Source of the DNA: Actinomycetota bacterium
GTDB taxonomy: Bacteria > Actinomycetota > Acidimicrobiia > Acidimicrobiales > Ilumatobacteraceae
Assembly (NCBI GenBank): GCA_016871355.1
Contig: VFZC01000013.1
Coordinates: 1 to 63,083 of the forward strand
Reading direction: 5' to 3'
Length of the DNA: 63,083 nt
In this document: positions 1 through 63,083 of the stretch, one piece after another
Numbering within the stretch: the stretch's first letter is position 1
Layout of the letters: every line of letters begins with the position of its first letter
Program-made: the position numbers and the translations under genes
Notes under the pieces: generated by a model
The model's database searches: none
Told to the model about the DNA's origin: nothing
What the model saw: the letters and a program-made list of their open reading frames with translations, nothing else

Positions 1-444
1 CGATGAATCGACGCCGCGCACACCGGGTTGCAACGTGGCCACGAATCGGCCGGTCGGTCGGTGTTCGGCGATGGCGAGGCCGCCGCGACGCGCGACGCGC
101 ACGCGTATGGGCGTGACTTCGGTGGCGCCGCTCAACAACTCGACGCCCAAGGCGAGAGCGAGATGAGGTGCGAGATCACGGCCGTCGGGGGAGGCCGGGA
201 CCACGACGGAATCGGTGCTGCCGAGTCGGGTGAGAACCTCGGCCGCCACGCGGCCCCAGATTTGCGGATCGGACACGTTCACCTCGACCACGGTGACGTC
301 GCGCGCGGCGCCGAGATCGCTGGTTGCACTGGCCGCACCCGAGCCGATGAGGATCGCGCGACCGCCCGCTTCGGCGATGGCTTCCGGCCCACCCGCCGGG
401 ACGACTCCGGCTCGCACGGGGACGACGGCGACGAGTGCAGACAC
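1..444 (-). CDS. Electron-transfer flavoprotein alpha subunit (partial, N-terminal part)
   Basis: The gene is cut by the left edge after 148 codons. Reading starts at a GTG at 444; a TAG lies in frame just upstream, so no longer start is possible, although the ribosome site is weak. The translation (SALVAVVPVRAG, then PEAIAEAGGRAILIG, then SPDGRDLAPHLALALGVEL) has the alternating strand/helix pattern and the GRDLAP segment of the N-terminal domain of ETF alpha. ETFs carry electrons from flavin dehydrogenases to the quinone pool. It follows dedA by 47 bp on the same strand and lies a few kilobases from the mycofactocin genes. I therefore infer it is the mycofactocin-associated ETF alpha. The beta subunit would have to lie beyond the left edge. 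The FAD-binding C-terminal domain is not visible, so the call rests on the first domain only. Confidence 0.72.
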   Translation of the reverse strand, partial: MSALVAVVPVRAGVVPAGGPEAIAEAGGRAILIGSGAASATSDLGAARDVTVVEVNVSDPQIWGRVAAEVLTRLGSTDSVVVPASPDGRDLAPHLALALGVELLSGATEVTPIRVRVARRGGLAIAEHRPTGRFVATLQPGVRGVDSS

Positions 445-491
445 GTCGACAGGCTAGGCGTGGTGGGGGTGGACAGGCGATGTGAAACCGG

Positions 492-1145
492 TCAGACCGC
501 CGTGCGGTCGACGGCCTCCTGCGTGCGCCGTTTGCGCACCCACCGCACGAGCTCGATCAACACCGTGATCGACAGCGCCGCCGAGAACGCCAGGATGAAC
601 GCGAGGGTGTGATCGTCCTCGAACCGTTCACCGAACGCATAGCCCAGAACCGCGGCGTAGGTGGCCCAGATCGCCACCGCGATACCGATCCAGGAGGAGA
701 ACCAGCGGCGTGACTGGCTGGTGAGTCCGCACGACAACGTGAGCACGGTGCGACCGCCCGGAATGAAGCGGGCCGTGATGAGAAGCAGCCCACCGCGTTC
801 TTCGATCTGCTCGTGCGCCCACTCCAGTCGTTCGGCCGTCTTCGGCTTGCGAGCAGCGCGACGCTTCACCTTGTCGCTGAAACTATGGCCGATCACGTAC
901 GAGAGGTTGTCGCCCAGGAACGCACCCACCGCACCGGCGACGATCACGAGGATCACGGGATACGGGCCGTCGCCAGCGGCACTGGCCGCCACACCTCCGA
1001 TGATCACGCAGGTTTCGCTCGGCACCACCGGGACCACCGAGTCGAGAAGAGCGATCACGAGAATGACCGCGAGGAACCACCAGTGGCCGGAGATGTCTTT
1101 CAACCACTCGGTGAGATCACCGATGATTCCGCCGGCCGCGAGCAT
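492..1145 (-). CDS. DedA family membrane protein
   Basis: This is a 217-residue integral membrane protein. Hydrophobic segments lie near residues 22-55, 65-90, 140-170 and 180-205. The DedA/SNARE-associated signature is visible: VVPVVPSETCVIIGG, then GAFLGDNLSYVIGH, then FIPGGRTVLTLSCGL, where the Arg of the F-x-P-x-x-R-like loop is kept. The tail is very basic (RWVRKRRTQ). DedA proteins act in membrane lipid (undecaprenyl-phosphate or phospholipid) flipping and envelope homeostasis; the exact substrate here cannot be read from sequence. The start ATG at 1145 is preceded by GCCTCTCCTC-type sequence on the opposite strand, i.e. a GAGGAGAGGC-like ribosome site. It lies 39 bp downstream of the OYE gene on the same strand. 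Confidence 0.88.
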   Translation of the reverse strand: MLAAGGIIGDLTEWLKDISGHWWFLAVILVIALLDSVVPVVPSETCVIIGGVAASAAGDGPYPVILVIVAGAVGAFLGDNLSYVIGHSFSDKVKRRAARKPKTAERLEWAHEQIEERGGLLLITARFIPGGRTVLTLSCGLTSQSRRWFSSWIGIAVAIWATYAAVLGYAFGERFEDDHTLAFILAFSAALSITVLIELVRWVRKRRTQEAVDRTAV

Positions 1146-1184
1146 GAGGAGAGGCTAGTTGGTGAGCCGAAGCCGAACGGTTCG

Positions 1185-3167
1185 TTAGATGGACGATCCG
1201 GCGCGTTCGCCATCGACCACGGCGGCATGCGCACGACGCGGAGCCACACAGTCGCCCACTCGCTCGACGCTCACACCCGAACTCTTCAAGTCGTTGTACA
1301 ACCACTCGACCGGACTCGGCGGAACCGCGAGCACGACCCAATCGGGCCGACGTGTCTGATTCGCGCCGGTGGGGTGATGCAGCAGGGTGAGTTCGCCGTC
1401 GGCGAATCCCATCGGAACCAAGTCGGTGCTCTGCACGATTCCCTTGGCTGACGCTCGGATCCACCAGTTCTCCATGTCGAGTGTGATGCCGAGGTCTTGG
1501 CCGACCACCATGCCGGGTGTGGCGATCTCGACCGCGCAACCGCGATCGGCGAGCAACTCGGCCACCGAGGTGGCGTGGTGGAAGCCGATCTCGTCGACCA
1601 CGACGACCGAATCACCCGATTGCGGACCACCGAGCGGTGCCGATCCGTCGAGGATCGCGCGAACGTCGACGACGCGGCGCGCACTTTCGTCGGCATCGGG
1701 GTCGGCGACCCACCACGGGCGTTGCGGTTCGGCGCCGGTGGCCACGATCACGTGATCGGGTCGCTTCTCGTCCACGAGGCCGGGCCACACACCGGTGCCG
1801 AAGTTGATGGCCACGCCGAGGCGACGGCACTCGTTGAGCTGGTTGCGAATCACGTCGCCGAATTCGGCGCGGTTCGGAACGCTGGCCGCCCAACGCACTT
1901 GTCCGCCGGCCACGTTTTCCTTCTCGTACACCGTGACACGGTGTCCGCGGCGGGCGGCTGCGATGGCGGCCTGCAAACCAGCCGGTCCGGCGCCGACAAC
2001 CATCACGTCTTTCGGCTTGGCGGTGAGAGCCACGTGATCGGTCACGGCCCATTCGTGTTCGCGACCGGTTCGCGGATTCTCGATGCAACCGAGCCAGCGG
2101 TTGAGGCCCATGCGGCCCACACACTCTTGATTGCACGACAAGCACAGACGGATCTCGTCGGTGGCGCCGGCCCGCGCCTTGGCGGCGAAGTCGGGATCGG
2201 CGATCTGTCCGCGCACCACACCGACCAGATCGCAGTGGCCTTCGGCGAGAGCGCGTTCGGCCTGCAGCGGATCTTTGAATCGTCCGACGCCCACCACCGG
2301 AAGATCGACGGCCTTGCGAATGGCGCTCGGGATGAACATCGCGTAGCCCGGCGGGATGTGCATACTCGCTTCGATCATGAACAAACTGGCGGTGGCCACG
2401 CCGATCGACGTGTTGATGTAGTCGACGTGACCGCTGGCCTCGACGAGACGCGACACTTCGACGGCTTCGTCGATGGTGGTGCCGTTCTCGATGAGTTCGT
2501 CTCCGCACAACCGAACGCCGAGTGCGAGGCGATTGCCGATCACACCGCGAACGGCGGCGACGATCTCGAGCAGCAGACGCGCGCGATTGGTCAGTGATCC
2601 GCCGTACTCGTCGGTGCGCTTGTTGGTGGCGGGGGAGAGGAAGCCGCGCACGATCGACGAATGCGAGCACTGCAGTTCGATGCCGTCGAAACCACCTTCG
2701 GCGCAGTGCTCGGCCACCGTGGCGTAGCCGGCGACGATCTCGTCGATCTCGGCGTGCGTGACGGCCTTGGGCACTTCGCGAAAGAGCGGGTCGGCCACTG
2801 GCGACGGTGCCCACACCGGCAGACGGCTGAACATGGACGACGCCTGGCCGCCGTTGTGATTGATCTGCGCGAAGATCGGAACGCGGTGACGGTGCACGGC
2901 GTCGGTGATGCGCTTGTAGCCGGGGATCACGTCACGGTGGAATCCGTGGATGAGCTTCTCGTACGGCCAGTCGGTGGGATGCGTGGAGTGCTCTTCGGTG
3001 ATGATGAGCCCCGCGCCGCCGGCGGCCCGAGCCGCGTAGTAGGCGGCGTGCTGCTCGGTGGGCAGGCCGTTGCGCGCGTAGTTGGTGAGATGGGCCGAAA
3101 AGACGATGCGGTTGCGCGTGGCGACCGGCCCCAACTGCAGGGGCGTCCACAGGTATTTGTAAGCCAT
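1185..3167 (-). CDS. Mycofactocin-system FadH/OYE-type oxidoreductase (paralogue 1)
   Basis: This 660-residue flavo-iron-sulfur enzyme has 2,4-dienoyl-CoA reductase architecture. An Old Yellow Enzyme TIM barrel (residues about 5-335) is followed by a 4Fe-4S motif with Cys 342, 345, 349 and 361. An FAD-binding GAGPAG loop lies at about 392-397, and an NAD(P)-binding second half runs to the end. The barrel carries the family's FSAHLTNYA, INHNGGQAS and SHSSIVRGFLSP stretches. It matches the FadH/OYE proteins that co-occur with mycofactocin; a second copy lies at 4669-6564. The start is set at the ATG at 3167 because translation upstream has no homology and the protein then begins right at the barrel (MAYKYLWTPLQLG). 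The gene is divergent from the SDR, with 37 bp between starts. Its substrate is unknown; it may pass electrons between reduced cofactor, ETF and NAD(P). Confidence 0.85.
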   Translation of the reverse strand: MAYKYLWTPLQLGPVATRNRIVFSAHLTNYARNGLPTEQHAAYYAARAAGGAGLIITEEHSTHPTDWPYEKLIHGFHRDVIPGYKRITDAVHRHRVPIFAQINHNGGQASSMFSRLPVWAPSPVADPLFREVPKAVTHAEIDEIVAGYATVAEHCAEGGFDGIELQCSHSSIVRGFLSPATNKRTDEYGGSLTNRARLLLEIVAAVRGVIGNRLALGVRLCGDELIENGTTIDEAVEVSRLVEASGHVDYINTSIGVATASLFMIEASMHIPPGYAMFIPSAIRKAVDLPVVGVGRFKDPLQAERALAEGHCDLVGVVRGQIADPDFAAKARAGATDEIRLCLSCNQECVGRMGLNRWLGCIENPRTGREHEWAVTDHVALTAKPKDVMVVGAGPAGLQAAIAAARRGHRVTVYEKENVAGGQVRWAASVPNRAEFGDVIRNQLNECRRLGVAINFGTGVWPGLVDEKRPDHVIVATGAEPQRPWWVADPDADESARRVVDVRAILDGSAPLGGPQSGDSVVVVDEIGFHHATSVAELLADRGCAVEIATPGMVVGQDLGITLDMENWWIRASAKGIVQSTDLVPMGFADGELTLLHHPTGANQTRRPDWVVLAVPPSPVEWLYNDLKSSGVSVERVGDCVAPRRAHAAVVDGERAGSSI

Positions 3168-3204
3168 TACCCCGAACGCTACGGGACGCCTAGGGTGGCT
3201 GACC

Positions 3205-4038
3205 ATGCGAGACCTCGAGGGGAAAGTTGCGGTGGTCACCGGAGCGGCCAGCGGTATCGGCCGGGCGCTCACCGATCGGTTCGTGGCGGCCGGGATGAAG
3301 GTGGTTCTGGGCGACGTGGACGAAGTGCGGCTACGGGCCACCGAGGCCGAACTCCGCGAGGGCGGCGCCGATGTGTTGCCGGTGGTGGTCGACGTGTCGC
3401 TGCCCGAGAGCATGGAAGAACTCGCGCGCAAGACCCTCGAGAAGTACGGCGCGGCGCACGTGATGTGCAACAACGCCGGGGTGGCCGGTGTGGGCGATCA
3501 GTGGACCGGGCCCATGAGCGTGTGGGAGTGGGTCTTCAACATCAACGTGTACGGCGTGGTGAACGGCATTCGTGCGTTCCTGCCGATCATGCTCGACCAG
3601 AACGAGGGTCACATCGTGAACACCGCGTCGATGGCCGGTCTGGTGGCGATGCCCGGCTTCGGCCCGTACAACGCCTCGAAGCACGCGGTGGTCGCGATCA
3701 GCGAGGGCCTGTTCCTCGAACTGAAGGCCAAGGGCGTCGACGTGAGTTGCAGTTGTCTGTGCCCGGGCTTCGTGAAGACGAATCTGATGACCAACATCCA
3801 GTGGACCGATCGACTCGGCGACAAGCCCAAAGACATCGTCGATCCGATCAGCGCGATGATGAATCAGGCGCTGCACGTTGGCGTGGAGACGGGCATTCCG
3901 GCCACCGACGTGGCCGAGCAGGTGCACGACGCGATCGTGAACGACCGCTTCTGGATTCTCACGCACCCCGACTTTCGCTCGGTGCCGGTCGAGCGCATGC
4001 AGCGCGCGGCCGGGCAGGAGAATCCGTCGATCGGTTAG
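3205..4038 (+). CDS. Short-chain dehydrogenase/reductase
   Basis: This is a 277-residue classical SDR. It has the cofactor loop TGAASGIG near residues 12-19, the CNNAGVAG motif near 90, and the catalytic Ser in NTASMAG followed by Tyr-x-x-x-Lys in YNASKHA. An Asp (GDVDE) after strand 2 suggests NAD rather than NADP preference. Such enzymes oxidise alcohols or reduce ketones in the cytosol; the substrate is not predictable. It reads divergently from the FadH/OYE gene and converges on plsY, overlapping its last 4 bases through a shared TTAG. It lacks the inserted segment that marks mycofactocin-dependent SDRs, so I treat it as an ordinary SDR within the island. Confidence 0.86.
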   Translation: MRDLEGKVAVVTGAASGIGRALTDRFVAAGMKVVLGDVDEVRLRATEAELREGGADVLPVVVDVSLPESMEELARKTLEKYGAAHVMCNNAGVAGVGDQWTGPMSVWEWVFNINVYGVVNGIRAFLPIMLDQNEGHIVNTASMAGLVAMPGFGPYNASKHAVVAISEGLFLELKAKGVDVSCSCLCPGFVKTNLMTNIQWTDRLGDKPKDIVDPISAMMNQALHVGVETGIPATDVAEQVHDAIVNDRFWILTHPDFRSVPVERMQRAAGQENPSIG

Positions 4039-4613
4039 CGCGACGAGAATTCGGTGCCGCGCAGCAAACGCTTCAGGTTGTCCCAATGGCGGGAGATCAC
4101 GAACGCTGCCAAACAGGCGGTGGTGATCACTTCGCCGGCGGGTCGGCCGATGACGGCCACGCCGATGGGCAGACCGATGCAGATCGCGAGTGATGCGAGC
4201 GACGCTTTCCTCGTGAGTTTCACGACCACGATCCAGAGCGCGAGCAACACGAGGTTGGGGAGCGGGTAGAGCGCAAGGGCGGCTCCGCCGGTGGTGGCGA
4301 CGCCGCGTCCACCCTTGAACTTGCGCGTGACGGGGAAGACGTGACCGACCACGGCCGAGCAGGCGAGCATGAGCGCGCCCGCGTATTCGAACGCGAGGAA
4401 GCCGACGCCGACGGAGATGGCGCCTTTCAAGCCGTCGAGGACGAAGACGAAGATGCCGAGTTTGCGGCCGAGCAGGCGGCTGACGTTGGAGGCGCCCGGG
4501 TTGCCCGAGCCTTCGGCCTCGATGTCGATGCCGCGTGAGCGCGCGACGAGGACCGCGCTTGGGAAGGTCCCGAGGAGGTACGCGACGGGCATGAGGATCA
4601 ACGCGAGAACCAC
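4035..4613 (-). CDS. plsY: Acyl-phosphate:glycerol-3-phosphate acyltransferase
   Basis: This is a multi-pass membrane protein of 192 residues that fits PlsY, which transfers an acyl group from acyl-phosphate to glycerol-3-phosphate as the first step of phospholipid synthesis. Visible family motifs are the N-terminal LLGTFPSAVLVA, SGNPGASNVSR (glycerol-3-phosphate loop), VGHVFPVTRKFKGGRGVATT (GHxFP...KGGKGVAT type) and a late VISRHWDNLKRLL (ISRHxxNI type). The GTG at 4613 is chosen as start because it opens directly into the first membrane helix; the open frame further upstream is low-complexity. It sits 55 bp downstream of the second FadH/OYE gene on the same strand and may be co-transcribed with the mycofactocin run. 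Confidence 0.88.
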   Translation of the reverse strand: MVLALILMPVAYLLGTFPSAVLVARSRGIDIEAEGSGNPGASNVSRLLGRKLGIFVFVLDGLKGAISVGVGFLAFEYAGALMLACSAVVGHVFPVTRKFKGGRGVATTGGAALALYPLPNLVLLALWIVVVKLTRKASLASLAICIGLPIGVAVIGRPAGEVITTACLAAFVISRHWDNLKRLLRGTEFSSR

Positions 4614-4668
4614 AACCCCATCTTGTCGGACCCCGCGCCCGCCTGAGGGGATTGGTGGTTCTGGCTGG

Positions 4669-6564
4669 TCAGACGGCGCGGGCGGCGCGGCGGCCTTCGA
4701 GGACCGCTTCGTACAACGTGCGCGGGGCCACGCAATCACCCGCACTCAGCACACGCTCCACCGGCAACGGTTCGGTGGGTAGACGGAAGCCCGCATCCAC
4801 CACCGCGGCCACGACGATCGTGCGCAACTCACCCGAGAACCGATCCTGAAGTCGAACGCTCGCACCGTCGGCATGCGGCTCAACCGCGCGCACGACGCTG
4901 CGCTTCTCGACCGTGACACCGCGCTGTGCGAGACGAACGTTGGCCGGCGCGAGATCGCCGGTGCGCGACAGTTCGTTGCCGGCGATGTTGTCGGGGGTGA
5001 TCAACACCGCCCGGTCACCGAGTTGTTCGGCCAACGCCACCGCAATCGGTCCACCGATCGGATCGATGATCGCCACTCGGCCCGAATTCGGCAGTGCGGA
5101 CACACCTCGACGAACGTCGGCGATGTCGTGCACCGCCACACCGTCAACAACCGTGTAGTCGACGTCGCCTCGACGCGAACCAGTGGCCTGGATCACGGCA
5201 TCGTGTTGTGGAACGAGGCGTGACCATTCGTCCGAGGCGACACCGGCACGAATTTGCACACCCGCGCGCTCGCATTCGCGCACGAGCCACTCGACCAACG
5301 GCCCGCCCGGGCCCGCCACTGCCGCAACTCCGCCCACGACGCCCGACTCGACCACCGTGACCGCGTGCCCACGCGTAGCTGCCACGCGCGCGGCTTCGAG
5401 TCCGGCCGGACCAGCACCCACCACGAGCACTCGCCGACTCGTCGATGCCGCCACATCCCACTGCGGATCGCGCGTCTCGTGGCCCGATGACGGATCGCCC
5501 ACGCACGACACGATCGGATTGCGCGCATCACGAACCTGACACGTCTGATTGCAGCGGATGCACGGCCGTACGCGATCGACGTCGCCACGACGCACCTTGG
5601 CCATCAAGTCGGCATCGGCGATCTGAGCGCGCGTCATCTCCACGCCGTCACACACACCGTCACCAATGGCCCACTCGGCCTGCCCTGCGTCGACCACCGA
5701 ACCCTGCAAGAACACCGCCGTGGAGGCGGGAACTACAGCGCGCACCGCACGACACACGTCGATGTTGAAGCCGGTGGACTCGTGGAAGTCGGGTCGCGTC
5801 TTCTCGGACGAGAAGATCGCACCGCGCACCACCACCACGTAATCGACACCGAGCGAACACAGATCGGCGGCGATACCGGGCGCCATCTCCGGCGTGATGC
5901 CGGCCCACGGTGCGAGTTCGTCACACGACAAACGCAGACCCACCAACGCCGAGCCAACCGAAGCACGCACCACGCGAATCACGTCGCGTGCGAACTCGAG
6001 GCGATCGGCGCCCCAACGATCTCCGCGATGGTTGGTGAGACCCGACATGAACTGACGCACCAACGAATGCTGGCCTGCGTTGATCTCCACGCCGTCGAGG
6101 CCTGAGGCAACAGCCGAACGCGCCGCACGGCCGAAACCGTCGACCACCGCTGCGACGTCGGCTTCTTCCATCCACTTCGGAACCTCACGCGTGTTCACCT
6201 CGGGCACGCGTGACGGCGCCCACAGCGGCAACTGCGAGTACGCCGACGATCCCTGTCCGCCGGCGTGGTCGAGCGATGCGATCACGAGCGAACCGTGCGG
6301 CTGGCAGGCAGACACGATGCGTTTCCAACCGTCGGCACAACGATCGGCCAGGGGAGCGCGCTCGTAGGGCCAATCGCTCGCGTGAACGCTCGCACCCTCG
6401 ACGACCACGATTCCGCACCCACCGCGCGCGCGGCGTTCGTAATACGCCACGTGACGATCGGTGAACGAACGGTCGTCGTCACCCAAGTTGGTCACGTGCG
6501 GGCCGAACATCATGCGACTGGGCGCGGTACACGCGCCGATGGACAACGACTCGGCCAGGCGCAT
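4669..6564 (-). CDS. Mycofactocin-system FadH/OYE-type oxidoreductase (paralogue 2)
   Basis: This 631-residue enzyme has the same layout as the gene at 1185-3167. The OYE barrel is at residues about 1-330, the 4Fe-4S ligands are Cys 335, 338, 342 and 354, and the FAD loop GAGPAG is near residue 380, followed by a nucleotide-binding half. It keeps FGPHVTNLG, SLDHAGGQGSS and INAGQHSLVRQFMSG. Its ATG overlaps the stop of mftC by one base (TGATG), which implies translational coupling to mycofactocin maturation. The family is known from mycofactocin clusters as FadH/OYE oxidoreductase 2. The inferred role is recycling of the redox cofactor or oxidation/reduction of an unknown enone or enoyl substrate. 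It is clearly diverged from paralogue 1, so this is not a recent duplication. Confidence 0.87.
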   Translation of the reverse strand: MRLAESLSIGACTAPSRMMFGPHVTNLGDDDRSFTDRHVAYYERRARGGCGIVVVEGASVHASDWPYERAPLADRCADGWKRIVSACQPHGSLVIASLDHAGGQGSSAYSQLPLWAPSRVPEVNTREVPKWMEEADVAAVVDGFGRAARSAVASGLDGVEINAGQHSLVRQFMSGLTNHRGDRWGADRLEFARDVIRVVRASVGSALVGLRLSCDELAPWAGITPEMAPGIAADLCSLGVDYVVVVRGAIFSSEKTRPDFHESTGFNIDVCRAVRAVVPASTAVFLQGSVVDAGQAEWAIGDGVCDGVEMTRAQIADADLMAKVRRGDVDRVRPCIRCNQTCQVRDARNPIVSCVGDPSSGHETRDPQWDVAASTSRRVLVVGAGPAGLEAARVAATRGHAVTVVESGVVGGVAAVAGPGGPLVEWLVRECERAGVQIRAGVASDEWSRLVPQHDAVIQATGSRRGDVDYTVVDGVAVHDIADVRRGVSALPNSGRVAIIDPIGGPIAVALAEQLGDRAVLITPDNIAGNELSRTGDLAPANVRLAQRGVTVEKRSVVRAVEPHADGASVRLQDRFSGELRTIVVAAVVDAGFRLPTEPLPVERVLSAGDCVAPRTLYEAVLEGRRAARAV

Positions 6565-7685
6565 CAGGGAACGGCGATCGGTTTGCGCGACAGGCGCACC
6601 GGCTGCGAGTGATCCTGGCTCGGCTTGGGCGCCGAACCGAGGGTCACGTCGGCCAACGCATGCTCGCCCTCGCCGCCCACGCATTCGGGGTCGGGCCCGT
6701 CGAGCGGCAGACCGGTGAAGAATTTGGCCGCCATGCAACCGCCCTGGCAGGCGTCGTACGCGCCACACGATGCGCACGCTCCGGCCGACTGCGGCTCGCG
6801 CAGCGAACGGAACAGATCGCTCTGCTTCCACACTCGCGCGAAACCGCCTTCGTCACGCACGTTGCCGGCGCGGAACTCGTCGTGGATCACGAACGGGCAG
6901 GCGTACACGTCGCCGATGGGGTCGATGAGACACACCACACGACCGGCGCCGCACATGTTCAGGCCCGGCAGTGGATCGCCGAGTGCGTTGAGATGGAAGA
7001 ACGAATCGCCCGTGAGCACGTTGTCGCCGTGCTTGAGCAACCAGTCGTAGATCTCGCGTTGCTGACCCAACGTCGGGTGCAACTCGTGCCACGTGTCGGC
7101 ACCGCGCCCAGCCGGACGCAAGCGCGTGATGCGCAATTGCGCGCCGTATGAATCGGCCAGTGCCTTGAACTGATCGAGTTGCGGAACGTTGTGGCGCGTG
7201 ACGACCACCGAAATCTTGAACGGCCCGAAACCGGCCGCGGCCAAGTTGTCCATGGCCGTGCGCGCGAGGCGATACGAACCGGCGCCGCGCACGGCGTCGT
7301 TGGTGGCTTCGTCGACACCATCGAGACTGATCTGGATGTCGAGATAATCCATGGAAGCGAGGCGTCGCGCCTTGTCGGTGTCGATGAACGCACCGTTGGT
7401 GGAGAACTTGACTCCGATGCCGCTGTTCACCGAATACTCGACCAACTCGAAGAAGTCGCGTCGAACCATCGGCTCGCCGCCACCGATGTTGATGTAGAAC
7501 ACCTGGAGTTCGCGCAACTCGTCGAGTACGCGCTTGGCCTCGGCGGTGGAGAGTTCGCGCGGATCGCGCTGACCACTCGACGACAAACAGTGCACGCACT
7601 GCAAGTTGCACGCGTAGGTGAGTTCCCACGTGAGACAGATGGGCGCGTCGAGGCCGCCCTTCAACTGTTCAACGAGCGCGCTCAC
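6564..7685 (-). CDS. mftC: Mycofactocin radical SAM maturase
   Basis: This 373-residue radical SAM/SPASM enzyme decarboxylates and then cross-links the C-terminal Val-Tyr of MftA, with MftB as chaperone. The radical SAM cluster is C26-x3-C30-x2-C33 (TYACNLQCVHC). The GGEP motif follows in YINIGGGEPMVRRDF. The SPASM part carries CGAGRVVCLIDPIGDVYACPF-type Cys and the late CASCGAYDACQGGCMA ligands. The start is the GTG at 7685 (SALVEQLKGGLDAPICLTWELTY), which matches the family N-terminus; the longer frame upstream reads through mftB. It overlaps the mftB 3' end by 17 bp and the next gene by 1 bp. The sequence is full length with no damaged motif. Confidence 0.95.
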   Translation of the reverse strand: MSALVEQLKGGLDAPICLTWELTYACNLQCVHCLSSSGQRDPRELSTAEAKRVLDELRELQVFYINIGGGEPMVRRDFFELVEYSVNSGIGVKFSTNGAFIDTDKARRLASMDYLDIQISLDGVDEATNDAVRGAGSYRLARTAMDNLAAAGFGPFKISVVVTRHNVPQLDQFKALADSYGAQLRITRLRPAGRGADTWHELHPTLGQQREIYDWLLKHGDNVLTGDSFFHLNALGDPLPGLNMCGAGRVVCLIDPIGDVYACPFVIHDEFRAGNVRDEGGFARVWKQSDLFRSLREPQSAGACASCGAYDACQGGCMAAKFFTGLPLDGPDPECVGGEGEHALADVTLGSAPKPSQDHSQPVRLSRKPIAVP

Positions 7686-7941
7686 GAACGATCTCCGACG
7701 ATTCGAGTGATGACAACGCGGTGACGAACGACGGCCAACGCTCGGGTGCCACACCGCAGGCATCGAGGGTGGACTGCACGCAGTCGTGCGCGGCCAAGTT
7801 GTTGACCACCGACACCACGTCGGGGTGCTTCAAGAAGATGAGCCGACGATTGCCGTAGTGGTATGCGAGGGCTCCGAACGGCTCGGGACGCACGGCGACC
7901 TGAGGATGCAGTTCGAGGGCGGAGTCGAGGGCGACGGCCAT
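7669..7941 (-). CDS. mftB: Mycofactocin peptide chaperone
   Basis: This is a 90-residue protein with the small winged-helix fold expected of a RiPP recognition element. It starts MAVALDSALELHPQVAVRPE and contains FGALAYHYGNRRLIFLKH, a strand-rich segment typical of MftB. It then has a helical half (VVNNLAAHDCVQSTLDACGV). MftB binds the MftA precursor and delivers it to MftC. The gene lies between mftA (49 bp upstream) and mftC (17 bp overlap), the standard order. The overlap suggests a fixed stoichiometry with MftC. The call is supported by length, order and sequence type; no catalytic residues are expected. Confidence 0.92.
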   Translation of the reverse strand: MAVALDSALELHPQVAVRPEPFGALAYHYGNRRLIFLKHPDVVSVVNNLAAHDCVQSTLDACGVAPERWPSFVTALSSLESSEIVRERAR

Positions 7942-7959
7942 GGGTGCCGATCAGCCGTT

Positions 7960-7983
7960 CAGTCGATCAGTCGATCAGTCGTG
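7960..7983. repeat. 8-bp tandem repeat between mftA and mftB
   Basis: CAGTCGAT occurs twice in tandem (7960-7975), followed by CAGTCGTG. It fills half of the 49-bp mftA-mftB spacer. No function is assigned; it could be slippage-prone or affect mRNA folding ahead of mftB. Confidence 0.6.
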
Positions 7984-7990
7984 CCGACGA

Positions 7991-8149
7991 TCAGTAGACG
8001 CCGCACATCCCGTCGATCGAGATCTCCTCGATGAGGAGTTCGTCGGTGACGGCGGGGGCGACGGGGCTGGCGGGCGCGGACTCGCTGGTGGCCGCGATGG
8101 TCGAAGTGGTCGAGTCGCTCGGGGCCGTGGGGGTGGTGGTGCTGTCCAT
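7991..8149 (-). CDS. mftA: Mycofactocin precursor peptide
   Basis: This short frame encodes 52 residues. It starts MDSTTTPTAP, runs through a Ser/Thr/Pro/Ala-rich leader, then VTDELLIEEISIDGMCGVY and stop. The last eight residues, IDGMCGVY, are the invariant mycofactocin core; the terminal Val-Tyr is what MftC decarboxylates and cross-links before release as a small redox cofactor. The ATG at 8149 is the only canonical start in frame, and GAGG stands directly before it with too little spacing, so initiation may be weak or leaderless. It is the first gene of the minus-strand run (mftA-mftB-mftC-OYE-plsY) and is divergent from the alcohol dehydrogenase at 8233, with 83 bp between them. Confidence 0.95.
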   Translation of the reverse strand: MDSTTTPTAPSDSTTSTIAATSESAPASPVAPAVTDELLIEEISIDGMCGVY

Positions 8150-8195
8150 CCTCGAAGCGTACCCCGACCTCGGCGGGGAGTACCTTTCGGAGTGT

Positions 8196-8214
8196 GTGGC
8201 CGGGGGTCGGCCAC
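8196..8214. promoter_or_regulatory. 7-bp dyad upstream of alcohol dehydrogenase 1
   Basis: GTGGCCG (8196-8202) and CGGCCAC (8208-8214) form a perfect inverted repeat around a 5-base spacer, 18 bases before the dehydrogenase ATG. It lies in the mftA/adh divergent region, so it could be an operator or a leader hairpin. No regulator gene is adjacent. Confidence 0.4.
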
Positions 8215-8232
8215 CCGAGCGAATGGGGAGTC

Positions 8233-9345
8233 ATGAAGACCAAGGCCGCCGTGTTGTGGGAAGTGGGCAAGCCCTGGAGCGTCGAAGAGATCGAACTCGA
8301 CGCACCCAAGGCCGGAGAAGTGTTGGTCGAGTTGAAGGCGTCGGGAATGTGCCACTCCGACGAGCACCTCGTGACCGGCGATCTGCCGTTCGCTCCGCCG
8401 ATCATCGGTGGCCACGAGGGCGCCGGCATCGTGAAGGAAGTCGGCCCCGGAGTCAGTTGGCTCGCGCCTGGCGATCACGTGGTGTTCGGATTCATCCCGT
8501 CGTGTGGTCGTTGTCCCAGTTGCTCCACTGGACATCAGAACTTGTGCGACCTCGGTGCGCTCATGGGGATCGGCCGCCAGATCACCGATGGCACGTCGCG
8601 TCACCACGCGCGCGGTCAAGACCTCAGCCTCATGTGCTTGCTCGGCACGTTCGCGCATCACACCGTGGTGAACGAAGCCAGTTGCATCAAGGTCGATCAC
8701 GATCTTCCGCTCGACAAGATGTGCTTGCTCGGTTGTGGTGTGGTCACCGGTTGGGGATCGGCCGTGTACGCCGCGCAGTCGAAGCCCGGTGACACCGTGG
8801 TCGTCGTGGGCGTGGGCGGCATCGGCGCGAACGCCATTCAGGGTGCGCGTCTCGCCGGTGCGAAGCGCATCGTCGCGATCGACCCCATCGAGTTCAAGCG
8901 TGAGAAGGCCATGGAGTTCGGCGCCACGCACACCGCGTCGTCGATGACCGAAGCGGTTGGCCTCCTGCAGGAGATCACGTGGGGCACGATGGCCAACAAG
9001 GTCATCATGACCATGGGTGTGGGCGACGGCAAGGTGCTCGCCGAAGCGATGGCCTTGGCCAGCAAGCGCGGTCGCGTTGTGGTCACCAACATCCACCCGG
9101 CGCTCGAGATGTCGGCCAACATCAACTTGCTCGACGTGACGCTCATGGAGAAGCAGGTCGTCGGTTCGCTGTTCGGCTCGGGCAATCCGCGCGCCGACAT
9201 TCCGAAGTTGGCCGGCCTGTACCGCGAAGGTCAGCTCGACCTCGACGGACTCGTCACACGTACGTATCCGCTCGAGGGCATCAACGACGGCTACGAGGCC
9301 ATGCGCAAGGGCGAGAACATCCGCGGAGTCCTCGTCTACTCCTGA
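8233..9345 (+). CDS. NDMA-dependent (mycofactocin-type) alcohol dehydrogenase 1
   Basis: This is a 370-residue zinc-dependent medium-chain alcohol dehydrogenase. Catalytic zinc ligands are in GMCHSDEHLVTGD and IGGHEGAG, plus a Cys in LLGCGVVTGWGSA. Structural zinc is bound by four Cys in CGRCPSCSTGHQNLCD. The NAD fold shows VVGVGGIGANAIQGA and an acidic VAIDPIEFKREKA. The family holds its nicotinamide without releasing it and needs an external acceptor, which in vivo is mycofactocin (NDMA in vitro). The ATG at 8233 follows GGGGAG at good spacing. Divergent placement 83 bp from mftA ties it to the cofactor pathway. A close paralogue follows at 9541. The alcohol substrate is not predictable. 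Confidence 0.93.
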   Translation: MKTKAAVLWEVGKPWSVEEIELDAPKAGEVLVELKASGMCHSDEHLVTGDLPFAPPIIGGHEGAGIVKEVGPGVSWLAPGDHVVFGFIPSCGRCPSCSTGHQNLCDLGALMGIGRQITDGTSRHHARGQDLSLMCLLGTFAHHTVVNEASCIKVDHDLPLDKMCLLGCGVVTGWGSAVYAAQSKPGDTVVVVGVGGIGANAIQGARLAGAKRIVAIDPIEFKREKAMEFGATHTASSMTEAVGLLQEITWGTMANKVIMTMGVGDGKVLAEAMALASKRGRVVVTNIHPALEMSANINLLDVTLMEKQVVGSLFGSGNPRADIPKLAGLYREGQLDLDGLVTRTYPLEGINDGYEAMRKGENIRGVLVYS

Positions 9346-9360
9346 CCGGTTTGAGGTTCT

Positions 9361-9428
9361 GGGTTTGAGGTTTGGGGTGTGGGTTTGAGGTTGTGGGTTT
9401 GAGGTTTGGGGTGTGGGTTTGAGGTTTT
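9361..9428. repeat. G-rich 34-bp direct repeat, two copies
   Basis: A unit of 34 bases, made of a 20-base and a 14-base half that both begin GGGTTTGAGG, occurs at 9361-9394 and 9395-9428. An extra GGTTTGAGG lies at about 9349. The plus strand is G/T only over long stretches. It abuts the palindrome at 9421-9475. Confidence 0.75.
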
Positions 9429-9475
9429 GGTGAGGATTTTTGACCTCATAGGTCAAAAATCCTCACCAAAACCTC
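9421..9475. repeat. Perfect 26-bp inverted repeat (dispersed palindrome family)
   Basis: Arms 9421-9446 and 9450-9475 are exact reverse complements around a 3-base loop. The arm contains TTTTGGTGAGGATTTTTGAC, the variant of the family core GGTGAGGATTTTT seen also at 36310 and 55026. It lies between the two tandem dehydrogenase genes. The T-run is inside the 5' arm on either strand, so it is not a classic intrinsic terminator. Confidence 0.85.
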
Positions 9476-9540
9476 GGGGTGGCTAGCGTTTCGGGCAGTT
9501 GACCGAGAGGCGTCCAAGACGCCCGAACAGGGGGAACCAC

Positions 9541-10701
9541 ATGTCGGGAATTCGCAAGAGCAAGGCCGCTGTTCTGTGGGGGCTCAATCAGCCGTGGTCG
9601 GTCGAAGAGATCGAGGTGCATCCGCCCAAGGCCGGTGAAGTGCTCGTGCACTGGCGCGCCGCCGGCCTGTGCCACTCCGACGAACACCTCGTCACGGGCG
9701 ACATGGTTCCGCCCAAGGAAATGCTCGAGATGATGGGAATCTCCGATTTCTTCCCGGTGATCGGCGGCCACGAGGGCGCCGGTGTCGTGTTGGAAGTGGG
9801 CCCTGGTGTCACCACCGTTCAGCCCGGCGATCACGTGTCGGCGTCGTTCGTTCCGTCGTGTGGCCGTTGCCGTTATTGCTCCACGGGTCGTCAGAACCTG
9901 TGCGACAACGGAGCGGGCACGTTCATCGGCGGCATGATCACCGACGGCACGCACCGTCACTTCGTGAAGGGTCAGCCCGTCACTCTCATGGCCAAGCTCG
10001 GAACGTTCAGCGAGTACGCGTGCGTGGCCGAGAACTCCATCATCAAGGTGGAAAAGGACATCCCGCTCGAGTGCGTGGCGCTCGTGTCGTGTGGAGTGGC
10101 CACGGGCTGGGGCTCGGCCGCCAATCGCGCCGGCACCCAGGCCGGCGACACCGTGATCGTGGTGGGCTGCGGCGGCATCGGCATGAACGCCGTTCAGGGT
10201 GCGCGAATGGCCGGCGCCAAGCGCATCATCGCGGTCGACCCGCTCGAGTTCAAGCGTGAGAAGGCCATGGAGTTCGGCGCCACGCACACGTACGCATCGA
10301 TGGCCGAGGCGATCATGCCCGTCATGGAGATGACCTACGGTCAGATGGCCGATCGCGTCATCATGACGCCGGGTGTGTTGTACGGCGAGATGCTCGGTGA
10401 AGCCATGCAGCTCACCGGCAAGGGTGGCACCTGTGTGGTCACCGCCATCTCGCCGATGACATCCGACACCGCATCGGTCAACCTCTTCCAGTTGGCCATG
10501 TGGAACAAGGAGATCAAGGGAACCATCTTCGGTTCGCTCAATCCGCGGGCCGACATTCCGGCGCTGCTCGACATGTACCGCGCCGGTCAGTTGAAGCTCG
10601 ACGAACTCATCACCAAGACCTACTCGCTCGATCAGATCAACGAGGGGTACGAGGCGATGCGCGTCGGCACCAACATACGCGGCGTCATCGTCAACGCCTG
10701 A
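9541..10701 (+). CDS. NDMA-dependent (mycofactocin-type) alcohol dehydrogenase 2
   Basis: This 386-residue paralogue of the gene at 8233 shares the opening KSKAAVLWGLNQPWSVEEIEV and all zinc ligands: LCHSDEHLVTGD, IGGHEGAG, four Cys in CGRCRYCSTGRQNLCD, and VSCGVATGWGSA. The NAD fold shows VVGCGGIGMNAVQGA. It carries an extra loop after VTGDM (VPPKEMLEMMGISDFF), which the first copy lacks and which lies near the substrate pocket, so the two enzymes probably differ in alcohol preference. The start ATG at 9541 follows GGGGGA. Only 6 bp separate its stop from the MoxR ATPase, indicating one transcript. The expected electron acceptor is mycofactocin. Confidence 0.93.
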   Translation: MSGIRKSKAAVLWGLNQPWSVEEIEVHPPKAGEVLVHWRAAGLCHSDEHLVTGDMVPPKEMLEMMGISDFFPVIGGHEGAGVVLEVGPGVTTVQPGDHVSASFVPSCGRCRYCSTGRQNLCDNGAGTFIGGMITDGTHRHFVKGQPVTLMAKLGTFSEYACVAENSIIKVEKDIPLECVALVSCGVATGWGSAANRAGTQAGDTVIVVGCGGIGMNAVQGARMAGAKRIIAVDPLEFKREKAMEFGATHTYASMAEAIMPVMEMTYGQMADRVIMTPGVLYGEMLGEAMQLTGKGGTCVVTAISPMTSDTASVNLFQLAMWNKEIKGTIFGSLNPRADIPALLDMYRAGQLKLDELITKTYSLDQINEGYEAMRVGTNIRGVIVNA

Positions 10702-10707
10702 CGTTTC

Positions 10708-11619
10708 ATGCCTTCGTCGCGCCAAGTGCTTCTTCAGTCGCTCGACAAGTCGGTGGTCGGCCGTCGCCGCGAGGTCGAACTCGTGGTGGCGGCCCTCGAC
10801 GCCGATCGACACGTGTTGCTCGAGGGCCCGCCCGGCACCGGAAAGAGCACGTTGCTGCGTGCGGTGGCCGAGGGTCTCGGCATCGGATTCGTGTTCGTGG
10901 AAGGCAACGCCGAACTCACGCCGGCGCGATTGGTGGGTCACTTCGATCCGGCTCGCGTGCTCAACGAGGGATACGAACCCGATGTGTTCGTCGACGGACC
11001 ACTCGTCACCGCGTTGCGTGACGGATCGCTCTTGTACGTGGAAGAGATCAACCGCATCCCGGAAGAGACGCTCAATGTCCTCATCACCGTGATGAGCGAA
11101 GGCGAGATCACCGTGCCGCGCTACGGACGCGTGGAGGCGGCGCGTGGGTTCCGTTTGGTGGCTGCGATGAACCCGTTCGACGCAGTGGGCACCGCACGCA
11201 TCTCGGGTGCGGTGTACGACCGTGTGTGCCGCGTGTCGATGGGTTACCAGTCGGCCGACGACGAGCGCAGCATCGCCGCGCGCGCGGTCTCGGCCTCCGA
11301 TGCCTGGCTCACCAAAGTGGTCGAACTCGTTCGTCGCACGCGTTCGCACGCCGAACTGCGCGTCGGATCGTCGGTGCGCGGGGCCATCGACATGGCCGCG
11401 GTCGCGTCGTCGCTGGCCGACGTGCGCGGATCGACCGTCGACGATCAGTCGGTGTCACTCGACGCCGCGTTGGTGTCGCTCTCGGGTCGTGTGCGTGTTC
11501 GTGAAGGTGCGCAACGCACCGCCGACGACATCATCACCGAACTGTGGGGCGAGGTGTTCGCGCCCAGTCAGAACGGGCTCGGGGGAAAAGCGAGCGCCCC
11601 GACGGGGGCGACTCACTAG
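10708..11619 (+). CDS. MoxR-family AAA+ ATPase
   Basis: This 303-residue AAA+ protein has Walker A in EGPPGTGKST (about residues 38-47), Walker B in LLYVEEINR (a VEEI variant typical of MoxR), sensor 1 in LVAAMNPFD, and an Arg finger/ISGAVYDR segment. MoxR ATPases pair with VWA proteins as maturation chaperones that insert cofactors or metals or remodel partner complexes (for example around methanol or CO dehydrogenase). It starts 6 bp after the second mycofactocin-type alcohol dehydrogenase and is followed by a VWA gene, so its client may be one or both dehydrogenases. That client assignment is inference only. No CO-dehydrogenase genes are in view. Confidence 0.88.
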   Translation: MPSSRQVLLQSLDKSVVGRRREVELVVAALDADRHVLLEGPPGTGKSTLLRAVAEGLGIGFVFVEGNAELTPARLVGHFDPARVLNEGYEPDVFVDGPLVTALRDGSLLYVEEINRIPEETLNVLITVMSEGEITVPRYGRVEAARGFRLVAAMNPFDAVGTARISGAVYDRVCRVSMGYQSADDERSIAARAVSASDAWLTKVVELVRRTRSHAELRVGSSVRGAIDMAAVASSLADVRGSTVDDQSVSLDAALVSLSGRVRVREGAQRTADDIITELWGEVFAPSQNGLGGKASAPTGATH

Positions 11620-11648
11620 CGCAGGAGGGTGCGGCCGCCGATCAGGCG

Positions 11649-12542
11649 GTGGCCGATGCGTCGAAGCGAACGCTGTCGCGCCGCGAACTCGCGCGCAACC
11701 CGCAGTTCGAACAGGTGTCACCCGAAGTGGGTGAACTCGACGAAGCCGCGGTGGAAGAGGGATTACAGGACGATCCCGATGCGATGCTCGCGTTGTTGGC
11801 CGATCTCACCGGTGCGACCGATCAGAAGTTGCGCGACTTGGCCAAGCGATTGGCCGGGCGTTTGTTCCTCGACGTGTCACGCCGTGGACCGGTACGCCCG
11901 CGTGGTATCGGCAAGATGGCCACGCTGCCGTATCGACCCGACGCCGGCGACATCGATCTCGACGTGTCGATGAGCGCGATCGTGGAGGCGCGGGCGGCCG
12001 ACGAAGCCATCGACCCCGAGCAGTTGAAGGTGCGTTCGTGGGTGAAGCCCGGAACGGCCATCAGCCTGCTCGTCGATCGCAGTGGTTCGATGGGCGGCAA
12101 ACCGCTCGCCACATCGGCCATGGCGGCCGCCGCGGTGGCCTGGCGGAGCCCGGCCGACTACAGCGTGGTGGCGTTCGGCAAGGACGTGGTGGTGCCCAAG
12201 AGCCAAGAGTCGGCGAAGGCGGGCGAGGCGGTGGTGAACGACGTGCTGGCGTTGCGTGGATTCGGCACCACCGATCTGGCCGGTGCGTTGCGCACCGCGG
12301 GCGAGCAGTTGTCGCGTTCGCGCGCCGGACGACGCATTGCCGTCGTGTTGAGTGACTGCCGCGCGACGGTCGAAGGCGACGTTGAAGCGGCTGCGCGTTC
12401 ACTCGACGAAGTGGTCATTCTCGCGCCGGCCGATGACGACGCCGAAGCGCGCGTGTTGGCGGCGCGTATCGGTGCGCGAATCGCGGTGATCGACGGGCCG
12501 AGTGACGTTCCGGTCGCGTTGCAGACCGTGCTCGGCGACTAG
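11649..12542 (+). CDS. VWA-domain protein, MoxR partner
   Basis: The protein has about 297 residues from the GTG at 11649. A longer in-frame GTG exists at 11544, which would overlap moxR, so the start is uncertain; an AGGAGG lies at 11623-11628. The N-terminal half is helical and charged (LSRRELARNPQFEQ, LRDLAKRLAGRLFLDVSRRG). The C-terminal half is a von Willebrand A domain whose MIDAS is complete: DRSGSMGG (DxSxS-like), a Thr in GFGTTDL, and an Asp in VVLSDCRA. Such proteins work with a MoxR ATPase in assembly or activation of enzyme complexes. It converges with the LCP gene, and their stop codons share CTAG at 12539-12542. Confidence 0.82.
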   Translation: MADASKRTLSRRELARNPQFEQVSPEVGELDEAAVEEGLQDDPDAMLALLADLTGATDQKLRDLAKRLAGRLFLDVSRRGPVRPRGIGKMATLPYRPDAGDIDLDVSMSAIVEARAADEAIDPEQLKVRSWVKPGTAISLLVDRSGSMGGKPLATSAMAAAAVAWRSPADYSVVAFGKDVVVPKSQESAKAGEAVVNDVLALRGFGTTDLAGALRTAGEQLSRSRAGRRIAVVLSDCRATVEGDVEAAARSLDEVVILAPADDDAEARVLAARIGARIAVIDGPSDVPVALQTVLGD

Positions 12543-13813
12543 CGGCAGGCCGGATCGTCGGTGGGCAACACTCCCACCGAGTTCGATTCAACGAACACCG
12601 GCGGCAACGTGGTGGTGGTATCCGAGACCGCCGTGGTCGACGAGCCGGTCGAACGTGTGGTGCTCGGAGGGGCCGACGTTTCGGGAGCCGGTGCTTCCAC
12701 CAATTGCTCGGGGGCGTCCACCAAGCGGGCCTTGCCCTGGAACACCGCGAGCACGCCTTCCATCGTGTCGGTTTCCAACTTGGGCTCGATCACCGACTGT
12801 CCGTTGATCAACTTGCCCGAACCTTCCACCTGATACGTCTTCAGCGTGGCCGGATCGAGATTACGCATGGCTTGCGCGAGTTCGAGGAGTTTGCCCGGTG
12901 TGAGTTGATCGTCGAGGATCACGAACTGGAGCGCGGCATCGATGAGATCCTTGGCCACGGTCGGGCTACCGGCCCCCACGTCGAGCGCCTTCTGCAGGGT
13001 GCGGCGCAGGAAGTCCTGTTGACGAGAGATGCGACCGCGGTCGGCGGCCGGATCTTGTTTCCACGACTGCGAGTCGCTGTCGTAATAGAACAACTTGCGC
13101 GAACGCACGTACGCGAGGCCCTCTTCACCGTCGAAGCGATGGCAACCGGAGTTTTCGATGTTGAGTCCGGTGTTGCGGTCGCGGATCGGCGTGGCGAACG
13201 GCACGCGCACACCGCCCACCGCATCGACGATCTTCTTGAACGCGCAGAAGTCGATGTTCACGTAGTGATCCACCGGGATGCCGAAGTTCTCCCAGATGGT
13301 GAGCACGAGCGTGTTGGGATCGTCACGGTTGAACGCGCTGTTGATACGCGAGCGCGACTTCTTGCCGGCGATCTTCACCCACAAGTCGCGCGGGAACGAC
13401 AGCACCGCACCGGCGTTGGTGGTGGGGTCGAGCCGGAGGATCATGATGGTGTCGGCTCGTTCGCCCAAACCGTTGCGATTGTCGAACGCCGATGCGTAGG
13501 GCGAATCGGGAGCGACGCAGGCCCCGTTGTCGCTGCCGGTGATGAGGAAGTTGCGGGCCGACATGTCGACCGGCCCGGCCACCAACGTGACATCGGGGTC
13601 GGTGCCGGGTGTTCCGTCGGCGGTGGTGGCGGGCGGAACGGTGAGTTTGGTGGTCGATCCGACCAGGCTCACGACTTTGCGATCGTTGGCCTTCTCGTTG
13701 CCGTAGTAGACGATCGCGGCGGTGCCGAAGCACGCGATGATCACGATGATGTTGACCACCAGAACGATGCGCTGGGGCCACGTGCGACGGCGTGGGCGCG
13801 ACTGATCGTTCAC
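12539..13813 (-). CDS. LytR-CpsA-Psr (LCP) family cell-wall ligase
   Basis: This 424-residue protein has a basic cytosolic start (MNDQSRPRRRTWPQR), one membrane anchor at about residues 15-37 and an extracellular LCP domain. Family residues are visible: GERADTIMILRLD (catalytic Asp/Arg segment), SFPRDLWV, INSAFN, VDHYVNIDF and the late ADRGRISRQQDFLRR. The last 70 residues are Thr/Ser/Pro-rich and probably disordered. LCP enzymes transfer undecaprenyl-linked polymers (arabinogalactan, teichoic acid or capsule) to peptidoglycan. It lies 39 bp after valS on the same strand and meets the VWA gene tail to tail. Confidence 0.9.
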   Translation of the reverse strand: MNDQSRPRRRTWPQRIVLVVNIIVIIACFGTAAIVYYGNEKANDRKVVSLVGSTTKLTVPPATTADGTPGTDPDVTLVAGPVDMSARNFLITGSDNGACVAPDSPYASAFDNRNGLGERADTIMILRLDPTTNAGAVLSFPRDLWVKIAGKKSRSRINSAFNRDDPNTLVLTIWENFGIPVDHYVNIDFCAFKKIVDAVGGVRVPFATPIRDRNTGLNIENSGCHRFDGEEGLAYVRSRKLFYYDSDSQSWKQDPAADRGRISRQQDFLRRTLQKALDVGAGSPTVAKDLIDAALQFVILDDQLTPGKLLELAQAMRNLDPATLKTYQVEGSGKLINGQSVIEPKLETDTMEGVLAVFQGKARLVDAPEQLVEAPAPETSAPPSTTRSTGSSTTAVSDTTTTLPPVFVESNSVGVLPTDDPACR

Positions 13814-13852
13814 AAGAGTGTCAAACTACCCGGCCGCCCGAGGCGAGACCGA

Positions 13853-16417
13853 TCAGGACGGTGTGTCGGCGGCGAGTTCGACGCCCACCTGCGGGGTCGC
13901 GGCCGAATCGTCGCTGATGTACGACCACGATTGAACGCTGCCGGCCTCGGTGAGATCGGCTTCGGCTGAACGAATCGCGGCGAGATCGGCGGTGGATGCC
14001 GTGACGACAGCGGCAGCCACGGCGGTCTTCTGTGACGACTTGGCCTCGGTCTTGGCTCGACGGATCTGCGCGAGCGTCTCGCTGATGGGCGTGAGCACAG
14101 CCGAGTCTCCTGCACCGATGATCTCGTCGCGCGACGGCCACGAGGCGCGGTGCACCGAGCCGTTCTGCCACCAGCGCCACACTTCTTCGGTGGCGAACGG
14201 AATGAACGGCGCGAGCAAGCGCTGCAGAGCCGACAGCGCGATGCGCAGCGACGCCTGAGCCGAAGCGGCCGCGTCGGCGCCCTGCACTCCGTAGGCACGC
14301 CCCTTCACGAGTTCGACGTAGTCGTCGCAGAACCACCAGAAGAGTGACTCGGTGCGCTCGAGTGCGCGGGCGTAGTCGTACGAATCGAACGCGTCGGTGG
14401 CTTCGTGCACGGTGTCGGCCAAGCGACCGAGCATCGCGCGATCGATCGCTGCGGTGGGCGCCGCGCCGATCGGCGGTTCGCCGAACGACAGAACGAACTT
14501 GCTCGCGTTGAGCAACTTGGTGGCCAACTTGCGGCCGACCTTCATCTGCTCTTCGCTGAACGCGGTGTCGACACCGGGGCGAGCCGAGGCGGCCCAGTAG
14601 CGGACGGCGTCGGATCCGAACTTGTCGAACAGATCGAGCGGCGTGACCACGTTGCCCTTCGACTTCGACATCTTCTTGCGGTCGGGGTCGAGGATCCATC
14701 CCGACAGAGCGACGTTCGACCATGGCAACGAGTCGTGTTCGAAATGCGCGCGCACCACGGTGCTGAAGAGCCAGGTGCGGATGATGTCGTGACCTTGCGG
14801 ACGAAGATCCATCGGGAAAGCGCGCGCGAACAAGTCGGGGTCGGTCTCCCACTTCGCGGCGATCTGGGGCGACAAAGACGACGTGGCCCACGTGTCCATC
14901 ACATCGGGGTCGCCGGTGAACCCTCCGGGCACGTCGCGCTGCGCCGCGGTGTAACCGGGCGGCACGTCGGTGGACGGATCGATGGGCAGCGTGTCTTCCT
15001 CGGGGATGATCGGGTGGTCGTAATCGGTCTCACCGATGGCGTCGACCGGGTACCACACTGGAATCGGCACGCCGAAGTAACGCTGGCGGCTGATGAGCCA
15101 GTCGCCGTTGAGGCCTTCCACCCAGTTGGCGTAGCGATGGCGCATGTGATCGGGATGCCACACGAGCTGGTCGCCGCGACCGAGTAACGCATTGCGCAAC
15201 TCGGCGCCGCGTCCGCCATTGCGGATGTACCACTGACGACTGGTGACGATCTCGAGCGGGCGATCGCCCTTCTCGAAGAACTTCACCGGGTGCGTGATGG
15301 GTCGCGGTTCGCCGAGCATCGCACCGCTGGTGCGCAACATCTCGACCACTTTGTTCTGCGCCTGATTGACGTAGAGGCCGGCGATCTCGGTGTAGGCCTT
15401 CTGGCCGTCGGCCGAGTCGAGGCCGGGCGGCGGTGTGGTGATGATGCGGCCGTCGCGTCCGATGACCGCGCGCGTGGGCAGATTCAGTTCGCGCCACCAC
15501 GTGACGTCGGTGGTGTCACCGAACGTGCAGATCATGGCGATACCGGTGCCCTTGTCGATCTGGGCCAACGGGTGGGCGACCACCGGAACTTCCACGCCGT
15601 AGAGCGGAGTGCGAACCGTCTGGCCGAACAGAGGCTGATAACGCTCGTCGTCGGGGTGAGCCACCAGCGCGACACAGGCGGCGATGAGCACCGGACGAGT
15701 GGTGTCGATGACGATCGATCCGTTGCCATCGGTGCGGTCGAATGCGACTTGGTGATACGCACCCGGCCGTTCGCGATCTTCGAGTTCGGCTTGTGCGACG
15801 GCGGTCTTGAAATCGATGTCCCACAACGTGGGGGCTTCTTGCGCGTAGGCCTCACCACGAGCGAGGTTGCGCAGGAACGCGCGCTGACTGGCCCGACGGC
15901 TGTTCTCGTCGATGGTCGCGTAGAGGAAACTCCAGTCGACCGACAGACCGAGGCGACGGAAGAGGTCTTCGAAAACCTTTTCGTCTTCGTGCGTGAGTTC
16001 TTCGCACAACTCGATGAAGTTGGGGCGCGAGATGGAAATCGCCTGGTGATCCTTGGGCGGATCGCCGCGGAACGGCGGTTGGAATCCGGGTTGGTAGGTA
16101 ACGTTCGGATCGCAACGCACGCCGAAGAAGTTCTGTACGCGACGTTCAGTGGGCAGGCCGTTGTCGTCCCATCCCATGGGGTAGAAGACCGACTGGCCGC
16201 GCATGCGTTGGAAGCGTGCGATGGTGTCGGTGTGGGTGTACGAGAACACATGGCCCATGTGCAACGAGCCGCTGACGGTGGGCGGGGGAGTGTCGATCGC
16301 GTACACGCGATCGCGCGTGGCCGAGCGGTCGAAGTGGTACGTACCTTCGGCGTCCCACGCCGCGATCCAGGTGGCTTCGATGCCGTCGAGGGAGGGCTTC
16401 TCGGGGATATCGGCCAT
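13853..16417 (-). CDS. valS: Valine--tRNA ligase
   Basis: This is an 854-residue class I synthetase. The HIGH motif appears as HMGH in SGSLHMGHVFSY. KMSKS is exact (KKMSKSKGN). The editing domain shows TTRPVLIAACVA and a valine-type HPLAQIDKGTGIAM. The stretch PMGWDDNGLPTERRVQN is of the archaeal/Rickettsia-like ValS type rather than the usual bacterial type (LPGxDHAGIATQ). The enzyme ends without the long C-terminal coiled-coil arm typical of bacterial ValS, having instead a short SAEADLTEAGSVQ-type tail. It charges tRNA-Val and edits threonine. The start ATG at 16417 is well supported (MADIPEKPSLDGIEATW). It is divergent from cysS with a 36-bp spacer, so the two promoters must overlap. Confidence 0.95.
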   Translation of the reverse strand: MADIPEKPSLDGIEATWIAAWDAEGTYHFDRSATRDRVYAIDTPPPTVSGSLHMGHVFSYTHTDTIARFQRMRGQSVFYPMGWDDNGLPTERRVQNFFGVRCDPNVTYQPGFQPPFRGDPPKDHQAISISRPNFIELCEELTHEDEKVFEDLFRRLGLSVDWSFLYATIDENSRRASQRAFLRNLARGEAYAQEAPTLWDIDFKTAVAQAELEDRERPGAYHQVAFDRTDGNGSIVIDTTRPVLIAACVALVAHPDDERYQPLFGQTVRTPLYGVEVPVVAHPLAQIDKGTGIAMICTFGDTTDVTWWRELNLPTRAVIGRDGRIITTPPPGLDSADGQKAYTEIAGLYVNQAQNKVVEMLRTSGAMLGEPRPITHPVKFFEKGDRPLEIVTSRQWYIRNGGRGAELRNALLGRGDQLVWHPDHMRHRYANWVEGLNGDWLISRQRYFGVPIPVWYPVDAIGETDYDHPIIPEEDTLPIDPSTDVPPGYTAAQRDVPGGFTGDPDVMDTWATSSLSPQIAAKWETDPDLFARAFPMDLRPQGHDIIRTWLFSTVVRAHFEHDSLPWSNVALSGWILDPDRKKMSKSKGNVVTPLDLFDKFGSDAVRYWAASARPGVDTAFSEEQMKVGRKLATKLLNASKFVLSFGEPPIGAAPTAAIDRAMLGRLADTVHEATDAFDSYDYARALERTESLFWWFCDDYVELVKGRAYGVQGADAAASAQASLRIALSALQRLLAPFIPFATEEVWRWWQNGSVHRASWPSRDEIIGAGDSAVLTPISETLAQIRRAKTEAKSSQKTAVAAAVVTASTADLAAIRSAEADLTEAGSVQSWSYISDDSAATPQVGVELAADTPS

Positions 16418-16453
16418 GAGTCACCAGGCTAGGCCCGCGTAGGCTTGGTCTCC

Positions 16454-17806
16454 ATGTTCCGGCTCTACGACAGCGCCACCGCCGAGGTGCGCGAACTGCG
16501 TCTGCGCAAGCCGGGCGAAGTCGGCATCTATCTGTGCGGGCCCACGGTGTACGGGCCGCCGCATCTCGGCCACGGTCGCGCCACGTTGGTGTACGACATC
16601 CTGCGTCGCTATCTCGAATGGTCGGGGCTCGAGGTCCGGCTCGTTTCCAACATCACCGACATCGACGACAAGATCATCGATCGCGCCAACCGCGAGAGTC
16701 GTCCGTGGCAGGAGATCACCCACAAGTGCGAGTCGGTGTGGTTCCAGGCGATGGAGAAGTTGAACGTGTCGCGGCCCACCGACGTTCCGCACGCGACCGA
16801 ATACGTCGACCACATGGTGCGGATGATCTCCGATCTCATCGGTCTCGATCGTGCGTACGTCACCGAGGACGGCGTGTATCTGAGTGTGCAGTCGGTGGCC
16901 GATTACGGGTTGTTGGCCAATCAGAGCCTCGACGATCTTCTCGCTGGCGGCGGAGATCGAGAAGTGTTCGGGGCCAGCAACAAGAAGCATCCGGCCGACT
17001 TCGCGTTGTGGAAGTTCTCGAAGCCCGGTGAGCCCTCGTGGCCGTCTCCGTGGGGCGATGGTCGGCCTGGTTGGCACAGCGAGTGCGTCGTGATGAGTCT
17101 CGAGTTGCTGGGCGAGGGTTTCGATCTCCACTGCGGCGGTATGGACCTCAAGTTTCCGCACCACGAGAACGAGCGTGCGCAGGCGGTGGCCCTCGGTAAA
17201 GAGTTCGCCAATCACTGGATGCACAACGGTTTCGTGGTGGACGCCGAGGGCGAGAAGATGTCGAAGAGCCTCGGCAACGTGGCCAATCTGCTCGACCTTA
17301 TGGACAAGTACGACCCGCGGGCCTATCGCATGGTGTTGTTGCAGACGCACTACCGCAGCCCGGTTCGTGTTGGTCAGGACAACATCGACGCGGCCGTGAG
17401 TGCGTTGGCCGGTCTCGATTCGTTCGCCGCACGAACTGCATCAGTGTCGGGTGTGGCCGATGCGGCCGTGTTGGCGTCGTTCCGCGAGCGCATGGACGAC
17501 GACCTCGACACTCCGTCCGCTACCGCGTTGTTGTTCGACACCGTGCGCCAGGCCAATGCAGCGATCGACGCGGGTGATGCGACGGCGCCGGGTTTGGTGC
17601 AAGCGGCACGCGAGATCTGCGCGGCGTTCGGGCTCGAGCTCAAGCAGGCGAGCGATGTACCGGCCGATGTTGCGGCCAAGGCGGCGGCGCTCGATGCGGC
17701 GCGGGCGGCCAAGGATTTCGCGACGGCCGATGCGTTACGGACCGAGTTGCAGGCGGCTGGCTGGATCGTGGAGACCACCAAAGCCGGCACATCCCTCCGC
17801 CGCTGA
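16454..17806 (+). CDS. cysS: Cysteine--tRNA ligase
   Basis: This is a class I synthetase of about 450 residues. The zinc and HIGH region reads [18 protein letters not shown], with further zinc ligands in [13 protein letters not shown] and [15 protein letters not shown]. The KMSKS motif is exact ([10 protein letters not shown]). The C-terminal helical domain ends in the typical [22 protein letters not shown]. The [23 protein letters not shown] loop fits CysS rather than the mycothiol ligase MshC. The ATG at 16454 ([12 protein letters not shown]) is preferred over the TTG at 16445. It is divergent from valS. Downstream lies a degenerate palindrome and then a convergent gene. Confidence 0.95.
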
Positions 17807-17835
17807 TCACCCGTAGCCGGTGACTCTGACCTCGA

Positions 17836-17887
17836 GAATCTGGTGACGATTCTCCCTCGCTTTTGGTGGATTTTCGCCACCAGATTC
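17836..17887. repeat. Degenerate palindrome downstream of cysS
   Basis: Outer arms GAATCTGGTG (17836-17845) and CACCAGATTC (17878-17887) are exact. An inner TGGTGG...CCACCA hairpin lies in the 3' half. It shares the TCTGGTG end of the dispersed palindrome family but its centre has decayed. It lies between convergent genes. Confidence 0.6.
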
Positions 17888-17905
17888 GCAGTGGCGGGGA
17901 GTCTG

Positions 17906-18304
17906 TCAGCGGTAGTCGGTGCGCGACCGAACGGTCGAGAACACGGCGTCGAGCGCCGCGAACACGGGCGTGCTCGACTGCAACGTCTGCTGATCGCCGA
18001 AGAGGCGGATGCGGCCGGTGATGAAGGCCTGCTGCGCATTGAGAGCATCAGTCGCGACGGCAACCGCAGTGTCCCAGTCCTGTTCGAAGCGAACGTCTTC
18101 AGGGTCGGCCGCACCGGGCCCGAACGACGCGGCACCGTCGGCCACCTGCAGGTGATACACGACCGTTCCCTCGGGCCCGCCGTTCACCACCTGGGTCACA
18201 CCAATTGTGTGATCGATCGCGGCCGAGCGCATCGCCTCGCTCGCGGCAACTTCGGCCGACAGCGCGTCGATCCACTCGAGACTCAGGTAGCGAACGTTGG
18301 TCAC
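17906..18304 (-). CDS. SCP2 sterol-transfer-like protein
   Basis: This is a 132-residue cytosolic protein from the GTG at 18304 (TNVRYLSLEWIDALSAEVAAS). The pattern resembles SCP2-like lipid-binding domains: an N-terminal helix, then strand-rich VTQVVNGGPEGTVVYHLQVADG, then FEQDWDTAVAVATDALNAQQAFITGRIRLFGD, with the helix-loop 'ITGRIRLxGD' typical of SCP2. Actinobacteria carry many such small proteins, thought to bind fatty acyl or sterol-like lipids. The upstream part of the open frame is arginine-rich nonsense, so the GTG is chosen. It is divergent from the unknown gene at 18373. Confidence 0.68.
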   Translation of the reverse strand: MTNVRYLSLEWIDALSAEVAASEAMRSAAIDHTIGVTQVVNGGPEGTVVYHLQVADGAASFGPGAADPEDVRFEQDWDTAVAVATDALNAQQAFITGRIRLFGDQQTLQSSTPVFAALDAVFSTVRSRTDYR

Positions 18305-18372
18305 CCGCCTAGTCTGCCCGCATCGGCACCGAGATCGAACCTTCCATCGCCACACCACCGGCCGGATTCGCC

Positions 18373-18993
18373 GTGTCGGACGAACTCGCGCACGCACACG
18401 CCACCGTCGAAGAGTGGACGTTCGAGTGGTGGTCGGCCGAGTTCGCGGGTGTCGCGCTCTATCGGCTTGTCGAACGGGCCGAGGCCTGGTACGGCTGGGC
18501 CCTCTGGCGACCCGGTGAACCCGTGGTGCACGTCGTCGTCGACGGAATTCGCCGACGCAACGATCCGATGATCGCCAAGGCCGATGCCTTTTGGGCCGAG
18601 TTCACCTGTGAACACGCCTTCGAGCAGTGGACCATCGGCAACGAGACCTACGCGGTCGAACTCGACGCTCCGCGCGACGCGCTCACCGGTGCGCGTGGAA
18701 CAGCGGTTCCGATCGCGAGCGACCTCGAGTGGTACGCCACATCGCCCGCGGTCGCGATGGAGGGTGGTTACGAGCAACGTGGCGTTCTGCTCGGTGACGT
18801 GGAAACCGTCAACGGTGTGGTGTCGATTCCGGAGGTCGCGTCACGACGCACGCATCGATGGGGCGACAGATTGCCGCCGGCCTTCCGAACCGCGGGAGTC
18901 GCGCACCTCGGCCCGAACGTCGCGTTCGCTTTCCCGCACGACGTCGTGATCGATCTGGTGCTCGACCCGAACGGCTGGGCGACCCGACCCTAA
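18373..18993 (+). CDS. Protein of unknown function
   Basis: This protein has 206 residues from a GTG start and I do not recognise it. It is rich in Trp and acidic residues in the first 90 positions (VEEWTFEWWSAEFAGVALYRL, AWYGWALWRPGEPVVHVVVDG). It then carries basic RRRNDPMIAKADAFWAEFTCEH, and ends with a hydrophobic FAFPHDVVIDLVLDP. The strand pattern suggests a soluble beta-rich fold, with no signal peptide or membrane segment. It is divergent from the SCP2-like gene (68 bp) and convergent with hppA, with a hairpin between. Coding potential is good: consistent third-position GC and no competing frame. Confidence 0.7.
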   Translation: MSDELAHAHATVEEWTFEWWSAEFAGVALYRLVERAEAWYGWALWRPGEPVVHVVVDGIRRRNDPMIAKADAFWAEFTCEHAFEQWTIGNETYAVELDAPRDALTGARGTAVPIASDLEWYATSPAVAMEGGYEQRGVLLGDVETVNGVVSIPEVASRRTHRWGDRLPPAFRTAGVAHLGPNVAFAFPHDVVIDLVLDPNGWATRP

Positions 18994-19000
18994 AAAGCAA

Positions 19001-19045
19001 TCTGGCGGCTATCCGTCACGAAAGCCGTGACGAACAGCCGCCAGA
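19001..19045. terminator. Two-stage hairpin between convergent genes
   Basis: TCTGGCGGCT (19001-19010) pairs with AGCCGCCAGA (19036-19045), and inside it CGTCAC (19014-19019) pairs with GTGACG (19027-19032). AAAAAG precedes it, so on the minus strand the hairpin is followed by a short U-rich run and could terminate hppA. The TCTGG/CCAGA ends resemble the dispersed palindrome family. Confidence 0.6.
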
Positions 19046-19059
19046 AGTACCAAGAAGAG

Positions 19060-21384
19060 TTAGCGGGAGGCGGCGGCTGCCGCAGCAGCCTGTGCGCCGA
19101 GGCTTTCGGTCTTGCGATTCGAGAACGCAATCGAGCCGATCAGCACCACCAACGCCACCGCCGCAATGAGCAGACGCGGGCCGTCATCGTCCTTCAAGTT
19201 GATGATGGCCGGCAGCACGAGCAGCGACACGAGGTTCATCACCTTGATGAGCGGGTTGAGCGCCGGGCCAGCGGTGTCCTTGAACGGGTCACCCACGGTG
19301 TCGCCGATCACGGCCGCCTTGTGAGCATCACTGCCCTTGCCGCCGTGGTGACCGTCCTCGATGTACTTCTTCGAGTTGTCCCACGCGCCACCAGCGTTGC
19401 TCAGGTAGTTGGCCATCAACTGACCAACGAGGATCACCGCGGCGAGGAACGCGCCGAGTGCCTGCCAACCCACACCGAAGCCGATGATCACCGGGGTGAG
19501 CACGGCCAGCAGAGCCGGGGTGGTGAGTTCGCGCAACGAGGCCTTCGTGCAGATGTCGATGACCGGGCCGTAGTCGGGCTGCTTGGTGCCGGCCATGATG
19601 CCGCCGTCGGCGAACTGGTTGCGCACTTCCTGCACGACCACACCAGCGGTGCGACCGACCGCGCGGATGGCGAGAGCCGAGAACAAGAACGGCACCGCAC
19701 CTCCGATCAGCAATCCGATGAACACCTTCGGATCGGCCACGTTGATCTGGAGCTCGAGCTCCTTGAACACGCCGTCCTTCACGTTCTGGGCCACGACGCC
19801 GAGTTCGGCGCCGGCGATCTCGATGTATGACGCGAACAGAGCCACGGCCGCGATCACGGCCGAACCGATGGCGAAGCCCTTCGTGACGGCCTTGGTGGTG
19901 TTACCCACCGCGTCGAGGGTGACCATGATCTTCTGCGGCTCACCGTGGAACTCGCCCGACATCTCGGCGATACCGGCCGCGTTGTCGGACACCGGACCGA
20001 ACGTGTCTTCGGAAACGATCACACCGGTGGTGGCGAGCATTCCCATGCCGCACAGGGCCACGAGGTAGAGCGAGAACGTGAGGTTGCCGTCACCGAGCGC
20101 GAGAGCCACACCGATGGCGATCGCGATGGCGACCACCGCGTACACCGAGCTCTCGAGACCAGCCGACGTTCCGGAGAGAACCACCGTGGCCGGACCGGTT
20201 TCGGCCGACTCGGCGATTTCCTTCACCGGCGCGTAATGCGTGCCCGTGTAGTACTCGGTGAGACGGCTCACGAGTTGCGCGAGCACGAGGCCGATGGCCA
20301 CGGCGCCGAAGCACTTCCAGCCGGCGTTCGAGTAGTCGTTGCCCACGTAGCCGAGCGACACGATGAGGGTTCCGATGAGCGTGAGCACACCGGCCACGAG
20401 GAAGCCGCGGTTGATGGGCTTCAACGGATCGGTTTCGTTCGCGCGCGCCTTCACGGCGAACACACCGGCGATGGAGGCGATCACGCCGATGGCGCGAGCG
20501 GCCAACGGGAACACCAGACCGAGAGCGGGGTTGGCGCCGATCGAGTTGAACGCCGCCACACCGAGGATGATCGATGCGACGAGCGTGACTTCGTACGACT
20601 CGAACAGGTCGGCGGCCATACCCGCGCAGTCGCCCACGTTGTCGCCCACGTTGTCGGCGATGGTGGCCGGGTTGCGCGGATCGTCTTCGGGGATCCCGGC
20701 TTCGACCTTGCCCACCAAGTCGGCGCCGACGTCGGCGGCCTTGGTGAAGATGCCGCCGCCGACGCGGAGGAACAGAGCGAGCAGCGAGCCACCGAATCCG
20801 AAGCCGACCAGGATCACCGACGAGGTGTTCTGGAAGATCATGATGATGACGGTTGCGCCGAGGAGGCCGAGACCGACCGTGAACATGCCGGCCACACCAC
20901 CGGTGCGGAAGGCCACGGTGAGCGCGCGCGGCATCGAGTTGCTGAGCGCGGCGGCCGCGGTACGGACGTTGCCGCGGGTGGCCAGGGTCATGCCGATGTA
21001 CCCGGTGAGGCCCGAGGCCGCACAGCCGAGCACGAAGGCCAACGTGCGCCACAGACCCGCTTCACCGAACGACAGCGCCGATGATCCGTCGGTCTTCTCG
21101 ATGGCGGTGGACGTGACGAACACGATCGCGGCCAGCGGGACGAGGATGATGCCGATGGTCTTGAACTGGCGCTTGAGGTAGGCCAAGGCGCCTTCCTGGA
21201 TCGCTGCGGCGATCTCGCGCATCTTGGGCGAGCCTTCGTCCTCCGCGAGAACCTTCTTGACGAGGAAGAACCCCACGCCGAGGGCCAGGAGCGCGGCCGC
21301 TACCGACAAGAGAAGAACGGCCCACTCACCGCCCTTCAGGGTGAAGTCCTGCCATCCACCTTCGGCGGCAAAGAGTGAAGACAC
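19060..21384 (-). CDS. hppA: K+-independent proton-pumping pyrophosphatase
   Basis: This is a 774-residue membrane pyrophosphatase with about 16 membrane segments. The substrate site is intact: DVGADLVGKVE (218-228) and DNVGDNVGDCAGMAADLFE (244-262), with late Asp/Lys loops (GDTVGDPFKDTAGPALNPLIK). The K+-dependence site reads GNTTKAVTKG (494-503). Lys 498 and Thr 501 instead of Ala and Gly mark the K+-independent, H+-pumping class. It couples PPi hydrolysis to proton export. The C-terminus ends in an Ala-rich tail. The start at 21384 (MSSLFAAEGGWQDFTLKGGEW) follows AGGAGA. The 240-bp region between it and sdhC holds both divergent promoters, but I see no clear operator in it. Confidence 0.96.
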   Translation of the reverse strand: MSSLFAAEGGWQDFTLKGGEWAVLLLSVAAALLALGVGFFLVKKVLAEDEGSPKMREIAAAIQEGALAYLKRQFKTIGIILVPLAAIVFVTSTAIEKTDGSSALSFGEAGLWRTLAFVLGCAASGLTGYIGMTLATRGNVRTAAAALSNSMPRALTVAFRTGGVAGMFTVGLGLLGATVIIMIFQNTSSVILVGFGFGGSLLALFLRVGGGIFTKAADVGADLVGKVEAGIPEDDPRNPATIADNVGDNVGDCAGMAADLFESYEVTLVASIILGVAAFNSIGANPALGLVFPLAARAIGVIASIAGVFAVKARANETDPLKPINRGFLVAGVLTLIGTLIVSLGYVGNDYSNAGWKCFGAVAIGLVLAQLVSRLTEYYTGTHYAPVKEIAESAETGPATVVLSGTSAGLESSVYAVVAIAIAIGVALALGDGNLTFSLYLVALCGMGMLATTGVIVSEDTFGPVSDNAAGIAEMSGEFHGEPQKIMVTLDAVGNTTKAVTKGFAIGSAVIAAVALFASYIEIAGAELGVVAQNVKDGVFKELELQINVADPKVFIGLLIGGAVPFLFSALAIRAVGRTAGVVVQEVRNQFADGGIMAGTKQPDYGPVIDICTKASLRELTTPALLAVLTPVIIGFGVGWQALGAFLAAVILVGQLMANYLSNAGGAWDNSKKYIEDGHHGGKGSDAHKAAVIGDTVGDPFKDTAGPALNPLIKVMNLVSLLVLPAIINLKDDDGPRLLIAAVALVVLIGSIAFSNRKTESLGAQAAAAAAASR

Positions 21385-21624
21385 CAGGAATCTCCTCGGG
21401 TGTTAGGGGCAGCTCCGTTGCTGCCCGTTCGGGGCTTCCGAGAGTGTAGGTAACGGGCGCTGGTGAGAGCGACTTTGGCCACGTCCAACTGCAACGGCTT
21501 TCACAGGATCGACCCACCTTCGATTCCCGGCCCGGCCAGGGCCGACGGGTAGCGTCGGAGTGGGTCGGACCGCCAGGTCTCGACCCTTTCGGAGCCTCAT
21601 GGCCCAGGTGAAAGGCGCAGGTAC

Positions 21625-22404
21625 ATGGCGCAGGCAGTGATGAAACCAGGCACGGCACGCGGACCCGTTTCGGGCACCGCCAAGCCTCGGGAAGGCCGCA
21701 AGCGCAAGCCCTTGCTCGTCGACCTCTACGGCACGGCCGTCGGCAAGAAGTACGCCATGGCCATCTCGGGCATCGCGTTGCTCGGTTTCGTGCTCTTCCA
21801 CATGATCGGCAACCTCAAGATGTACTTGGGTGCGTCCGATCTTAACCACTACGCGCACTTCCTCGAGAAGCTGCTCTACCCGATCCTTCCCGAGAAGGTC
21901 ATGTTGTGGATCCTGCGCTTCGGCCTCATCGCGATGGTGCTGGTGCACATCCACGCCGCGTACACACTCACGGTTCTCAATCGCAAGGCGCGTCCGGTGA
22001 AGTACCAGAGCGCGCGCGACTACCAGGTGGCCAGCTTCGCCAGCCGCTCGATGCGCTACACCGGCGTGATCGTGCTGGCGTTCGTGGTGTGGCACCTGCT
22101 CGACCTCACGTTCGGCACCGTCAACTCGTACACGGGCACGAAGGACGCTGAAGGTCTGAAAGACGTGTACGGCGCAGTCGTGTACACGTTCGACCGCGTG
22201 CCGGTCGCGATCTTCTACATCATCGCGAACATTGCGCTCGGCGTGCACCTGTTCCACGGCGTGTGGAGCCTCTTCCAGTCGCTCGGCTGGAACAACCCGC
22301 GCTTCAACAAGTGGCGTCAGGCGCTGGCCACGAGCTTCGCGGCCGTCATCGTCGTCGGAAACGTTTCGTTCCCCGTTGCCGTCATGGCCGGGATCGTCGG
22401 CTGA
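21625..22404 (+). CDS. sdhC: Succinate dehydrogenase cytochrome b558-type subunit
   Basis: This is a 259-residue membrane anchor with five membrane helices, of the b558 type in which one polypeptide carries two hemes. Heme or quinone-site His residues lie in LFHMIGNLKMY, LVHIHAAYTL, VVWHLLDLTFG and LGVHLFHGVWSLF. A basic cytosolic N-terminus (KPREGRKRKPLLVDLYG) precedes the first helix. It anchors SdhAB and passes electrons to menaquinone. No sdhD is needed for this type, and none is present. sdhA follows after 30 bp with an AAGGAGA ribosome site. Confidence 0.92.
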   Translation: MAQAVMKPGTARGPVSGTAKPREGRKRKPLLVDLYGTAVGKKYAMAISGIALLGFVLFHMIGNLKMYLGASDLNHYAHFLEKLLYPILPEKVMLWILRFGLIAMVLVHIHAAYTLTVLNRKARPVKYQSARDYQVASFASRSMRYTGVIVLAFVVWHLLDLTFGTVNSYTGTKDAEGLKDVYGAVVYTFDRVPVAIFYIIANIALGVHLFHGVWSLFQSLGWNNPRFNKWRQALATSFAAVIVVGNVSFPVAVMAGIVG

Positions 22405-22434
22405 TCAGTCGGCTCGTCAAAAGGAGATACTCGG

Positions 22435-24357
22435 ATGGCAGTCGAACTCAAGTCAAAGGTTCCCACCGGACCCGTGTCGGATGCGTGGGAGTCGTACAAG
22501 GCCGACGTGAAGTTGGTGGCGCCCAACAACAAGCGCAAGTTCAAAGTGATCGTGGTCGGAACCGGTTTGGCCGGTGCGTCGGCTGCGGCGTCACTGGCCG
22601 AACTCGGCTATCAGGTGGATGCATTCACGTTCCACGACTCGCCGCGCCGCGCGCACTCGATCGCCGCGCAGGGTGGCATCAACGCGGCCAAGAACTATCA
22701 GGGTGACGGCGACAGCGTGCACCGTTTGTTCTACGACACCATCAAGGGTGGTGACTTCCGCGCTCGCGAAGGAAACGTGCACCGCCTCGCCGAAGTGTCG
22801 GTGAACATCATCGACCAGATGGTCGCGCAGGGCGTGCCGTTCGCTCGCGAATACGGCGGATTGCTCGACAACCGTTCGTTCGGTGGCGCGCAGGTGAGCC
22901 GTACGTTCTACGCGCGCGGTCAGACCGGCCAGCAGTTGCTGCTCGGCGCCTACCAGCAGCTCGCGCGTCAGATCGGCCTGGGCAACGTGCGTCTGTTCAA
23001 TCGCACCGAGTTGGTCGACGTCGTCACCATCGAAGGTCGTTGCGCCGGCATCGTCACGCGCGATCTCATGACCGGTCAGGTCGCGTCGCACGCCGCGCAC
23101 GCCGTGGTGCTCGCCACCGGTGGTTACGGCAACGTGTTCTTCCTGTCCACCAACGCGATGGCCTGCAACGTGACGGCCGCGTGGCGCGCGCACCGCAAGG
23201 GCGCGTACTTCGCCAACCCGTGCTACACGCAAATCCACCCCACTTGCATTCCGCAGAGCGACGAAACCCAGTCGAAGCTCACGCTCATGTCCGAGTCGTT
23301 GCGTAACGACGGTCGCGTGTGGGTTCCGCAGAATCCCGACGACAATCGTTCACCCGATCAGATCCCCGAGGGCGAGCGCGACTATATCCTCGAGCGTTTG
23401 TACCCGAGCTACGGCAACCTGGCGCCGCGCGACATCTCGTCGCGTGCGGCCAAGCGTTCGGTCGACTCGGGTCGCGGTGTGGGCCCGCTCAAGAACGGCG
23501 TGTACCTCGACTTCTCCGACGCCATCAAGCGTTTGGGCAAGCCGGTCGTCGAAGAGCGTTACGGCAACTTGTTCGAGATGTACGAGCGCATCGCCGGCGA
23601 GAATCCGTACGACGTGCCGATGCGCATCTACCCGGCCTCGCATTACACGATGGGCGGTTTGTGGGTCGACTACGAACTCATGACCACGGTCCCCGGTTTG
23701 TACGCCGCGGGTGAGGCCAACTTCTCCGATCACGGCGCCAACCGTCTCGGTGCGTCGGCGCTCATGCAGGGTCTGGCCGACGGCTACTTCGTGCTGCCGT
23801 ACACCATCGGCAACTACTTGGCGCCCATGCTCAACAAACCGATCCCCGGCGCCGATCACCCCGCGTTCAAGGAAGCCGAGAACGCGGCGCGCCAGCGCTT
23901 CGACGCCTACCTCGACATCAAGGGAACGCGTTCGCCCGATTGGTTCCACCGCGAACTCGGCAAGATCATCTGGGACTACTGCGGTATGGAGCGCACGCAG
24001 CAGGGTCTCGAGAAGGCGTTGTCCGAACTGCCCGCGCTGTACGAGGAGTTCCAGAAGGATCTCCGCGTGACCGGCAATGGCGAGAGCCTCAACCAGACTC
24101 TTGAGAAGGCCGGCCGTGTGGACGACTTCTTCCAACTCGGAATGCTCATGTGCCGCGATGCACTCGAGCGCAACGAGAGCTGCGGCGGACACTTCCGCGC
24201 CGAATACCAGACCGACGACGGCGAAGCGTTGCGTGACGACGAGAACTTCGCGAACGTCGCGGCGTGGGAATGGACGGGTGATCCCACCAAGTCCAACTGC
24301 CACACCGAAGCCCTCGAGTTCAACACCGTCCACCTCGCGACCCGGAGTTACAAGTGA
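22435..24357 (+). CDS. sdhA: Succinate dehydrogenase flavoprotein subunit
   Basis: This 640-residue protein has an FAD loop [19 protein letters not shown] near residue 40, and the covalent-FAD histidine region [21 protein letters not shown]. The active-site elements are HPTCIPQ, the catalytic-Arg-containing [20 protein letters not shown] and [12 protein letters not shown]. The length and the [15 protein letters not shown] variant match the b558-type (Bacillus/Mycobacterium Sdh1-like) enzymes rather than the Escherichia coli type. It oxidises succinate to fumarate at the cytosolic face of the membrane. Its stop overlaps the sdhB GTG by 4 bases. Confidence 0.96.
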
Positions 24358-25130
24358 GCCACCATCTTTCGAACCTCACCCTCAAGGTCTGGCGTCAGTC
24401 CGGCCCCGACAACTCGGGTCACTTCGAGTCGTACACGATCGACTCGATCAGCGACGAGGCGTCGTTCCTCGAGATGCTCGATGTTCTGAACGAAACGCTC
24501 ATCGGCGAGAACAAGGAGCCGGTCACCTTCGACCACGACTGCCGCGAAGGAATCTGCGGTACGTGTTCGCTCATGATCAACGGCCGGGCGCACGGTCCCG
24601 AGCGGGCCACCACCACCTGCCAGTTGCACATGCGCAAGTTCAAGAGTGGCGACGAGATCGTGATTGAGCCGTGGCGCGCGCAGGCGTTCCCGATCGTGAA
24701 GGACCTCATGGTCGATCGTTCGGCGTTCGACCGTATCATCGAGTCGGGTGGTTTCATCACCGCGCCCACGGGTGGTGCGCCTGATGCGAACCTCATCTCG
24801 ATTCCGAAGCCGGTGGCCGATGCGGCCATGGACGCGGCGCAGTGCATCGGTTGCGGTGCGTGTGTGGCGGCGTGTCCGAATGGTGCGGCCAACTTGTTCA
24901 CGGCGGCCAAGATCACGCATCTCAACGTGTTGCCGCAGGGTCAGGCCGAGCGGTACAAGCGCGTCGAGGCGATGGTGGAGACGATGGACGAGTACTTCGG
25001 GTCGTGCACCAACCACGGTGAGTGCGAGGCGGCGTGTCCGAAGGAGATTTCGATCGACGTGATCGCGTTGATGAACAAGGACTACCGCGCCGCCAAGTTC
25101 AAGAACCGTAAGGAACTCAGCCGCAACTGA
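24354..25130 (+). CDS. sdhB: Succinate dehydrogenase iron-sulfur subunit
   Basis: This is a 258-residue ferredoxin-type subunit. The 2Fe-2S ligands are in [15 protein letters not shown] and the Cys of TTTCQLH. The 4Fe-4S and 3Fe-4S ligands are in [14 protein letters not shown] and [16 protein letters not shown]. It relays electrons from SdhA to the heme anchor. It starts with GTG inside the sdhA stop (GTGA), so translation is coupled. A long inverted repeat begins 3 bases after its stop and probably ends the operon. Confidence 0.96.
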
Positions 25131-25132
25131 TT

Positions 25133-25234
25133 GGGTGCGAAAACCCGGCAAATTTGCCGGTCTGGTTCCCCATGCGCCCGGGCCACATTCCGCATGGGCG
25201 AGATAACCGGCAAATTTGCCGGGTTTTCGCACCC
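25133..25234. repeat. Long inverted repeat after sdhB (28-bp perfect arms)
   Basis: Arms 25133-25160 and 25207-25234 are exact reverse complements, each containing the palindrome CCGGCAAATTTGCCGG. In the 46-bp centre CCCATGCG pairs with CGCATGGG. The element can thus form one long cruciform or two short hairpins. It lies between convergent sdhB and the MocR gene. It is unrelated in sequence to the TTCTGG palindrome family. Confidence 0.85.
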
Positions 25235-25256
25235 ATTCAGGCAAGGCGAGGGCGGG

Positions 25257-26636
25257 TCAGCGGGGGCCACGGCGGGCCGACGACTCGAGCCGCGCGGCCG
25301 CGGCCACCGCCAACGCCACCTTCTCGGCATCGTCGTCGACGCCCACCAACCCCACCGTGAGCCGGATCGCAGCCGGATACTCGCCCGCCCCGTTCACCAT
25401 GAACGGCTCACCGGGCGCCGCGCCGATTCCTTGTGCGGCCAGGGTCACGAGAGCCGAACGCTCGTCGGCCACGTGCACCCACAAGTTGATGCCGTCGTTG
25501 CCCGTGGTGGTCACGCCATTGTCCTGCAACACCTCGGCGAACGCACGACGCCGCGCGGCGTACTCGTCGCGGGCCCGGGCCAACGCGTCGACGGTCGTCC
25601 GATCGTCGAGCAGTTCGAGCAACACGGCCTGCAGGATGCGACTGCTCCAACCCGGTCCGAGCAATCGCCGATTGGCGGCCGTCGCGATCACCGACCCCAC
25701 GCCACCGACGGCCGCCAAACGCAAGTCGGGCCCGTGGCTCTTGGAGAACGAACGAATGTGCACGGTCTGCCCGGGCAGATGGTGTCCGATGCTCGCCAGC
25801 GCACCGCGCGCGATGTCACCGGAGTGATCGTCCTCCACGATCACTACATCACCACCGTGTTTCGACGCCGAAATCGCCCGTGCGATCGCCTCGGCGCGTC
25901 GCGGCGTCATCGTGATACCCGTGGGATTCTGCGCACGCGGTTGAAGGAACACCGCCACCGGATCGAGTCGCAACGCTTCGCTGAGTTGATCGACGAGCAT
26001 GCCCTCGTCGTCGAGCGACACACCGATCACTTCGGCACCGATCTGCTCGAGTAAGTCGAGCAACGGCGGAAACGTGGGATGCTCGACCACGACGCGATCG
26101 CCGAGATGCACCACCACTTGCGCCACGCGATCGAGCGCATCCATCGCCCCGTCCACCACCGTGATCTCGTCGGGGGCGAACGGCCAACGCGCGCGCAACG
26201 CCGTCTCGAGCTCGGGCAGCACCGCGTGATCGAGATACGAACTCGTGAGCGACTGGCTGCTCACCCGCGCGAGCGCGGGCCCCAGATCGGGGAGCAGCCG
26301 TGCGTCGGGCGTTCCGGTCGACAAATCGAGCGGGAAGTGTCCGCGATTGTCGGGATCGGCCACCACGCGGCGATAACGACGTGGTGCACCCGGACCGGTG
26401 GGCTGTCGGACGAACGATCCGTTGCGGCCAAGCGTTTCGATCGCGCCGATGTCGGCCAATGCGCGCCACGCCTCGCCCACCGTGGTGGGACTGACTCCCA
26501 AGGTCTTCGACAGGTCGCGCACGGTGGGCAACCGCGTCCCCAACGCCAACTCACCCGACGACACGAGACGTGAAATGGTCGTGGCGATACCGCGTGCGCT
26601 GCGGTCGGTGACGTGTCGTGAGATGAGGTCGAGCAT
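25257..26636 (-). CDS. MocR-type GntR regulator with aminotransferase domain
   Basis: This 459-residue protein has an N-terminal winged helix-turn-helix at about residues 10-75 (ISRLVSSGELALGTRLPTVRDLSKTLGVSPTTVGEAWRAL). The fold-type I aminotransferase domain follows, with a PLP Lys in IRSFSKSHGPDLRL and an Asp in VVIVEDDHSGD. MocR proteins sense PLP or an amine and switch a neighbouring catabolic or PLP pathway. It is divergent from the beta-ureidopropionase gene with a 124-bp spacer holding two near-identical 12-mers, so it is the likely regulator of the pyrimidine genes. The ATG at 26636 is preferred because the HTH begins directly after it; another ATG at 26687 would lie inside the putative operator. 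A plausible effector is beta-alanine or beta-aminoisobutyrate (inference). Confidence 0.85.
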   Translation of the reverse strand: MLDLISRHVTDRSARGIATTISRLVSSGELALGTRLPTVRDLSKTLGVSPTTVGEAWRALADIGAIETLGRNGSFVRQPTGPGAPRRYRRVVADPDNRGHFPLDLSTGTPDARLLPDLGPALARVSSQSLTSSYLDHAVLPELETALRARWPFAPDEITVVDGAMDALDRVAQVVVHLGDRVVVEHPTFPPLLDLLEQIGAEVIGVSLDDEGMLVDQLSEALRLDPVAVFLQPRAQNPTGITMTPRRAEAIARAISASKHGGDVVIVEDDHSGDIARGALASIGHHLPGQTVHIRSFSKSHGPDLRLAAVGGVGSVIATAANRRLLGPGWSSRILQAVLLELLDDRTTVDALARARDEYAARRRAFAEVLQDNGVTTTGNDGINLWVHVADERSALVTLAAQGIGAAPGEPFMVNGAGEYPAAIRLTVGLVGVDDDAEKVALAVAAAARLESSARRGPR

Positions 26637-26667
26637 TTCTCGTGTGTTTCCGGGACGTGACGAATTG

Positions 26668-26710
26668 TCCTGGCACAATATTGCCATTGTTCCATTTCTC
26701 CTGTGCCAAT
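26668..26710. promoter_or_regulatory. Putative MocR operator (two direct repeats)
   Basis: TCCTGGCACAAT (26668-26679) and TCCTGTGCCAAT (26699-26710) are near-identical direct repeats 31 bp apart, about three helical turns. The first is also half of the dyad ATTGTCCTGGCACAAT. MocR proteins commonly bind spaced direct repeats. The site lies between the regulator and the first catabolic gene. Confidence 0.5.
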
Positions 26711-26760
26711 TACTCTGAGCAGGAGAAGTCGCGCGCGGAGCGACCAGCACGGGAGGGCTG

Positions 26761-27606
26761 ATGACTGCTGACGTTGTGAGGGCCGCATTGCTGCAGACCG
26801 ACTGGCCCGGCACCAAAGAGGCCGTGATCGACAAGCACGAAGCCGCGGTGCACGAAGCAGCCAAACAAGGCGCTCAGGTGATGTGCTTCCAAGAGCTGTT
26901 CTACGGGCCGTACTTCTGCCAGGTGCAAGAGGTCGAGTACTACGGCTACACCGAACTCATCCCCGACGGGCCCACCACGCAGCGGTTCCAGAGCATCGCC
27001 AAGGAAACCGGCATGGTGCTCGTGCTCCCGATGTACGAAGTCACACAGCCGGGCACGTACTACAACACCGCGGCCGTGATCGACGCCGACGGCAAGTACC
27101 TCGGCAAGTACCGCAAGCAGCACATCCCGCAGACCAAGGGTTTCTGGGAGAAGTTCTATTTCAAGCCTGGTAACGGCGGATACCCGGTGTTCGACACCGC
27201 CGTCGGCAAGGTGGGCGTCTACATCTGCTACGACCGCCACTTCCCCGAAGGTTGGCGCGCGCTCGGTCTCAACGGCGCGCACATCGTGTTCAATCCGTCG
27301 GCCACACACCGCGGACTCTCCGAGTACTTGTGGCGCCTCGAGCAGCCAGCGGCCGCGGTGGCCAACATCTATTACGTCGGCGCCATCAATCGCGTCGGAA
27401 TCGAACCGCTCGGCACCAACGACTTCTACGGGCAGAGTTACTTCGTCGATCCCGAGGGCAAGTTCGTGGGCGAGGTGGGCGACCCCTACAAGCCCGAGCT
27501 CATCGTGCGCGATCTCGACATGAAGAAGTTGCTCGAGATCCGCGATCGCTGGGCGTTCTACCGTGATCGCCGTCCCGACGCGTACGACGAACTCGTCGAG
27601 CCCTGA
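26761..27606 (+). CDS. Beta-ureidopropionase (N-carbamoyl-beta-alanine amidohydrolase)
   Basis: This is a 281-residue nitrilase-superfamily hydrolase. The catalytic triad is Glu45 (CFQELFYGP), Lys119 (KYRKQHIP) and Cys156 (YICYDRHFPE). The family hydrolyses N-carbamoyl-beta-alanine or N-carbamoyl-beta-aminoisobutyrate to the beta-amino acid, CO2 and ammonia. It is the first gene of a plus-strand run followed by dihydropyrimidinase, an aldehyde dehydrogenase, an LLM oxidoreductase and an ABC importer, which supports the pyrimidine or hydantoin assignment. The ATG at 26761 follows GGGAGGGCTG. The size matches single-domain bacterial members, shorter than the eukaryotic enzyme. Confidence 0.88.
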   Translation: MTADVVRAALLQTDWPGTKEAVIDKHEAAVHEAAKQGAQVMCFQELFYGPYFCQVQEVEYYGYTELIPDGPTTQRFQSIAKETGMVLVLPMYEVTQPGTYYNTAAVIDADGKYLGKYRKQHIPQTKGFWEKFYFKPGNGGYPVFDTAVGKVGVYICYDRHFPEGWRALGLNGAHIVFNPSATHRGLSEYLWRLEQPAAAVANIYYVGAINRVGIEPLGTNDFYGQSYFVDPEGKFVGEVGDPYKPELIVRDLDMKKLLEIRDRWAFYRDRRPDAYDELVEP

Positions 27607-27657
27607 CATTCGCACACACATCGAAGCAGACACACAGCACACGGGAAGGGGAGGGCC

Positions 27658-29106
27658 ATGGGCAAGACACTCATCAAGAACGGAAAGGTGATTTCACCCA
27701 CCGGCGTCCACGATCAGGACGTTCTCATCGATGGTGAAACCGTCACCGCAGTCGGTCTGCCGGGCTGGTTCGCCGGCGCCGAGCAAGGTTGCGACAAGGT
27801 CATCGATGCCACGGGCAAGTACGTCATCCCCGGCGGTGTCGACGTGCACACGCACATGGAGCTGCCCTTCGGTGGCACGTTCGCATCCGACACGTTCGAA
27901 ACCGGTTCGCGCGCGGCGGCGTGGGGTGGCGTCACCACCATCGTCGACATGGCCGTGCAGCGTTACGGCGAGAACGTGTTCGACGGCTTGGCCGAATGGC
28001 ATCGCAAGGCCGAAGGCCAGTGCGCCATCGACTACGCGTTCCACCAGATCATCGGTGGCGTCGACGAGCAGTCGCTCAAGGCCATGAAGTACCTCACCGA
28101 ATACGAAGGCATTTCGTCGTTCAAGTTGTTCATGGCGTACCCCGGCGTCTTCTACTCGGACGACGGCCAGATCTTGCGCGCCATGCAGACCGCGGCCGAG
28201 TGCGGCGCGATGATCATGATGCACGCCGAGAACGGCATCGCCATCGACGTTCTCGTGCAGCAGTCGATTGCTCGCGGTGACACCGATCCGCGTTACCACT
28301 CGTACACGCGTCCGTCGCCGCTCGAAGCCGAGGCCACGCACCGTGCCATCGTGTTGTCGCACGTGGCCGGCAACGTGCCGCTATACATCGTGCACATGTC
28401 GGCGGGCGATGCACTCAACGAAGTCGCGGCCGCGCGTCACGCCGGTCGCAACGTGTTCGCCGAGACCTGCCCGCAGTACCTCTACCTCACGCTCGAAGAG
28501 ACGCTCGGTAAGCCGGGCTTCGAAGGTGCGAAGTGGGTGTGCTCCACTCCGGTGCGTTCGCGCGACCACGACCCGCACTTCGTGGGTCAGATGGGCCACG
28601 GCCACCAAGGCGACCTGTGGAAGGGCTTGCGCATGAACGAGTTGGCCGTGGTGGCCACCGACCACTGCCCGTTCTGCATGAAAGATCAGAAAGAACTCGG
28701 CCTGGGTGACTTCTCCAAGATTCCGAATGGCATCGGTGGTGTGGAGCACCGCATGGAACTCATCTACCAAGGTGTGGTCAACGGCGAACTGTCGCTCGAG
28801 CGTTGGGTCGAGACGTGCTGCACCACACCCGCGCGCATGTTCGGCATGTATCCGAAGAAGGGCATCATCGCCCCCGGCAGTGATGCCGACGTGGTGGTGT
28901 GGGATCCCAACACCAAGACCAAGATCGGCATCAACGACAAGCACCACATGAACATGGATCACTCGGCTTGGGAGGGCTGGGTCATCGACGGCAAGGTCGA
29001 CACCGTGCTGTCGCGTGGTGCGGTCGTCATCGAGAACGATCAGTACACCGGTCGCAAGGGTCACGGCCAGTACGTGAAGCGCGGCCTCTCGCAATACCTC
29101 GTCTGA
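27658..29106 (+). CDS. Dihydropyrimidinase / D-hydantoinase
   Basis: This is a 482-residue amidohydrolase. The binuclear metal site shows His64 and His66 (GVDVHTHMELP), the carboxylated Lys156 (SSFKLFMAYPG), His residues in MMHAENG and YIVHMSAG, and the catalytic Asp in VVATDHCPF. It opens the ring of dihydrouracil, dihydrothymine or hydantoins to the N-carbamoyl amino acid, the substrate of the preceding gene's product. The start ATG follows GGGAAGGGGAGG. The 51-bp gap to the previous gene and the 35-bp gap to the next fit one operon. Confidence 0.92.
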   Translation: MGKTLIKNGKVISPTGVHDQDVLIDGETVTAVGLPGWFAGAEQGCDKVIDATGKYVIPGGVDVHTHMELPFGGTFASDTFETGSRAAAWGGVTTIVDMAVQRYGENVFDGLAEWHRKAEGQCAIDYAFHQIIGGVDEQSLKAMKYLTEYEGISSFKLFMAYPGVFYSDDGQILRAMQTAAECGAMIMMHAENGIAIDVLVQQSIARGDTDPRYHSYTRPSPLEAEATHRAIVLSHVAGNVPLYIVHMSAGDALNEVAAARHAGRNVFAETCPQYLYLTLEETLGKPGFEGAKWVCSTPVRSRDHDPHFVGQMGHGHQGDLWKGLRMNELAVVATDHCPFCMKDQKELGLGDFSKIPNGIGGVEHRMELIYQGVVNGELSLERWVETCCTTPARMFGMYPKKGIIAPGSDADVVVWDPNTKTKIGINDKHHMNMDHSAWEGWVIDGKVDTVLSRGAVVIENDQYTGRKGHGQYVKRGLSQYLV

Positions 29107-29141
29107 TTCCCCCGAGCACGAGCAACCAGAAAGAGAACGAC

Positions 29142-30626
<1,485 letters not shown>

Positions 30627-30629
30627 TTC

Positions 30630-31658
30630 GTGGACATCGGCGTCGTTCTCCAAACAACTCCACCGGCCTCGCGCGTGGTCGATCTGGCCAAGCGGGCTGA
30701 AACGTTCGGCTTCAGCCACGTCTGGACCTTCGACAGTCACATCCTGTGGGAGGAGCCGTTCCCGATCTTCACGCAGATTCTCAACGAGACGCGCAACGTG
30801 ATCGTCGGCCCCATGGTCACCAATCCGGCCACTCGCGACTGGACCGTGACGGCCAGTGCGTTCGCCACTCTCAACGAGATGTTCGGCAATCGCACCGTCA
30901 TCGGCATCGGCCGCGGCGACTCGGCGGTGCGTGTCACCAACGGCAAGCCCACCACCTTGGCCACTCTGCGCGAGAGCATTCACGTGATCCGCGAACTCGC
31001 CAACGGTCGTTCGGTCGATTACAAGGGCTCGTCGTTGCGTCTGCCGTGGGCCTCGAAGTCGCGCGCCGACGTGTGGGTGGCCGCGTACGGCCCGAAGGCC
31101 TTGGCTCTCACCGGAGAAGTGGGCGACGGATTCATTCTGCAGTTGGCCGACCTGAGCATCGCCGAATGGACCATTTCCGCAGTTCGCGAAGCCGCCAGAG
31201 CAGCCGGCCGTGATCCGAAGAGCGTCAAGATCTGTGTGGCCGCACCGGCGTACGTGACCGACGGAAGCAGCGAGCACTTGGCGCACGCGCGCGAACAGTG
31301 CCGTTGGTTCGGCGGCATGGTGGGTAACCACGTGGCCGACATCGTCGAGCGTTACGGCGAGAACTCCAACGTGCCGAAGGCGCTCACCGATTACATCAAG
31401 GGCCGTCAGGGTTACGACTACAACCAGCACGGTCAGGCCGGTAACACGCACACCACGTTCGTGCCCGACGAGATCGTCGACCGTTTCTGCATCGTCGGTC
31501 CGGTGAGCACCCAGATCGAGCGCCTCAAGCAGTTGCAAGAACTCGGTGTCGATCAGTTCTCCATCTATCTGCAGCACGACGCCAAGGACGAAACACTCCA
31601 GGCCTATGGCGAGAAGGTCATTCCGGCCATCGCCGAACACGTGACGGCCAAGAGCTGA
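30630..31658 (+). CDS. LLM-class F420-dependent oxidoreductase
   Basis: This 342-residue TIM-barrel protein belongs to the luciferase-like group related to methylenetetrahydromethanopterin reductase. It opens MDIGVVLQTTPPASRVVDLAKRAE, has the TFDSHILWEEPFP active-site strand, GPMVTNPATRDW, and the cofactor-phosphate region VIGIGRGDSAVR with VWVAAYGPKALAL. These fit an F420 (or FMN) binding member. It starts with GTG 3 bp after mmsA and stops 5 bp before the ABC permease, so it is embedded in the pyrimidine operon. No dihydropyrimidine dehydrogenase is in view, so a role in the first redox step of pyrimidine or a related heterocycle is possible. That is inference. Confidence 0.85.
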   Translation: MDIGVVLQTTPPASRVVDLAKRAETFGFSHVWTFDSHILWEEPFPIFTQILNETRNVIVGPMVTNPATRDWTVTASAFATLNEMFGNRTVIGIGRGDSAVRVTNGKPTTLATLRESIHVIRELANGRSVDYKGSSLRLPWASKSRADVWVAAYGPKALALTGEVGDGFILQLADLSIAEWTISAVREAARAAGRDPKSVKICVAAPAYVTDGSSEHLAHAREQCRWFGGMVGNHVADIVERYGENSNVPKALTDYIKGRQGYDYNQHGQAGNTHTTFVPDEIVDRFCIVGPVSTQIERLKQLQELGVDQFSIYLQHDAKDETLQAYGEKVIPAIAEHVTAKS

Positions 31659-31663
31659 CGTAC

Positions 31664-32572
31664 ATGACCGCCACTGTCACCACCCCGCAACGCACTTCGG
31701 CTCTCCAGCGCCGTCTTCGTCGCGTGGTGTTGTTCGTGGTGTCGCTCCTTCTGGTGGCGGTGGTGTGGGAGGTCTACAAGGCGATCGGCCCGGCCGACGG
31801 CGGGAAGATCTTCGGCTGGAAGTTGCTACCGCGTTCCAACGACAACGCCATGCCGCACGTGTGGGAGATGCTGTCGCGTTACGCCGACCCGGAACTGCGC
31901 GGTTCGAGTCGCGCCATCTGGCGGGTGGTGCTTGCCGGCGCGTGGTTCTCGTTCCGTCTCGCTTTGGTGGGCTTCTTCATCGGAACCGTGCTCGGACTTC
32001 TTCTGGCCATCCTCATGGCGCGTTTCAAAGTGGCCGAGCGCGGCATCCTTCCGTACCTCGTGGTGTCGCAGACGGTTCCGCTCATCGCGCTCGCACCGCT
32101 GGTCGTGTCGTGGGGCGGCAAGCTCGAGATCTTCGGGTGGGAATGGCCGCGGTGGTTGTCGGCGTCGGTGCTCGGCGGATTCCTCGCGTTCTTCCCGGTG
32201 GCCGTGGGTGGACTGCGTGGCCTCACGTCTCCACCGGCCGCATCGGTCGAGCTCATGAACAGCTACGCCGCGTCGTGGACGCAGACCCTCTTCAAACTGC
32301 GCTTTCCTTCTGCCGTTCCGTTCATCGTGCCCGCGCTCAAGTTGGCGGCGTCGTCGGCCGTGATCGGCGTGGTGGTGGCCGAGATCTCCACCGGCCTCAA
32401 AGGTGGCATCGGCCGTCTGATCATCGAGTACGCGCGTGAAGCCACCAGCGACCCGGCCAAGGTGTTCACCGCGGTGTTCGGCGCTGCTCTTCTCGGCCTG
32501 ACCATGTCGGGCTTTGTCACCCTCGCCGACATCTACATGATGCGCAATCGCCCCAAGGAGGCCACCACATGA
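31664..32572 (+). CDS. ABC transporter permease (first)
   Basis: This is a 302-residue inner-membrane permease of the SsuC/ThiX-RibX type. It has a cytosolic basic start, then an N-terminal helix (VVLFVVSLLLVAVVWEVYKAI) and a six-helix core. The binding-protein-dependent EAA loop lies around SVELMNSYAASWTQTLFKLRFPSAVPFIVPALKLA. It overlaps the ATPase gene by 4 bases (ATGA). The importer pairs two different permeases with one ATPase and an NMT1/THI5-like lipoprotein, which points to uptake of a pyrimidine, hydantoin or similar ring. Specificity is inferred from context. Confidence 0.88.
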   Translation: MTATVTTPQRTSALQRRLRRVVLFVVSLLLVAVVWEVYKAIGPADGGKIFGWKLLPRSNDNAMPHVWEMLSRYADPELRGSSRAIWRVVLAGAWFSFRLALVGFFIGTVLGLLLAILMARFKVAERGILPYLVVSQTVPLIALAPLVVSWGGKLEIFGWEWPRWLSASVLGGFLAFFPVAVGGLRGLTSPPAASVELMNSYAASWTQTLFKLRFPSAVPFIVPALKLAASSAVIGVVVAEISTGLKGGIGRLIIEYAREATSDPAKVFTAVFGAALLGLTMSGFVTLADIYMMRNRPKEATT

Positions 32573-33369
32573 GTGCCGTCGAGATTCGCAACGTCGGGAA
32601 GATCTTCAATGTCGGCTCGTCCAATCAAGTGGACGCGTTGGTCGATGTCGATCTCTCCATCGCGTCGGGCGAGTTCGTGTCGCTCATCGGCCCGTCGGGC
32701 TGCGGCAAGTCGACGCTGTTGCGCCTCGTGGCCAATTTGCTCGAACCCACCTCGGGTGACATCGCCGTCAACGGCAAGTCGCCCAAGCAGGCGCGTCTCG
32801 ATCAGGACTACGGCATGGCGTTTCAGCAATCGGGTCTGTTCGATTGGCGCAGCGTGGCCAAGAACATCGAGTTGCCGCTCGAGTTGAAGGGCTGGGACAA
32901 AGCCAAGCGTCGTGAGCGGGCGATCGAGATGCTCGAACTCGTGAAGTTGGCCGATTTCGCCGAGCACTTCCCGTGGCAGTTGTCGGGTGGCATGCAGCAG
33001 CGCGTGGCCATCGCGCGCGCACTCGCCGTGCATCCGCAACTTCTCCTCATGGACGAACCCTTCGGCGCTCTCGACGAGATGACGCGCGAGCACATGCAGG
33101 GCGAGCTGTTGAGCATCTGTCGCCGCACTGGCAGCACCGTGATCTTCGTGACCCACTCAATTCCCGAGGCCGTGTACTTGTCGAATCGAGTGGTGGTCAT
33201 GTCGCCGCGGCCCGGCCGCATCACCAAGATCGTCGACGTCGACATCGAAGGCGAGCGCACCGATGCCACGCGCGACGATGCGGCATTCTTCGCGGGCATC
33301 ACCGCGGTGCGTGAAGCGCTTCGTGGTGTGGAGATGACGGCGCACGTGCGGGGGATCGAAGACCGGTGA
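32569..33369 (+). CDS. ABC transporter ATP-binding protein
   Basis: This is a 266-residue nitrate/sulfonate/taurine-type ATPase. Walker A is GPSGCGKST, the Q-loop is in MAFQQSGLFDWRSV, the signature is LSGGMQQR, Walker B is LLLMDEPFGALDE, and the switch His is in FVTHSIPEA. It powers the importer formed with the two flanking permeases. It starts within the stop of permease 1 and its own stop overlaps the GTG of permease 2 (GTGA), so the three cytoplasmic-side parts are translationally coupled. Confidence 0.94.
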   Translation: MSAVEIRNVGKIFNVGSSNQVDALVDVDLSIASGEFVSLIGPSGCGKSTLLRLVANLLEPTSGDIAVNGKSPKQARLDQDYGMAFQQSGLFDWRSVAKNIELPLELKGWDKAKRRERAIEMLELVKLADFAEHFPWQLSGGMQQRVAIARALAVHPQLLLMDEPFGALDEMTREHMQGELLSICRRTGSTVIFVTHSIPEAVYLSNRVVVMSPRPGRITKIVDVDIEGERTDATRDDAAFFAGITAVREALRGVEMTAHVRGIEDR

Positions 33370-34157
33370 GTTCACGGGCCGCTTCCATCGCGCGTAGTGC
33401 GCTTCCGCCGGCGGTGTTCGGCGTGGGCTTCATCGCGCTCTGGGAGCTCGTGGTCAAGGGTTTCGATCTCAAGCCCTACTTCCTCGCTCCGCCGTCGAAG
33501 ATCTGGCAGAAGTTCACCGAGAACTTCGACTTGATCTGGGGAGCCACGAAGGTGTCGGGCACCAACGCGCTGGTAGGTCTCTTGGTGGGCACGGCGTTCG
33601 GCATCGTGATGAGCCTGGTGCTCAGTCGATATCGCGTGTTGAGCGATCTGGTCACGCCGCTCGCCATCGCTCTCAACGCCATTCCGATCTTCGTGCTCGT
33701 GGCGGTTCTCAACAATATGTTCGCCATCACCAGCGAAGTTCCGCGCCGCATCATGGTCACGCTGGTCGTGTATTTCATCGTGCTCGTCAACGTCGCGCGC
33801 GGGCTCACCCAGGTGAGTCCCACCCATGTCGAACTCATGCGCTCGTACGCGGCCAGTGACGTGGCCATCCTGCGCAAAGTTCGTGTGCCCAATGCGGTTC
33901 CCTATCTCTTCACCGCGCTCAAGATCGCGGCGCCGGCGTCGGTCATCACGGCCTTCGTCAGCGAGTACTTCGGTGGTTCACAAAACGGACTCGGAAGTCG
34001 AATCGCCAGCAATATCGCCAATTCGAAGAACGCCGTGGCTTGGGCCTATGTCCTGGGGGCATGTCTGCTCGGTCTAACGTTCTATGTGATCTCCAGCCTG
34101 CTGGAGGGAGCCGCCACACCCGGTGGAGGTTCCAAACGGGCCAAGAAGAGTCGCTGA
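33366..34157 (+). CDS. ABC transporter permease (second)
   Basis: This is a 263-residue permease with six predicted helices, a paralogue of the first. Its EAA loop is HVELMRSYAASDVAILRKVRVPNAVPYLFTALKIAAP. The C-terminus is basic (KRAKKSR). It is coupled to the ATPase by a 4-base overlap, and the lipoprotein gene starts 55 bp downstream. A two-permease importer of this type is usual in the riboflavin/pyrimidine-precursor group. Confidence 0.9.
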   Translation: MSSRAASIARSALPPAVFGVGFIALWELVVKGFDLKPYFLAPPSKIWQKFTENFDLIWGATKVSGTNALVGLLVGTAFGIVMSLVLSRYRVLSDLVTPLAIALNAIPIFVLVAVLNNMFAITSEVPRRIMVTLVVYFIVLVNVARGLTQVSPTHVELMRSYAASDVAILRKVRVPNAVPYLFTALKIAAPASVITAFVSEYFGGSQNGLGSRIASNIANSKNAVAWAYVLGACLLGLTFYVISSLLEGAATPGGGSKRAKKSR

Positions 34158-34212
34158 CTCGACGCGGTTCACAAGACCAAGGGCGAGAGCCCATGGGGAG
34201 GAGCAAAACAGA

Positions 34213-35373
34213 ATGAGAAGGATCAAGGGATGGAAGGCGGCCGCTGCCGGTCTCGTCGCTCTGTCGTTGGTCGCCGCTGCGTGCGGTGGTGACGACGAAG
34301 AGTCGAGTGGTGGTTCGGCTGCTCCCGCCGGAGAGTGCGAAACGACCACTCCGGTCAAGTTGCAGTTGCAGTGGTTCACCCAGGCCCAGTTCGCCGGCTA
34401 CTACGCCGCGATCGATCAGGGCTTCTACGCCGCACAGTGTCTCGACGTCGCGATCGTCGAGGGTGGTGTCGACATCGTTCCGCAGCAGCAGCTCGCTGAC
34501 GGCGCGGTTGACTTCGCTCTGTCGTGGGTGCCCAAGGCTCTCGCCAGCCGCGAGGCCGGTGCCAACATCGTGAACATCGCCCAGATCTTCCAGCGTTCGG
34601 GCACCTTGCAGGTGTCGTTCAAGGACAAGGGCATCGCCTCGCCGGCCGACTTCGCCGGTAAGAAGATCGGTAACTGGGGCTTCGGCAACGAGTTCGAAAT
34701 CTTCGCCGCACTCACCAAGGCCGGTCTCGATCCGGCCGCCGATGTCGAGTTGGTGCAGCAGCAGTTCGACATGGCTGCTCTGCTCGCTGGTGACATCGAC
34801 GCCGCCGAGGCCATGACGTACAACGAGTACGCCCAGGTTCTCGAGGCCGTCAACCCCGACACCGGTGCGTTGTACACACCCGAAGACTTCAACGTCGTCT
34901 CGTACGAAGCAGAAGGCGTTGGCATGTTGCAAGACGCCATCTGGGCATCGGGCGAGCGTCTCGCCGACGAGGCCTACCGCGCGACGGCCGTGAAGTTCGT
35001 GGCCGCTTCGATTCAGGGTTGGGCTTTCTGCCGCGACAACGTTCAGGCTTGCGCCGACATCGTCGTGAGCAAGGGTTCGAAGCTCGGTGCATCGCACCAG
35101 TTGTGGCAGATGAACGAGGTCAACAAGCTCATCTGGCCGTCGAAGGGCGGAGCCGGAATGATCGATGCGGCCGCATGGGATCGCACGGCGAAGCTCTCGC
35201 AGGAGACCAAGAACCTCGAGGGTTCGACCGTGCTCACCAAGACTCCCGATGCCGAGGCGTACACCAATGACATCGTGACCGAGGCCATGGCGCTGTTGCA
35301 GTCGCTCGGCGTCAACGTCATCGGTTCGAGCTACAAGCCGATCACCGTTGAGTTGAAGGAAGGCGGCGCCTGA
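34213..35373 (+). CDS. NMT1/THI5-like ABC substrate-binding lipoprotein
   Basis: This 386-residue lipoprotein has a signal MRRIKGWKAAAAGLVALSLVAAAC with lipobox and Cys24, followed by an acidic/Ser/Gly linker. The mature part begins PVKLQLQWFTQAQFAGYYAA, the hallmark of THI5/RibY-like binders, with LADGAVDFALSWVPKAL and GKKIGNWGFGNEFEIFAAL further on. It captures a small aromatic ring for the importer encoded just upstream. The ATG at 34213 follows GGGGAGGAGC; the frame upstream has no homology. An excellent GC hairpin terminator follows at 35404. Confidence 0.92.
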   Translation: MRRIKGWKAAAAGLVALSLVAAACGGDDEESSGGSAAPAGECETTTPVKLQLQWFTQAQFAGYYAAIDQGFYAAQCLDVAIVEGGVDIVPQQQLADGAVDFALSWVPKALASREAGANIVNIAQIFQRSGTLQVSFKDKGIASPADFAGKKIGNWGFGNEFEIFAALTKAGLDPAADVELVQQQFDMAALLAGDIDAAEAMTYNEYAQVLEAVNPDTGALYTPEDFNVVSYEAEGVGMLQDAIWASGERLADEAYRATAVKFVAASIQGWAFCRDNVQACADIVVSKGSKLGASHQLWQMNEVNKLIWPSKGGAGMIDAAAWDRTAKLSQETKNLEGSTVLTKTPDAEAYTNDIVTEAMALLQSLGVNVIGSSYKPITVELKEGGA

Positions 35374-35403
35374 TCGATCAGGCCTCTCCTTCGGAGAATG
35401 CAG

Positions 35404-35427
35404 GCGGGCGGGCTTCGGCCCGCCCGC
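35404..35427 (+). terminator. Strong hairpin with UUCG tetraloop after the ABC operon
   Basis: GCGGGCGGGC (35404-35413) pairs perfectly with GCCCGCCCGC (35418-35427) around a TTCG loop closed by C-G, followed by TTCGCGTTTCT. It lies 30 bp after the lipoprotein stop and before the EamA gene. The T-run is short, so efficiency is uncertain. Confidence 0.78.
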
Positions 35428-35465
35428 TTCGCGTTTCTCCGGAGAACCTCGCGCCAGTTCTTTTC

Positions 35466-36290
35466 GTGCTCTTATGGAGTACGGGTTTCATCGTGGCCCG
35501 CTTCGCCACGCGTGATGCCGGAGCGCTCACGTTCCTCTTTCTTCGCATGGTGGCCGCCGCGGCCATCTTGTGGTTGGTTGCCGCGGCGACGGGTGCCCCG
35601 AAACTGTCGCGTTCCGATACGCAGTGGGCGGCCACGGCTGGTCTGGGTCTGCACGCGGTGTATTTGGGTGGCGTGTTCATCGCAGCCAGTTGGGGATTGC
35701 CGTCGGGACTGTCGGCGTTGATCGCGGGCCTGCACCCCGTCGTCACGTCGGTGGGTGCGCTCGTCATCCTTCGTGAGCGCCTCTCTTCGATGCAGTGGAT
35801 CGGAGTTGGCCTCGGTGTCGGTGGGGTAGTGGCAGTCGTGATCGACCGCTTGGAAGCCGGTGTGAGAGGCATCACGGCCGGTGCGATCGTGGCGATGGTC
35901 TTGTCGGTGCTCGGTATGGCCACCGGCACTTTGGTTCAGCGGGCCAAAGGCGGCACGATGCCGTTGTTGCGCGGCACCGCTGTTCAGTACGCGTCAGCGG
36001 CCGTCGTGTTGGGCATCGGGTCGGTCGTGCACGAAGGATTCGAGGTTCAACTCACCGTGCGTTTCTGGTGGTCGTTGCTCTGGGCGGTTGGTGTGCTGTC
36101 GATCGCCGCGGTGCTCATCATGTTGTGGTTGCTGCAGAGGCGCGCCACGGTGCGGGTGAGCAGTTTGTTCTTCTTGACGCCGGCCCTCAGCACGCTGGAA
36201 GGTGCGCTGTTGTTCGATGAGCGCCTCGGCGCGTTGGCCGTAGCCGGCCTGGGTGTCGCCCTGGTGGGCGTCTACCTCACGACTCGCTAA
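35466..36290 (+). CDS. EamA/DMT family transporter
   Basis: This 274-residue protein has about ten membrane helices in two repeats (VLLWSTGFIVARFA... and ITAGAIVAMVLSVLGMATGTL...). It has SGLSALIAGLHPVVTSVGALVILRERLS and a matching second-repeat FFLTPALSTLEGALLFDERLG, typical of drug/metabolite exporters. The GTG at 35466 opens almost inside the first helix and no other canonical start exists upstream, so a few residues may be missing from a non-standard start. It is separated from the ABC genes by the terminator at 35404. Its substrate is unknown; export of an amine or amino acid from the pathway is possible. Confidence 0.85.
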   Translation: MLLWSTGFIVARFATRDAGALTFLFLRMVAAAAILWLVAAATGAPKLSRSDTQWAATAGLGLHAVYLGGVFIAASWGLPSGLSALIAGLHPVVTSVGALVILRERLSSMQWIGVGLGVGGVVAVVIDRLEAGVRGITAGAIVAMVLSVLGMATGTLVQRAKGGTMPLLRGTAVQYASAAVVLGIGSVVHEGFEVQLTVRFWWSLLWAVGVLSIAAVLIMLWLLQRRATVRVSSLFFLTPALSTLEGALLFDERLGALAVAGLGVALVGVYLTTR

Positions 36291-36309
36291 CCCCGTTGTT
36301 CGGGTTGGG

Positions 36310-36360
36310 TGTTCTGGTGAGGATTTTTCACCCCCAGGGTGAAAAATCCTCACCAGAACA
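36310..36360. repeat. Perfect 24-bp inverted repeat (dispersed palindrome family)
   Basis: Arms 36310-36333 and 36337-36360 are exact reverse complements around CCA. The arm reads TGTTCTGGTGAGGATTTTT and continues CACCC. It lies between convergent genes (eamA and the aminotransferase) and is the best consensus member of the family. Confidence 0.9.
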
Positions 36361-36398
36361 CCGGTTCACCGAGCCACATACACGCACTTCGTGTGGGA

Positions 36399-37751
36399 TC
36401 AGCCGGTGTAGCGCGCGTCGGCCAGGCTGAGTACCTCGTCGATGATCGCGATGCCCTGACGCATTTCGTCGTCGCTCGTGGTGAGCGGCGGAACCACATG
36501 GATGCGGTTGAAGTGCGTGAACGGCCACAGGCCGCGGGCCTTGCAGGCTCCGATGAGTTCGACCATGGGCGCGTTGGCCTCGCCGGCGGCGTTGAACGGC
36601 ACGAGCGGCTCGCGCGTCTCGCGATTCTTCACCAATTCGATGGCCCAGAACACGCCGATACCGCGCACATCACCCACGCTCGGATGCTTGGCCTTCAACT
36701 TCTCGAGTTCGGGTCCGATCACGTTGCGACCGAGATGACGCGCGTGGTCGATGATGCCTTCCTCTTCGAAAATGTTGATGCTCGCAACCGCCGAGGCGCA
36801 CGCCAACGGATGGCCCGAGTAGGTGAGTCCGCCCGGGAACTGGCGCTCCTTGAAGGTGTCGGCGATGCGACGGCTGATGATCACGCCGCCCAACGGGATG
36901 TAACCCGAGTTGACACCCTTGGCGAAGCAGATGAGATCGGGAACGACGTCCCAGGCGTCGACGGCGAACCACTCACCACAACGACCGAAGCCCGACATCA
37001 CTTCGTCAGCGATGAACACGATGCCGAACTCGTCGCAGATGGAGCGCACGCCATCGAGATAACCGGGCGGCGGCACGAGGATGCCGTTGGTGCCCACCAC
37101 GGCTTCGAGCATGATCGCGGCCACGGTCTTGGGGCCCTCCACCATGATCACGTCGCGCAGGTGCTGCAGTGCGCGCTGCGTCTCTTGAATGTCGTCGGTG
37201 CTGTGGAACGCCGAACGGTACGGATACGGACCCCAGAACTTCACGATGCCGGGCATGCCGGGTTCGCTCGGCCAACGACGCGGATCGCCGGTGGCCTGAA
37301 TCGCGCCGGCGGTAGCGCCGTGATAGCTGCGGTACGTGGTGAGAACTTTCAGGCGTCCGGTGTGCAGACGCGCCATGCGCATCGCATTCTCGGTGGCTTC
37401 GGCGCCACCATTGGTGAAGAACACCATGTCGAGATCGCCGGGCGCGCGCTCGGTGATGAGACGAGCGGCTTCGCTGCGAGCATCGTTGGCGTGAATGGGT
37501 GCGATGGTGCACAAGCGCGCGGCCTGCTCTTGAATGGCGGCCACCAACTTGGGGTGCTGGTGTCCGATGTTGACGTTCACCAACTGACTCGAGAAGTCGA
37601 GGTAGCGTTTGCCGTGGTCGTCCCAAAACCAACTGCCTTCGGCGCCGGCGACCACGATCGGGCTGATGAGCCCTTGGGCCGACCACGAGTGGAACACGTG
37701 GGTGCGGTCGTTGACGAGAGCGTCGGACGGACGAGATTCGAGGCTGGTCAT
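36399..37751 (-). CDS. Class III aminotransferase (beta-alanine/omega-amino acid type)
   Basis: This is a 450-residue PLP enzyme of the omega-aminotransferase group. FFTNGGAEATENAMRMAR binds the phosphate, YRSYHGAT stacks on PLP, FIADEVMSGFGR holds the Asp, and CFAKGVNSGYIPLGG carries the PLP Lys. Such enzymes move the amino group of beta-alanine or beta-aminoisobutyrate to pyruvate or 2-oxoglutarate, giving (methyl)malonate semialdehyde. That is the substrate of the mmsA product at 29142, so it fills the step between the ureidopropionase and the dehydrogenase. The ATG at 37751 is used; the TTG two codons earlier is less likely. It faces the eamA gene. Confidence 0.88.
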   Translation of the reverse strand: MTSLESRPSDALVNDRTHVFHSWSAQGLISPIVVAGAEGSWFWDDHGKRYLDFSSQLVNVNIGHQHPKLVAAIQEQAARLCTIAPIHANDARSEAARLITERAPGDLDMVFFTNGGAEATENAMRMARLHTGRLKVLTTYRSYHGATAGAIQATGDPRRWPSEPGMPGIVKFWGPYPYRSAFHSTDDIQETQRALQHLRDVIMVEGPKTVAAIMLEAVVGTNGILVPPPGYLDGVRSICDEFGIVFIADEVMSGFGRCGEWFAVDAWDVVPDLICFAKGVNSGYIPLGGVIISRRIADTFKERQFPGGLTYSGHPLACASAVASINIFEEEGIIDHARHLGRNVIGPELEKLKAKHPSVGDVRGIGVFWAIELVKNRETREPLVPFNAAGEANAPMVELIGACKARGLWPFTHFNRIHVVPPLTTSDDEMRQGIAIIDEVLSLADARYTG

Positions 37752-37851
37752 ACCCAAAGATTATTCGTCACACCATCGACTGAACAAACCGCTCTTTGAT
37801 ACAGGACAAAGGGTTGACGCCTGTCACCGTGATCTTGCTACGGTCTCGCGC

Positions 37852-38520
37852 ATGGGTGAACGAGTTTCTTTCGCATCGAACGGTGGAACCTGCGAGGGCT
37901 ACCTCGCCGACGGTGGTGGTCCGGGTGTGATCGTCATTCAGGAGTGGTGGGGTCTCGTGCCGCACATCCAAGACGTGGCCGATCGATTCGCGGCCCAGGG
38001 CTACACCGCCCTCGCGCCCGATCTGTATCACGGACGCGCGTCGTTCGAACCCGACGAAGCCGGCAAGTTGATGATGGCGCTCAATCTGGAGAAGGCCGCC
38101 AAGGATCTCGGTGGCGCGGTGGATTTTCTGCAAGCCAAGACCGGGCGCACCTCGGTGGGTGTGGTCGGTTTCTGCATGGGTGGCGGGCTCACCTTGGTGT
38201 TGGCCACCCAGCGCCCCGATGCCGTGGCGGCCGCGGCTCCGTACTACGGCGTGATTCCGTGGCCCGAGGCGCAGCCCGATTGGTCGAAGCTCTCGGCCAA
38301 GGTGGTGGGCGAGTACGCCGAGAAGGACGGCTTCGCCGGACCCGCTGCGGTGAGCGCGCTCGAATCGCAGTTGAAGTCGTTCGGCAAGGACGTCACGCTG
38401 CACGTTCACGCCGCTGCCGATCACGCGTTCTTTAACGACACGCGCCCCGATGTGTACGACGCGTCGGCGGCGGCCACGGCGTTCGCGCGCACGCTCGACT
38501 TGTTCGCCAGCACTCTGTAA
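37852..38520 (+). CDS. Dienelactone hydrolase family protein
   Basis: This is a 222-residue alpha/beta hydrolase. The DLH active site is complete: Glu31 in VIVIQEWWGL, nucleophile Cys108 in VGFCMGGGL, an Asp in YAEKDGFAG and His in AAADHAFFND. The family hydrolyses cyclic enol-lactones or related esters in the cytosol. The start ATG at 37852 is close to the divergent aminotransferase (100 bp). It could act on a ring-cleavage product, but nothing local proves it. Confidence 0.88.
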   Translation: MGERVSFASNGGTCEGYLADGGGPGVIVIQEWWGLVPHIQDVADRFAAQGYTALAPDLYHGRASFEPDEAGKLMMALNLEKAAKDLGGAVDFLQAKTGRTSVGVVGFCMGGGLTLVLATQRPDAVAAAAPYYGVIPWPEAQPDWSKLSAKVVGEYAEKDGFAGPAAVSALESQLKSFGKDVTLHVHAAADHAFFNDTRPDVYDASAAATAFARTLDLFASTL

Positions 38521-38547
38521 CGCGTCGCGAGTCAGCGGCTACAGAAA

Positions 38548-38991
38548 TCAGTCGGTGCAGAGATCGCCCGGCGCGCTCGTGCACAGGAGATCGAACGTGG
38601 GTCCGTCGACAATGCCATCCACGGTGAAGTTGTTCTCCCCCTGGAACGTGGCGACAGCGGTTTGCCTGTCGGGTCCGAGGTCGCCGTCCACCCGCACGTC
38701 GTTACCGAGAGCCACCAGGAGTTCTTGCACCAGGCGAACCGTCGTGCTGCGGTCGCATTTGATGAGCGGCAATACAGGCGGCATCTTCGTGATGGCGTCG
38801 TACGGCGAATCATCGAGCACGACGGGCTCGTCGATGTCGACCGCGGAATCACTGTCACCCGGCGCCACGGTGAGCGCGTCGTCGCTCACGATCGCGAGTG
38901 TGGTGGTGCTCGGGGCGGCGGCCGTGGTGACCGAGATGAAGTTGTACTTCGGGGCTTCGTCGTCGTTGCCCACGACCACGAGGCCGGTCAC
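38548..38991 (-). CDS. Membrane-anchored protein with peptidoglycan-binding-like domain
   Basis: From the GTG at 38991 the protein has 147 residues: a short hydrophobic start, an acidic Ser/Thr/Asp-rich linker, and a C-terminal domain like PG_binding_1 (LIKCDRSTTVRLVQELLVALG, VDGDLGPDRQTAVATFQGENN, VDGIVDGPTFDLLC). In frame upstream, codons to 39057 encode ALHKQTGFGLVRGTLGLIVG, which would complete a membrane helix. The only initiator there is ATA at 39057, 4 bp after the upstream stop and preceded by AGGGTGA. The true start may therefore be ATA, or ATG in relatives. It may sense or bind cell wall. It follows the CitE-like gene on the same strand. Confidence 0.72.
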   Translation of the reverse strand: MTGLVVVGNDDEAPKYNFISVTTAAAPSTTTLAIVSDDALTVAPGDSDSAVDIDEPVVLDDSPYDAITKMPPVLPLIKCDRSTTVRLVQELLVALGNDVRVDGDLGPDRQTAVATFQGENNFTVDGIVDGPTFDLLCTSAPGDLCTD

Positions 38992-39061
38992 GATGCCGAC
39001 GATGAGTCCAAGCGTGCCCCTGACGAGACCGAATCCGGTCTGCTTGTGGAGGGCTATGTGT

Positions 39062-39928
39062 TCACCCTAGGGCGTCGATGGCCGCCTGAACCGACAACAC
39101 GCGCCGCGCATTGTCGACGTGAAGGTTCTCGATCATGCGACCGTCGACAGTGATCACACCGCGTCCCTCGGCCTGTGCTTCGTCGAACGCGGCGATCACG
39201 CGACGCGCGTAGTCGACATTGGCATCGGTGGGAGCCCACACCTCGTTGCAGATGTCGACCTGGCCCGGGTGGATGAGGGTCTTGCCGTCGAAGCCCATGT
39301 GCATTCCCTGTTCGCATTCGGCGCGGAAGGCATCGAGATCCTTCACGTCGTTGAATACGCCGTCGAGGATGAGCTTGTCGGCTTCGCGGGCCGCCAGCAG
39401 AGCGGTGGCGAGATGGGGAACGAGCGGAGAACGTCCACGAACTTGAGTGGCACGCAGTTCTTTGGCCAAGTCGTTGGTGCCCATGATCAGCACGGCCACG
39501 CGCGGGTGAGCGGCGATCGCACGAGCGTTGAAGATGGCGGTGGGCGTTTCCACCATGGCCCAGATCTTCATGTCGGCGGGCGCTCCGGCTGCGGTGAGAT
39601 GTTGCGATACGGCGTCGAGTTGCTCGGTGTCGGCGATCTTGGGGATCACCACGGCCGACGCACCCGACTTGGCGGCCGCGGCGATGTCGTCGGCGCCCCA
39701 CTGCGTGTCGACGCCGTTGCAACGGATGGTCACTTCGCGATGTCCGTACGCACCGCTCTGTGCAGCCGCCACGGCGTTGGCTCGAGCGGCGGGCTTGGCG
39801 TCGGGTGCGACGGCGTCCTCCAGATCGAAGATGAGCGCATCAGCGGGAATTGTCTTGGCCTTCTCGAGTGCCTTCGCGTTGGACGAGGGCATGTACAGCA
39901 CGGAACGGCGAGGACGCAGGTCGGACAT
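39062..39928 (-). CDS. CitE-like CoA-ester lyase/thioesterase ((3S)-malyl-CoA thioesterase-like)
   Basis: This is a 288-residue HpcH/HpaI-fold enzyme. It has RRSVLYMPSSNAKALEKA, FDLEDAVAPDAK (metal-binding Glu/Asp), VTIRCNGVDTQWGADD, IWAMVETPTAIFNA and LIMGTNDLAKELRA, then GFDGKTLIHPGQVDICN. The pattern resembles the Mcl2-type malyl-CoA thioesterase or CitE-like proteins more than citrate lyase itself, and no CitD or CitF is near. In the ethylmalonyl-CoA pathway Mcl2 releases malate from malyl-CoA. It sits 24 bp after the Mcl1-like gene on the same strand, preceded by AAAGGAGT. The exact CoA ester is inferred from context. Confidence 0.82.
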   Translation of the reverse strand: MSDLRPRRSVLYMPSSNAKALEKAKTIPADALIFDLEDAVAPDAKPAARANAVAAAQSGAYGHREVTIRCNGVDTQWGADDIAAAAKSGASAVVIPKIADTEQLDAVSQHLTAAGAPADMKIWAMVETPTAIFNARAIAAHPRVAVLIMGTNDLAKELRATQVRGRSPLVPHLATALLAAREADKLILDGVFNDVKDLDAFRAECEQGMHMGFDGKTLIHPGQVDICNEVWAPTDANVDYARRVIAAFDEAQAEGRGVITVDGRMIENLHVDNARRVLSVQAAIDALG

Positions 39929-39952
39929 GGCGACTCCTTTTCGAAATCGAGA

Positions 39953-41002
39953 TCAGAAACCGTAGGACTGGGCGAGTTCGGGATCGCGTGCGGCGAGTTC
40001 GCGCGCCAACTGCACGACCACCTTGCACTGCTTGACCGACGCGTCGTCTTCCATCTTGCCGTCGAGCATGATGGCGCCGGTGCCGTCGCCCATGGCGTCG
40101 ATCACGCGCATCGCGTGGGCCACGTCACTCGGACGCGGGCTGAACACGCGACGCGCGATGTCGATCTGAACCGGGTGCAACGACCACGCACCGACGCAAC
40201 CCAGCAGATACGCGTTGCGGAACTGGTCTTCACAGGCGGTGGTGTCCTTGATGTCACCGAACGGCCCGTAGAAGGGGAGGATGCCGTGCATCACGCAAGC
40301 GTCGACCATGCGTGCCATCGTGTAGTGCCACAAATCCTGCTGGAAGATCGTGCGCGGCGCGTTGGGGTCGGACGGGTTGGGGTCTTGACGTACGAGATAG
40401 TCGGGATGTCCGCCGCCCACGCGCGTGGTCTTCATACGGCGATTGGCCGCGAGGTCGGCCGGTCCGAGCGAGAGGCCTTGCATGCGCGGTGACGCGCCGC
40501 AGATTTCTTCGACGTTGGCGACTCCGCGTGCGGTTTCGAGAATCGCGTGAATGAGGAGCGGCTCCTTCAGCCCGGCCTTGGCTTCGAGTTGAGCGAGCAG
40601 ACGATCGACGTAGTGGATGTCTTCGGGTCCCTCGACTTTGGGGATCATGATCACGTCGAATTTGTCACCCACTTCGGTGACGATGGCGGTGAGGTCGTCG
40701 AGCGCCCACGGCGAGTCAAGACTGTTGACGCGCGTCCAGAGTTGTGTGCTGCCCATCGGAACGGTCTGAGCCACTTTCACTAGACCGGCACGCGCGGCTT
40801 CCTTGTCGGTGGCCGGAACGCCGTCTTCGAGATTGCCGAGGAGGATGTCGACGGTGGGGACGATCTCGGGGAGCTTCGACACCATCTTCTCGTTGGACGG
40901 CGGGAAGAAGTGGATCATCCTGCTGGGGCGGAAGGGGATCTCGCGGACGGGTTCGGGGGCGCCGACGGCGAGCGGTTTGAAGAAGTCACGGGCACTGCGC
41001 AC
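39953..41002 (-). CDS. Beta-methylmalyl-CoA / L-malyl-CoA lyase-like
   Basis: This is a 349-residue HpcH/HpaI-fold lyase. Visible are [87 protein letters not shown] and a late [22 protein letters not shown]. The order and spacing match Mcl1-type lyases, which split beta-methylmalyl-CoA into glyoxylate and propionyl-CoA and join acetyl-CoA with glyoxylate. One unusual point is the substitution NLEDGVP for the usual DLEDSVAP. Together with the Mcl2-like gene downstream, the methylsuccinyl-CoA dehydrogenase-like gene and the MaoC gene, it supports an ethylmalonyl-CoA pathway. It is divergent from the HAD gene (29 bp). Confidence 0.82.
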
Positions 41003-41031
41003 GGTGCGAGGGTACGCCCTACCCTGGGTGC

Positions 41032-41730
41032 GTGGCTAGTTCCGTCGTCATTCATGGGCACGAGGTGGATGCGGTGCTCTTCGACGCGGGCGGCATCTTC
41101 GTGATTCCCGACCCGCACGTGCTGGCGCCGTTGTTGGCGTACTACGGAGCGAGCTCCGATCTCGACGTGTATCACCGTGCGCACTACGCCGGGATGGCGG
41201 CCAAGTCGCGGGCCGGATCACCCGAGTCGGATTGGTCGGTGTACAACGCCGAATACGTGGCGGTAGCCGGTGTGTCCGAACAGGATCGGGCCGAGGCGGC
41301 CGAGGTTCTCGGGCGGACGCGTAACGCGCACACCTGGCGTCATCCGTTGCGCGACAGCGTCGAGGCGTTGCGTGCGTTGCACGAGCGGCAGGTGCCGATC
41401 GGTGTGGTGAGCAACGCCATGGGTCAGATTGAGTCGGTCTTGGCGCGCTCGGGTGTATGTCAGGTGGGCGAGGGTGCGGGCGTTCCGGTGCGGGTAGTGG
41501 TCGACAGTCACGTGGTGGGTGTGGCCAAACCCGATCCGCGTATCTTCGATTTCGGGATGGCGGCGTTGCCCGGAATCGATCGGTCGCGCGTGGCGTACGT
41601 AGGCGACAGCGTGACGATGGACGTGGATGGGGCGCGTAACGCGGGGTTGTTGCCGGTGTTGCTCGATCCGTACGACGACCACGAAGGCGCAGCGTTCCTC
41701 CGCCTCACTTCCCTCCTCGACCTCCTGTGA
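41032..41730 (+). CDS. HAD-superfamily hydrolase-like protein
   Basis: This 232-residue HAD-fold protein starts at a GTG. Motif I reads VLFDAGGIF: the nucleophile Asp18 is present but the second Asp of DxD is Gly. Motif II is in GVVSNAMGQ, motif III Lys in [13 protein letters not shown] and motif IV in [19 protein letters not shown]. Loss of the general acid Asp argues against ordinary phosphatase activity and is typical of dehalogenase-like or non-hydrolytic members. It overlaps the next gene by 4 bases (GTGA), suggesting a functional pair with the methyltransferase. Confidence 0.83.
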
Positions 41731-42371
41731 CACCTTTGCCGCCCGACGCGTCGAGTGCCGGTGTGCCGGGGGAGATGGTGTCGGCGCGTTGGGTCGAGTG
41801 GCGGCGGTCGGTCGATCTCGACAAGTACGACGCGCGATGGGAATCGATGGCGGCGCGGGGTGAGTCGGTCCATGGTGAAGCCGATGCGGTGTCACGTCTC
41901 TCGCGCGATCACTTCGACGGTGGCACCCTCACCGTTCTCGATGCTGGTTGCGGCACGGGGCGTCTCGGAATCGAACTTGCGAATCGCGGCCATCGTGTGG
42001 TCGGAGTCGATCTCGATCCCGACATGATCGACCGTGCTCGTCGCAAGCGCTCCGACATCGAATGGCACGCGACTGATCTCGTGGCCTTTACGACATTGAC
42101 GAGGTTCGACCTCGTCGTGATGGCCGGCAACATTCCGAACTTCTGCCGGCCCGGCGAGCAAGAGCGAATTGTCGCCAACCTGGCGCAGCTACTCGCACCA
42201 CACGGCTTGCTCGTTTGTGGCTGGTCGCAGGAGTCGAACGACGACTCGTATCACGCCGAGCAATTCATCGCCGATGGTGAAGCCAACGGGCTGTCACTCG
42301 TGAGCGCGTGGAAGAACTGGGAAGGTGACGCGTTCGAGAACGGCGACTATGCCGTGATCGTTCTGTCGTAA
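41727..42371 (+). CDS. Class I SAM-dependent methyltransferase
   Basis: This is a 214-residue Rossmann-fold methyltransferase. The SAM loop is VLDAGCGTGRLGIELANRGH, followed by the acidic VVGVDLDPDMIDRAR and ATDLVAF. VVMAGNIPNF stands in place of motif IV, and the protein ends in a beta-strand-rich tail. The long N-terminal helix (RWVEWRRSVDLDKYDARWESMAARG) is unusual. The substrate is not identifiable. It is translationally coupled to the HAD gene and convergent with the acyl-CoA dehydrogenase, 10 bp apart. Confidence 0.86.
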   Translation: MTPLPPDASSAGVPGEMVSARWVEWRRSVDLDKYDARWESMAARGESVHGEADAVSRLSRDHFDGGTLTVLDAGCGTGRLGIELANRGHRVVGVDLDPDMIDRARRKRSDIEWHATDLVAFTTLTRFDLVVMAGNIPNFCRPGEQERIVANLAQLLAPHGLLVCGWSQESNDDSYHAEQFIADGEANGLSLVSAWKNWEGDAFENGDYAVIVLS

Positions 42372-42381
42372 CCGGTCTTGA

Positions 42382-43992
42382 TTACGAGACGAGGCGGCGG
42401 GCGATGACCTTGAGGCACAAGGTTTCGTCGGCACCTTCGAAGATGCTCAACACGCGCGCATCCACGAACAACCGGCTCACGCTGTATTCCTCGGCGTAGC
42501 CGTACCCGCCGTGAATCTGCATGGCTTCGCGCGTGACCCACTCGGCGGCTTTGCACACGTACGCCTTCACCATCGACGCCTCAATGGCACCCTCGCCCTT
42601 GGCCATCAACCTCGACACCTGATAGCTGAACTGGCGACCGGCCTGGATGAGCACCGCCATGCGACCCAACTTCACCTTCGTGAGTTGGTACTCGGCGATG
42701 TTGTTCCCGAACACATTGCGGTTGTGCGCGTGGTCGTAAGCGGCTTCGTACGCGGCCTGCATCACGCCCACCGCGCGCGCGGCCGTCTGCAGACGACCGT
42801 TCTCGAAACCTTCCATCTGGTAGTAGAAGCCTTTGCCGAGCCCACTCTCTTCACCGATGAGATTGGTAGCGGGCACCCACCAGTTGTCGAGAGCGATCTC
42901 GTACGAGTGCATACCGCGGTAACCGATGGTGTCGATCGGGCGGCCTTCCATCTTTCCCACCGAGCCATCGGCGCGAACGTTCTGCGTGAACTCGAAACCG
43001 TGGGCTTCGCCGCGCGGCTTCGGCACGATGAAAAGACTCAGACCCTTGTGCGTGAGCGAGCGATCGGGGTTGGTGCGCGCGAGCAACATCAACACGTCGG
43101 CGCGGCCGGCAAACGTACACCACGTCTTCACACCGTTGATCACGTAACCGGACTGTCCGTCGGGACCTTCGGCCGGCGTGGCGGTCACCTTGAGGCCAGC
43201 CACGTCGCTGCCGTAGTCGGGCTCGGTCACGGCAACCGCGACCATCACTTCGGCGGTGGCCAACTTGGGCAGCCACTCCTGCTTCTGCGCCTCGGTGCCA
43301 CCCTTCACGAGCGCGCGGGTGAGGATCTCGGGACGCGTGATGAGCGAACCGCCGATACCGAGCGAACCACGGCTCAACTCTTCGGTGGCCACGACCATGG
43401 CGAGGTATTCACCTTCGCCACCTTCGGAGAACCCGCCGTACTCGCTCGGCACCGACAAGCCGAACGCACCCATCTCGGCGAGACCACTGATGATCTCTTC
43501 CGGAACGTCCTCGTTGAAACGGTGCACGTGCTCGGCGCGCGGCGCGATCACTTTCTCGGCGAACGACCGGAACGTGTCCTGCACCATCTCGAACTCCTCG
43601 TCGAGGTGACGCGGACCCTGAACATCGGCGAGCGACGCCACGAAGTCCGGATCGCGATATGTACCGATGAACGACAATGCGGAGTCGAGCGCACCACGCT
43701 CAAGACCCCACAGCGATTCGCGACCGAGGAACTTGCCCATGAGATCGTGCGCCATGTCGGCGGTGTACGCGCAGGTGATGAGACCTTCGTGGTTGCCCTT
43801 GGCGCCGTAGTCGAGCAGCGAACGCGCGGTCTCGACCGCCGACGCTGCGTGCGCGAGGTCGTAGGCCAGTACTTGGTGCTTGTCGGGGCCACCGATCTCG
43901 GACAGATGACGAAGGGCTTTGCCGACGGCGCGCGACGCAAGATCGATCACATCGGCAGCGGTCTGGAGGTCGGGGGCGACGGTGGTGCTCAT
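42382..43992 (-). CDS. Acyl-CoA dehydrogenase, methylsuccinyl-CoA dehydrogenase-like
   Basis: This protein has 536 residues from the ATG at 43992. An N-terminal extension of about 130 residues (helical, DLQTAADVIDLASRAVGKAL) precedes a full acyl-CoA dehydrogenase: FAEKVIAPRAEHVH, MVAVAVTEPDYGSDVAG, GYVINGVKTWCTFAGRAD, and the C-terminal MQIHGGYGYAEEYSVSRLFVDARVLSIFEGADE. The extension and length fit methylsuccinyl-CoA dehydrogenase, which makes mesaconyl-CoA in the ethylmalonyl-CoA pathway; ordinary family members have about 380 residues. The catalytic base aligns with the Glu in FEGADE. Electrons would leave through ETF. It is divergent from the LOG gene (113 bp). Confidence 0.85.
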   Translation of the reverse strand: MSTTVAPDLQTAADVIDLASRAVGKALRHLSEIGGPDKHQVLAYDLAHAASAVETARSLLDYGAKGNHEGLITCAYTADMAHDLMGKFLGRESLWGLERGALDSALSFIGTYRDPDFVASLADVQGPRHLDEEFEMVQDTFRSFAEKVIAPRAEHVHRFNEDVPEEIISGLAEMGAFGLSVPSEYGGFSEGGEGEYLAMVVATEELSRGSLGIGGSLITRPEILTRALVKGGTEAQKQEWLPKLATAEVMVAVAVTEPDYGSDVAGLKVTATPAEGPDGQSGYVINGVKTWCTFAGRADVLMLLARTNPDRSLTHKGLSLFIVPKPRGEAHGFEFTQNVRADGSVGKMEGRPIDTIGYRGMHSYEIALDNWWVPATNLIGEESGLGKGFYYQMEGFENGRLQTAARAVGVMQAAYEAAYDHAHNRNVFGNNIAEYQLTKVKLGRMAVLIQAGRQFSYQVSRLMAKGEGAIEASMVKAYVCKAAEWVTREAMQIHGGYGYAEEYSVSRLFVDARVLSIFEGADETLCLKVIARRLVS

Positions 43993-44105
43993 CGGCGAGA
44001 ACGCTACTGGTGGGCCTTCGACCACCCCGAAGTGGTGACCCCGTTCGTCCACCCGGTCGTGCGTCACCTCCGGGCCATTTGGCGCCGGTGTGGGAACATG
44101 GGTTC

Positions 44106-44708
44106 ATGTCCGGGCTCATCTGCGTCTACTGCGGTTCGAGTTCGGGGGCCCGGCCCGAATTCGCCGACGAGGCGCGGCGCCTGGGCACCGAGATCGCCCG
44201 GGCCGGATTCGGTCTGGTGTACGGCGGCGGCCGAATCGGGCTGATGGGCATCGTGGCCGATGCGGTGCTGGAGGCGGGTGGCCATGTGCACGGCGTGATC
44301 CCCGAGCACCTCGTGCGGGCCGAGACCGCCCACACCGGCCTGCCCGTGCTCGACATGGTCGAGTCGATGCACGAACGCAAAGCGCGCATGGCCGAACTCG
44401 CCGCGGGTTTCATCGTGATGCCCGGCGGCTTCGGAACATTCGACGAAGCGTTCGAAATCCTCACCTGGAACCAGTTGGGTCTCGTCACCAAACCGCTCGT
44501 GTTCCTCGACGGCACCGGCTTCTACGGTCCGTTGCTTGCGGCCCTCGATCACGTGGTCGAGTCGGGATTCGTCGCACCGCAATCCCGACGAATCGCCGCT
44601 GTTGCGCGCACACCGGAAGAAGCGGTGCGCATCGCGTCGGGTCCGGCCCCCAATGTTCCAGGCAAGTTGAGTTCACTCGATGTGACGGCGAAGAGGAGCT
44701 CGTTGTGA
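44106..44708 (+). CDS. LOG family protein (nucleoside monophosphate phosphoribohydrolase-like)
   Basis: This is a 200-residue Rossmann-like protein of the TIGR00730/LOG group. Hallmarks are ICVYCGSSSGARPEF, LVYGGGRIGLMGIVADA, MHERKARM (catalytic Arg/Glu region) and MPGGFGTFDEAFE (PGGxGTxxE). The family cleaves nucleoside 5'-monophosphates to a base and ribose phosphate; plant and some bacterial members release cytokinins. The ATG at 44106 matches the family N-terminus; the longer open frame upstream does not. It overlaps the serine hydrolase by 4 bases (GTGA). Confidence 0.92.
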   Translation: MSGLICVYCGSSSGARPEFADEARRLGTEIARAGFGLVYGGGRIGLMGIVADAVLEAGGHVHGVIPEHLVRAETAHTGLPVLDMVESMHERKARMAELAAGFIVMPGGFGTFDEAFEILTWNQLGLVTKPLVFLDGTGFYGPLLAALDHVVESGFVAPQSRRIAAVARTPEEAVRIASGPAPNVPGKLSSLDVTAKRSSL

Positions 44709-45751
44709 CCCAACCGGTCGGAGTTCCGTGGCCCACACACCAGTGGCCCGACGGCGACGTGTCGACGGTGGCCAATCCGGCGCGGCTCATCACGGCGAGC
44801 AATCAGTTGTTCGACGAGCCGTCGTCCGACACTCACGGCGCATCGCTCGCCCTCGTGGTGGTGCATCGTGGTCGCGTCGTGCACGAGCGCTACGGCGTCC
44901 AGCCCGACACGCCGTTCGGCCCAGGTGGTCCCGTCGATGCCGACACCACTCTCATTTCGTGGAGCATGGCCAAGAGCATCACGCACGCCTTGGTTGGTTT
45001 CCTCGTCGACGAACAACGGCTCGATCCCTCGGCGCCGGCTCCGGTAGCAGAGTGGTCGAACGACGATCGTCGCAACATCACGCTCGGGAACCTGTTGCAG
45101 ATGCGCGACGGTCTCGATTTCGTGGAGGAGTACGTGGCCGGCGAGAACGCGCCGGTACCGCATGTGATTGACATGCTGTTCGGCTCGGGGGCCGATGATG
45201 TCGCATCGTTCGCCAAGTCGCGTCCGGTCAAGCACGAACCCGGATCGGTCTGGAACTACTCGTCGGGCACCACCAACATCGTCTCGAGCATCGTCGCGCA
45301 GACGATCGCCACCACGCACGACATCACGTCGTTCGTCGAGCAGAGGTTGTTCGCGCCCATCGGAATGACGAGTGCAACCGCGCGACTCGACGCCGCCGGC
45401 ACCTTCATCGGCTCGTCGTACGTGTACGCGACGGCTCGCGATTTCGCGAAGTTCGGTTACCTCTACTTGCGCGACGGCGAATGGGATGGTGCAAGACTCC
45501 TCTCTCGCGAGTGGGTCGCCGGTGCGAAGCGTCAGCACGCGGCCGATCCGGAAACCAACCACGGGTACGGATCTCACTGGTGGATCTGGAAATCGATGTC
45601 GGGTGTGTCGGCTGCACTCGGTTACGAGGGCCAGCGCATGATCGTCGATCCGCGGCGCGACACCGTGGTGGTTCACCTCGGCAAGTGGGTGCACGACACG
45701 CAACCGCTCCTCGATCGACTGCTCACCGATGTCCTCGAGGCCACGGCCTGA
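44705..45751 (+). CDS. Serine hydrolase (beta-lactamase/esterase family)
   Basis: This 348-residue protein of the class C beta-lactamase/EstB fold starts at a GTG. The nucleophile is Ser87 in SWSMAKSITHAL (SxxK), with Tyr in WNYSSGTTN (YxS) and a late VVVHLGKW standing for the KTG box. No clear signal peptide is seen, so it is probably cytosolic and an esterase or amidase rather than a secreted beta-lactamase. Its start lies inside the LOG stop codon. There is a 46-bp gap before the membrane protein gene. Confidence 0.88.
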   Translation: MTQPVGVPWPTHQWPDGDVSTVANPARLITASNQLFDEPSSDTHGASLALVVVHRGRVVHERYGVQPDTPFGPGGPVDADTTLISWSMAKSITHALVGFLVDEQRLDPSAPAPVAEWSNDDRRNITLGNLLQMRDGLDFVEEYVAGENAPVPHVIDMLFGSGADDVASFAKSRPVKHEPGSVWNYSSGTTNIVSSIVAQTIATTHDITSFVEQRLFAPIGMTSATARLDAAGTFIGSSYVYATARDFAKFGYLYLRDGEWDGARLLSREWVAGAKRQHAADPETNHGYGSHWWIWKSMSGVSAALGYEGQRMIVDPRRDTVVVHLGKWVHDTQPLLDRLLTDVLEATA

Positions 45752-45797
45752 TGCGCAACCACCCGGCCGAGTCGGCCGGAACTGCTAGGAAACAGGT

Positions 45798-47045
45798 ATG
45801 ACGGACGCGGGAGGGACGGGCGTCGGCGAGGGTCGGGCCAAGCGCACGCCCGCCGAACGTGCGGCCGGTCGTCGTCGGGCCGCGGCCCGCACCTTCAAGG
45901 TCGTGGCCACCGTTGCCGTCGTCTACTTCATCATCCTCAACATCCCCGGATTGCGGAATGCTGTCGATCAATTGGGAGAGGTGAAGCCCGGTCTGCTCGT
46001 GGTGGGCCTCGTGCTGTCGTTCGGTGCGCTCCTGTGCTACTCGGTGATGACTCGTCACGCCTTGGGGCCGGTGGGCGCGCACCTGTCGTTGTGGCGGATG
46101 TTCCGTATTCAGTTGTCGACGCGTGCGTTGTCGAGTTTGGTGCCGGGTGGAAGTGCCGCTGGTTCGGCTCTCGGCTATCGATTGCTCACGGTGTCGAACG
46201 TCCCCGGACCTGATGCGGGGTTCGCACTCGCGACGGCGGGCCTTGCGTCGGCAGTGGTCCTCAACTTCGTGCTGTGGTTCGGGTTGGTGGTGTCGATTCC
46301 GTTGCGCGGTGTGAACCCGGTGTACGGAACGGCGGCCATCGCCGGAATCATCCTGATGGGAATCGCGGCGGCGATCATCTTCGGTCTCATCGAGGGCCAG
46401 CATCGGTCGGAGAAGTTGCTGCGCGCGATCGCTCGCAAGCTACACATGAACGAAGATCGCGCGGGCGAAGCGGTTCGTCATATCGCGGCTCGCATGCAAG
46501 AACTGTCGGAAGATCGACCACTGCTCCGCCGACTCGTGATGTGGGCCACACTCAATTGGCTCATCGATGCAGCGGCGCTGTGGGTGTTCTTGCGCGCGTT
46601 CGGTGGCGACCTGCCCATCGATGGTCTCATCGTCGCGTTTGGCTTGGCCAACGTTCTGGCCGCGGTCCCGCTCACTCCCGGCGGGCTCGGTGTGGTGGAG
46701 GGTGTGTACGTGCCGGTGATCGTGGGCTTCGGCTTGCCGCGCGCGACGGCGGTGGTGGGTGTGGTGTCGTACCGCATCGCGCAGTACTGGCTGCCCATCG
46801 TCGTGGGTGGTGGCTCGTATCTGTCGTTGCGAGTCGGACCGTGGTCGATCTCGAAGGATCGTCTCGAGCCGCTGCGCGACGTGGTGGCGGCGGTCGGAAG
46901 CTCCGAGGAGAACATCCTCGACTTCTCCGAGCGCTACCCGGCCCGCGAGCGCACACGGGAGATTCCGATGCCCCCGCAAGAGCCCGAGGTGCACGACCCC
47001 ACTCGCGAGTGGACGAATGGGGAGCCGCCGGCCGACCAGCGGTAA
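45798..47045 (+). CDS. UPF0104 / lysylphosphatidylglycerol synthase-like membrane protein
   Basis: This is a 415-residue protein with a basic cytosolic start ([18 protein letters not shown]) and about eight membrane helices. Family motifs are LSSLVPGGSAAGSALGYRLL and the C-terminal AAVPLTPGGLGVVEGVYVPVIVGFG, as in YbhN/AglD-like flippase-related proteins. The last 60 residues are acidic and Pro-rich. The family is linked to lipid or polyisoprenoid flipping; the catalytic LPG synthase domain is absent. It precedes the MaoC gene by 9 bp, although a shared function is not evident. Confidence 0.86.
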   Translation: MTDAGGTGVGEGRAKRTPAERAAGRRRAAARTFKVVATVAVVYFIILNIPGLRNAVDQLGEVKPGLLVVGLVLSFGALLCYSVMTRHALGPVGAHLSLWRMFRIQLSTRALSSLVPGGSAAGSALGYRLLTVSNVPGPDAGFALATAGLASAVVLNFVLWFGLVVSIPLRGVNPVYGTAAIAGIILMGIAAAIIFGLIEGQHRSEKLLRAIARKLHMNEDRAGEAVRHIAARMQELSEDRPLLRRLVMWATLNWLIDAAALWVFLRAFGGDLPIDGLIVAFGLANVLAAVPLTPGGLGVVEGVYVPVIVGFGLPRATAVVGVVSYRIAQYWLPIVVGGGSYLSLRVGPWSISKDRLEPLRDVVAAVGSSEENILDFSERYPARERTREIPMPPQEPEVHDPTREWTNGEPPADQR

Positions 47046-47054
47046 GTTGCCCTC

Positions 47055-47573
47055 ATGACCGTTCATGAGCGTCCCTTCGGCCGTTGTCTCGAAGATTTCC
47101 AGGTGGGCGACGTGTATCGCCATTGGCCCGGCAAGACCATCACCGAGTACGACGATCACCTGTTCTGCATGATCACGATGAACCATCACCCGTTGCACAC
47201 CAACGACTGGTTCGCGTCGAAGAGCGTTCAGGGTCGCAACGTGGTGGTGGGCAACCTCGTGTACTCGCTCGTGCTCGGCATGAGCGTGCCCGACGTGAGT
47301 GGTGCGGCCATCGCGAATCTCGAAGTCGAGACGTTGCAGCACAAGTCGCCCACGTTCCACGGCGACACGATCCACGCCGAGACCCGCGTTCTCGACGTGC
47401 AGGAGAGCAAGTCGAAGAACGATCGCGGTGTGGTGACGGTCGAGACCAAGGCCTGGAATCAGGACGGCAAGGAAGTGTGTTACTTCCGTCGTCGTGTGAT
47501 GGTGTGGAAGCGCGAGTTCGCGCCGTCGCGTGAGCGGCCGTACGACACCAATGCCGCATGGGGCGAAGCCTGA
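47055..47573 (+). CDS. MaoC-domain dehydratase (mesaconyl-CoA hydratase-like)
   Basis: This is a 172-residue single hot-dog domain protein. The start RPFGRCLEDFQVGDVYRHWPG, then TEYDDHLFCMITMNHHPLH, NVVVGNLVYSLVLGMSVPDVSG and SPTFHGDTIHAETRVLD match the MaoC proteins found in the ethylmalonyl-CoA gene clusters of Streptomyces. The family's Asp and His in EYDDHLF and NHHPLH are kept. The reaction would be mesaconyl-CoA + water to beta-methylmalyl-CoA, between the dehydrogenase at 42382 and the lyase at 39953. It overlaps mutY by 16 bp. Confidence 0.88.
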   Translation: MTVHERPFGRCLEDFQVGDVYRHWPGKTITEYDDHLFCMITMNHHPLHTNDWFASKSVQGRNVVVGNLVYSLVLGMSVPDVSGAAIANLEVETLQHKSPTFHGDTIHAETRVLDVQESKSKNDRGVVTVETKAWNQDGKEVCYFRRRVMVWKREFAPSRERPYDTNAAWGEA

Positions 47574-48430
47574 CCGACGACGTGCGCGTTCAGCAGGACG
47601 CGCTACTGGGCTGGGCCACTCCGCGCCTGCGCGAGTTCGTGTGGCGCAGCACTCGCGATCCGTGGGCCGTGTTGGTGAGCGAGGTCATGCTTCAGCAGAC
47701 CGGTGTGGGTCGTGTGATCCCGAAGTGGGGCGCGTTCATGGAGGCGTTCCCCACGCCGCGTGACTGTGCCGAGTCGTCGTTGGGCGATGTGTTGCGGCTG
47801 TGGCAGGGGCTCGGTTACCCGCGTCGTGCTCGCAACTTGCACGCGGCGGCCGGTGTGATCGTGCGCGAACACGAGGGAGAGGTTCCCGGTTCGCTCGATG
47901 CGTTGTTGGCTTTACCGGGCGTGGGTGCGTACACCGCACGAGCGGTGCTGGCCTTCGCATTCGAGTACGACGTGGCGGTGGTCGACACGAACATCGCGCG
48001 AGTGCTCGCACGGCTGCAGGGTGAGAGGCTCACTCCGAAGCGGGCGCAAGTGGCGGCCGACGAGTTGCTGGCCGAGGGAACGGCGTGGTTGTGGAACCAA
48101 GCGTTCATGGACTTGGGCGCGACGGTGTGTCGGCCGGTGCCGTCGTGCGACGAGTGTCCGTGGTTCGAGTTCTGCGCGTGGCGCGGTGAGGGTGACGACC
48201 CGGCCGTGGGTTCGGCCGGAGTGAGCGTGCCGCAGGGCCGTTTCGAAGGATCCGATCGGCAAGCGCGTGGTCGATTGATCAAGGCCTTGGGCGAGGGAAG
48301 TGTGCGGATGAAGGATGTTCCGAAGGTGATGGATCGACCGCGCGATGTGGCGGAACGATTGGTGTCGGCGTTGGCGACCGAAGGCCTCATTCACCTCGAC
48401 CGATCCACCTCCACCATCCACCTCCCGTAG
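47558..48430 (+). CDS. mutY: A/G-specific adenine glycosylase
   Basis: This 290-residue HhH-GPD glycosylase removes adenine opposite 8-oxoguanine. The catalytic Glu42 (SEVMLQQT) and Asp143 (VVDTNIARV) are present, with the hairpin LPGVGAYTARAV. The 4Fe-4S ligands are Cys191, 197, 200 and 206, spaced 5-2-5 rather than the usual 6-2-5. It lacks the long NUDIX-like C-terminal recognition domain and has only a short tail, as in other short actinobacterial forms. The start ATG lies 16 bp inside the MaoC gene. Confidence 0.92.
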   Translation: MGRSLTDDVRVQQDALLGWATPRLREFVWRSTRDPWAVLVSEVMLQQTGVGRVIPKWGAFMEAFPTPRDCAESSLGDVLRLWQGLGYPRRARNLHAAAGVIVREHEGEVPGSLDALLALPGVGAYTARAVLAFAFEYDVAVVDTNIARVLARLQGERLTPKRAQVAADELLAEGTAWLWNQAFMDLGATVCRPVPSCDECPWFEFCAWRGEGDDPAVGSAGVSVPQGRFEGSDRQARGRLIKALGEGSVRMKDVPKVMDRPRDVAERLVSALATEGLIHLDRSTSTIHLP

Positions 48431-48470
48431 GAGATCCGGCTTGTGGTTCTGGTCGGTGTTCTGGCCGGTG

Positions 48471-48517
48471 TTCTGGTGGCGATTTTCAACCCTATGGGTT
48501 GAAAATCGCCACCAGAA
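48471..48517. repeat. Perfect 22-bp inverted repeat (dispersed palindrome family)
   Basis: Arms 48471-48492 and 48496-48517 are exact around TAT; the arm reads TTCTGGTGGCGATTTTCAAC. Two extra partial copies of GGTGTTCTGG lie just before it (about 48456-48470). It sits between convergent mutY and pyk. Confidence 0.88.
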
Positions 48518-48556
48518 CCACAACGCACTCACGCACACATGAACGAGTGATGAGGG

Positions 48557-49912
48557 TCAGGCGCGGTAGACGTAGATGGTGTCGGTGTCGCTGCGGGGCG
48601 ATGTGCGCGACAGGCACACCACGATCAACTCACCGTCACTCACCAGCCCGGCCCGCTTGGCCGCCTGCACGGCCAAGTCGATGGCTTCGTCGGTGGAGTG
48701 TGGTCGCGGTGCGAGGACCGGTGTGACTCCGTAGCGCGCCATCAGTCGCGTGGCCACCCGACGATCGGCTGTGGCCGCGATGATCTGTGACGGCGCGCGA
48801 CACGCGGCCAACAACTCGGCGTTGTGCCCGGTGAACGTGACCGCCAGGATCGTCTTGGCCTTCAAGCGAGCCGCCAACGCCGCGGTGGCCGCCGCCACGG
48901 CCGCTGAGTCGGGGTGCGTGTCGGCGAAGGGTGAGCGAATCCGATCGACCGAGTCGGCCTCGGTGAGAATCGCCGCCATCGCCTTCACCGTGCCGATCGG
49001 ATCGTGACCGATCGCCGTCTCGGCCGACAGCATCACGCAGTCGAATCCGTCGCGCACGGCGTTGGTGACGTCGGAAACCTCGGCTCGCGTGGGGCGTGAA
49101 CCGGTGATCATCGACTCGAGCATTTCGGTTGCACACACCGACACGATGCCCGCGCGCAGGGCAGCGAGCGCGATCGTCCGTTGCGCCACGGGAAGCCGAG
49201 CGAACGGAATCTCCACACCCAAGTCACCGCGCGCCGCCATCACCGCGTCGGACGCCTCGCAGATCTCGTCGAGAACCGCGAGCGCCTGCGGCCGCTCGAT
49301 CTTCGACAGGATGCGAACGCCTTCGGGCACCATGCGCCGTGCTTCGTGAACATCTTCGGCTCGCTGCACGAACGACAACGCGATCCAGTCGACCCCGGCT
49401 GCTACTGCCGCCGCGATGTCGGCGCGATCCTTGGACGAATACATCTCGACCTTCACATCGGTGTCGGGAAGGTTCACACCACGGCGACCCTGCGCCGTTC
49501 CGCCACGCACCACACGAGCGCGCACCATGTGCGCGGCGACTTCGAGGGCCGACAGCTCGATGCGACCGTCGTTGACGAGAATTCGCTCACCCACCTTCAC
49601 GCCGATCGCGTGCGGATCGAAACCCACGTTGGGGCCCGGGCCGTGCCCGCTCTGCCACAACGTCACTTCATCGCCGGTTGCGTCGATGCCGTCGATAAGC
49701 CGCAACTTCGGACCCTGGATGTCGACCAGGATCGACACCGTGTCCGACTGCTCGCGGGCCGACCGCACGGCGGCACCCACTTCATCGGTGGTCATGTGCG
49801 AGCAGTTGATGCGCGCCACGGAGGCACCGGCCTCCACGAGCTGGGCCACGATGTTCTGACTGGTTGGTCCGAGGGTGGCAACGATCTTGGTGCGACGCAT
49901 CGCTTCAATCAT
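48557..49912 (-). CDS. pyk: Pyruvate kinase
   Basis: This 451-residue protein has a short start, RRTKIVATLGPTS, the K+/substrate loop VARINCSHM (RxNxSH, with Cys for Phe), VDIQGPKLRL, a reduced B domain, LSKIERPQAL with the catalytic Lys, VMAARGDLGVEIPF, and ATEMLESMITGSRPTRAEVSDV. The C-terminal allosteric domain is present. It converts phosphoenolpyruvate and ADP to pyruvate and ATP. The ATG at 49912 is used; a second ATG at 49900 is possible. The small changes in the substrate loop may mark a second, non-classical isoform. Confidence 0.92.
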   Translation of the reverse strand: MIEAMRRTKIVATLGPTSQNIVAQLVEAGASVARINCSHMTTDEVGAAVRSAREQSDTVSILVDIQGPKLRLIDGIDATGDEVTLWQSGHGPGPNVGFDPHAIGVKVGERILVNDGRIELSALEVAAHMVRARVVRGGTAQGRRGVNLPDTDVKVEMYSSKDRADIAAAVAAGVDWIALSFVQRAEDVHEARRMVPEGVRILSKIERPQALAVLDEICEASDAVMAARGDLGVEIPFARLPVAQRTIALAALRAGIVSVCATEMLESMITGSRPTRAEVSDVTNAVRDGFDCVMLSAETAIGHDPIGTVKAMAAILTEADSVDRIRSPFADTHPDSAAVAAATAALAARLKAKTILAVTFTGHNAELLAACRAPSQIIAATADRRVATRLMARYGVTPVLAPRPHSTDEAIDLAVQAAKRAGLVSDGELIVVCLSRTSPRSDTDTIYVYRA

Positions 49913-50058
49913 GCCAACTCAGATGGTTTGCGGCTGGTCAGTCGGGTGAACTCTGACTGTCGCGGCGCTGAAGACGGAGGGAAAACGGTGTAGCGGCACA
50001 TTTCACGTCGTTCGGTTCGTTCCGTAGGGTGTGAGCGCGGGTGAAAGGTGGATCGATC

Positions 50059-51192
50059 ATGCGGTTGTTTCGACTGAGTGTCCTGGCAGTGATAGTTGTT
50101 GCGAGCTGCACCGTTGGTTCAGGTCCGTTGACAGCAGACGGGGGTCCGCCGTCTCCGAGCGGTCCTGGCACCGGCGTTCCGGGAGGAGCCGGTGCGCCGC
50201 CCTCCGGAGGTCCGGTATCGGGCGAGAATTCGAGCCCAGCCCCGTCTTCCCCATCATGTGCTGACACTTGTGGCTACGCAGTAGTGGACAACAGCGGCGT
50301 TGTACATGGTGTCATCGTCTGTCAGGAGGGGTGCTTCGGCGGAGTGATGCCGATCGACTACATGGGCTGTCCAGCGGGGTGTTCGCTGGTCCTTCAGTCG
50401 CCAGCAGACTCGACGGGAAACGTTGCTGGTGTCCACGGTCCGAATGTCGTGTACACGCCCACGGACAACACGTTCCGGCAAATCGGTGACGATGGAAACG
50501 AAACATGGACTCTCGTTGGTGGTCAACCACTCGACAGTGCCACTGTCACGCCTCCTCCAGTGCCCGACCCACCGCCGACGACACCAACAGACCCGACCAC
50601 GCCGACGAACCCAATCGAGCCAACTCTTCCGAGCGAACCGACTCCGACTGACGGTTACGTCGCACCGTCGGGTCAAACTTATGAAACCGTTTCACAGATG
50701 GTCGAGAGTGAGTCGATCATCGAGCTCACGACGACTGAAGTAAGCGTCGAGTTGCCCCCGCTTCCTAACGCTGGAGTTACTTACCTCGCTCTCTTCGATC
50801 CGAATGGCCCCCAATCCTTGTATGAAGTCGAACGAGGTGAACTCGACTCGGGTCTGGCGCCGATGTCAGTCCGGACGGTTCAGCGAAGTCGACACTCTCT
50901 TTCAATCGAACGGACGAAGTTTGGCTCTGCGAGCGGAAAACTCTTTGTTGTACTCGCGACTGATTATAAGTGGCTGGGTGTCGTTTCGACCGCGGTGCAA
51001 CCGCCGAAGAAGTACTCCAACTGCAAGGCGTTGCGGAAGGATTATCCGAGCGGAGTCAGTCGGGTCGCCGATGTGGTGGACAAGGGGAAGAAGACCACGT
51101 CGACGGGTCCGCTACCCGTCGTGAACCCCGATGTGTACGCACGCAACACGCGGTTGGACGCCGACAAGGACGGCATCGCCTGCGAGGTCTGA
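50059..51192 (+). CDS. Lipoprotein with C-terminal excalibur calcium-binding domain
   Basis: The protein has 377 residues from the ATG at 50059, which follows AAGGTGG. The signal MRLFRLSVLAVIVVASC ends in a lipobox. A Gly/Pro/Ser linker follows, then a Cys-rich segment (CADTCGYAVVD, CQEGCFGG, CPAGCSL), a Pro/Thr hinge, a beta-rich domain, and a terminal excalibur motif (YSNCKALRKDYPSG ... DADKDGIACEV). Excalibur domains bind Ca2+ and occur in secreted actinobacterial proteins. Codon use is less GC-rich than in neighbouring genes, with runs such as ACTTATGAAACCG and GATTATAAGTGG, suggesting a different origin or weak expression. The middle domains are unrecognised. Confidence 0.82.
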   Translation: MRLFRLSVLAVIVVASCTVGSGPLTADGGPPSPSGPGTGVPGGAGAPPSGGPVSGENSSPAPSSPSCADTCGYAVVDNSGVVHGVIVCQEGCFGGVMPIDYMGCPAGCSLVLQSPADSTGNVAGVHGPNVVYTPTDNTFRQIGDDGNETWTLVGGQPLDSATVTPPPVPDPPPTTPTDPTTPTNPIEPTLPSEPTPTDGYVAPSGQTYETVSQMVESESIIELTTTEVSVELPPLPNAGVTYLALFDPNGPQSLYEVERGELDSGLAPMSVRTVQRSRHSLSIERTKFGSASGKLFVVLATDYKWLGVVSTAVQPPKKYSNCKALRKDYPSGVSRVADVVDKGKKTTSTGPLPVVNPDVYARNTRLDADKDGIACEV

Positions 51193-51717
51193 TCAGGTTC
51201 GCTGGCGAGTGACGGTGGCAACGATTTCATCGAGTGCGGCGTCGGCGTAGGCGCGCATCTCGTCGTCGGTGCGATCTTGGATGGGGTGCGGAGTGAACAC
51301 CCGCGCCACCTCAGGAAAGCCGAGCGACTTCGACTGCGCATCGGCCGCCGACACGAACTCGGCTGACGCGACGAACACTGCGGGAACTCCGCGCTTCTCG
51401 ATATCCACGATGTCGTGCACACTGCACGACGTGCAACTGCCTCAATCGGCAAGCGCTTCGATCACCACTTGACACTGCGTGGCGATCTCGTGGCGCAGAT
51501 CGACCGGCGCGGGCTTGGTGAACGTGGGCTTCTTGAAGCGGCGCACATCGGCACCCATCTCCGAGAGCCGCTGCTCGAGGCGATCGAGGAACACGTCGCC
51601 GCGCGGCTTGGAGATGTCAAGCAGGCCGACTACCAATCCGTTGAGCGACTCGGGACGACCGACACGCTCCATGGTCTGCACGCGTCGTTCGTTGGTGGGG
51701 TCGAGCAGAGTCGTCAT
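51193..51717 (-). CDS. UGSC-family selenoprotein (in-frame UGA = Sec92)
   Basis: One 174-residue protein is encoded across an in-frame TGA at 51444-51442. The first part (MTTLLDPTNE ... GLLDISKPRGDVFLDRLEQ ... KPTFTKPAPVDLRHEI ... VVIEALAD) runs into U-G-S-C-T-S-C, then SVHDIVDIEKRGVPAVFVAS and HPIQDRTDDEMRAYADAALDEIV. Both halves match one family, named for its U-G-S-C motif, and no frame change is needed. A hairpin sits 11 bases after the TGA. Its ATG overlaps the upstream stop (ATGA). Function is unknown; the Sec-x-x-Cys/CxxC arrangement after a strand suggests thiol redox chemistry. Automatic callers split this gene into 51442-51717 and 51193-51420. It requires selA, selB, selC and selD elsewhere in the genome. 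Confidence 0.9.
51412..51444 (-). promoter_or_regulatory. UGA codon and SECIS-like hairpin
   Basis: The TGA is at 51444-51442 on the minus strand. GTCGTGCA (51430-51423) and TGCACGAC (51419-51412) form a perfect 8-bp stem with a GTG loop. The loop is about 19-20 bases from the UGA, within the range of bacterial SECIS elements, which lie in the coding region just after the Sec codon. Confidence 0.78.
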
Positions 51718-53153
51718 GTGGTCACCTCCCGTGTGACTGGCTGGCTGCCAACGTCACCGTTGGCCCACCCCCCAATGATGGCAGAGAACAGGCCAGCTCC
51801 TCCGCCCGCGTGAACCAGGAGCAGGCCGCCGGGCCGGAACTTCGGCAGCGTTGCGTCCTTCAGGTGAGCCGGAACACCCTCGGCGATGCCGTTGGCCCCG
51901 CGAATCAGCTCGGACCCCGGCAGTTGCAGTCGCGCGTGGATCTCGTCGAGCACCTTTTCGCGATTCCAGCCGGCCTCGGCGAACACGCGCGAGTGCTCGG
52001 GGCCCATCACGATGATCGCGTCGAACGCCAGCACCAACTTGGGGTTGTGCAGAGTGCGCAGGCAGGCCGCGAACGTGTTGCACAAACTCTCAGGGTCGCG
52101 CGCCTGTTGGTCGACCACGCAGCGCGGTCCTTCGCCTGGAAACACGGTGATCGCGTTGCGTCCCGGAGCCACGCCACGGCTCTCGGCCAACGACGTCCAG
52201 GGCGAACCCAACTCGTCCTCGGCGAAGCAGAACGAAATCTTGCCGGGATTGCCGTGCGTCGCTCGGTCGACCTCACCGGGACGACCACCACCCACGTTGC
52301 GAATGATCAACTGAACGGCGCGCCCGATCGTGAGGTTGGCGCGGTTGCCCTGACCGAACACGTTCATACCGCTGTTCATCCCGATCGCGCGCGTGCCCGG
52401 ACCGTTGCACACGATCACCGGACCGACCGGCATGGTGGTGGCGAGCACACCGTGGATGTTGAACGTGTCGTTGCACACCGCTTCCACGCCGGCGATCACC
52501 CACGGCAGGTACTCGGGCTTGCAACCGGCCATCACCGCGTTGATCGCGATCTTCTCCACGGTCACGTCGACGAGATCGGGCGGCACGACGGCCACCACGT
52601 CACTCGGAGCGCGAGTGGTTCCAGTGAGCATGCGGAGAACTCGTTCTTCGGTGGGCGGAACAACCGGCAATCCGTCGGTCCAACCGCGATCGAACATCGC
52701 TTCGAACTCGTCTTCGGCTGCGGCCGTCTCCACGCGCCGCGCCGACAGCACCGATCCGCCGAATCGAGCACGCAACGCATCGACCAAGTCGGGATCGACG
52801 CTCAGCGAGCCGCAACCCGGTCGAAACGCGGGCAGATCGAAGCCGAGATCGCTACGACCGGTGAGCGCGTGCCACTCGTCGCGCACCCAGCCGAACGTGC
52901 GCGCGACCTCGCGTCCGTGCTCCACCTTGATGACGGTCGGCACGGTTTCGATGTCGTTGTGCCAACTCACCGCCAGGTCGGCGTCGTGAATCGCGCTCAC
53001 ATCGGCCGGGAACGACGGATCGTCTTGTGTGTAGACCGTCACGGGAACCGTTCCGGCTTTCAGTTGCGAGATTACCGGCACCACCAGCCGACACGTCTCG
53101 CATTCGTGCTTCACCACGATCACCAAACCATCGGGGAGAGTGGGTGTCGACAC
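51714..53153 (-). CDS. Thioredoxin-like two-domain protein, partner of the UGSC selenoprotein
   Basis: This protein has 479 residues from the GTG at 53153. Residues about 1-100 are thioredoxin-like with C18-E-T-C21 (VVKHECETCRLVVPVISQL) and a cis-Pro region (ETVPTVIKVEHGREV). The second domain (about 140-479) begins with DRGWTDGLPVVPPTEERVLRML and contains MAGCKPEYLPWVIAGVEAVC, NGPGTRAIGMNSGMNVFGQG and LLLVHAGGGAGLFSAIIGGW; I do not know its fold or reaction. It starts 2 bp after the hydrolase stop and its own stop overlaps the selenoprotein start. The three genes therefore form one operon, and the CxxC domain may reduce the selenoprotein (inference). Confidence 0.82.
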   Translation of the reverse strand: MSTPTLPDGLVIVVKHECETCRLVVPVISQLKAGTVPVTVYTQDDPSFPADVSAIHDADLAVSWHNDIETVPTVIKVEHGREVARTFGWVRDEWHALTGRSDLGFDLPAFRPGCGSLSVDPDLVDALRARFGGSVLSARRVETAAAEDEFEAMFDRGWTDGLPVVPPTEERVLRMLTGTTRAPSDVVAVVPPDLVDVTVEKIAINAVMAGCKPEYLPWVIAGVEAVCNDTFNIHGVLATTMPVGPVIVCNGPGTRAIGMNSGMNVFGQGNRANLTIGRAVQLIIRNVGGGRPGEVDRATHGNPGKISFCFAEDELGSPWTSLAESRGVAPGRNAITVFPGEGPRCVVDQQARDPESLCNTFAACLRTLHNPKLVLAFDAIIVMGPEHSRVFAEAGWNREKVLDEIHARLQLPGSELIRGANGIAEGVPAHLKDATLPKFRPGGLLLVHAGGGAGLFSAIIGGWANGDVGSQPVTREVTT

Positions 53154-53155
53154 GA

Positions 53156-54046
53156 TCAGGCCTTCAGGAAGTCGAGGATGATCTGGTTGACCGCGTCGGG
53201 TCGTTCGAGATGCAAGAAGTGACCGGCACCATCGACGATCTCCATGCGCGCGTGCGCGGGCAGTTCGCCGCGAGCGGATTCGGCCACTTCGACTCCCATG
53301 CATCCGTCGGTACGGCCGTGCAGATACAGATACGACTGCGGCGGAATGGCACTGCCCTTCTCTTGCATCGACTGCAGAGCCGGATCGTTGTAACCGGCGC
53401 CGAGCGTCGCGCGATAGAAGCCGAGCGCGGCTTGCAAGTTGGCCGCGTCGCGCAGACTCGGCTTCAGCAGAGCGAGGTCTTCGCGCGCGTCGTAACCCGG
53501 CGACCAATCGGCCCACAGCATGTCGATGAACGCGAGATCGTTGGCGCCCACCACGAGATCGGAGAGCGGATGCTGGAAGAAGAACATGTACCAACTGCGT
53601 TTGATCTGTGCGAGGTTGCCGATGAACGCTGCACCGACCGCGTTGCCCGGTGGAACGGCCATCGATACGACCTTGCGCCACGCATCGGGTGCGTGACTCG
53701 CGGCGATGTGCGTGATGGGTGCGCCCCAGTCGTGGCCGATGATCACCGCGTCGGCACCACCACCGAGTGAGGCACGCAGCTCGAGCACGTCGAGGGCCGA
53801 GGCCGCGGTCTGGAAGCGTCCGTCGGCGGGCACGCCGGACGGGGCGTACCCGCGCAAGAACGGGGCTACCGCTCGGTAACCAGCGTCGGTGAGACGGGGG
53901 AGGAGGTGGCGCCAGGTGTGGGCCGAATCGGGGAAGCCGTGCACGCACACGGCGAGCGGGCCGCCGTTGTCGAGGCCGGCTGCCAGGTACGACAGGTCGA
54001 AGCCGTTGACCGACACGCTGTGTCGAGTGATTCCCCCGTGACTCAT
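53156..54046 (-). CDS. Alpha/beta hydrolase, epoxide hydrolase/dehalogenase-like
   Basis: This is a 296-residue alpha/beta hydrolase. The oxyanion region is VCVHGFPDSAHTW. The nucleophile elbow GHDWGAP has Asp as nucleophile, which is typical of epoxide hydrolases and haloalkane or haloacetate dehalogenases. The terminal His is in DGAGHFLHLERP, and the cap domain contains WYMFFFQHPLSD. It is the first gene of the selenoprotein operon, 2 bp before the thioredoxin-like gene. The ATG at 54046 is preferred to the GTG at 54067. The substrate is unknown; an epoxide or organohalide would fit the Asp nucleophile. Confidence 0.86.
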   Translation of the reverse strand: MSHGGITRHSVSVNGFDLSYLAAGLDNGGPLAVCVHGFPDSAHTWRHLLPRLTDAGYRAVAPFLRGYAPSGVPADGRFQTAASALDVLELRASLGGGADAVIIGHDWGAPITHIAASHAPDAWRKVVSMAVPPGNAVGAAFIGNLAQIKRSWYMFFFQHPLSDLVVGANDLAFIDMLWADWSPGYDAREDLALLKPSLRDAANLQAALGFYRATLGAGYNDPALQSMQEKGSAIPPQSYLYLHGRTDGCMGVEVAESARGELPAHARMEIVDGAGHFLHLERPDAVNQIILDFLKA

Positions 54047-54192
54047 GGGCGAACCGTACTTCGCCACAGGCGGGGTGGCCTACCCGTCCTGCGACGAAGG
54101 TCACCGGACTCGCATGTTCACAAGTGATGGTCCACTGACTTAGCGTTCGTTCCATCGGGGGGAATCAGGGACTTCAGGTCACGTTCTATGGC

Positions 54193-55005
54193 GTGCGTGG
54201 ATCGACTCCATGCCATGGCGATGACACGCGGCGTTACGGCGGAAACACGTCGTGCGTTGGTCTCGACGCACCCGGAGAAGATCCGCTCGTGTTCGATCTC
54301 GGTACTGGTCTTCGTTACTCGTGCGGTCAGTCCGGTGTGCCTTCGCCGTTCCGTGGTGCTTGCTTGCTGACGCACATGCACTGGGATCACATCCAGGGTC
54401 TGCCGTTCTTCATGCCCACGTTGCGTGATGGCGCGCACTTCGACATCTACGCGCCCACACAGGACGACGGACGCACGGTGGCCGAAGTGTTCGACGCGAT
54501 CATTCGTCCGCCCATGTTCCCGATCTCGTTGCGCGAACTGCCGGGCACGTTCAATTTCCATGACGTGGCCGACGACGACTTCATGGTGGGTGGGTATCAG
54601 GTGCGCAGCCGCTTGGTTCCGCACATCGGCAACACACTCGGCTTTCGTGTCACGTGGGGCGGTAAGACGGTCGTGTACTTGTCCGATCATCAAATGCCGC
54701 TTGACGGATCGATGGGTCTCGCCGATGGCGCGCGCGAACTGTGCGAAGGAGCCGATCTGCTCATTCACGATGCGCAGTACACGCCGCACGAGTTTGTGGA
54801 GAAGAACAACTGGGGTCACTGCACGGTCGATTACGCCTTGTGGGTGGCGGCCGAATGTGGTGTGAAGACGCTCGCGTTGTTCCATCACGATCCCGCGCGT
54901 TGTGACGACGAGGTCGACCAGTTGCTTGAGGCGGCCGCGTGCGAGGGTGACAAGCGCGGCGTGCAGGTGTTCGCGGCCCACGAGGGCCTCACCGTCACCG
55001 TCTAA
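54193..55005 (+). CDS. MBL-fold metallohydrolase
   Basis: This 270-residue metallo-beta-lactamase-fold protein has the zinc motif THMHWDHIQG, then PHIGNTLGFRV, YLSDH and a late LFHHDP. It opens VRGSTPCHGDDTRRYGGNTSC, typical of phosphodiesterase-like members (PhnP/cyclic-nucleotide type). Relatives normally begin one strand earlier, about 7 residues upstream (LQVTFYG is encoded there). Between the upstream in-frame TGA (54136) and 54193 there is no ATG, GTG or TTG. A GGGGGGA ribosome site at 54157-54163 points to initiation near the CTT at 54172. The real start may be non-canonical. Confidence 0.85.
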   Translation: MRGSTPCHGDDTRRYGGNTSCVGLDAPGEDPLVFDLGTGLRYSCGQSGVPSPFRGACLLTHMHWDHIQGLPFFMPTLRDGAHFDIYAPTQDDGRTVAEVFDAIIRPPMFPISLRELPGTFNFHDVADDDFMVGGYQVRSRLVPHIGNTLGFRVTWGGKTVVYLSDHQMPLDGSMGLADGARELCEGADLLIHDAQYTPHEFVEKNNWGHCTVDYALWVAAECGVKTLALFHHDPARCDDEVDQLLEAAACEGDKRGVQVFAAHEGLTVTV

Positions 55006-55025
55006 CCCCCACACTGACGTACCCC

Positions 55026-55080
55026 GGTGTTCTGGTGAGGATTCTTCACCCCGGGGGTGAAGAATCCTCACCAGAACACC
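55026..55080. repeat. Perfect 26-bp inverted repeat (dispersed palindrome family)
   Basis: Arms 55026-55051 and 55055-55080 are exact; the arm begins GGTGTTCTGGTGAGGATTCT. The 17-bp tandem array starts at the next base. It lies between two plus-strand genes. Confidence 0.9.
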
Positions 55081-55148
55081 GCTGGCACCAGAACACCGCT
55101 GGCACCAGAACACCGCTGGCACCAGAACACTGCTGGCACCAGAACACT
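55081..55148. repeat. Four tandem copies of a 17-bp unit
   Basis: GCTGGCACCAGAACACC at 55081 and 55098, and the same unit ending in T at 55115 and 55132, followed by a partial GCTGGT. The unit contains CACCAGAACACC, the last 12 bases of the adjacent palindrome arm. There are no spacers, so it is not a CRISPR. Confidence 0.92.
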
Positions 55149-55167
55149 GCTGGTCTAGGGTGACTTC

Positions 55168-55680
55168 GTGACCGAAGCGTCGATTGATCCTCGCCACTTT
55201 CGAAACGTCCTCGGACATTTCCCCACCGGCGTCACCGTCGTGACCGGCCTCGACCCCGATGGCGTCCCGCTCGGCATCACCATCGGATCGTTCGTGTCGG
55301 TGTCGCTCGATCCGCCGCTGGTCGGATTCCTGCCCGGCAAGTCGTCACGCTCGTGGCCGCGCATCGCCGCGGGTGGAAGTTTCTGCGCGAACATCCTCGG
55401 CGCCGGCCAGGACGAACTCTGCTGGCGTTTCGCCAAGGAGCCAGCCGACGGCGAACCGCACAAGTTCGGTGGCGTCGATTGGAAGCCGGCGCCGTCGGGT
55501 TCGCCGACTCTTCCCGGTGCGATCGGTTGGATCGACTGCGCGATCGACACCGTGCACGACGCGGGCGATCACCTCTTCGTGGTCGGACGTGTGAACGCGA
55601 TGGAACACGCCGATGACGTCGACAACGCGATGATCTTCTTCCGGGGCAAGGTCGCCAAGATCGACATGCCACCGGCCTGA
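55168..55680 (+). CDS. Flavin reductase-like FMN-binding split-barrel protein
   Basis: This 170-residue protein of the HpaC/flavin-reductase type starts at a GTG. It has DPRHFRNVLGHFPTGVTVVTG, LGITIGSFVSVSLDPPLVGFLPGKSS and a C-terminal HLFVVGRVNAMEH. The family supplies reduced FMN or FAD to a partner monooxygenase using NAD(P)H, or binds flavin itself. No two-component oxygenase is adjacent. The MauE-like gene follows after 2 bp, so the two are co-transcribed. The 17-bp array ends 19 bp before the start codon and may overlap its promoter. Confidence 0.88.
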   Translation: MTEASIDPRHFRNVLGHFPTGVTVVTGLDPDGVPLGITIGSFVSVSLDPPLVGFLPGKSSRSWPRIAAGGSFCANILGAGQDELCWRFAKEPADGEPHKFGGVDWKPAPSGSPTLPGAIGWIDCAIDTVHDAGDHLFVVGRVNAMEHADDVDNAMIFFRGKVAKIDMPPA

Positions 55681-55682
55681 CG

Positions 55683-56072
55683 ATGGATGCCGTTGGCCTC
55701 GCTGCCTCGGTGATCCTCGGCGCCACCATGTGCGTGGCCGCGTTCTCGAAGCTGCGCACTGGTCGCGCGTGGGAAGCGCAAGGATCAGCGCTCGGCGCGC
55801 CCCGCATCGTCCTGCCCCTCGTGCCGTGGATCGAACTCGCACTCGGCGCTCTCCTCATCGTGCAGATTGCGGCCACCGCGGTGTCGATCGCCGCGCTCGC
55901 GTTGCTCGGGAGCTTCTCCTTACTGCTCGCGTTCAACCTGGCGCGAGGACGTCGGCCGGTGTGCGCGTGTTTCGGCGAGTGGAGCACCAAGCCGCTCGGG
56001 CCGGGTCACCTCGTGCGTAACGGGGTGCTCGAAGCACTCGCCGTCGTGGTGTTGGTGGCGTCAGTCGCCTAG
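55683..56072 (+). CDS. MauE/DoxX-like membrane protein
   Basis: This is a 129-residue protein with four membrane helices (start GLAASVILGATMCVAAFSKLR; WIELALGALLIVQI; LGSFSLLLAFNLARG; VLEALAVVVLVASVA) and a CACFG motif between helices 3 and 4, as in MauE-type proteins. MauE members help deliver disulfides or electrons across the membrane to periplasmic enzymes. The context gives no client. It runs 12 bp into the convergent peptidase gene. Confidence 0.8.
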   Translation: MDAVGLAASVILGATMCVAAFSKLRTGRAWEAQGSALGAPRIVLPLVPWIELALGALLIVQIAATAVSIAALALLGSFSLLLAFNLARGRRPVCACFGEWSTKPLGPGHLVRNGVLEALAVVVLVASVA

Positions 56073-58133
56073 AACGATCTGCAAGAAGGCGCACACGCGC
56101 GCTTCGTCGCGCCAACGGTCATAGCGACCGCTTGCGCCACCGTGACCGGCGCCCATCTCGGTACGAAGAACGAGCGGCGCATCGTTGGTGCGCACGGCGC
56201 GAATGCGCGCGACCCACTTGGCCGGCTCGTGGTACGCCACACGCGGATCGTTGAGGCCTGCGGTGACGAACAGCGCGGGATACGAACGCGCGGTCGCGTT
56301 GTCGTATGGCGAATAGGTGAGCATGTACGACGCGAATGGTTCGTCGCGCGGATCGCCCCACTCCTCCCATTCGGTGACGGTGAGCGGTAGCGACGGATCG
56401 CTCATCGTGGTCACCACGTCGACGAAGGGAACCTCGGCCACCGCGGCCGACCACAACTCGGGCCGGAGATTGATGCAGGCGCCCACGAGCAATCCGCCGG
56501 CACTGCCGCCGCGAACAGCGAGACGTGTGCCGTCGACCAGGCCACGCCGCACCGCATCGTCGGCCACGGCGTTCGTGTCGTCGAACGTGTTGCGTTTGTT
56601 GAGCAACTTGCCGTCCAGATACCACTGGCGGCCCATCTCGCCGCCACCGCGCGGATGCGCAAGGATCCACGTCCAGCCGCGATCGACCAACGACAACCGG
56701 GCCACCGAGAACCACGGCGGCATCGACGCTTCGTACGAGCCGTACGCGTACACGACGGCCGGGCCCGCGGCAGCAGAACCGGAAGCACCAGCAGCGCCAG
56801 CAGAACCGGTCAGGCGGACCACGTCGTACGGCACGAGTGTTCCGTCGGCGGCGGTGGCCCACTGACGGATGCTCTCGTAGCGCGCCAGGTCGACGTTGGG
56901 TGTGGGTGCCCGCTTGAGCATCACACGCTCGGACGTAATGATGTTGTGTTCCCACACGGTCGACGGCGACACCAAGCTCTCGGTGGCGAAGCGCACCCAC
57001 TCGGTGTTCCACTCGGGATTCGCGTCGAGTTCGACGTCGTGCGGTGACTCGCCCAGGTCGATGCCCGTCGACGATCCGTCGCGCCGCACGATGCGCAAGC
57101 GCGGCTGTGCAGCGACCCACTCGTGAACGACGAGATGCGACACGAATGGGTCGACGCGCGTGATGCGATTACCCGGGCTGTGTGGAATGAACTCGGTCCA
57201 CTGATCGGGCGTCTCGGTCGGTGCCGTCATCACACGGAAGTCGACGGCATCGAGATTGGTGAGGACGACGAAGCGATCGCCCCAATGATCGAGGTGATAC
57301 TCCAGATCGTCGGTGCGCGGACGAACCACACGCGGTGCATCGAGTGGTGTTCGTGCCGAGATCAGCCACGACTCGCTCGATGTCTTCGAGTCGGAGTCGA
57401 TGACGATCCATTCGCCGTTGCGCGTGAGGTCGATACCCACGTAGAAGCGCTCGTCGGCTTCATGGAAGATCTGCACGTCGTCGGACTGCGCGGTGCCGAG
57501 GCGGTGACGCCACACCGTGGACGGCCGCTCCTGCTCGTCGTACGTGACGTAGAACAGGTACTGCGAATCGGCACTCCAGGCCGTTCCGGCCCACGAGGTG
57601 TCGCTGATTTCATCGGCCAGATCGGTGCCAGTGGCGAGATCGCGCACGTGCATCGTGAAGTGCTCGCTGCCGTCGACGTCGAGCGACCACGCGAGCAACG
57701 ATGCGTTGGGGCTCACGTCGAACGCACCGAGGGAGAAGTACTCGTGAGCACTCGCCTCGGCGTTCTCGTCGAGAATCACCGTCTCGGCGGCGGTGTCGCG
57801 CGAACGGCCGCGGCAGTGGATGAGATACTGCGACCCCTCCTCGGTGCGCGACACGTACCACCAGCCTTCTTTGAGCGTGGGCACGCTCTGGTCGGTCTCT
57901 TGGATGCGCGACTTGATCTCGCCGAAGATCGTCTCCAACAACTGTTCGTGCGGTGCGAACCATGCGTTGCAGTGCGCGTTCTCGGCGTCGAGGTAGACGA
58001 TGGTGTCGGGGTCGTCGCGATCGGCGAGCCAGTAGTACGGATCGTCGACGTCGCCGGTGGTGCGCGAGAGGCGAGTGGGCTTGAGGGGTGCGACCGGAGC
58101 GGGGCCGATCGGTGCCGGGGGAGTCGTCGACAT
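56061..58133 (-). CDS. Oligopeptidase B (S9A prolyl-oligopeptidase family)
   Basis: This 690-residue serine peptidase has an N-terminal beta-propeller (residues about 70-410) and a C-terminal alpha/beta hydrolase domain. The nucleophile is in RGGSAGGLLVG, Asp in GLNDPRVAYHEPAKW and His in GAGHGGASGRYD. HPRGGGEMGRQWY and YGSYEASM are typical of oligopeptidase B, which cuts after Arg or Lys in short peptides in the cytosol. There is no signal peptide. A short Ala/Gly/Ser stretch (TGSAGAAGASGSAAAG) marks the domain junction. The ATG at 58133 is used. It is divergent from the ferredoxin (76 bp). Confidence 0.92.
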   Translation of the reverse strand: MSTTPPAPIGPAPVAPLKPTRLSRTTGDVDDPYYWLADRDDPDTIVYLDAENAHCNAWFAPHEQLLETIFGEIKSRIQETDQSVPTLKEGWWYVSRTEEGSQYLIHCRGRSRDTAAETVILDENAEASAHEYFSLGAFDVSPNASLLAWSLDVDGSEHFTMHVRDLATGTDLADEISDTSWAGTAWSADSQYLFYVTYDEQERPSTVWRHRLGTAQSDDVQIFHEADERFYVGIDLTRNGEWIVIDSDSKTSSESWLISARTPLDAPRVVRPRTDDLEYHLDHWGDRFVVLTNLDAVDFRVMTAPTETPDQWTEFIPHSPGNRITRVDPFVSHLVVHEWVAAQPRLRIVRRDGSSTGIDLGESPHDVELDANPEWNTEWVRFATESLVSPSTVWEHNIITSERVMLKRAPTPNVDLARYESIRQWATAADGTLVPYDVVRLTGSAGAAGASGSAAAGPAVVYAYGSYEASMPPWFSVARLSLVDRGWTWILAHPRGGGEMGRQWYLDGKLLNKRNTFDDTNAVADDAVRRGLVDGTRLAVRGGSAGGLLVGACINLRPELWSAAVAEVPFVDVVTTMSDPSLPLTVTEWEEWGDPRDEPFASYMLTYSPYDNATARSYPALFVTAGLNDPRVAYHEPAKWVARIRAVRTNDAPLVLRTEMGAGHGGASGRYDRWRDEARVCAFLQIVLGD

Positions 58134-58209
58134 CGCCGCCAGGGTATGTGTCCGATCGAACGCCGCTCGCCTCGCCGACGACAACCGGGTCACCATTAGC
58201 GTCTCCCGC

Positions 58210-58470
58210 ATGCGGGTGTGGATCGACCAGGACCTGTGCACGGGCGATGGCCTGTGCCTCGACCACTGCCCCGACGTGTTCGTGCAGTTGGAGGACGGCA
58301 TCGCCTACGTGGCCGAGCAGGGTCAGGCCCTGAACGACCCGGGTGGGGCCGGCAGCCTGGCCTGGGTGCCTCTCAAGCACTACCAATCGGTGGTGGACGC
58401 GGCCGAGGCCTGTCCCGGCGAGTGCATCTTCATCGAGATAACCCCGGCCTCAGTTGCCAAAGCCTCCTGA
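58210..58470 (+). CDS. Small ferredoxin with CxxDxxC cluster motif
   Basis: This is an 86-residue ferredoxin. The ligand pattern is Cys10-x2-Asp13-x2-Cys16-x3-Cys20-Pro, with a remote Cys-Pro in EACPGEC. The Asp in place of the second Cys predicts a 3Fe-4S cluster, or a 4Fe-4S cluster with an Asp ligand. Such ferredoxins serve P450s and other oxygenases in actinobacteria. It starts at the ATG at 58210 and ends about 30 bp before the suf operator, so it is upstream of and perhaps linked to the Fe-S assembly genes. Confidence 0.88.
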   Translation: MRVWIDQDLCTGDGLCLDHCPDVFVQLEDGIAYVAEQGQALNDPGGAGSLAWVPLKHYQSVVDAAEACPGECIFIEITPASVAKAS

Positions 58471-58494
58471 CCCGCCGGTGGACTCGGCCGGTCG

Positions 58495-58523
58495 AATTGT
58501 TACTATAGCCGTAGTGGAAATTC
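58495..58523. promoter_or_regulatory. suf dyad operator, copy 1 (before sufB)
   Basis: The core ACTATAGCCGTAGT is at 58502-58515. The right arm TAGTGGAAATT is perfect against the consensus shared with the copy before sufD; the left arm is AATTGTTACTA (2 mismatches). The dyad ends 42 bp before the sufB ATG and contains a possible -10 (TACTAT). It is a candidate site for a Suf repressor that is not in the window. Confidence 0.65.
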
Positions 58524-58565
58524 CCCGGGTCACCGGGGTGCCCGACCCCTCCAAGGAGACCCTGA

Positions 58566-59966
58566 ATGACCTCGTTCGACCTGGATCTCAGCAAGTACTC
58601 GCTCGGCTGGAGCGACGACGTCGAGTACGCGTTCGCGCCCGAGAAGGGCCTCAGCGATCGCGTGGTCGATCAGATCTCGTGGTGGAAGGGTGAGCCGCGT
58701 TGGATGACGCAGTTCCGTCTGCGCAGTTTGCGCCTGTTCGACAAGAAGCCGATGGCGCCGTGGTTCGCCGAGAACATGCCCGACATCGACTTCCAGGACA
58801 TCTTCTATTACTTGCGTCCGGCCACCGATCAGGTGGACGAGTGGGACGATCTGCCCGAGCAGATGAAGGCCACGTACGAGAAGCTCGGCATTCCCGAAGC
58901 CGAGCGCAAGTACCTCGCTGGCGTGACCGCGCAGTATGAAAGTGAAGTTGTCTTCCACCGCAACCGCGAAGATCTCGAGGCGCAGGGCATTCTGTTTTGC
59001 GACATGGACACCGCGTTGCGCGAGTACCCCGAACTCGTGAAGCAGTACTTCGGCACGGTCATTCCGCCAGGTGACAACAAGTTCTCCGCTCTCAACAGTG
59101 CGGTGTGGTCGGGTGGCTCGTTCATCTATGTTCCGCCCGGAGTCGAATGCGAGATGCCGCTGCAGGCGTACTTCCGCATCAACTCCGAGAACGCTGGCCA
59201 GTTCGAGCGCACGCTCATCATCGCCGACGAAGGTTCGAAGGTGCACTACATCGAAGGTTGCTCGGCGCCGGTGTACACGAGCGATTCGCTGCACTCGGCC
59301 GTGGTGGAAATCGTCGTGAAGCCCAGTGCTCGCGTCACGTACACCACCATTCAGAACTGGTCACCCAACGTGTACAACCTCGTCACCAAGCGTGCGCGCG
59401 TGGAGGCCGAGGGCCACATGGAGTGGATCGACGGCAACATCGGTTCGAAGCTCACCATGAAGTATCCGAGCGTGTATCTCGTGGGCCCCAAGGCCACGGG
59501 CGAAGTCCTGTCGGTGGCGTACGCCGGCGCGGGTCAGCATCAAGATGCCGGCGCGAAGATGGTGCACGCCGCGCCCGAAACCACGTCGAAGATCGTGTCG
59601 AAGTCCATCAGCAAGGACGGCGGCATCACCACCTACCGCGGACTCGTTCGCGTCGACGAAGGTGCGTACGGCTGCAAGAGCCACGTGCAGTGCGACGCAC
59701 TCATCCTCGACGAAACCAGCGAGAGCCGCACGCTTCCGTACATGGAAGTGGGGGAGAAGGACGCGCAGATCGGTCACGAGGCCACCGTCTCGAAGATCGC
59801 CGACGAACAACTCTTCTACTTGCAGAGCCGCGGCCTGTCGCAGGAGCAGGCCATGAGCATGGTCGTGAACGGATTCATCGAACCCGTCACGCGCACGTTG
59901 CCCATGGAGTACGCGGTCGAGTGGAGCCGCCTCATCGAGTTGCAAATGGAAGGCTCGGTCGGCTAA
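58566..59966 (+). CDS. sufB: Fe-S cluster assembly protein SufB
   Basis: This 466-residue scaffold of the SufBCD complex carries the family's YKWGFVTDIE-like beginning in the form [23 protein letters not shown]. It has [60 protein letters not shown], and the C-terminal [19 protein letters not shown]. It builds nascent clusters with SufC and SufD in the cytosol. The ATG at 58566 follows AAGGAGA. The dyad at 58502 lies upstream. The neighbouring order sufB - small protein - sufD - Rieske - sufC is the actinobacterial layout. Confidence 0.96.
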
Positions 59967-59975
59967 CCGAGAATC

Positions 59976-60018
59976 TGGTGAGAGATCTTCACCTCTGAGG
60001 TGAATTTTTCTCACCAGA
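59976..60018. repeat. Imperfect palindrome after sufB (dispersed family)
   Basis: CTGGTGAGAGATCTTCACCT (59976-59995) faces AGGTGAATTTTTCTCACCAG (59999-60018). The ends and centre pair, with mismatches in the A/T part. It lies between sufB and the small protein gene and may weaken read-through in the operon. Confidence 0.75.
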
Positions 60019-60043
60019 ACATCACGCTAGGGTCGAATGAGTT

Positions 60044-60397
60044 ATGCCGATGCGTCAGGAGTGCAAGCACTTCGAGAGTCGCACCTATCCCAACGGTGAC
60101 ACCGTGCGGAAGTGCAACCTCGATCTCGCGCCCGATGCACCGTGGCGTTGCCCCGACAATTGCTCGGCGTACGACCGCCGTCCCGATGCGGGTTGGAGTT
60201 ACGGCTCGCTCGTCACACCGTCGACGCCGCAGGAGCCGCCGGGTCTGGATGACGGCTCGGCCGCGGCCGTGCTCGATCAGGCCGAAGACATCGTGAACGC
60301 GATCGGCGCACAGGTGATGGCCGACGTGGCGGCCCAGGCCGAGTGGGATGCCCAGCCGCGGTGGAAGCGTGCGTTCAAGCGCAAGCCCAAAGACTGA
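60044..60397 (+). CDS. Small Cys-containing protein of the suf operon, unknown function
   Basis: This is a 117-residue protein. The N-terminal 45 residues carry four Cys (RQECKHFESRTY, VRKCNLDLAP, PWRCPDNCSAYDRR), arranged like a small zinc or Fe-S knuckle. The rest is a helix (DDGSAAAVLDQAEDIVNAIGAQVMADVAAQAE) and a basic tail (KRAFKRKPKD). It is not a known Suf component, but it lies between sufB and sufD. The Cys pattern makes a role in metal or cluster handling plausible; this is inference. ATG codons at 60044 and 60050 are both possible. The gene ends 48 bp before the second dyad. Confidence 0.78.
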   Translation: MPMRQECKHFESRTYPNGDTVRKCNLDLAPDAPWRCPDNCSAYDRRPDAGWSYGSLVTPSTPQEPPGLDDGSAAAVLDQAEDIVNAIGAQVMADVAAQAEWDAQPRWKRAFKRKPKD

Positions 60398-60439
60398 ACC
60401 CGGTTCCCTCACCGGTTCCGCCCGGGTTCCGCCCGGGCA

Positions 60440-60464
60440 ATTTCCACTATCCCGGTAGTAGAAT
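60440..60464. promoter_or_regulatory. suf dyad operator, copy 2, with -10 box before sufD
   Basis: The core ACTATCCCGGTAGT is at 60446-60459. The left arm AATTTCCACTA is perfect; the right arm is TAGTAGAATTT. TAGAAT at 60459-60464 is a good -10, and the next 7 bases lead to the GTG at 60472, so the transcript could begin at the start codon. Confidence 0.65.
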
Positions 60465-60471
60465 TTCCTCC

Positions 60472-61650
60472 GTGCCCGTGTTGACCCCCGACATGGTGCG
60501 CAGTTCCGGCGCCTCGTGGCCCGACGTTCGCTCGTCGGCCCTGGCCCGGGCCGCTGCGGCACCTTTCCCCACCACCGACCTCGAGCATTGGCGTTACAGC
60601 CGCATCGACGAACTCGACCTGGCCCGTTTCGCGCCGGCCGACACGCCGAGCACCGTCACCGGTGGTGGCGCCGATGCCGTGATCACCCGCGTGGCCACCT
60701 CGGCCGCCAGTGCCGATGCTTCGTTCACGCGTCTGTTTCCGTCGAACGTTCACGATCTTGAACTCTTCGCCGCACTCAACCTCGCGCACATGGACGTGAT
60801 CGTGGTGTCGGTGGCGGCCAACAAGGTCGTGTCCGAGCCCGTCGTCATCACGCACCAACTCGGTGGCAGCGGCAAGGCGTTCTTCCCGCGCGTGGTGGTG
60901 GAAGCCGGTCGCAACAGTGAAGTCACCGTCGTCGAGCGATTCGTGTCGCCCGATGGTGATGCGCTCCTCGTGGTTCCGGTTCTCGACGTTCGTGCCGAGC
61001 AGGCCGCGCGCGTGCGCTACTTGGGCATCAACGAACTCGGTACGTCCAGCTGGCTCATCGGCGATCAGCAGTCGTCGGGCGATCGCGACTCCGACACGCT
61101 GCTGGCCACGGTTGCACTCGGTGGCGATTACGCGCGCGTGTCGACGGCCGCGCGACTCATCGGCCAGGGTGGTAACACGCGCCAGGTCGCGCTCTACTTC
61201 GCCGGTGGCACGCAGATGCACGACTTCCGCACTTTGCAGGAGCACGTGTCGCCCCGCACCACCAGTGATCTGCTTTTCAAAGGTGCGGTTCAAGACACCG
61301 CCAAGAGCGTGTACACCGGCCTTATCAAGATTCACAAGGACGCCAAGGGATCGGCGGCGTTCCAGACCAATCGCAACCTCACGTTGTCGCACGGCGCGTG
61401 GGCCGAGAGCGTGCCCAACCTCGACATCGAGACCAACGACGTGAAGTGCAGTCACGCGTCCACCGTTGGCCCGATCGACGAAGAGCAACTCTTCTATCTC
61501 GAGAGCCGCGGTGTGCGTCCCGATGTGGCGCAGCGACTCGTGGTGCTCGGTTTCTTCGACGAAGTGCTCGCGCAGCTTCCGGTGGGCGAACTCGCCACCT
61601 CGTTGCGGGCGCAGGTGTCGCGCAAACTCGCGATCGGAGAGCAGTCATGA
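60472..61650 (+). CDS. sufD: Fe-S cluster assembly protein SufD
   Basis: This protein of about 392 residues is a paralogue of SufB in the SufBCD complex. It has PTTDLEHWRYSRIDELDL, RVVVEAGRNSEVTVVERF, LLFKGAVQDTAKSVYTGLIKI, and NDVKCSHASTVGPIDEEQLFYLESRGV (the CSHxxxxGxxDExxxFYxxSRG signature of SufD). There is no ribosome site before the GTG at 60472, and a -10 box ends 7 bases upstream, which suggests leaderless translation; GTG 60478 or ATG 60493 are alternatives. Its stop overlaps the Rieske gene (ATGA). It has its own dyad, so sufD-Rieske-sufC may form a second transcription unit. Confidence 0.94.
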   Translation: MPVLTPDMVRSSGASWPDVRSSALARAAAAPFPTTDLEHWRYSRIDELDLARFAPADTPSTVTGGGADAVITRVATSAASADASFTRLFPSNVHDLELFAALNLAHMDVIVVSVAANKVVSEPVVITHQLGGSGKAFFPRVVVEAGRNSEVTVVERFVSPDGDALLVVPVLDVRAEQAARVRYLGINELGTSSWLIGDQQSSGDRDSDTLLATVALGGDYARVSTAARLIGQGGNTRQVALYFAGGTQMHDFRTLQEHVSPRTTSDLLFKGAVQDTAKSVYTGLIKIHKDAKGSAAFQTNRNLTLSHGAWAESVPNLDIETNDVKCSHASTVGPIDEEQLFYLESRGVRPDVAQRLVVLGFFDEVLAQLPVGELATSLRAQVSRKLAIGEQS

Positions 61651-61955
61651 CCGCGGTATGCCGCCTCGACGATCTGGCGCCTGGTACGGCTCGTAAGTTC
61701 GACGTGAACGGTGTGGCCGTTGCGGTCGTTCGCATCGATGACGACGTGTACGCGATCGGCGACGTGTGCAGTCACGCCAACGTGTCGCTGAGCGATGGCG
61801 AGGTGTGGTGCGACGAGAAGCAACTCGAGTGCCCGCGCCATGGCAGCGCGTTCAGCCTGGTGACCGGCGTGCCCAACACGCTGCCGGCCACTCAGCCCGT
61901 AGCGGTGTACGCGGCCCGGGTCGACAACGGACAGATCATCGTGGAGGCCCAGTGA
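61647..61955 (+). CDS. Rieske-type 2Fe-2S ferredoxin
   Basis: This is a 102-residue single-domain Rieske protein. The cluster ligands are C-S-H in VCSHANVSLSDG and C-P-R-H in LECPRHGSAF. Such proteins are regular members of actinobacterial suf operons between sufD and sufC, where they may give electrons for cluster assembly or serve as a subunit of an oxygenase. It is coupled at both ends by 4-base overlaps (ATGA with sufD, GTGA with sufC). Confidence 0.93.
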   Translation: MTAVCRLDDLAPGTARKFDVNGVAVAVVRIDDDVYAIGDVCSHANVSLSDGEVWCDEKQLECPRHGSAFSLVTGVPNTLPATQPVAVYAARVDNGQIIVEAQ

Positions 61956-62698
61956 GCACTCTCGACATTCGCGGTCTGACGGCCACCGTGGCCGGCAAGC
62001 AGATTCTCAACGGCATCGATCTCACCATTTCGTCGGGTGAAGTGCACGCCGTGATGGGCCCGAACGGTGCGGGCAAGAGCACGCTCTCGGCCGTGATCAT
62101 GGGCAAGCCCGGCTACACCGTCACCGGCGGTCAGGTGTTGCTCGATGGTGTCGACATGCTCGCCCTGCCCACGTGGAAGCGCGCCGCGGCCGGACTTCAT
62201 CTCGTGATGCAGTACCCCACCGAGGTGCCGGGCGTGCAGCTCGACGCCATGCTCGCAGAAGCGCTCCGCGACCGCGGTCGCGAGAAGGATGTGGCCACTC
62301 TCGGCGCCACGTTGCGGGCCGAGGCCGGTCGTATCAACTTCGACGAGAAGTTCCTCGATCGAGCTCTCAATGTCGACTTGTCGGGTGGCGAGAAGAAGCG
62401 CAACGAAACGTTGCAGATGTCGGTGCTCAAGCCGAAGATCGCCATTCTCGACGAACTCGATTCGGGCCTCGACGTGGATGCTCTACGCGATTGCGCGCGC
62501 CGGGTGATGGACGCGACTCGCGAAGACAACTTGGGTGCACTGGTGATCACGCACTACAGCCGGTTGCTGGAAGAACTCAGGCCGAGCCGGGTGCACATTC
62601 TGGTGAAGGGGCGCATCGTGCAGTCGGGTGGTCCCGAGTTGGCCGATGTGCTCGAACGCGACGGCTACGCCACCTTCTCCGCCACCTTCTCCGCGTAA
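61952..62698 (+). CDS. sufC: Fe-S cluster assembly ATPase SufC
   Basis: This 248-residue soluble ABC ATPase of the SufBCD complex has Walker A GPNGAGKST, Q-loop LVMQYPTEVPG, signature LSGGEKKR, Walker B IAILDELDSGLD and switch His VITHYSRLL. Its GTG start lies in the Rieske stop. The C-terminus ends with a duplicated FSATFSA. A perfect palindrome follows 10 bp later. sufS and sufU are not in the window. Confidence 0.95.
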   Translation: MSTLDIRGLTATVAGKQILNGIDLTISSGEVHAVMGPNGAGKSTLSAVIMGKPGYTVTGGQVLLDGVDMLALPTWKRAAAGLHLVMQYPTEVPGVQLDAMLAEALRDRGREKDVATLGATLRAEAGRINFDEKFLDRALNVDLSGGEKKRNETLQMSVLKPKIAILDELDSGLDVDALRDCARRVMDATREDNLGALVITHYSRLLEELRPSRVHILVKGRIVQSGGPELADVLERDGYATFSATFSA

Positions 62699-62707
62699 GG
62701 GATTGTG

Positions 62708-62756
62708 GTTCTGGGTGAAAAATTCGCTGGAATCCAGCGAATTTTTCACCCAGAAC
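62708..62756. repeat. Perfect 23-bp inverted repeat after sufC (dispersed family)
   Basis: Arms 62708-62730 and 62734-62756 are exact around AAT. It keeps the GTTCTGG...CCAGAAC ends, but its centre (GTGAAAAATTCGCTGG) differs from the other members. It lies between convergent genes. Confidence 0.88.
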
Positions 62757-62764
62757 ACCAAGGT

Positions 62765-63082
62765 TCAGCCGAGGGAGGCGCCGCAGTCGGTGACGGCCTT
62801 GAGCATCGACGCGTTGAACTCGTCGCTCGACACCGCTTCCGAACCCGTGAGCTCCGCCATCGCCATGCCCTTCAGCATCTCGACGTCGATCTTGTCGGTG
62901 ATGCAGGTGGCCTGCTCCTCGGTGAACTGCTGAGTGAGCTGTTCTCTCATCGTCCCGATGATGTCGACACAGTTGAACACGGCGTCGACCACAGTGCTGA
63001 ATTCTTCGTCGTTGAACCCGTAGCTGCTGATCTCTTCGAGGCCGCCGTCACCGAGACCCAGTTCGATGAGGCGCTCTTCGCC
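62765..63082 (-). CDS. Unknown protein (partial, cut by right edge)
   Basis: The frame is open to the right edge, and at least 105 residues are visible. It is acidic and helical, with regularly placed Cys (VVDAVFNCVDIIG, FTEEQATCITDKID, LKAVTDCGASLG) and the phrase FTEEQATCITDKIDVEMLKGM. Such Cys-x-x-(I/D) repeats occur in secreted or lipoprotein helical-bundle proteins of actinobacteria, but the N-terminus is missing, so export cannot be judged. An internal GTG at 62992 would give only 75 residues and is unlikely to be the true start. Confidence 0.7.
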   Translation of the reverse strand, partial: GEERLIELGLGDGGLEEISSYGFNDEEFSTVVDAVFNCVDIIGTMREQLTQQFTEEQATCITDKIDVEMLKGMAMAELTGSEAVSSDEFNASMLKAVTDCGASLG

Positions 63083-63083
63083 G

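What the first reader, a model, noticed from the sequence alone, without database searches (positions are those of the whole stretch)
51193..51717. Selenoprotein of the UGSC family with an in-frame UGA and SECIS-like hairpin
Two adjacent short frames on the minus strand are one gene. Reading the TGA at 51444-51442 as Sec gives an uninterrupted protein with the diagnostic U-G-S-C-T-S-C motif. Both halves belong to the same family, and a perfect 8-bp stem with a GTG loop lies about 20 bases after the UGA. The organism must therefore use selenocysteine, and standard annotation will break the gene in two. The protein's function is unknown.
Basis: partly seen in the sequence, partly recalled or inferred. 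Interest (0 to 1): 0.82.

Follow-up and report, generated by a model that had tools for sequence, protein, structure and literature searches.

The report
Selenoprotein with a thioredoxin-bearing partner
An actinobacterium reads one stop codon as the rare amino acid selenocysteine to make a small protein of a known but unexplained family, and its neighbours suggest it is the reactive part of a two-protein reducing enzyme distantly related to glycine reductase.

Summary
Confirmed. The minus-strand gene 51193-51717 is a selenoprotein gene of the known UGSC family, read through TGA 51444-51442 (174 aa). Both halves match the family separately. The genome has tRNA-Sec, SelA, SelB and SelD. TGA stands at this site in 110 of 111 homologous copies, and the hairpin 51412-51430 shows compensatory changes. 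Of 7 related genomes with UGSC but no real SelA, 5 carry no TGA in it; the other 2 are 83-84% complete. The family is in print, so this is a new member of a known kind. What may be new: UGSC is a remote relative of the selenocysteine domain of GrdB/PrdB (hhalign 92-93%), with a predicted Rossmann-like fold, not the thioredoxin fold proposed earlier; and a partner gene, whose core has no Pfam family, lies beside it in 102 of 110 loci and co-occurs in 50 of 54 genomes holding either. Here the partner carries a thioredoxin-like domain. Best reading: the Sec subunit of a thioredoxin-fed two-subunit reductase. Substrate unknown; partner fold unresolved.

The parts
51193..51717 (-). UGSC-family selenoprotein gene, 174 aa with Sec at residue 92; includes stop
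51442..51444 (-). in-frame TGA read as selenocysteine (Sec92 of D-U-G-S-C-T-S-C)
   Evidence: TGA in 110 of 111 homologous copies, TGC in one
51412..51430 (-). SECIS-like hairpin inside the coding sequence: 8-bp stem (51430-51423 with 51419-51412), loop GTG 51422-51420
   Evidence: the one Cys copy among the 111 (L032) keeps only 5 of 8 pairs, and one TGA copy (second copy in L034) only 4
51714..53153 (-). partner gene ('PartC'), 479 aa from GTG 53153-53151 (start by inspection); its stop overlaps the UGSC start by 4 nt (ATGA 51717-51714)
   Evidence: same-strand partner in 102 of 110 loci
52860..53129 (-). thioredoxin-like N-terminal domain of the partner, active-site-like CETC at 53102-53091
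   Evidence: profile and Foldseek matches to thioredoxins
51717..52730 (-). core domain of the partner, no Pfam match; invariant Cys in the MAGCxP motif
53156..54067 (-). alpha/beta hydrolase gene two bases upstream of the partner; probable operon mate, present only in part of the relatives

Best explanation
The gene makes a true selenoprotein: SelB, guided by the hairpin just after the UGA, delivers Sec-tRNA(UCA) and residue 92 becomes selenocysteine (genetics shown by comparison, incorporation itself inferred). The protein is a small Rossmann-like domain with the selenol at the start of a helix, and its Sec aligns with that of the C-terminal domain of glycine reductase selenoprotein B and proline reductase PrdB. 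It works with the partner protein encoded directly before it. Inferred mechanism: the selenolate attacks a carbon-heteroatom or similar bond of a small organic substrate held with the partner's core domain; Cys95 (and in many members Cys98) resolves the adduct as a selenenylsulfide; the thioredoxin domain fused to the partner (CETC) returns it to the selenol, fed by thioredoxin reductase. Paralogues near different catabolic genes suggest one module per substrate.
For: Recoding: family match of both halves; selA/B/C/D in the genome; TGA in 110 of 111 copies; covarying hairpin; tRNA-Sec at E below 1e-9 in 135 of 150 UGSC genomes against 41 of 146 without; at the Rfam cut-off 204 of 296 genomes pass, which makes it 137 of 150 against 67 of 146. 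Of the 15 exceptions, 8 have SelA (one partial) and 23 of 23 copies with TGA; 5 lack a real SelA and 7 of 7 copies have no stop; 2 (83-84% complete) have 3 TGA copies without SelA. GrdB relation: hhalign 91.6/93.3% with Sec aligned to Sec, 72% with the motif masked, against at most 4.7% in 20 column shuffles and 1.0% in 8 real unrelated families. Fold: AlphaFold2 pLDDT 94.7, alternating strands and helices with Sec92 before helix 93-108. Partner: 102 of 110 loci, 98 of these within 91 nt, 33 with the 4-nt overlap; 50 genomes have both, 2 only partner, 2 only UGSC, 64 neither; adjacent in 6 of 6 plasmid records opened (of 8 hits), haloarchaea included. Thioredoxin: fused here; trxB-trxA-partner-UGSC in Arthrobacter.
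Against: No biochemistry exists here and no substrate is known. The GrdB relation is remote: Pfam PF07355 does not hit this protein, and against GrdB alone or PrdB-like alone the probability is only 21% or 37%. Nearest solved folds are generic and weak. The thioredoxin domain is missing from the divergent partners, and in none of 20 regions around UGSC genes of that kind did I find a trxA or trxB gene, so a dedicated thioredoxin is not general. Two loci with upstream sequence (L019, L111) have no partner nearby. The partner's core has no convincing fold relative. A complex of the two proteins was not modelled.
Confidence: 0.6

Rival explanations
1. A thioredoxin-fold thiol-disulfide oxidoreductase, as suggested in the GOS selenoproteome paper; the partner is its protein substrate or reductant.
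For: UxxC motif; [quoted passage not shown]
Against: Confident model has five strands alternating with helices, Sec after the third strand; no thioredoxin among the 50 Foldseek rows shown of 1705 matches; profile relation to GrdB.
Confidence: 0.08
2. A selenoprotein that detoxifies or reduces peroxides or electrophiles rather than a catabolic reductase; the partner binds the oxidant.
For: Thioredoxin-like domain in the partner; many Sec proteins are peroxidases (general knowledge); MBL-fold-like and flavin reductase-like genes (labels by eye) are neighbours in relatives.
Against: Up to ten copies in one genome and neighbours that include acyl-CoA and acid catabolism genes fit substrate-specific enzymes better; relation to GrdB/PrdB.
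Confidence: 0.2
3. The UGSC-partner pair is a lyase or hydrolase in which Sec acts as nucleophile without net reduction; the partner core is related to class I fumarase.
For: Best Foldseek hits of the partner are class I fumarases (E 9e-4); the only piece hhalign aligns is MAGCxPE with the AACPPYH cysteine motif.
Against: TM-score 0.22 and rmsd 17; hhalign probability 0.3%, score 19.0 against at most 17.7 in 12 shuffles; only one invariant Cys, too few for the three-Cys iron-sulfur site of fumarase (recalled); the thioredoxin fusion argues for redox turnover.
Confidence: 0.1
4. Not a selenoprotein: ordinary stop, sequencing error or pseudogene.
For: Draft genome, 86% complete.
Against: TGA at the same site in 110 of 111 copies from many assemblies, conserved protein beyond it, covarying hairpin, Sec machinery.
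Confidence: 0.01

Closest known systems
UGSC-containing selenoprotein family (NCBIfam NF041046, Pfam PF24696)
   Same: Scores above both curated cut-offs; UGSC motif; Sec at the family position
   Different: Nothing of substance; it is an ordinary member. The partner gene is not mentioned in the published passages seen here
Glycine reductase selenoprotein B (GrdB) and proline reductase PrdB, C-terminal Sec domain (Pfam PF07355)
   Same: Sec aligns with Sec; GrdB here reads U-G-T-G-T-R-C, UGSC reads U-G-S-C-T-S-C, most PrdB-like proteins U-x-x-C; thioredoxin takes part in glycine reductase (PMC13188914 passage)
   Different: Below PF07355 detection; the adjacent partner is not GrdE
GrdB/GrdE-like fluoroacetate reductase FarB/FarE of Synergistota (PMC10838667, abstract and passages)
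   Same: Suggests that GrdB-type selenoproteins can take other substrates
   Different: True GrdB/GrdE relatives in anaerobes
UGSC/Unknown_1 fusion (PMC2398784, passages)
   Same: UGSC joined to a conserved unknown domain; Unknown_1 might be the partner described here
   Different: Supplement not readable, so identity not tested

Membership tests
UGSC family (PF24696 / NF041046) | score above curated cut-off | tested here: met
   163 bits against 25; 170 bits against 125
UGSC family (PF24696 / NF041046) | U/C-G-S-C motif | tested here: met
   residues 92-95; Sec/Cys92, G93 and C95 invariant in 43 members, S94 nearly so
Bacterial selenoprotein | selA, selB, selC, selD in the genome | tested here: met
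   403, 292, 65 and 324 bits, all over cut-off
Bacterial selenoprotein | SECIS hairpin directly after UGA, conserved across relatives | tested here: met
   no dedicated bacterial SECIS predictor was run; no Rfam match in the window at gathering score
Bacterial selenoprotein | Sec physically present | not testable with these tools
   needs 75Se labelling or mass spectrometry
GrdB (PF07355) | score above Pfam cut-off | tested here: not met
   no PF07355 match at E up to 1; NCBIfam GrdB-type models only E 0.0015-0.05
GrdB (PF07355) | common ancestry of the Sec domain | tested here: inconclusive
   hhalign 91.6-93.3% with the pooled profile, controls at most 4.7%, but 21% and 37% with each subfamily alone; probable, remote
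GrdB (PF07355) | GrdE partner | tested here: not met
   adjacent partner core against GrdE 0.8%; the rest of the genome was not searched for GrdE
Thioredoxin fold (for UGSC itself) | thioredoxin topology | tested here: not met
   predicted model and the Foldseek rows shown; no experimental structure
Thioredoxin (partner N-terminus) | CxxC active site and thioredoxin fold | tested here: met
   CETC; model hits thioredoxins at rmsd mostly 2.5-6; sequence profile only weak, best E 0.0039 and 1.1e-4
Class I fumarase (partner core) | profile similarity | tested here: not met
   hhalign 0.3%

The most novel reading that the evidence does not exclude
UGSC plus the undescribed partner family is a separate class of selenoenzyme: a two-protein, thioredoxin-fed reductase that descends from the same Sec domain as glycine and proline reductase but has exchanged the GrdE/PrdA-type subunit for a new one. 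It spread into presumably aerobic bacteria and, with Cys in place of Sec, into haloarchaea, with up to ten substrate-specific copies per genome. A long-known orphan selenoprotein family would thus be the catalytic half of a widespread reductive-catabolism system.
Probability: 0.5. Interest if true: 0.75.

Novelty: new member of a known kind. Interest (0 to 1): 0.42.

Why it matters
[quoted passage not shown] A nearly constant partner, a thioredoxin fusion and a remote tie to glycine/proline reductase turn it into a testable enzyme hypothesis. Among related genomes the Sec/Cys state of the gene also follows the presence or loss of the Sec machinery.

Tried and rejected
Separate thioredoxin genes beside partners that lack the fused domain: found in none of 20 regions (one weak TrxA match in 20 control regions). 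Partner as GrdE: 0.8%; as class I fumarase: 0.3% with one suggestive cysteine motif. Energy of the single hairpin: not significant. Solved relatives by sequence: for UGSC and GrdB nothing below E 0.6, for the partner only thioredoxins. The stretch after the TGA of the genome's GrdB/PrdB-like gene is not unusual in energy either. UGSC/GrdB homology with each subfamily alone is weak. One TGA-bearing copy (second copy in L034, at a contig end) keeps only 4 of 8 pairs.

Selections: L019-L048 are the best matches of 30 genomes and L049-L128 the best 80 of 334, so close relatives dominate and near-duplicate assemblies occur. In one search I left out the one Cys copy and identical or too short stretches (41 of 111 used). 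PF07355 relatives: 25 sequences, from 24 of the 25 loci (L140 gave none) plus L160; the further matches listed were not examined. In some searches the handle lists were typed. The E 1e-9 line was drawn by me after seeing the values. One search takes the 118 genomes to be G000-G117, because every handle listed there is 114 or lower and 46 are unlisted; one partner-only genome (G108, E 9e-4) and one UGSC-only genome (G018, E 9e-7) rest on weak matches.

Full report
WHAT IS THERE. On the minus strand, ATG 51717 opens a frame that meets TGA at 51444-51442 and, read through, runs to 51193: 174 residues. Both sides of the TGA match the UGSC family on their own and score 163 bits (Pfam) and 170 bits (NCBIfam) together, above both curated cut-offs. 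Sec is residue 92 in D-U-G-S-C-T-S-C.

THE CELL CAN DO IT. The window's genome (2.2 Mb, 86% complete) has tRNA-Sec over the Rfam cut-off (65 bits; UCA anticodon by eye in the alignment), SelB and SelA side by side on contig C3 and SelD. Closest named relatives are Acidimicrobiales/Ilumatobacteraceae assemblies, up to 98% identical in this protein.

COMPARATIVE PROOF. In 110 loci the codon at the Sec site is TGA in 110 of 111 copies and TGC in one. The hairpin after it has all 8 pairs in 96 of 111 copies, 7 in 12, 6 in 1; the one Cys copy keeps 5, one TGA copy keeps 4. In 41 distinct stretches four of eight pairs show changes on both sides. The pair at columns 18/30 joins two third-codon positions and is GC, AU or GU in all 41. 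The stem also codes for conserved residues, so conservation alone would not be enough; covariation is. The energy of the single sequence is not unusual.

SEC FOLLOWS THE MACHINERY. UGSC occurs in 150 of 298 genomes of the order; four of the rows listed carry no stop, the others one TGA (more rows were not listed). tRNA-Sec with E below 1e-9 is in 135 of the 150 and in 41 of 146 others. That line is mine; at the Rfam cut-off 204 of 296 genomes pass, and with the two exceptions that pass it the contrast is 137 of 150 against 67 of 146. I re-examined all 15 exceptions. Eight have SelA, one of them a partial, below-cut-off match (G070), and all 23 of their UGSC copies carry TGA. Five have no real SelA (none, or a 20-bit or weaker match), and all 7 copies lack a stop; one of the five, G255, has a 50-bit tRNA-Sec match. 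Two (G001, G170; 83-84% complete, over 500 contigs) have 3 TGA copies and no SelA found.

THE PARTNER. Directly upstream, overlapping by 4 nt (ATGA), lies a 479-residue protein, 51714-53153, start GTG by inspection. Its first 100 residues are a thioredoxin-like domain with CETC. Its core of about 338 residues has no Pfam family in any of 21 members; in NCBIfam the whole protein drew thioredoxin-type models and one stray match in one of 33 members. PHROGs and PADLOC were not searched. The core lies on the same strand before UGSC in 102 of 110 loci: 98 within 91 nt, 33 with the same overlap, 4 about 0.9 kb away. Of the 8 loci without a match, three have one by a profile or in a longer region (L027, L028, L041), three end within 320 bases upstream (L117, L121, L126), and two truly lack it in the sequence held (L019, L111). 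Longer regions around 20 UGSC genes of divergent type contain it in 19, control regions in 0 of 20. Among 118 genomes, 50 have both, 2 only the partner, 2 only UGSC. In 6 plasmid records opened of 8 hits it is adjacent in all 6: before UGSC in Arthrobacter, Embleya and Variovorax, after it in Natrinema and Acidovorax, on both sides in Halalkalicoccus. There UGSC carries Cys in 5 and TGA in one (Acidovorax). In Arthrobacter the order is trxB-trxA-partner-UGSC, and in Variovorax trxB lies upstream of the partner with two genes between. The thioredoxin fusion belongs to the close-relative group; divergent partners lack it and several end in a C-terminal CVDC-like tail.

REMOTE HOMOLOGY AND FOLD. 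NCBIfam gave weak GrdB-type matches around the Sec. Acidimicrobiales genomes hold true GrdB genes and stand-alone PrdB-like proteins, all 25 examined with one in-frame TGA. A profile of 54 UGSC proteins aligns with the profile of those 25 at 91.6% (93.3% with roles exchanged), Sec on Sec; with the UGSC motif masked 72%; 20 shuffled profiles give at most 4.7% and 8 unrelated families at most 1.0%. Against GrdB alone 21%, PrdB-like alone 37%, so the tie is probable, not proven. The AlphaFold2 model (pLDDT 94.7) alternates strands and helices with Sec at the start of a helix after the third strand; the Foldseek rows shown are generic alpha/beta relatives. This contradicts the older guess of a thioredoxin fold (PMC2398784, passage).

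HOW IT MOST LIKELY WORKS. Shown by comparison: recoding, hairpin, partner linkage. Supported: GrdB-type Sec domain, thioredoxin-like domain in the partner. Inferred: complex formation, nucleophilic selenolate chemistry on a small substrate bound with the partner, resolution by Cys95, re-reduction by the fused thioredoxin. Of 20 neighbour proteins scanned around six paralogues, many are catabolic: acyl-CoA dehydrogenase, enoyl-CoA hydratase, short-chain dehydrogenase, luciferase-like oxidoreductase, amidohydrolase, HpcH aldolase; others are not (MFS transporters, an iron-sulfur carrier, dihydrouridine synthase) and four had no family. CoA transferases and transporters lie near the plasmid copies. 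I did not measure enrichment.

LITERATURE. UGSC is listed among prokaryotic selenoproteins whose functions remain largely uncharacterized (PMC13188914, passages), known from the GOS metagenome (PMC2398784, passages) and from Geodermatophilaceae (PMC5330540, passage). Searches for UGSC with selenoprotein, the family accessions, and UGSC with glycine reductase listed 8, 1 and 5 papers. I saw passages of 5 of the 8 (PMC13188914, PMC2398784, PMC9312934, PMC5330540, PMC5029168); they state no GrdB relation and no partner gene, but I read none whole, and the library holds only open-licence papers. 'Unknown_1' of PMC2398784 may be the partner; its supplement could not be read.

VERDICT. The finding is right. 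The gene is an ordinary member of a known family; the partner and the GrdB tie make the family's function testable.

Noticed in passing
L160:3059-4213 (+), window's genome contig C5: A second likely selenoprotein gene: 384-residue PrdB/GrdB-C-like protein with TPVUPLCTRT, broken by an in-frame TGA.
   Followed up: partly
L129-L139: GrdB with UGTGTRC in 11 Acidimicrobiales loci, with GrdE-like stretches (12 found among the PF07355 loci): glycine-reductase-type genes in an order not usually linked to Stickland fermentation.
   Followed up: partly
partner core, window 51717-52730: Best Foldseek hits of the partner model are class I fumarases over about 350 columns, but with TM 0.22; the MAGCxPE motif is the only stretch hhalign aligns with fumarase, at AACPPYH.
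   Followed up: partly
L029, L031, L033, L035, L038, L042: Partners without a thioredoxin domain end in a C-terminal C-x-x-C tail such as ACVDC, perhaps a substitute redox tail.
   Followed up: no
L024, L025, L030: UGSC proteins of 266-274 residues with an extra C-terminal stretch of about 95 residues.
   Followed up: no
window 50041-51192 (+): Secreted-looking Pro-rich protein ending in an excalibur-like DADKDGIACE motif (name recalled); its stop codon abuts the UGSC stop codon tail to tail.
   Followed up: no
window about 54193-55005 (+): Metallo-beta-lactamase-like gene (label by eye), divergent from the operon in many relatives; the alpha/beta hydrolase between it and the partner is present only in some.
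   Followed up: partly
L155:8640-9158 (Acidovorax sp. T1 plasmid p2-T1): TGA-containing UGSC gene annotated as a short 'hypothetical protein' that ends at the TGA; the partner after it has no listed gene.
   Followed up: yes
L154 and L157: UGSC-partner pairs within 4 kb of a gene annotated phosphosulfolactate synthase in a haloarchaeon and in Arthrobacter, a possible substrate clue.
   Followed up: no
L058, L062, L108, L111, L117, L121: Assembly titles name Bifidobacterium breve or Ferrithrix thermotolerans although this protein is 67-84% identical to the window's, as in Ilumatobacteraceae assemblies; perhaps mislabelled assemblies.
   Followed up: no
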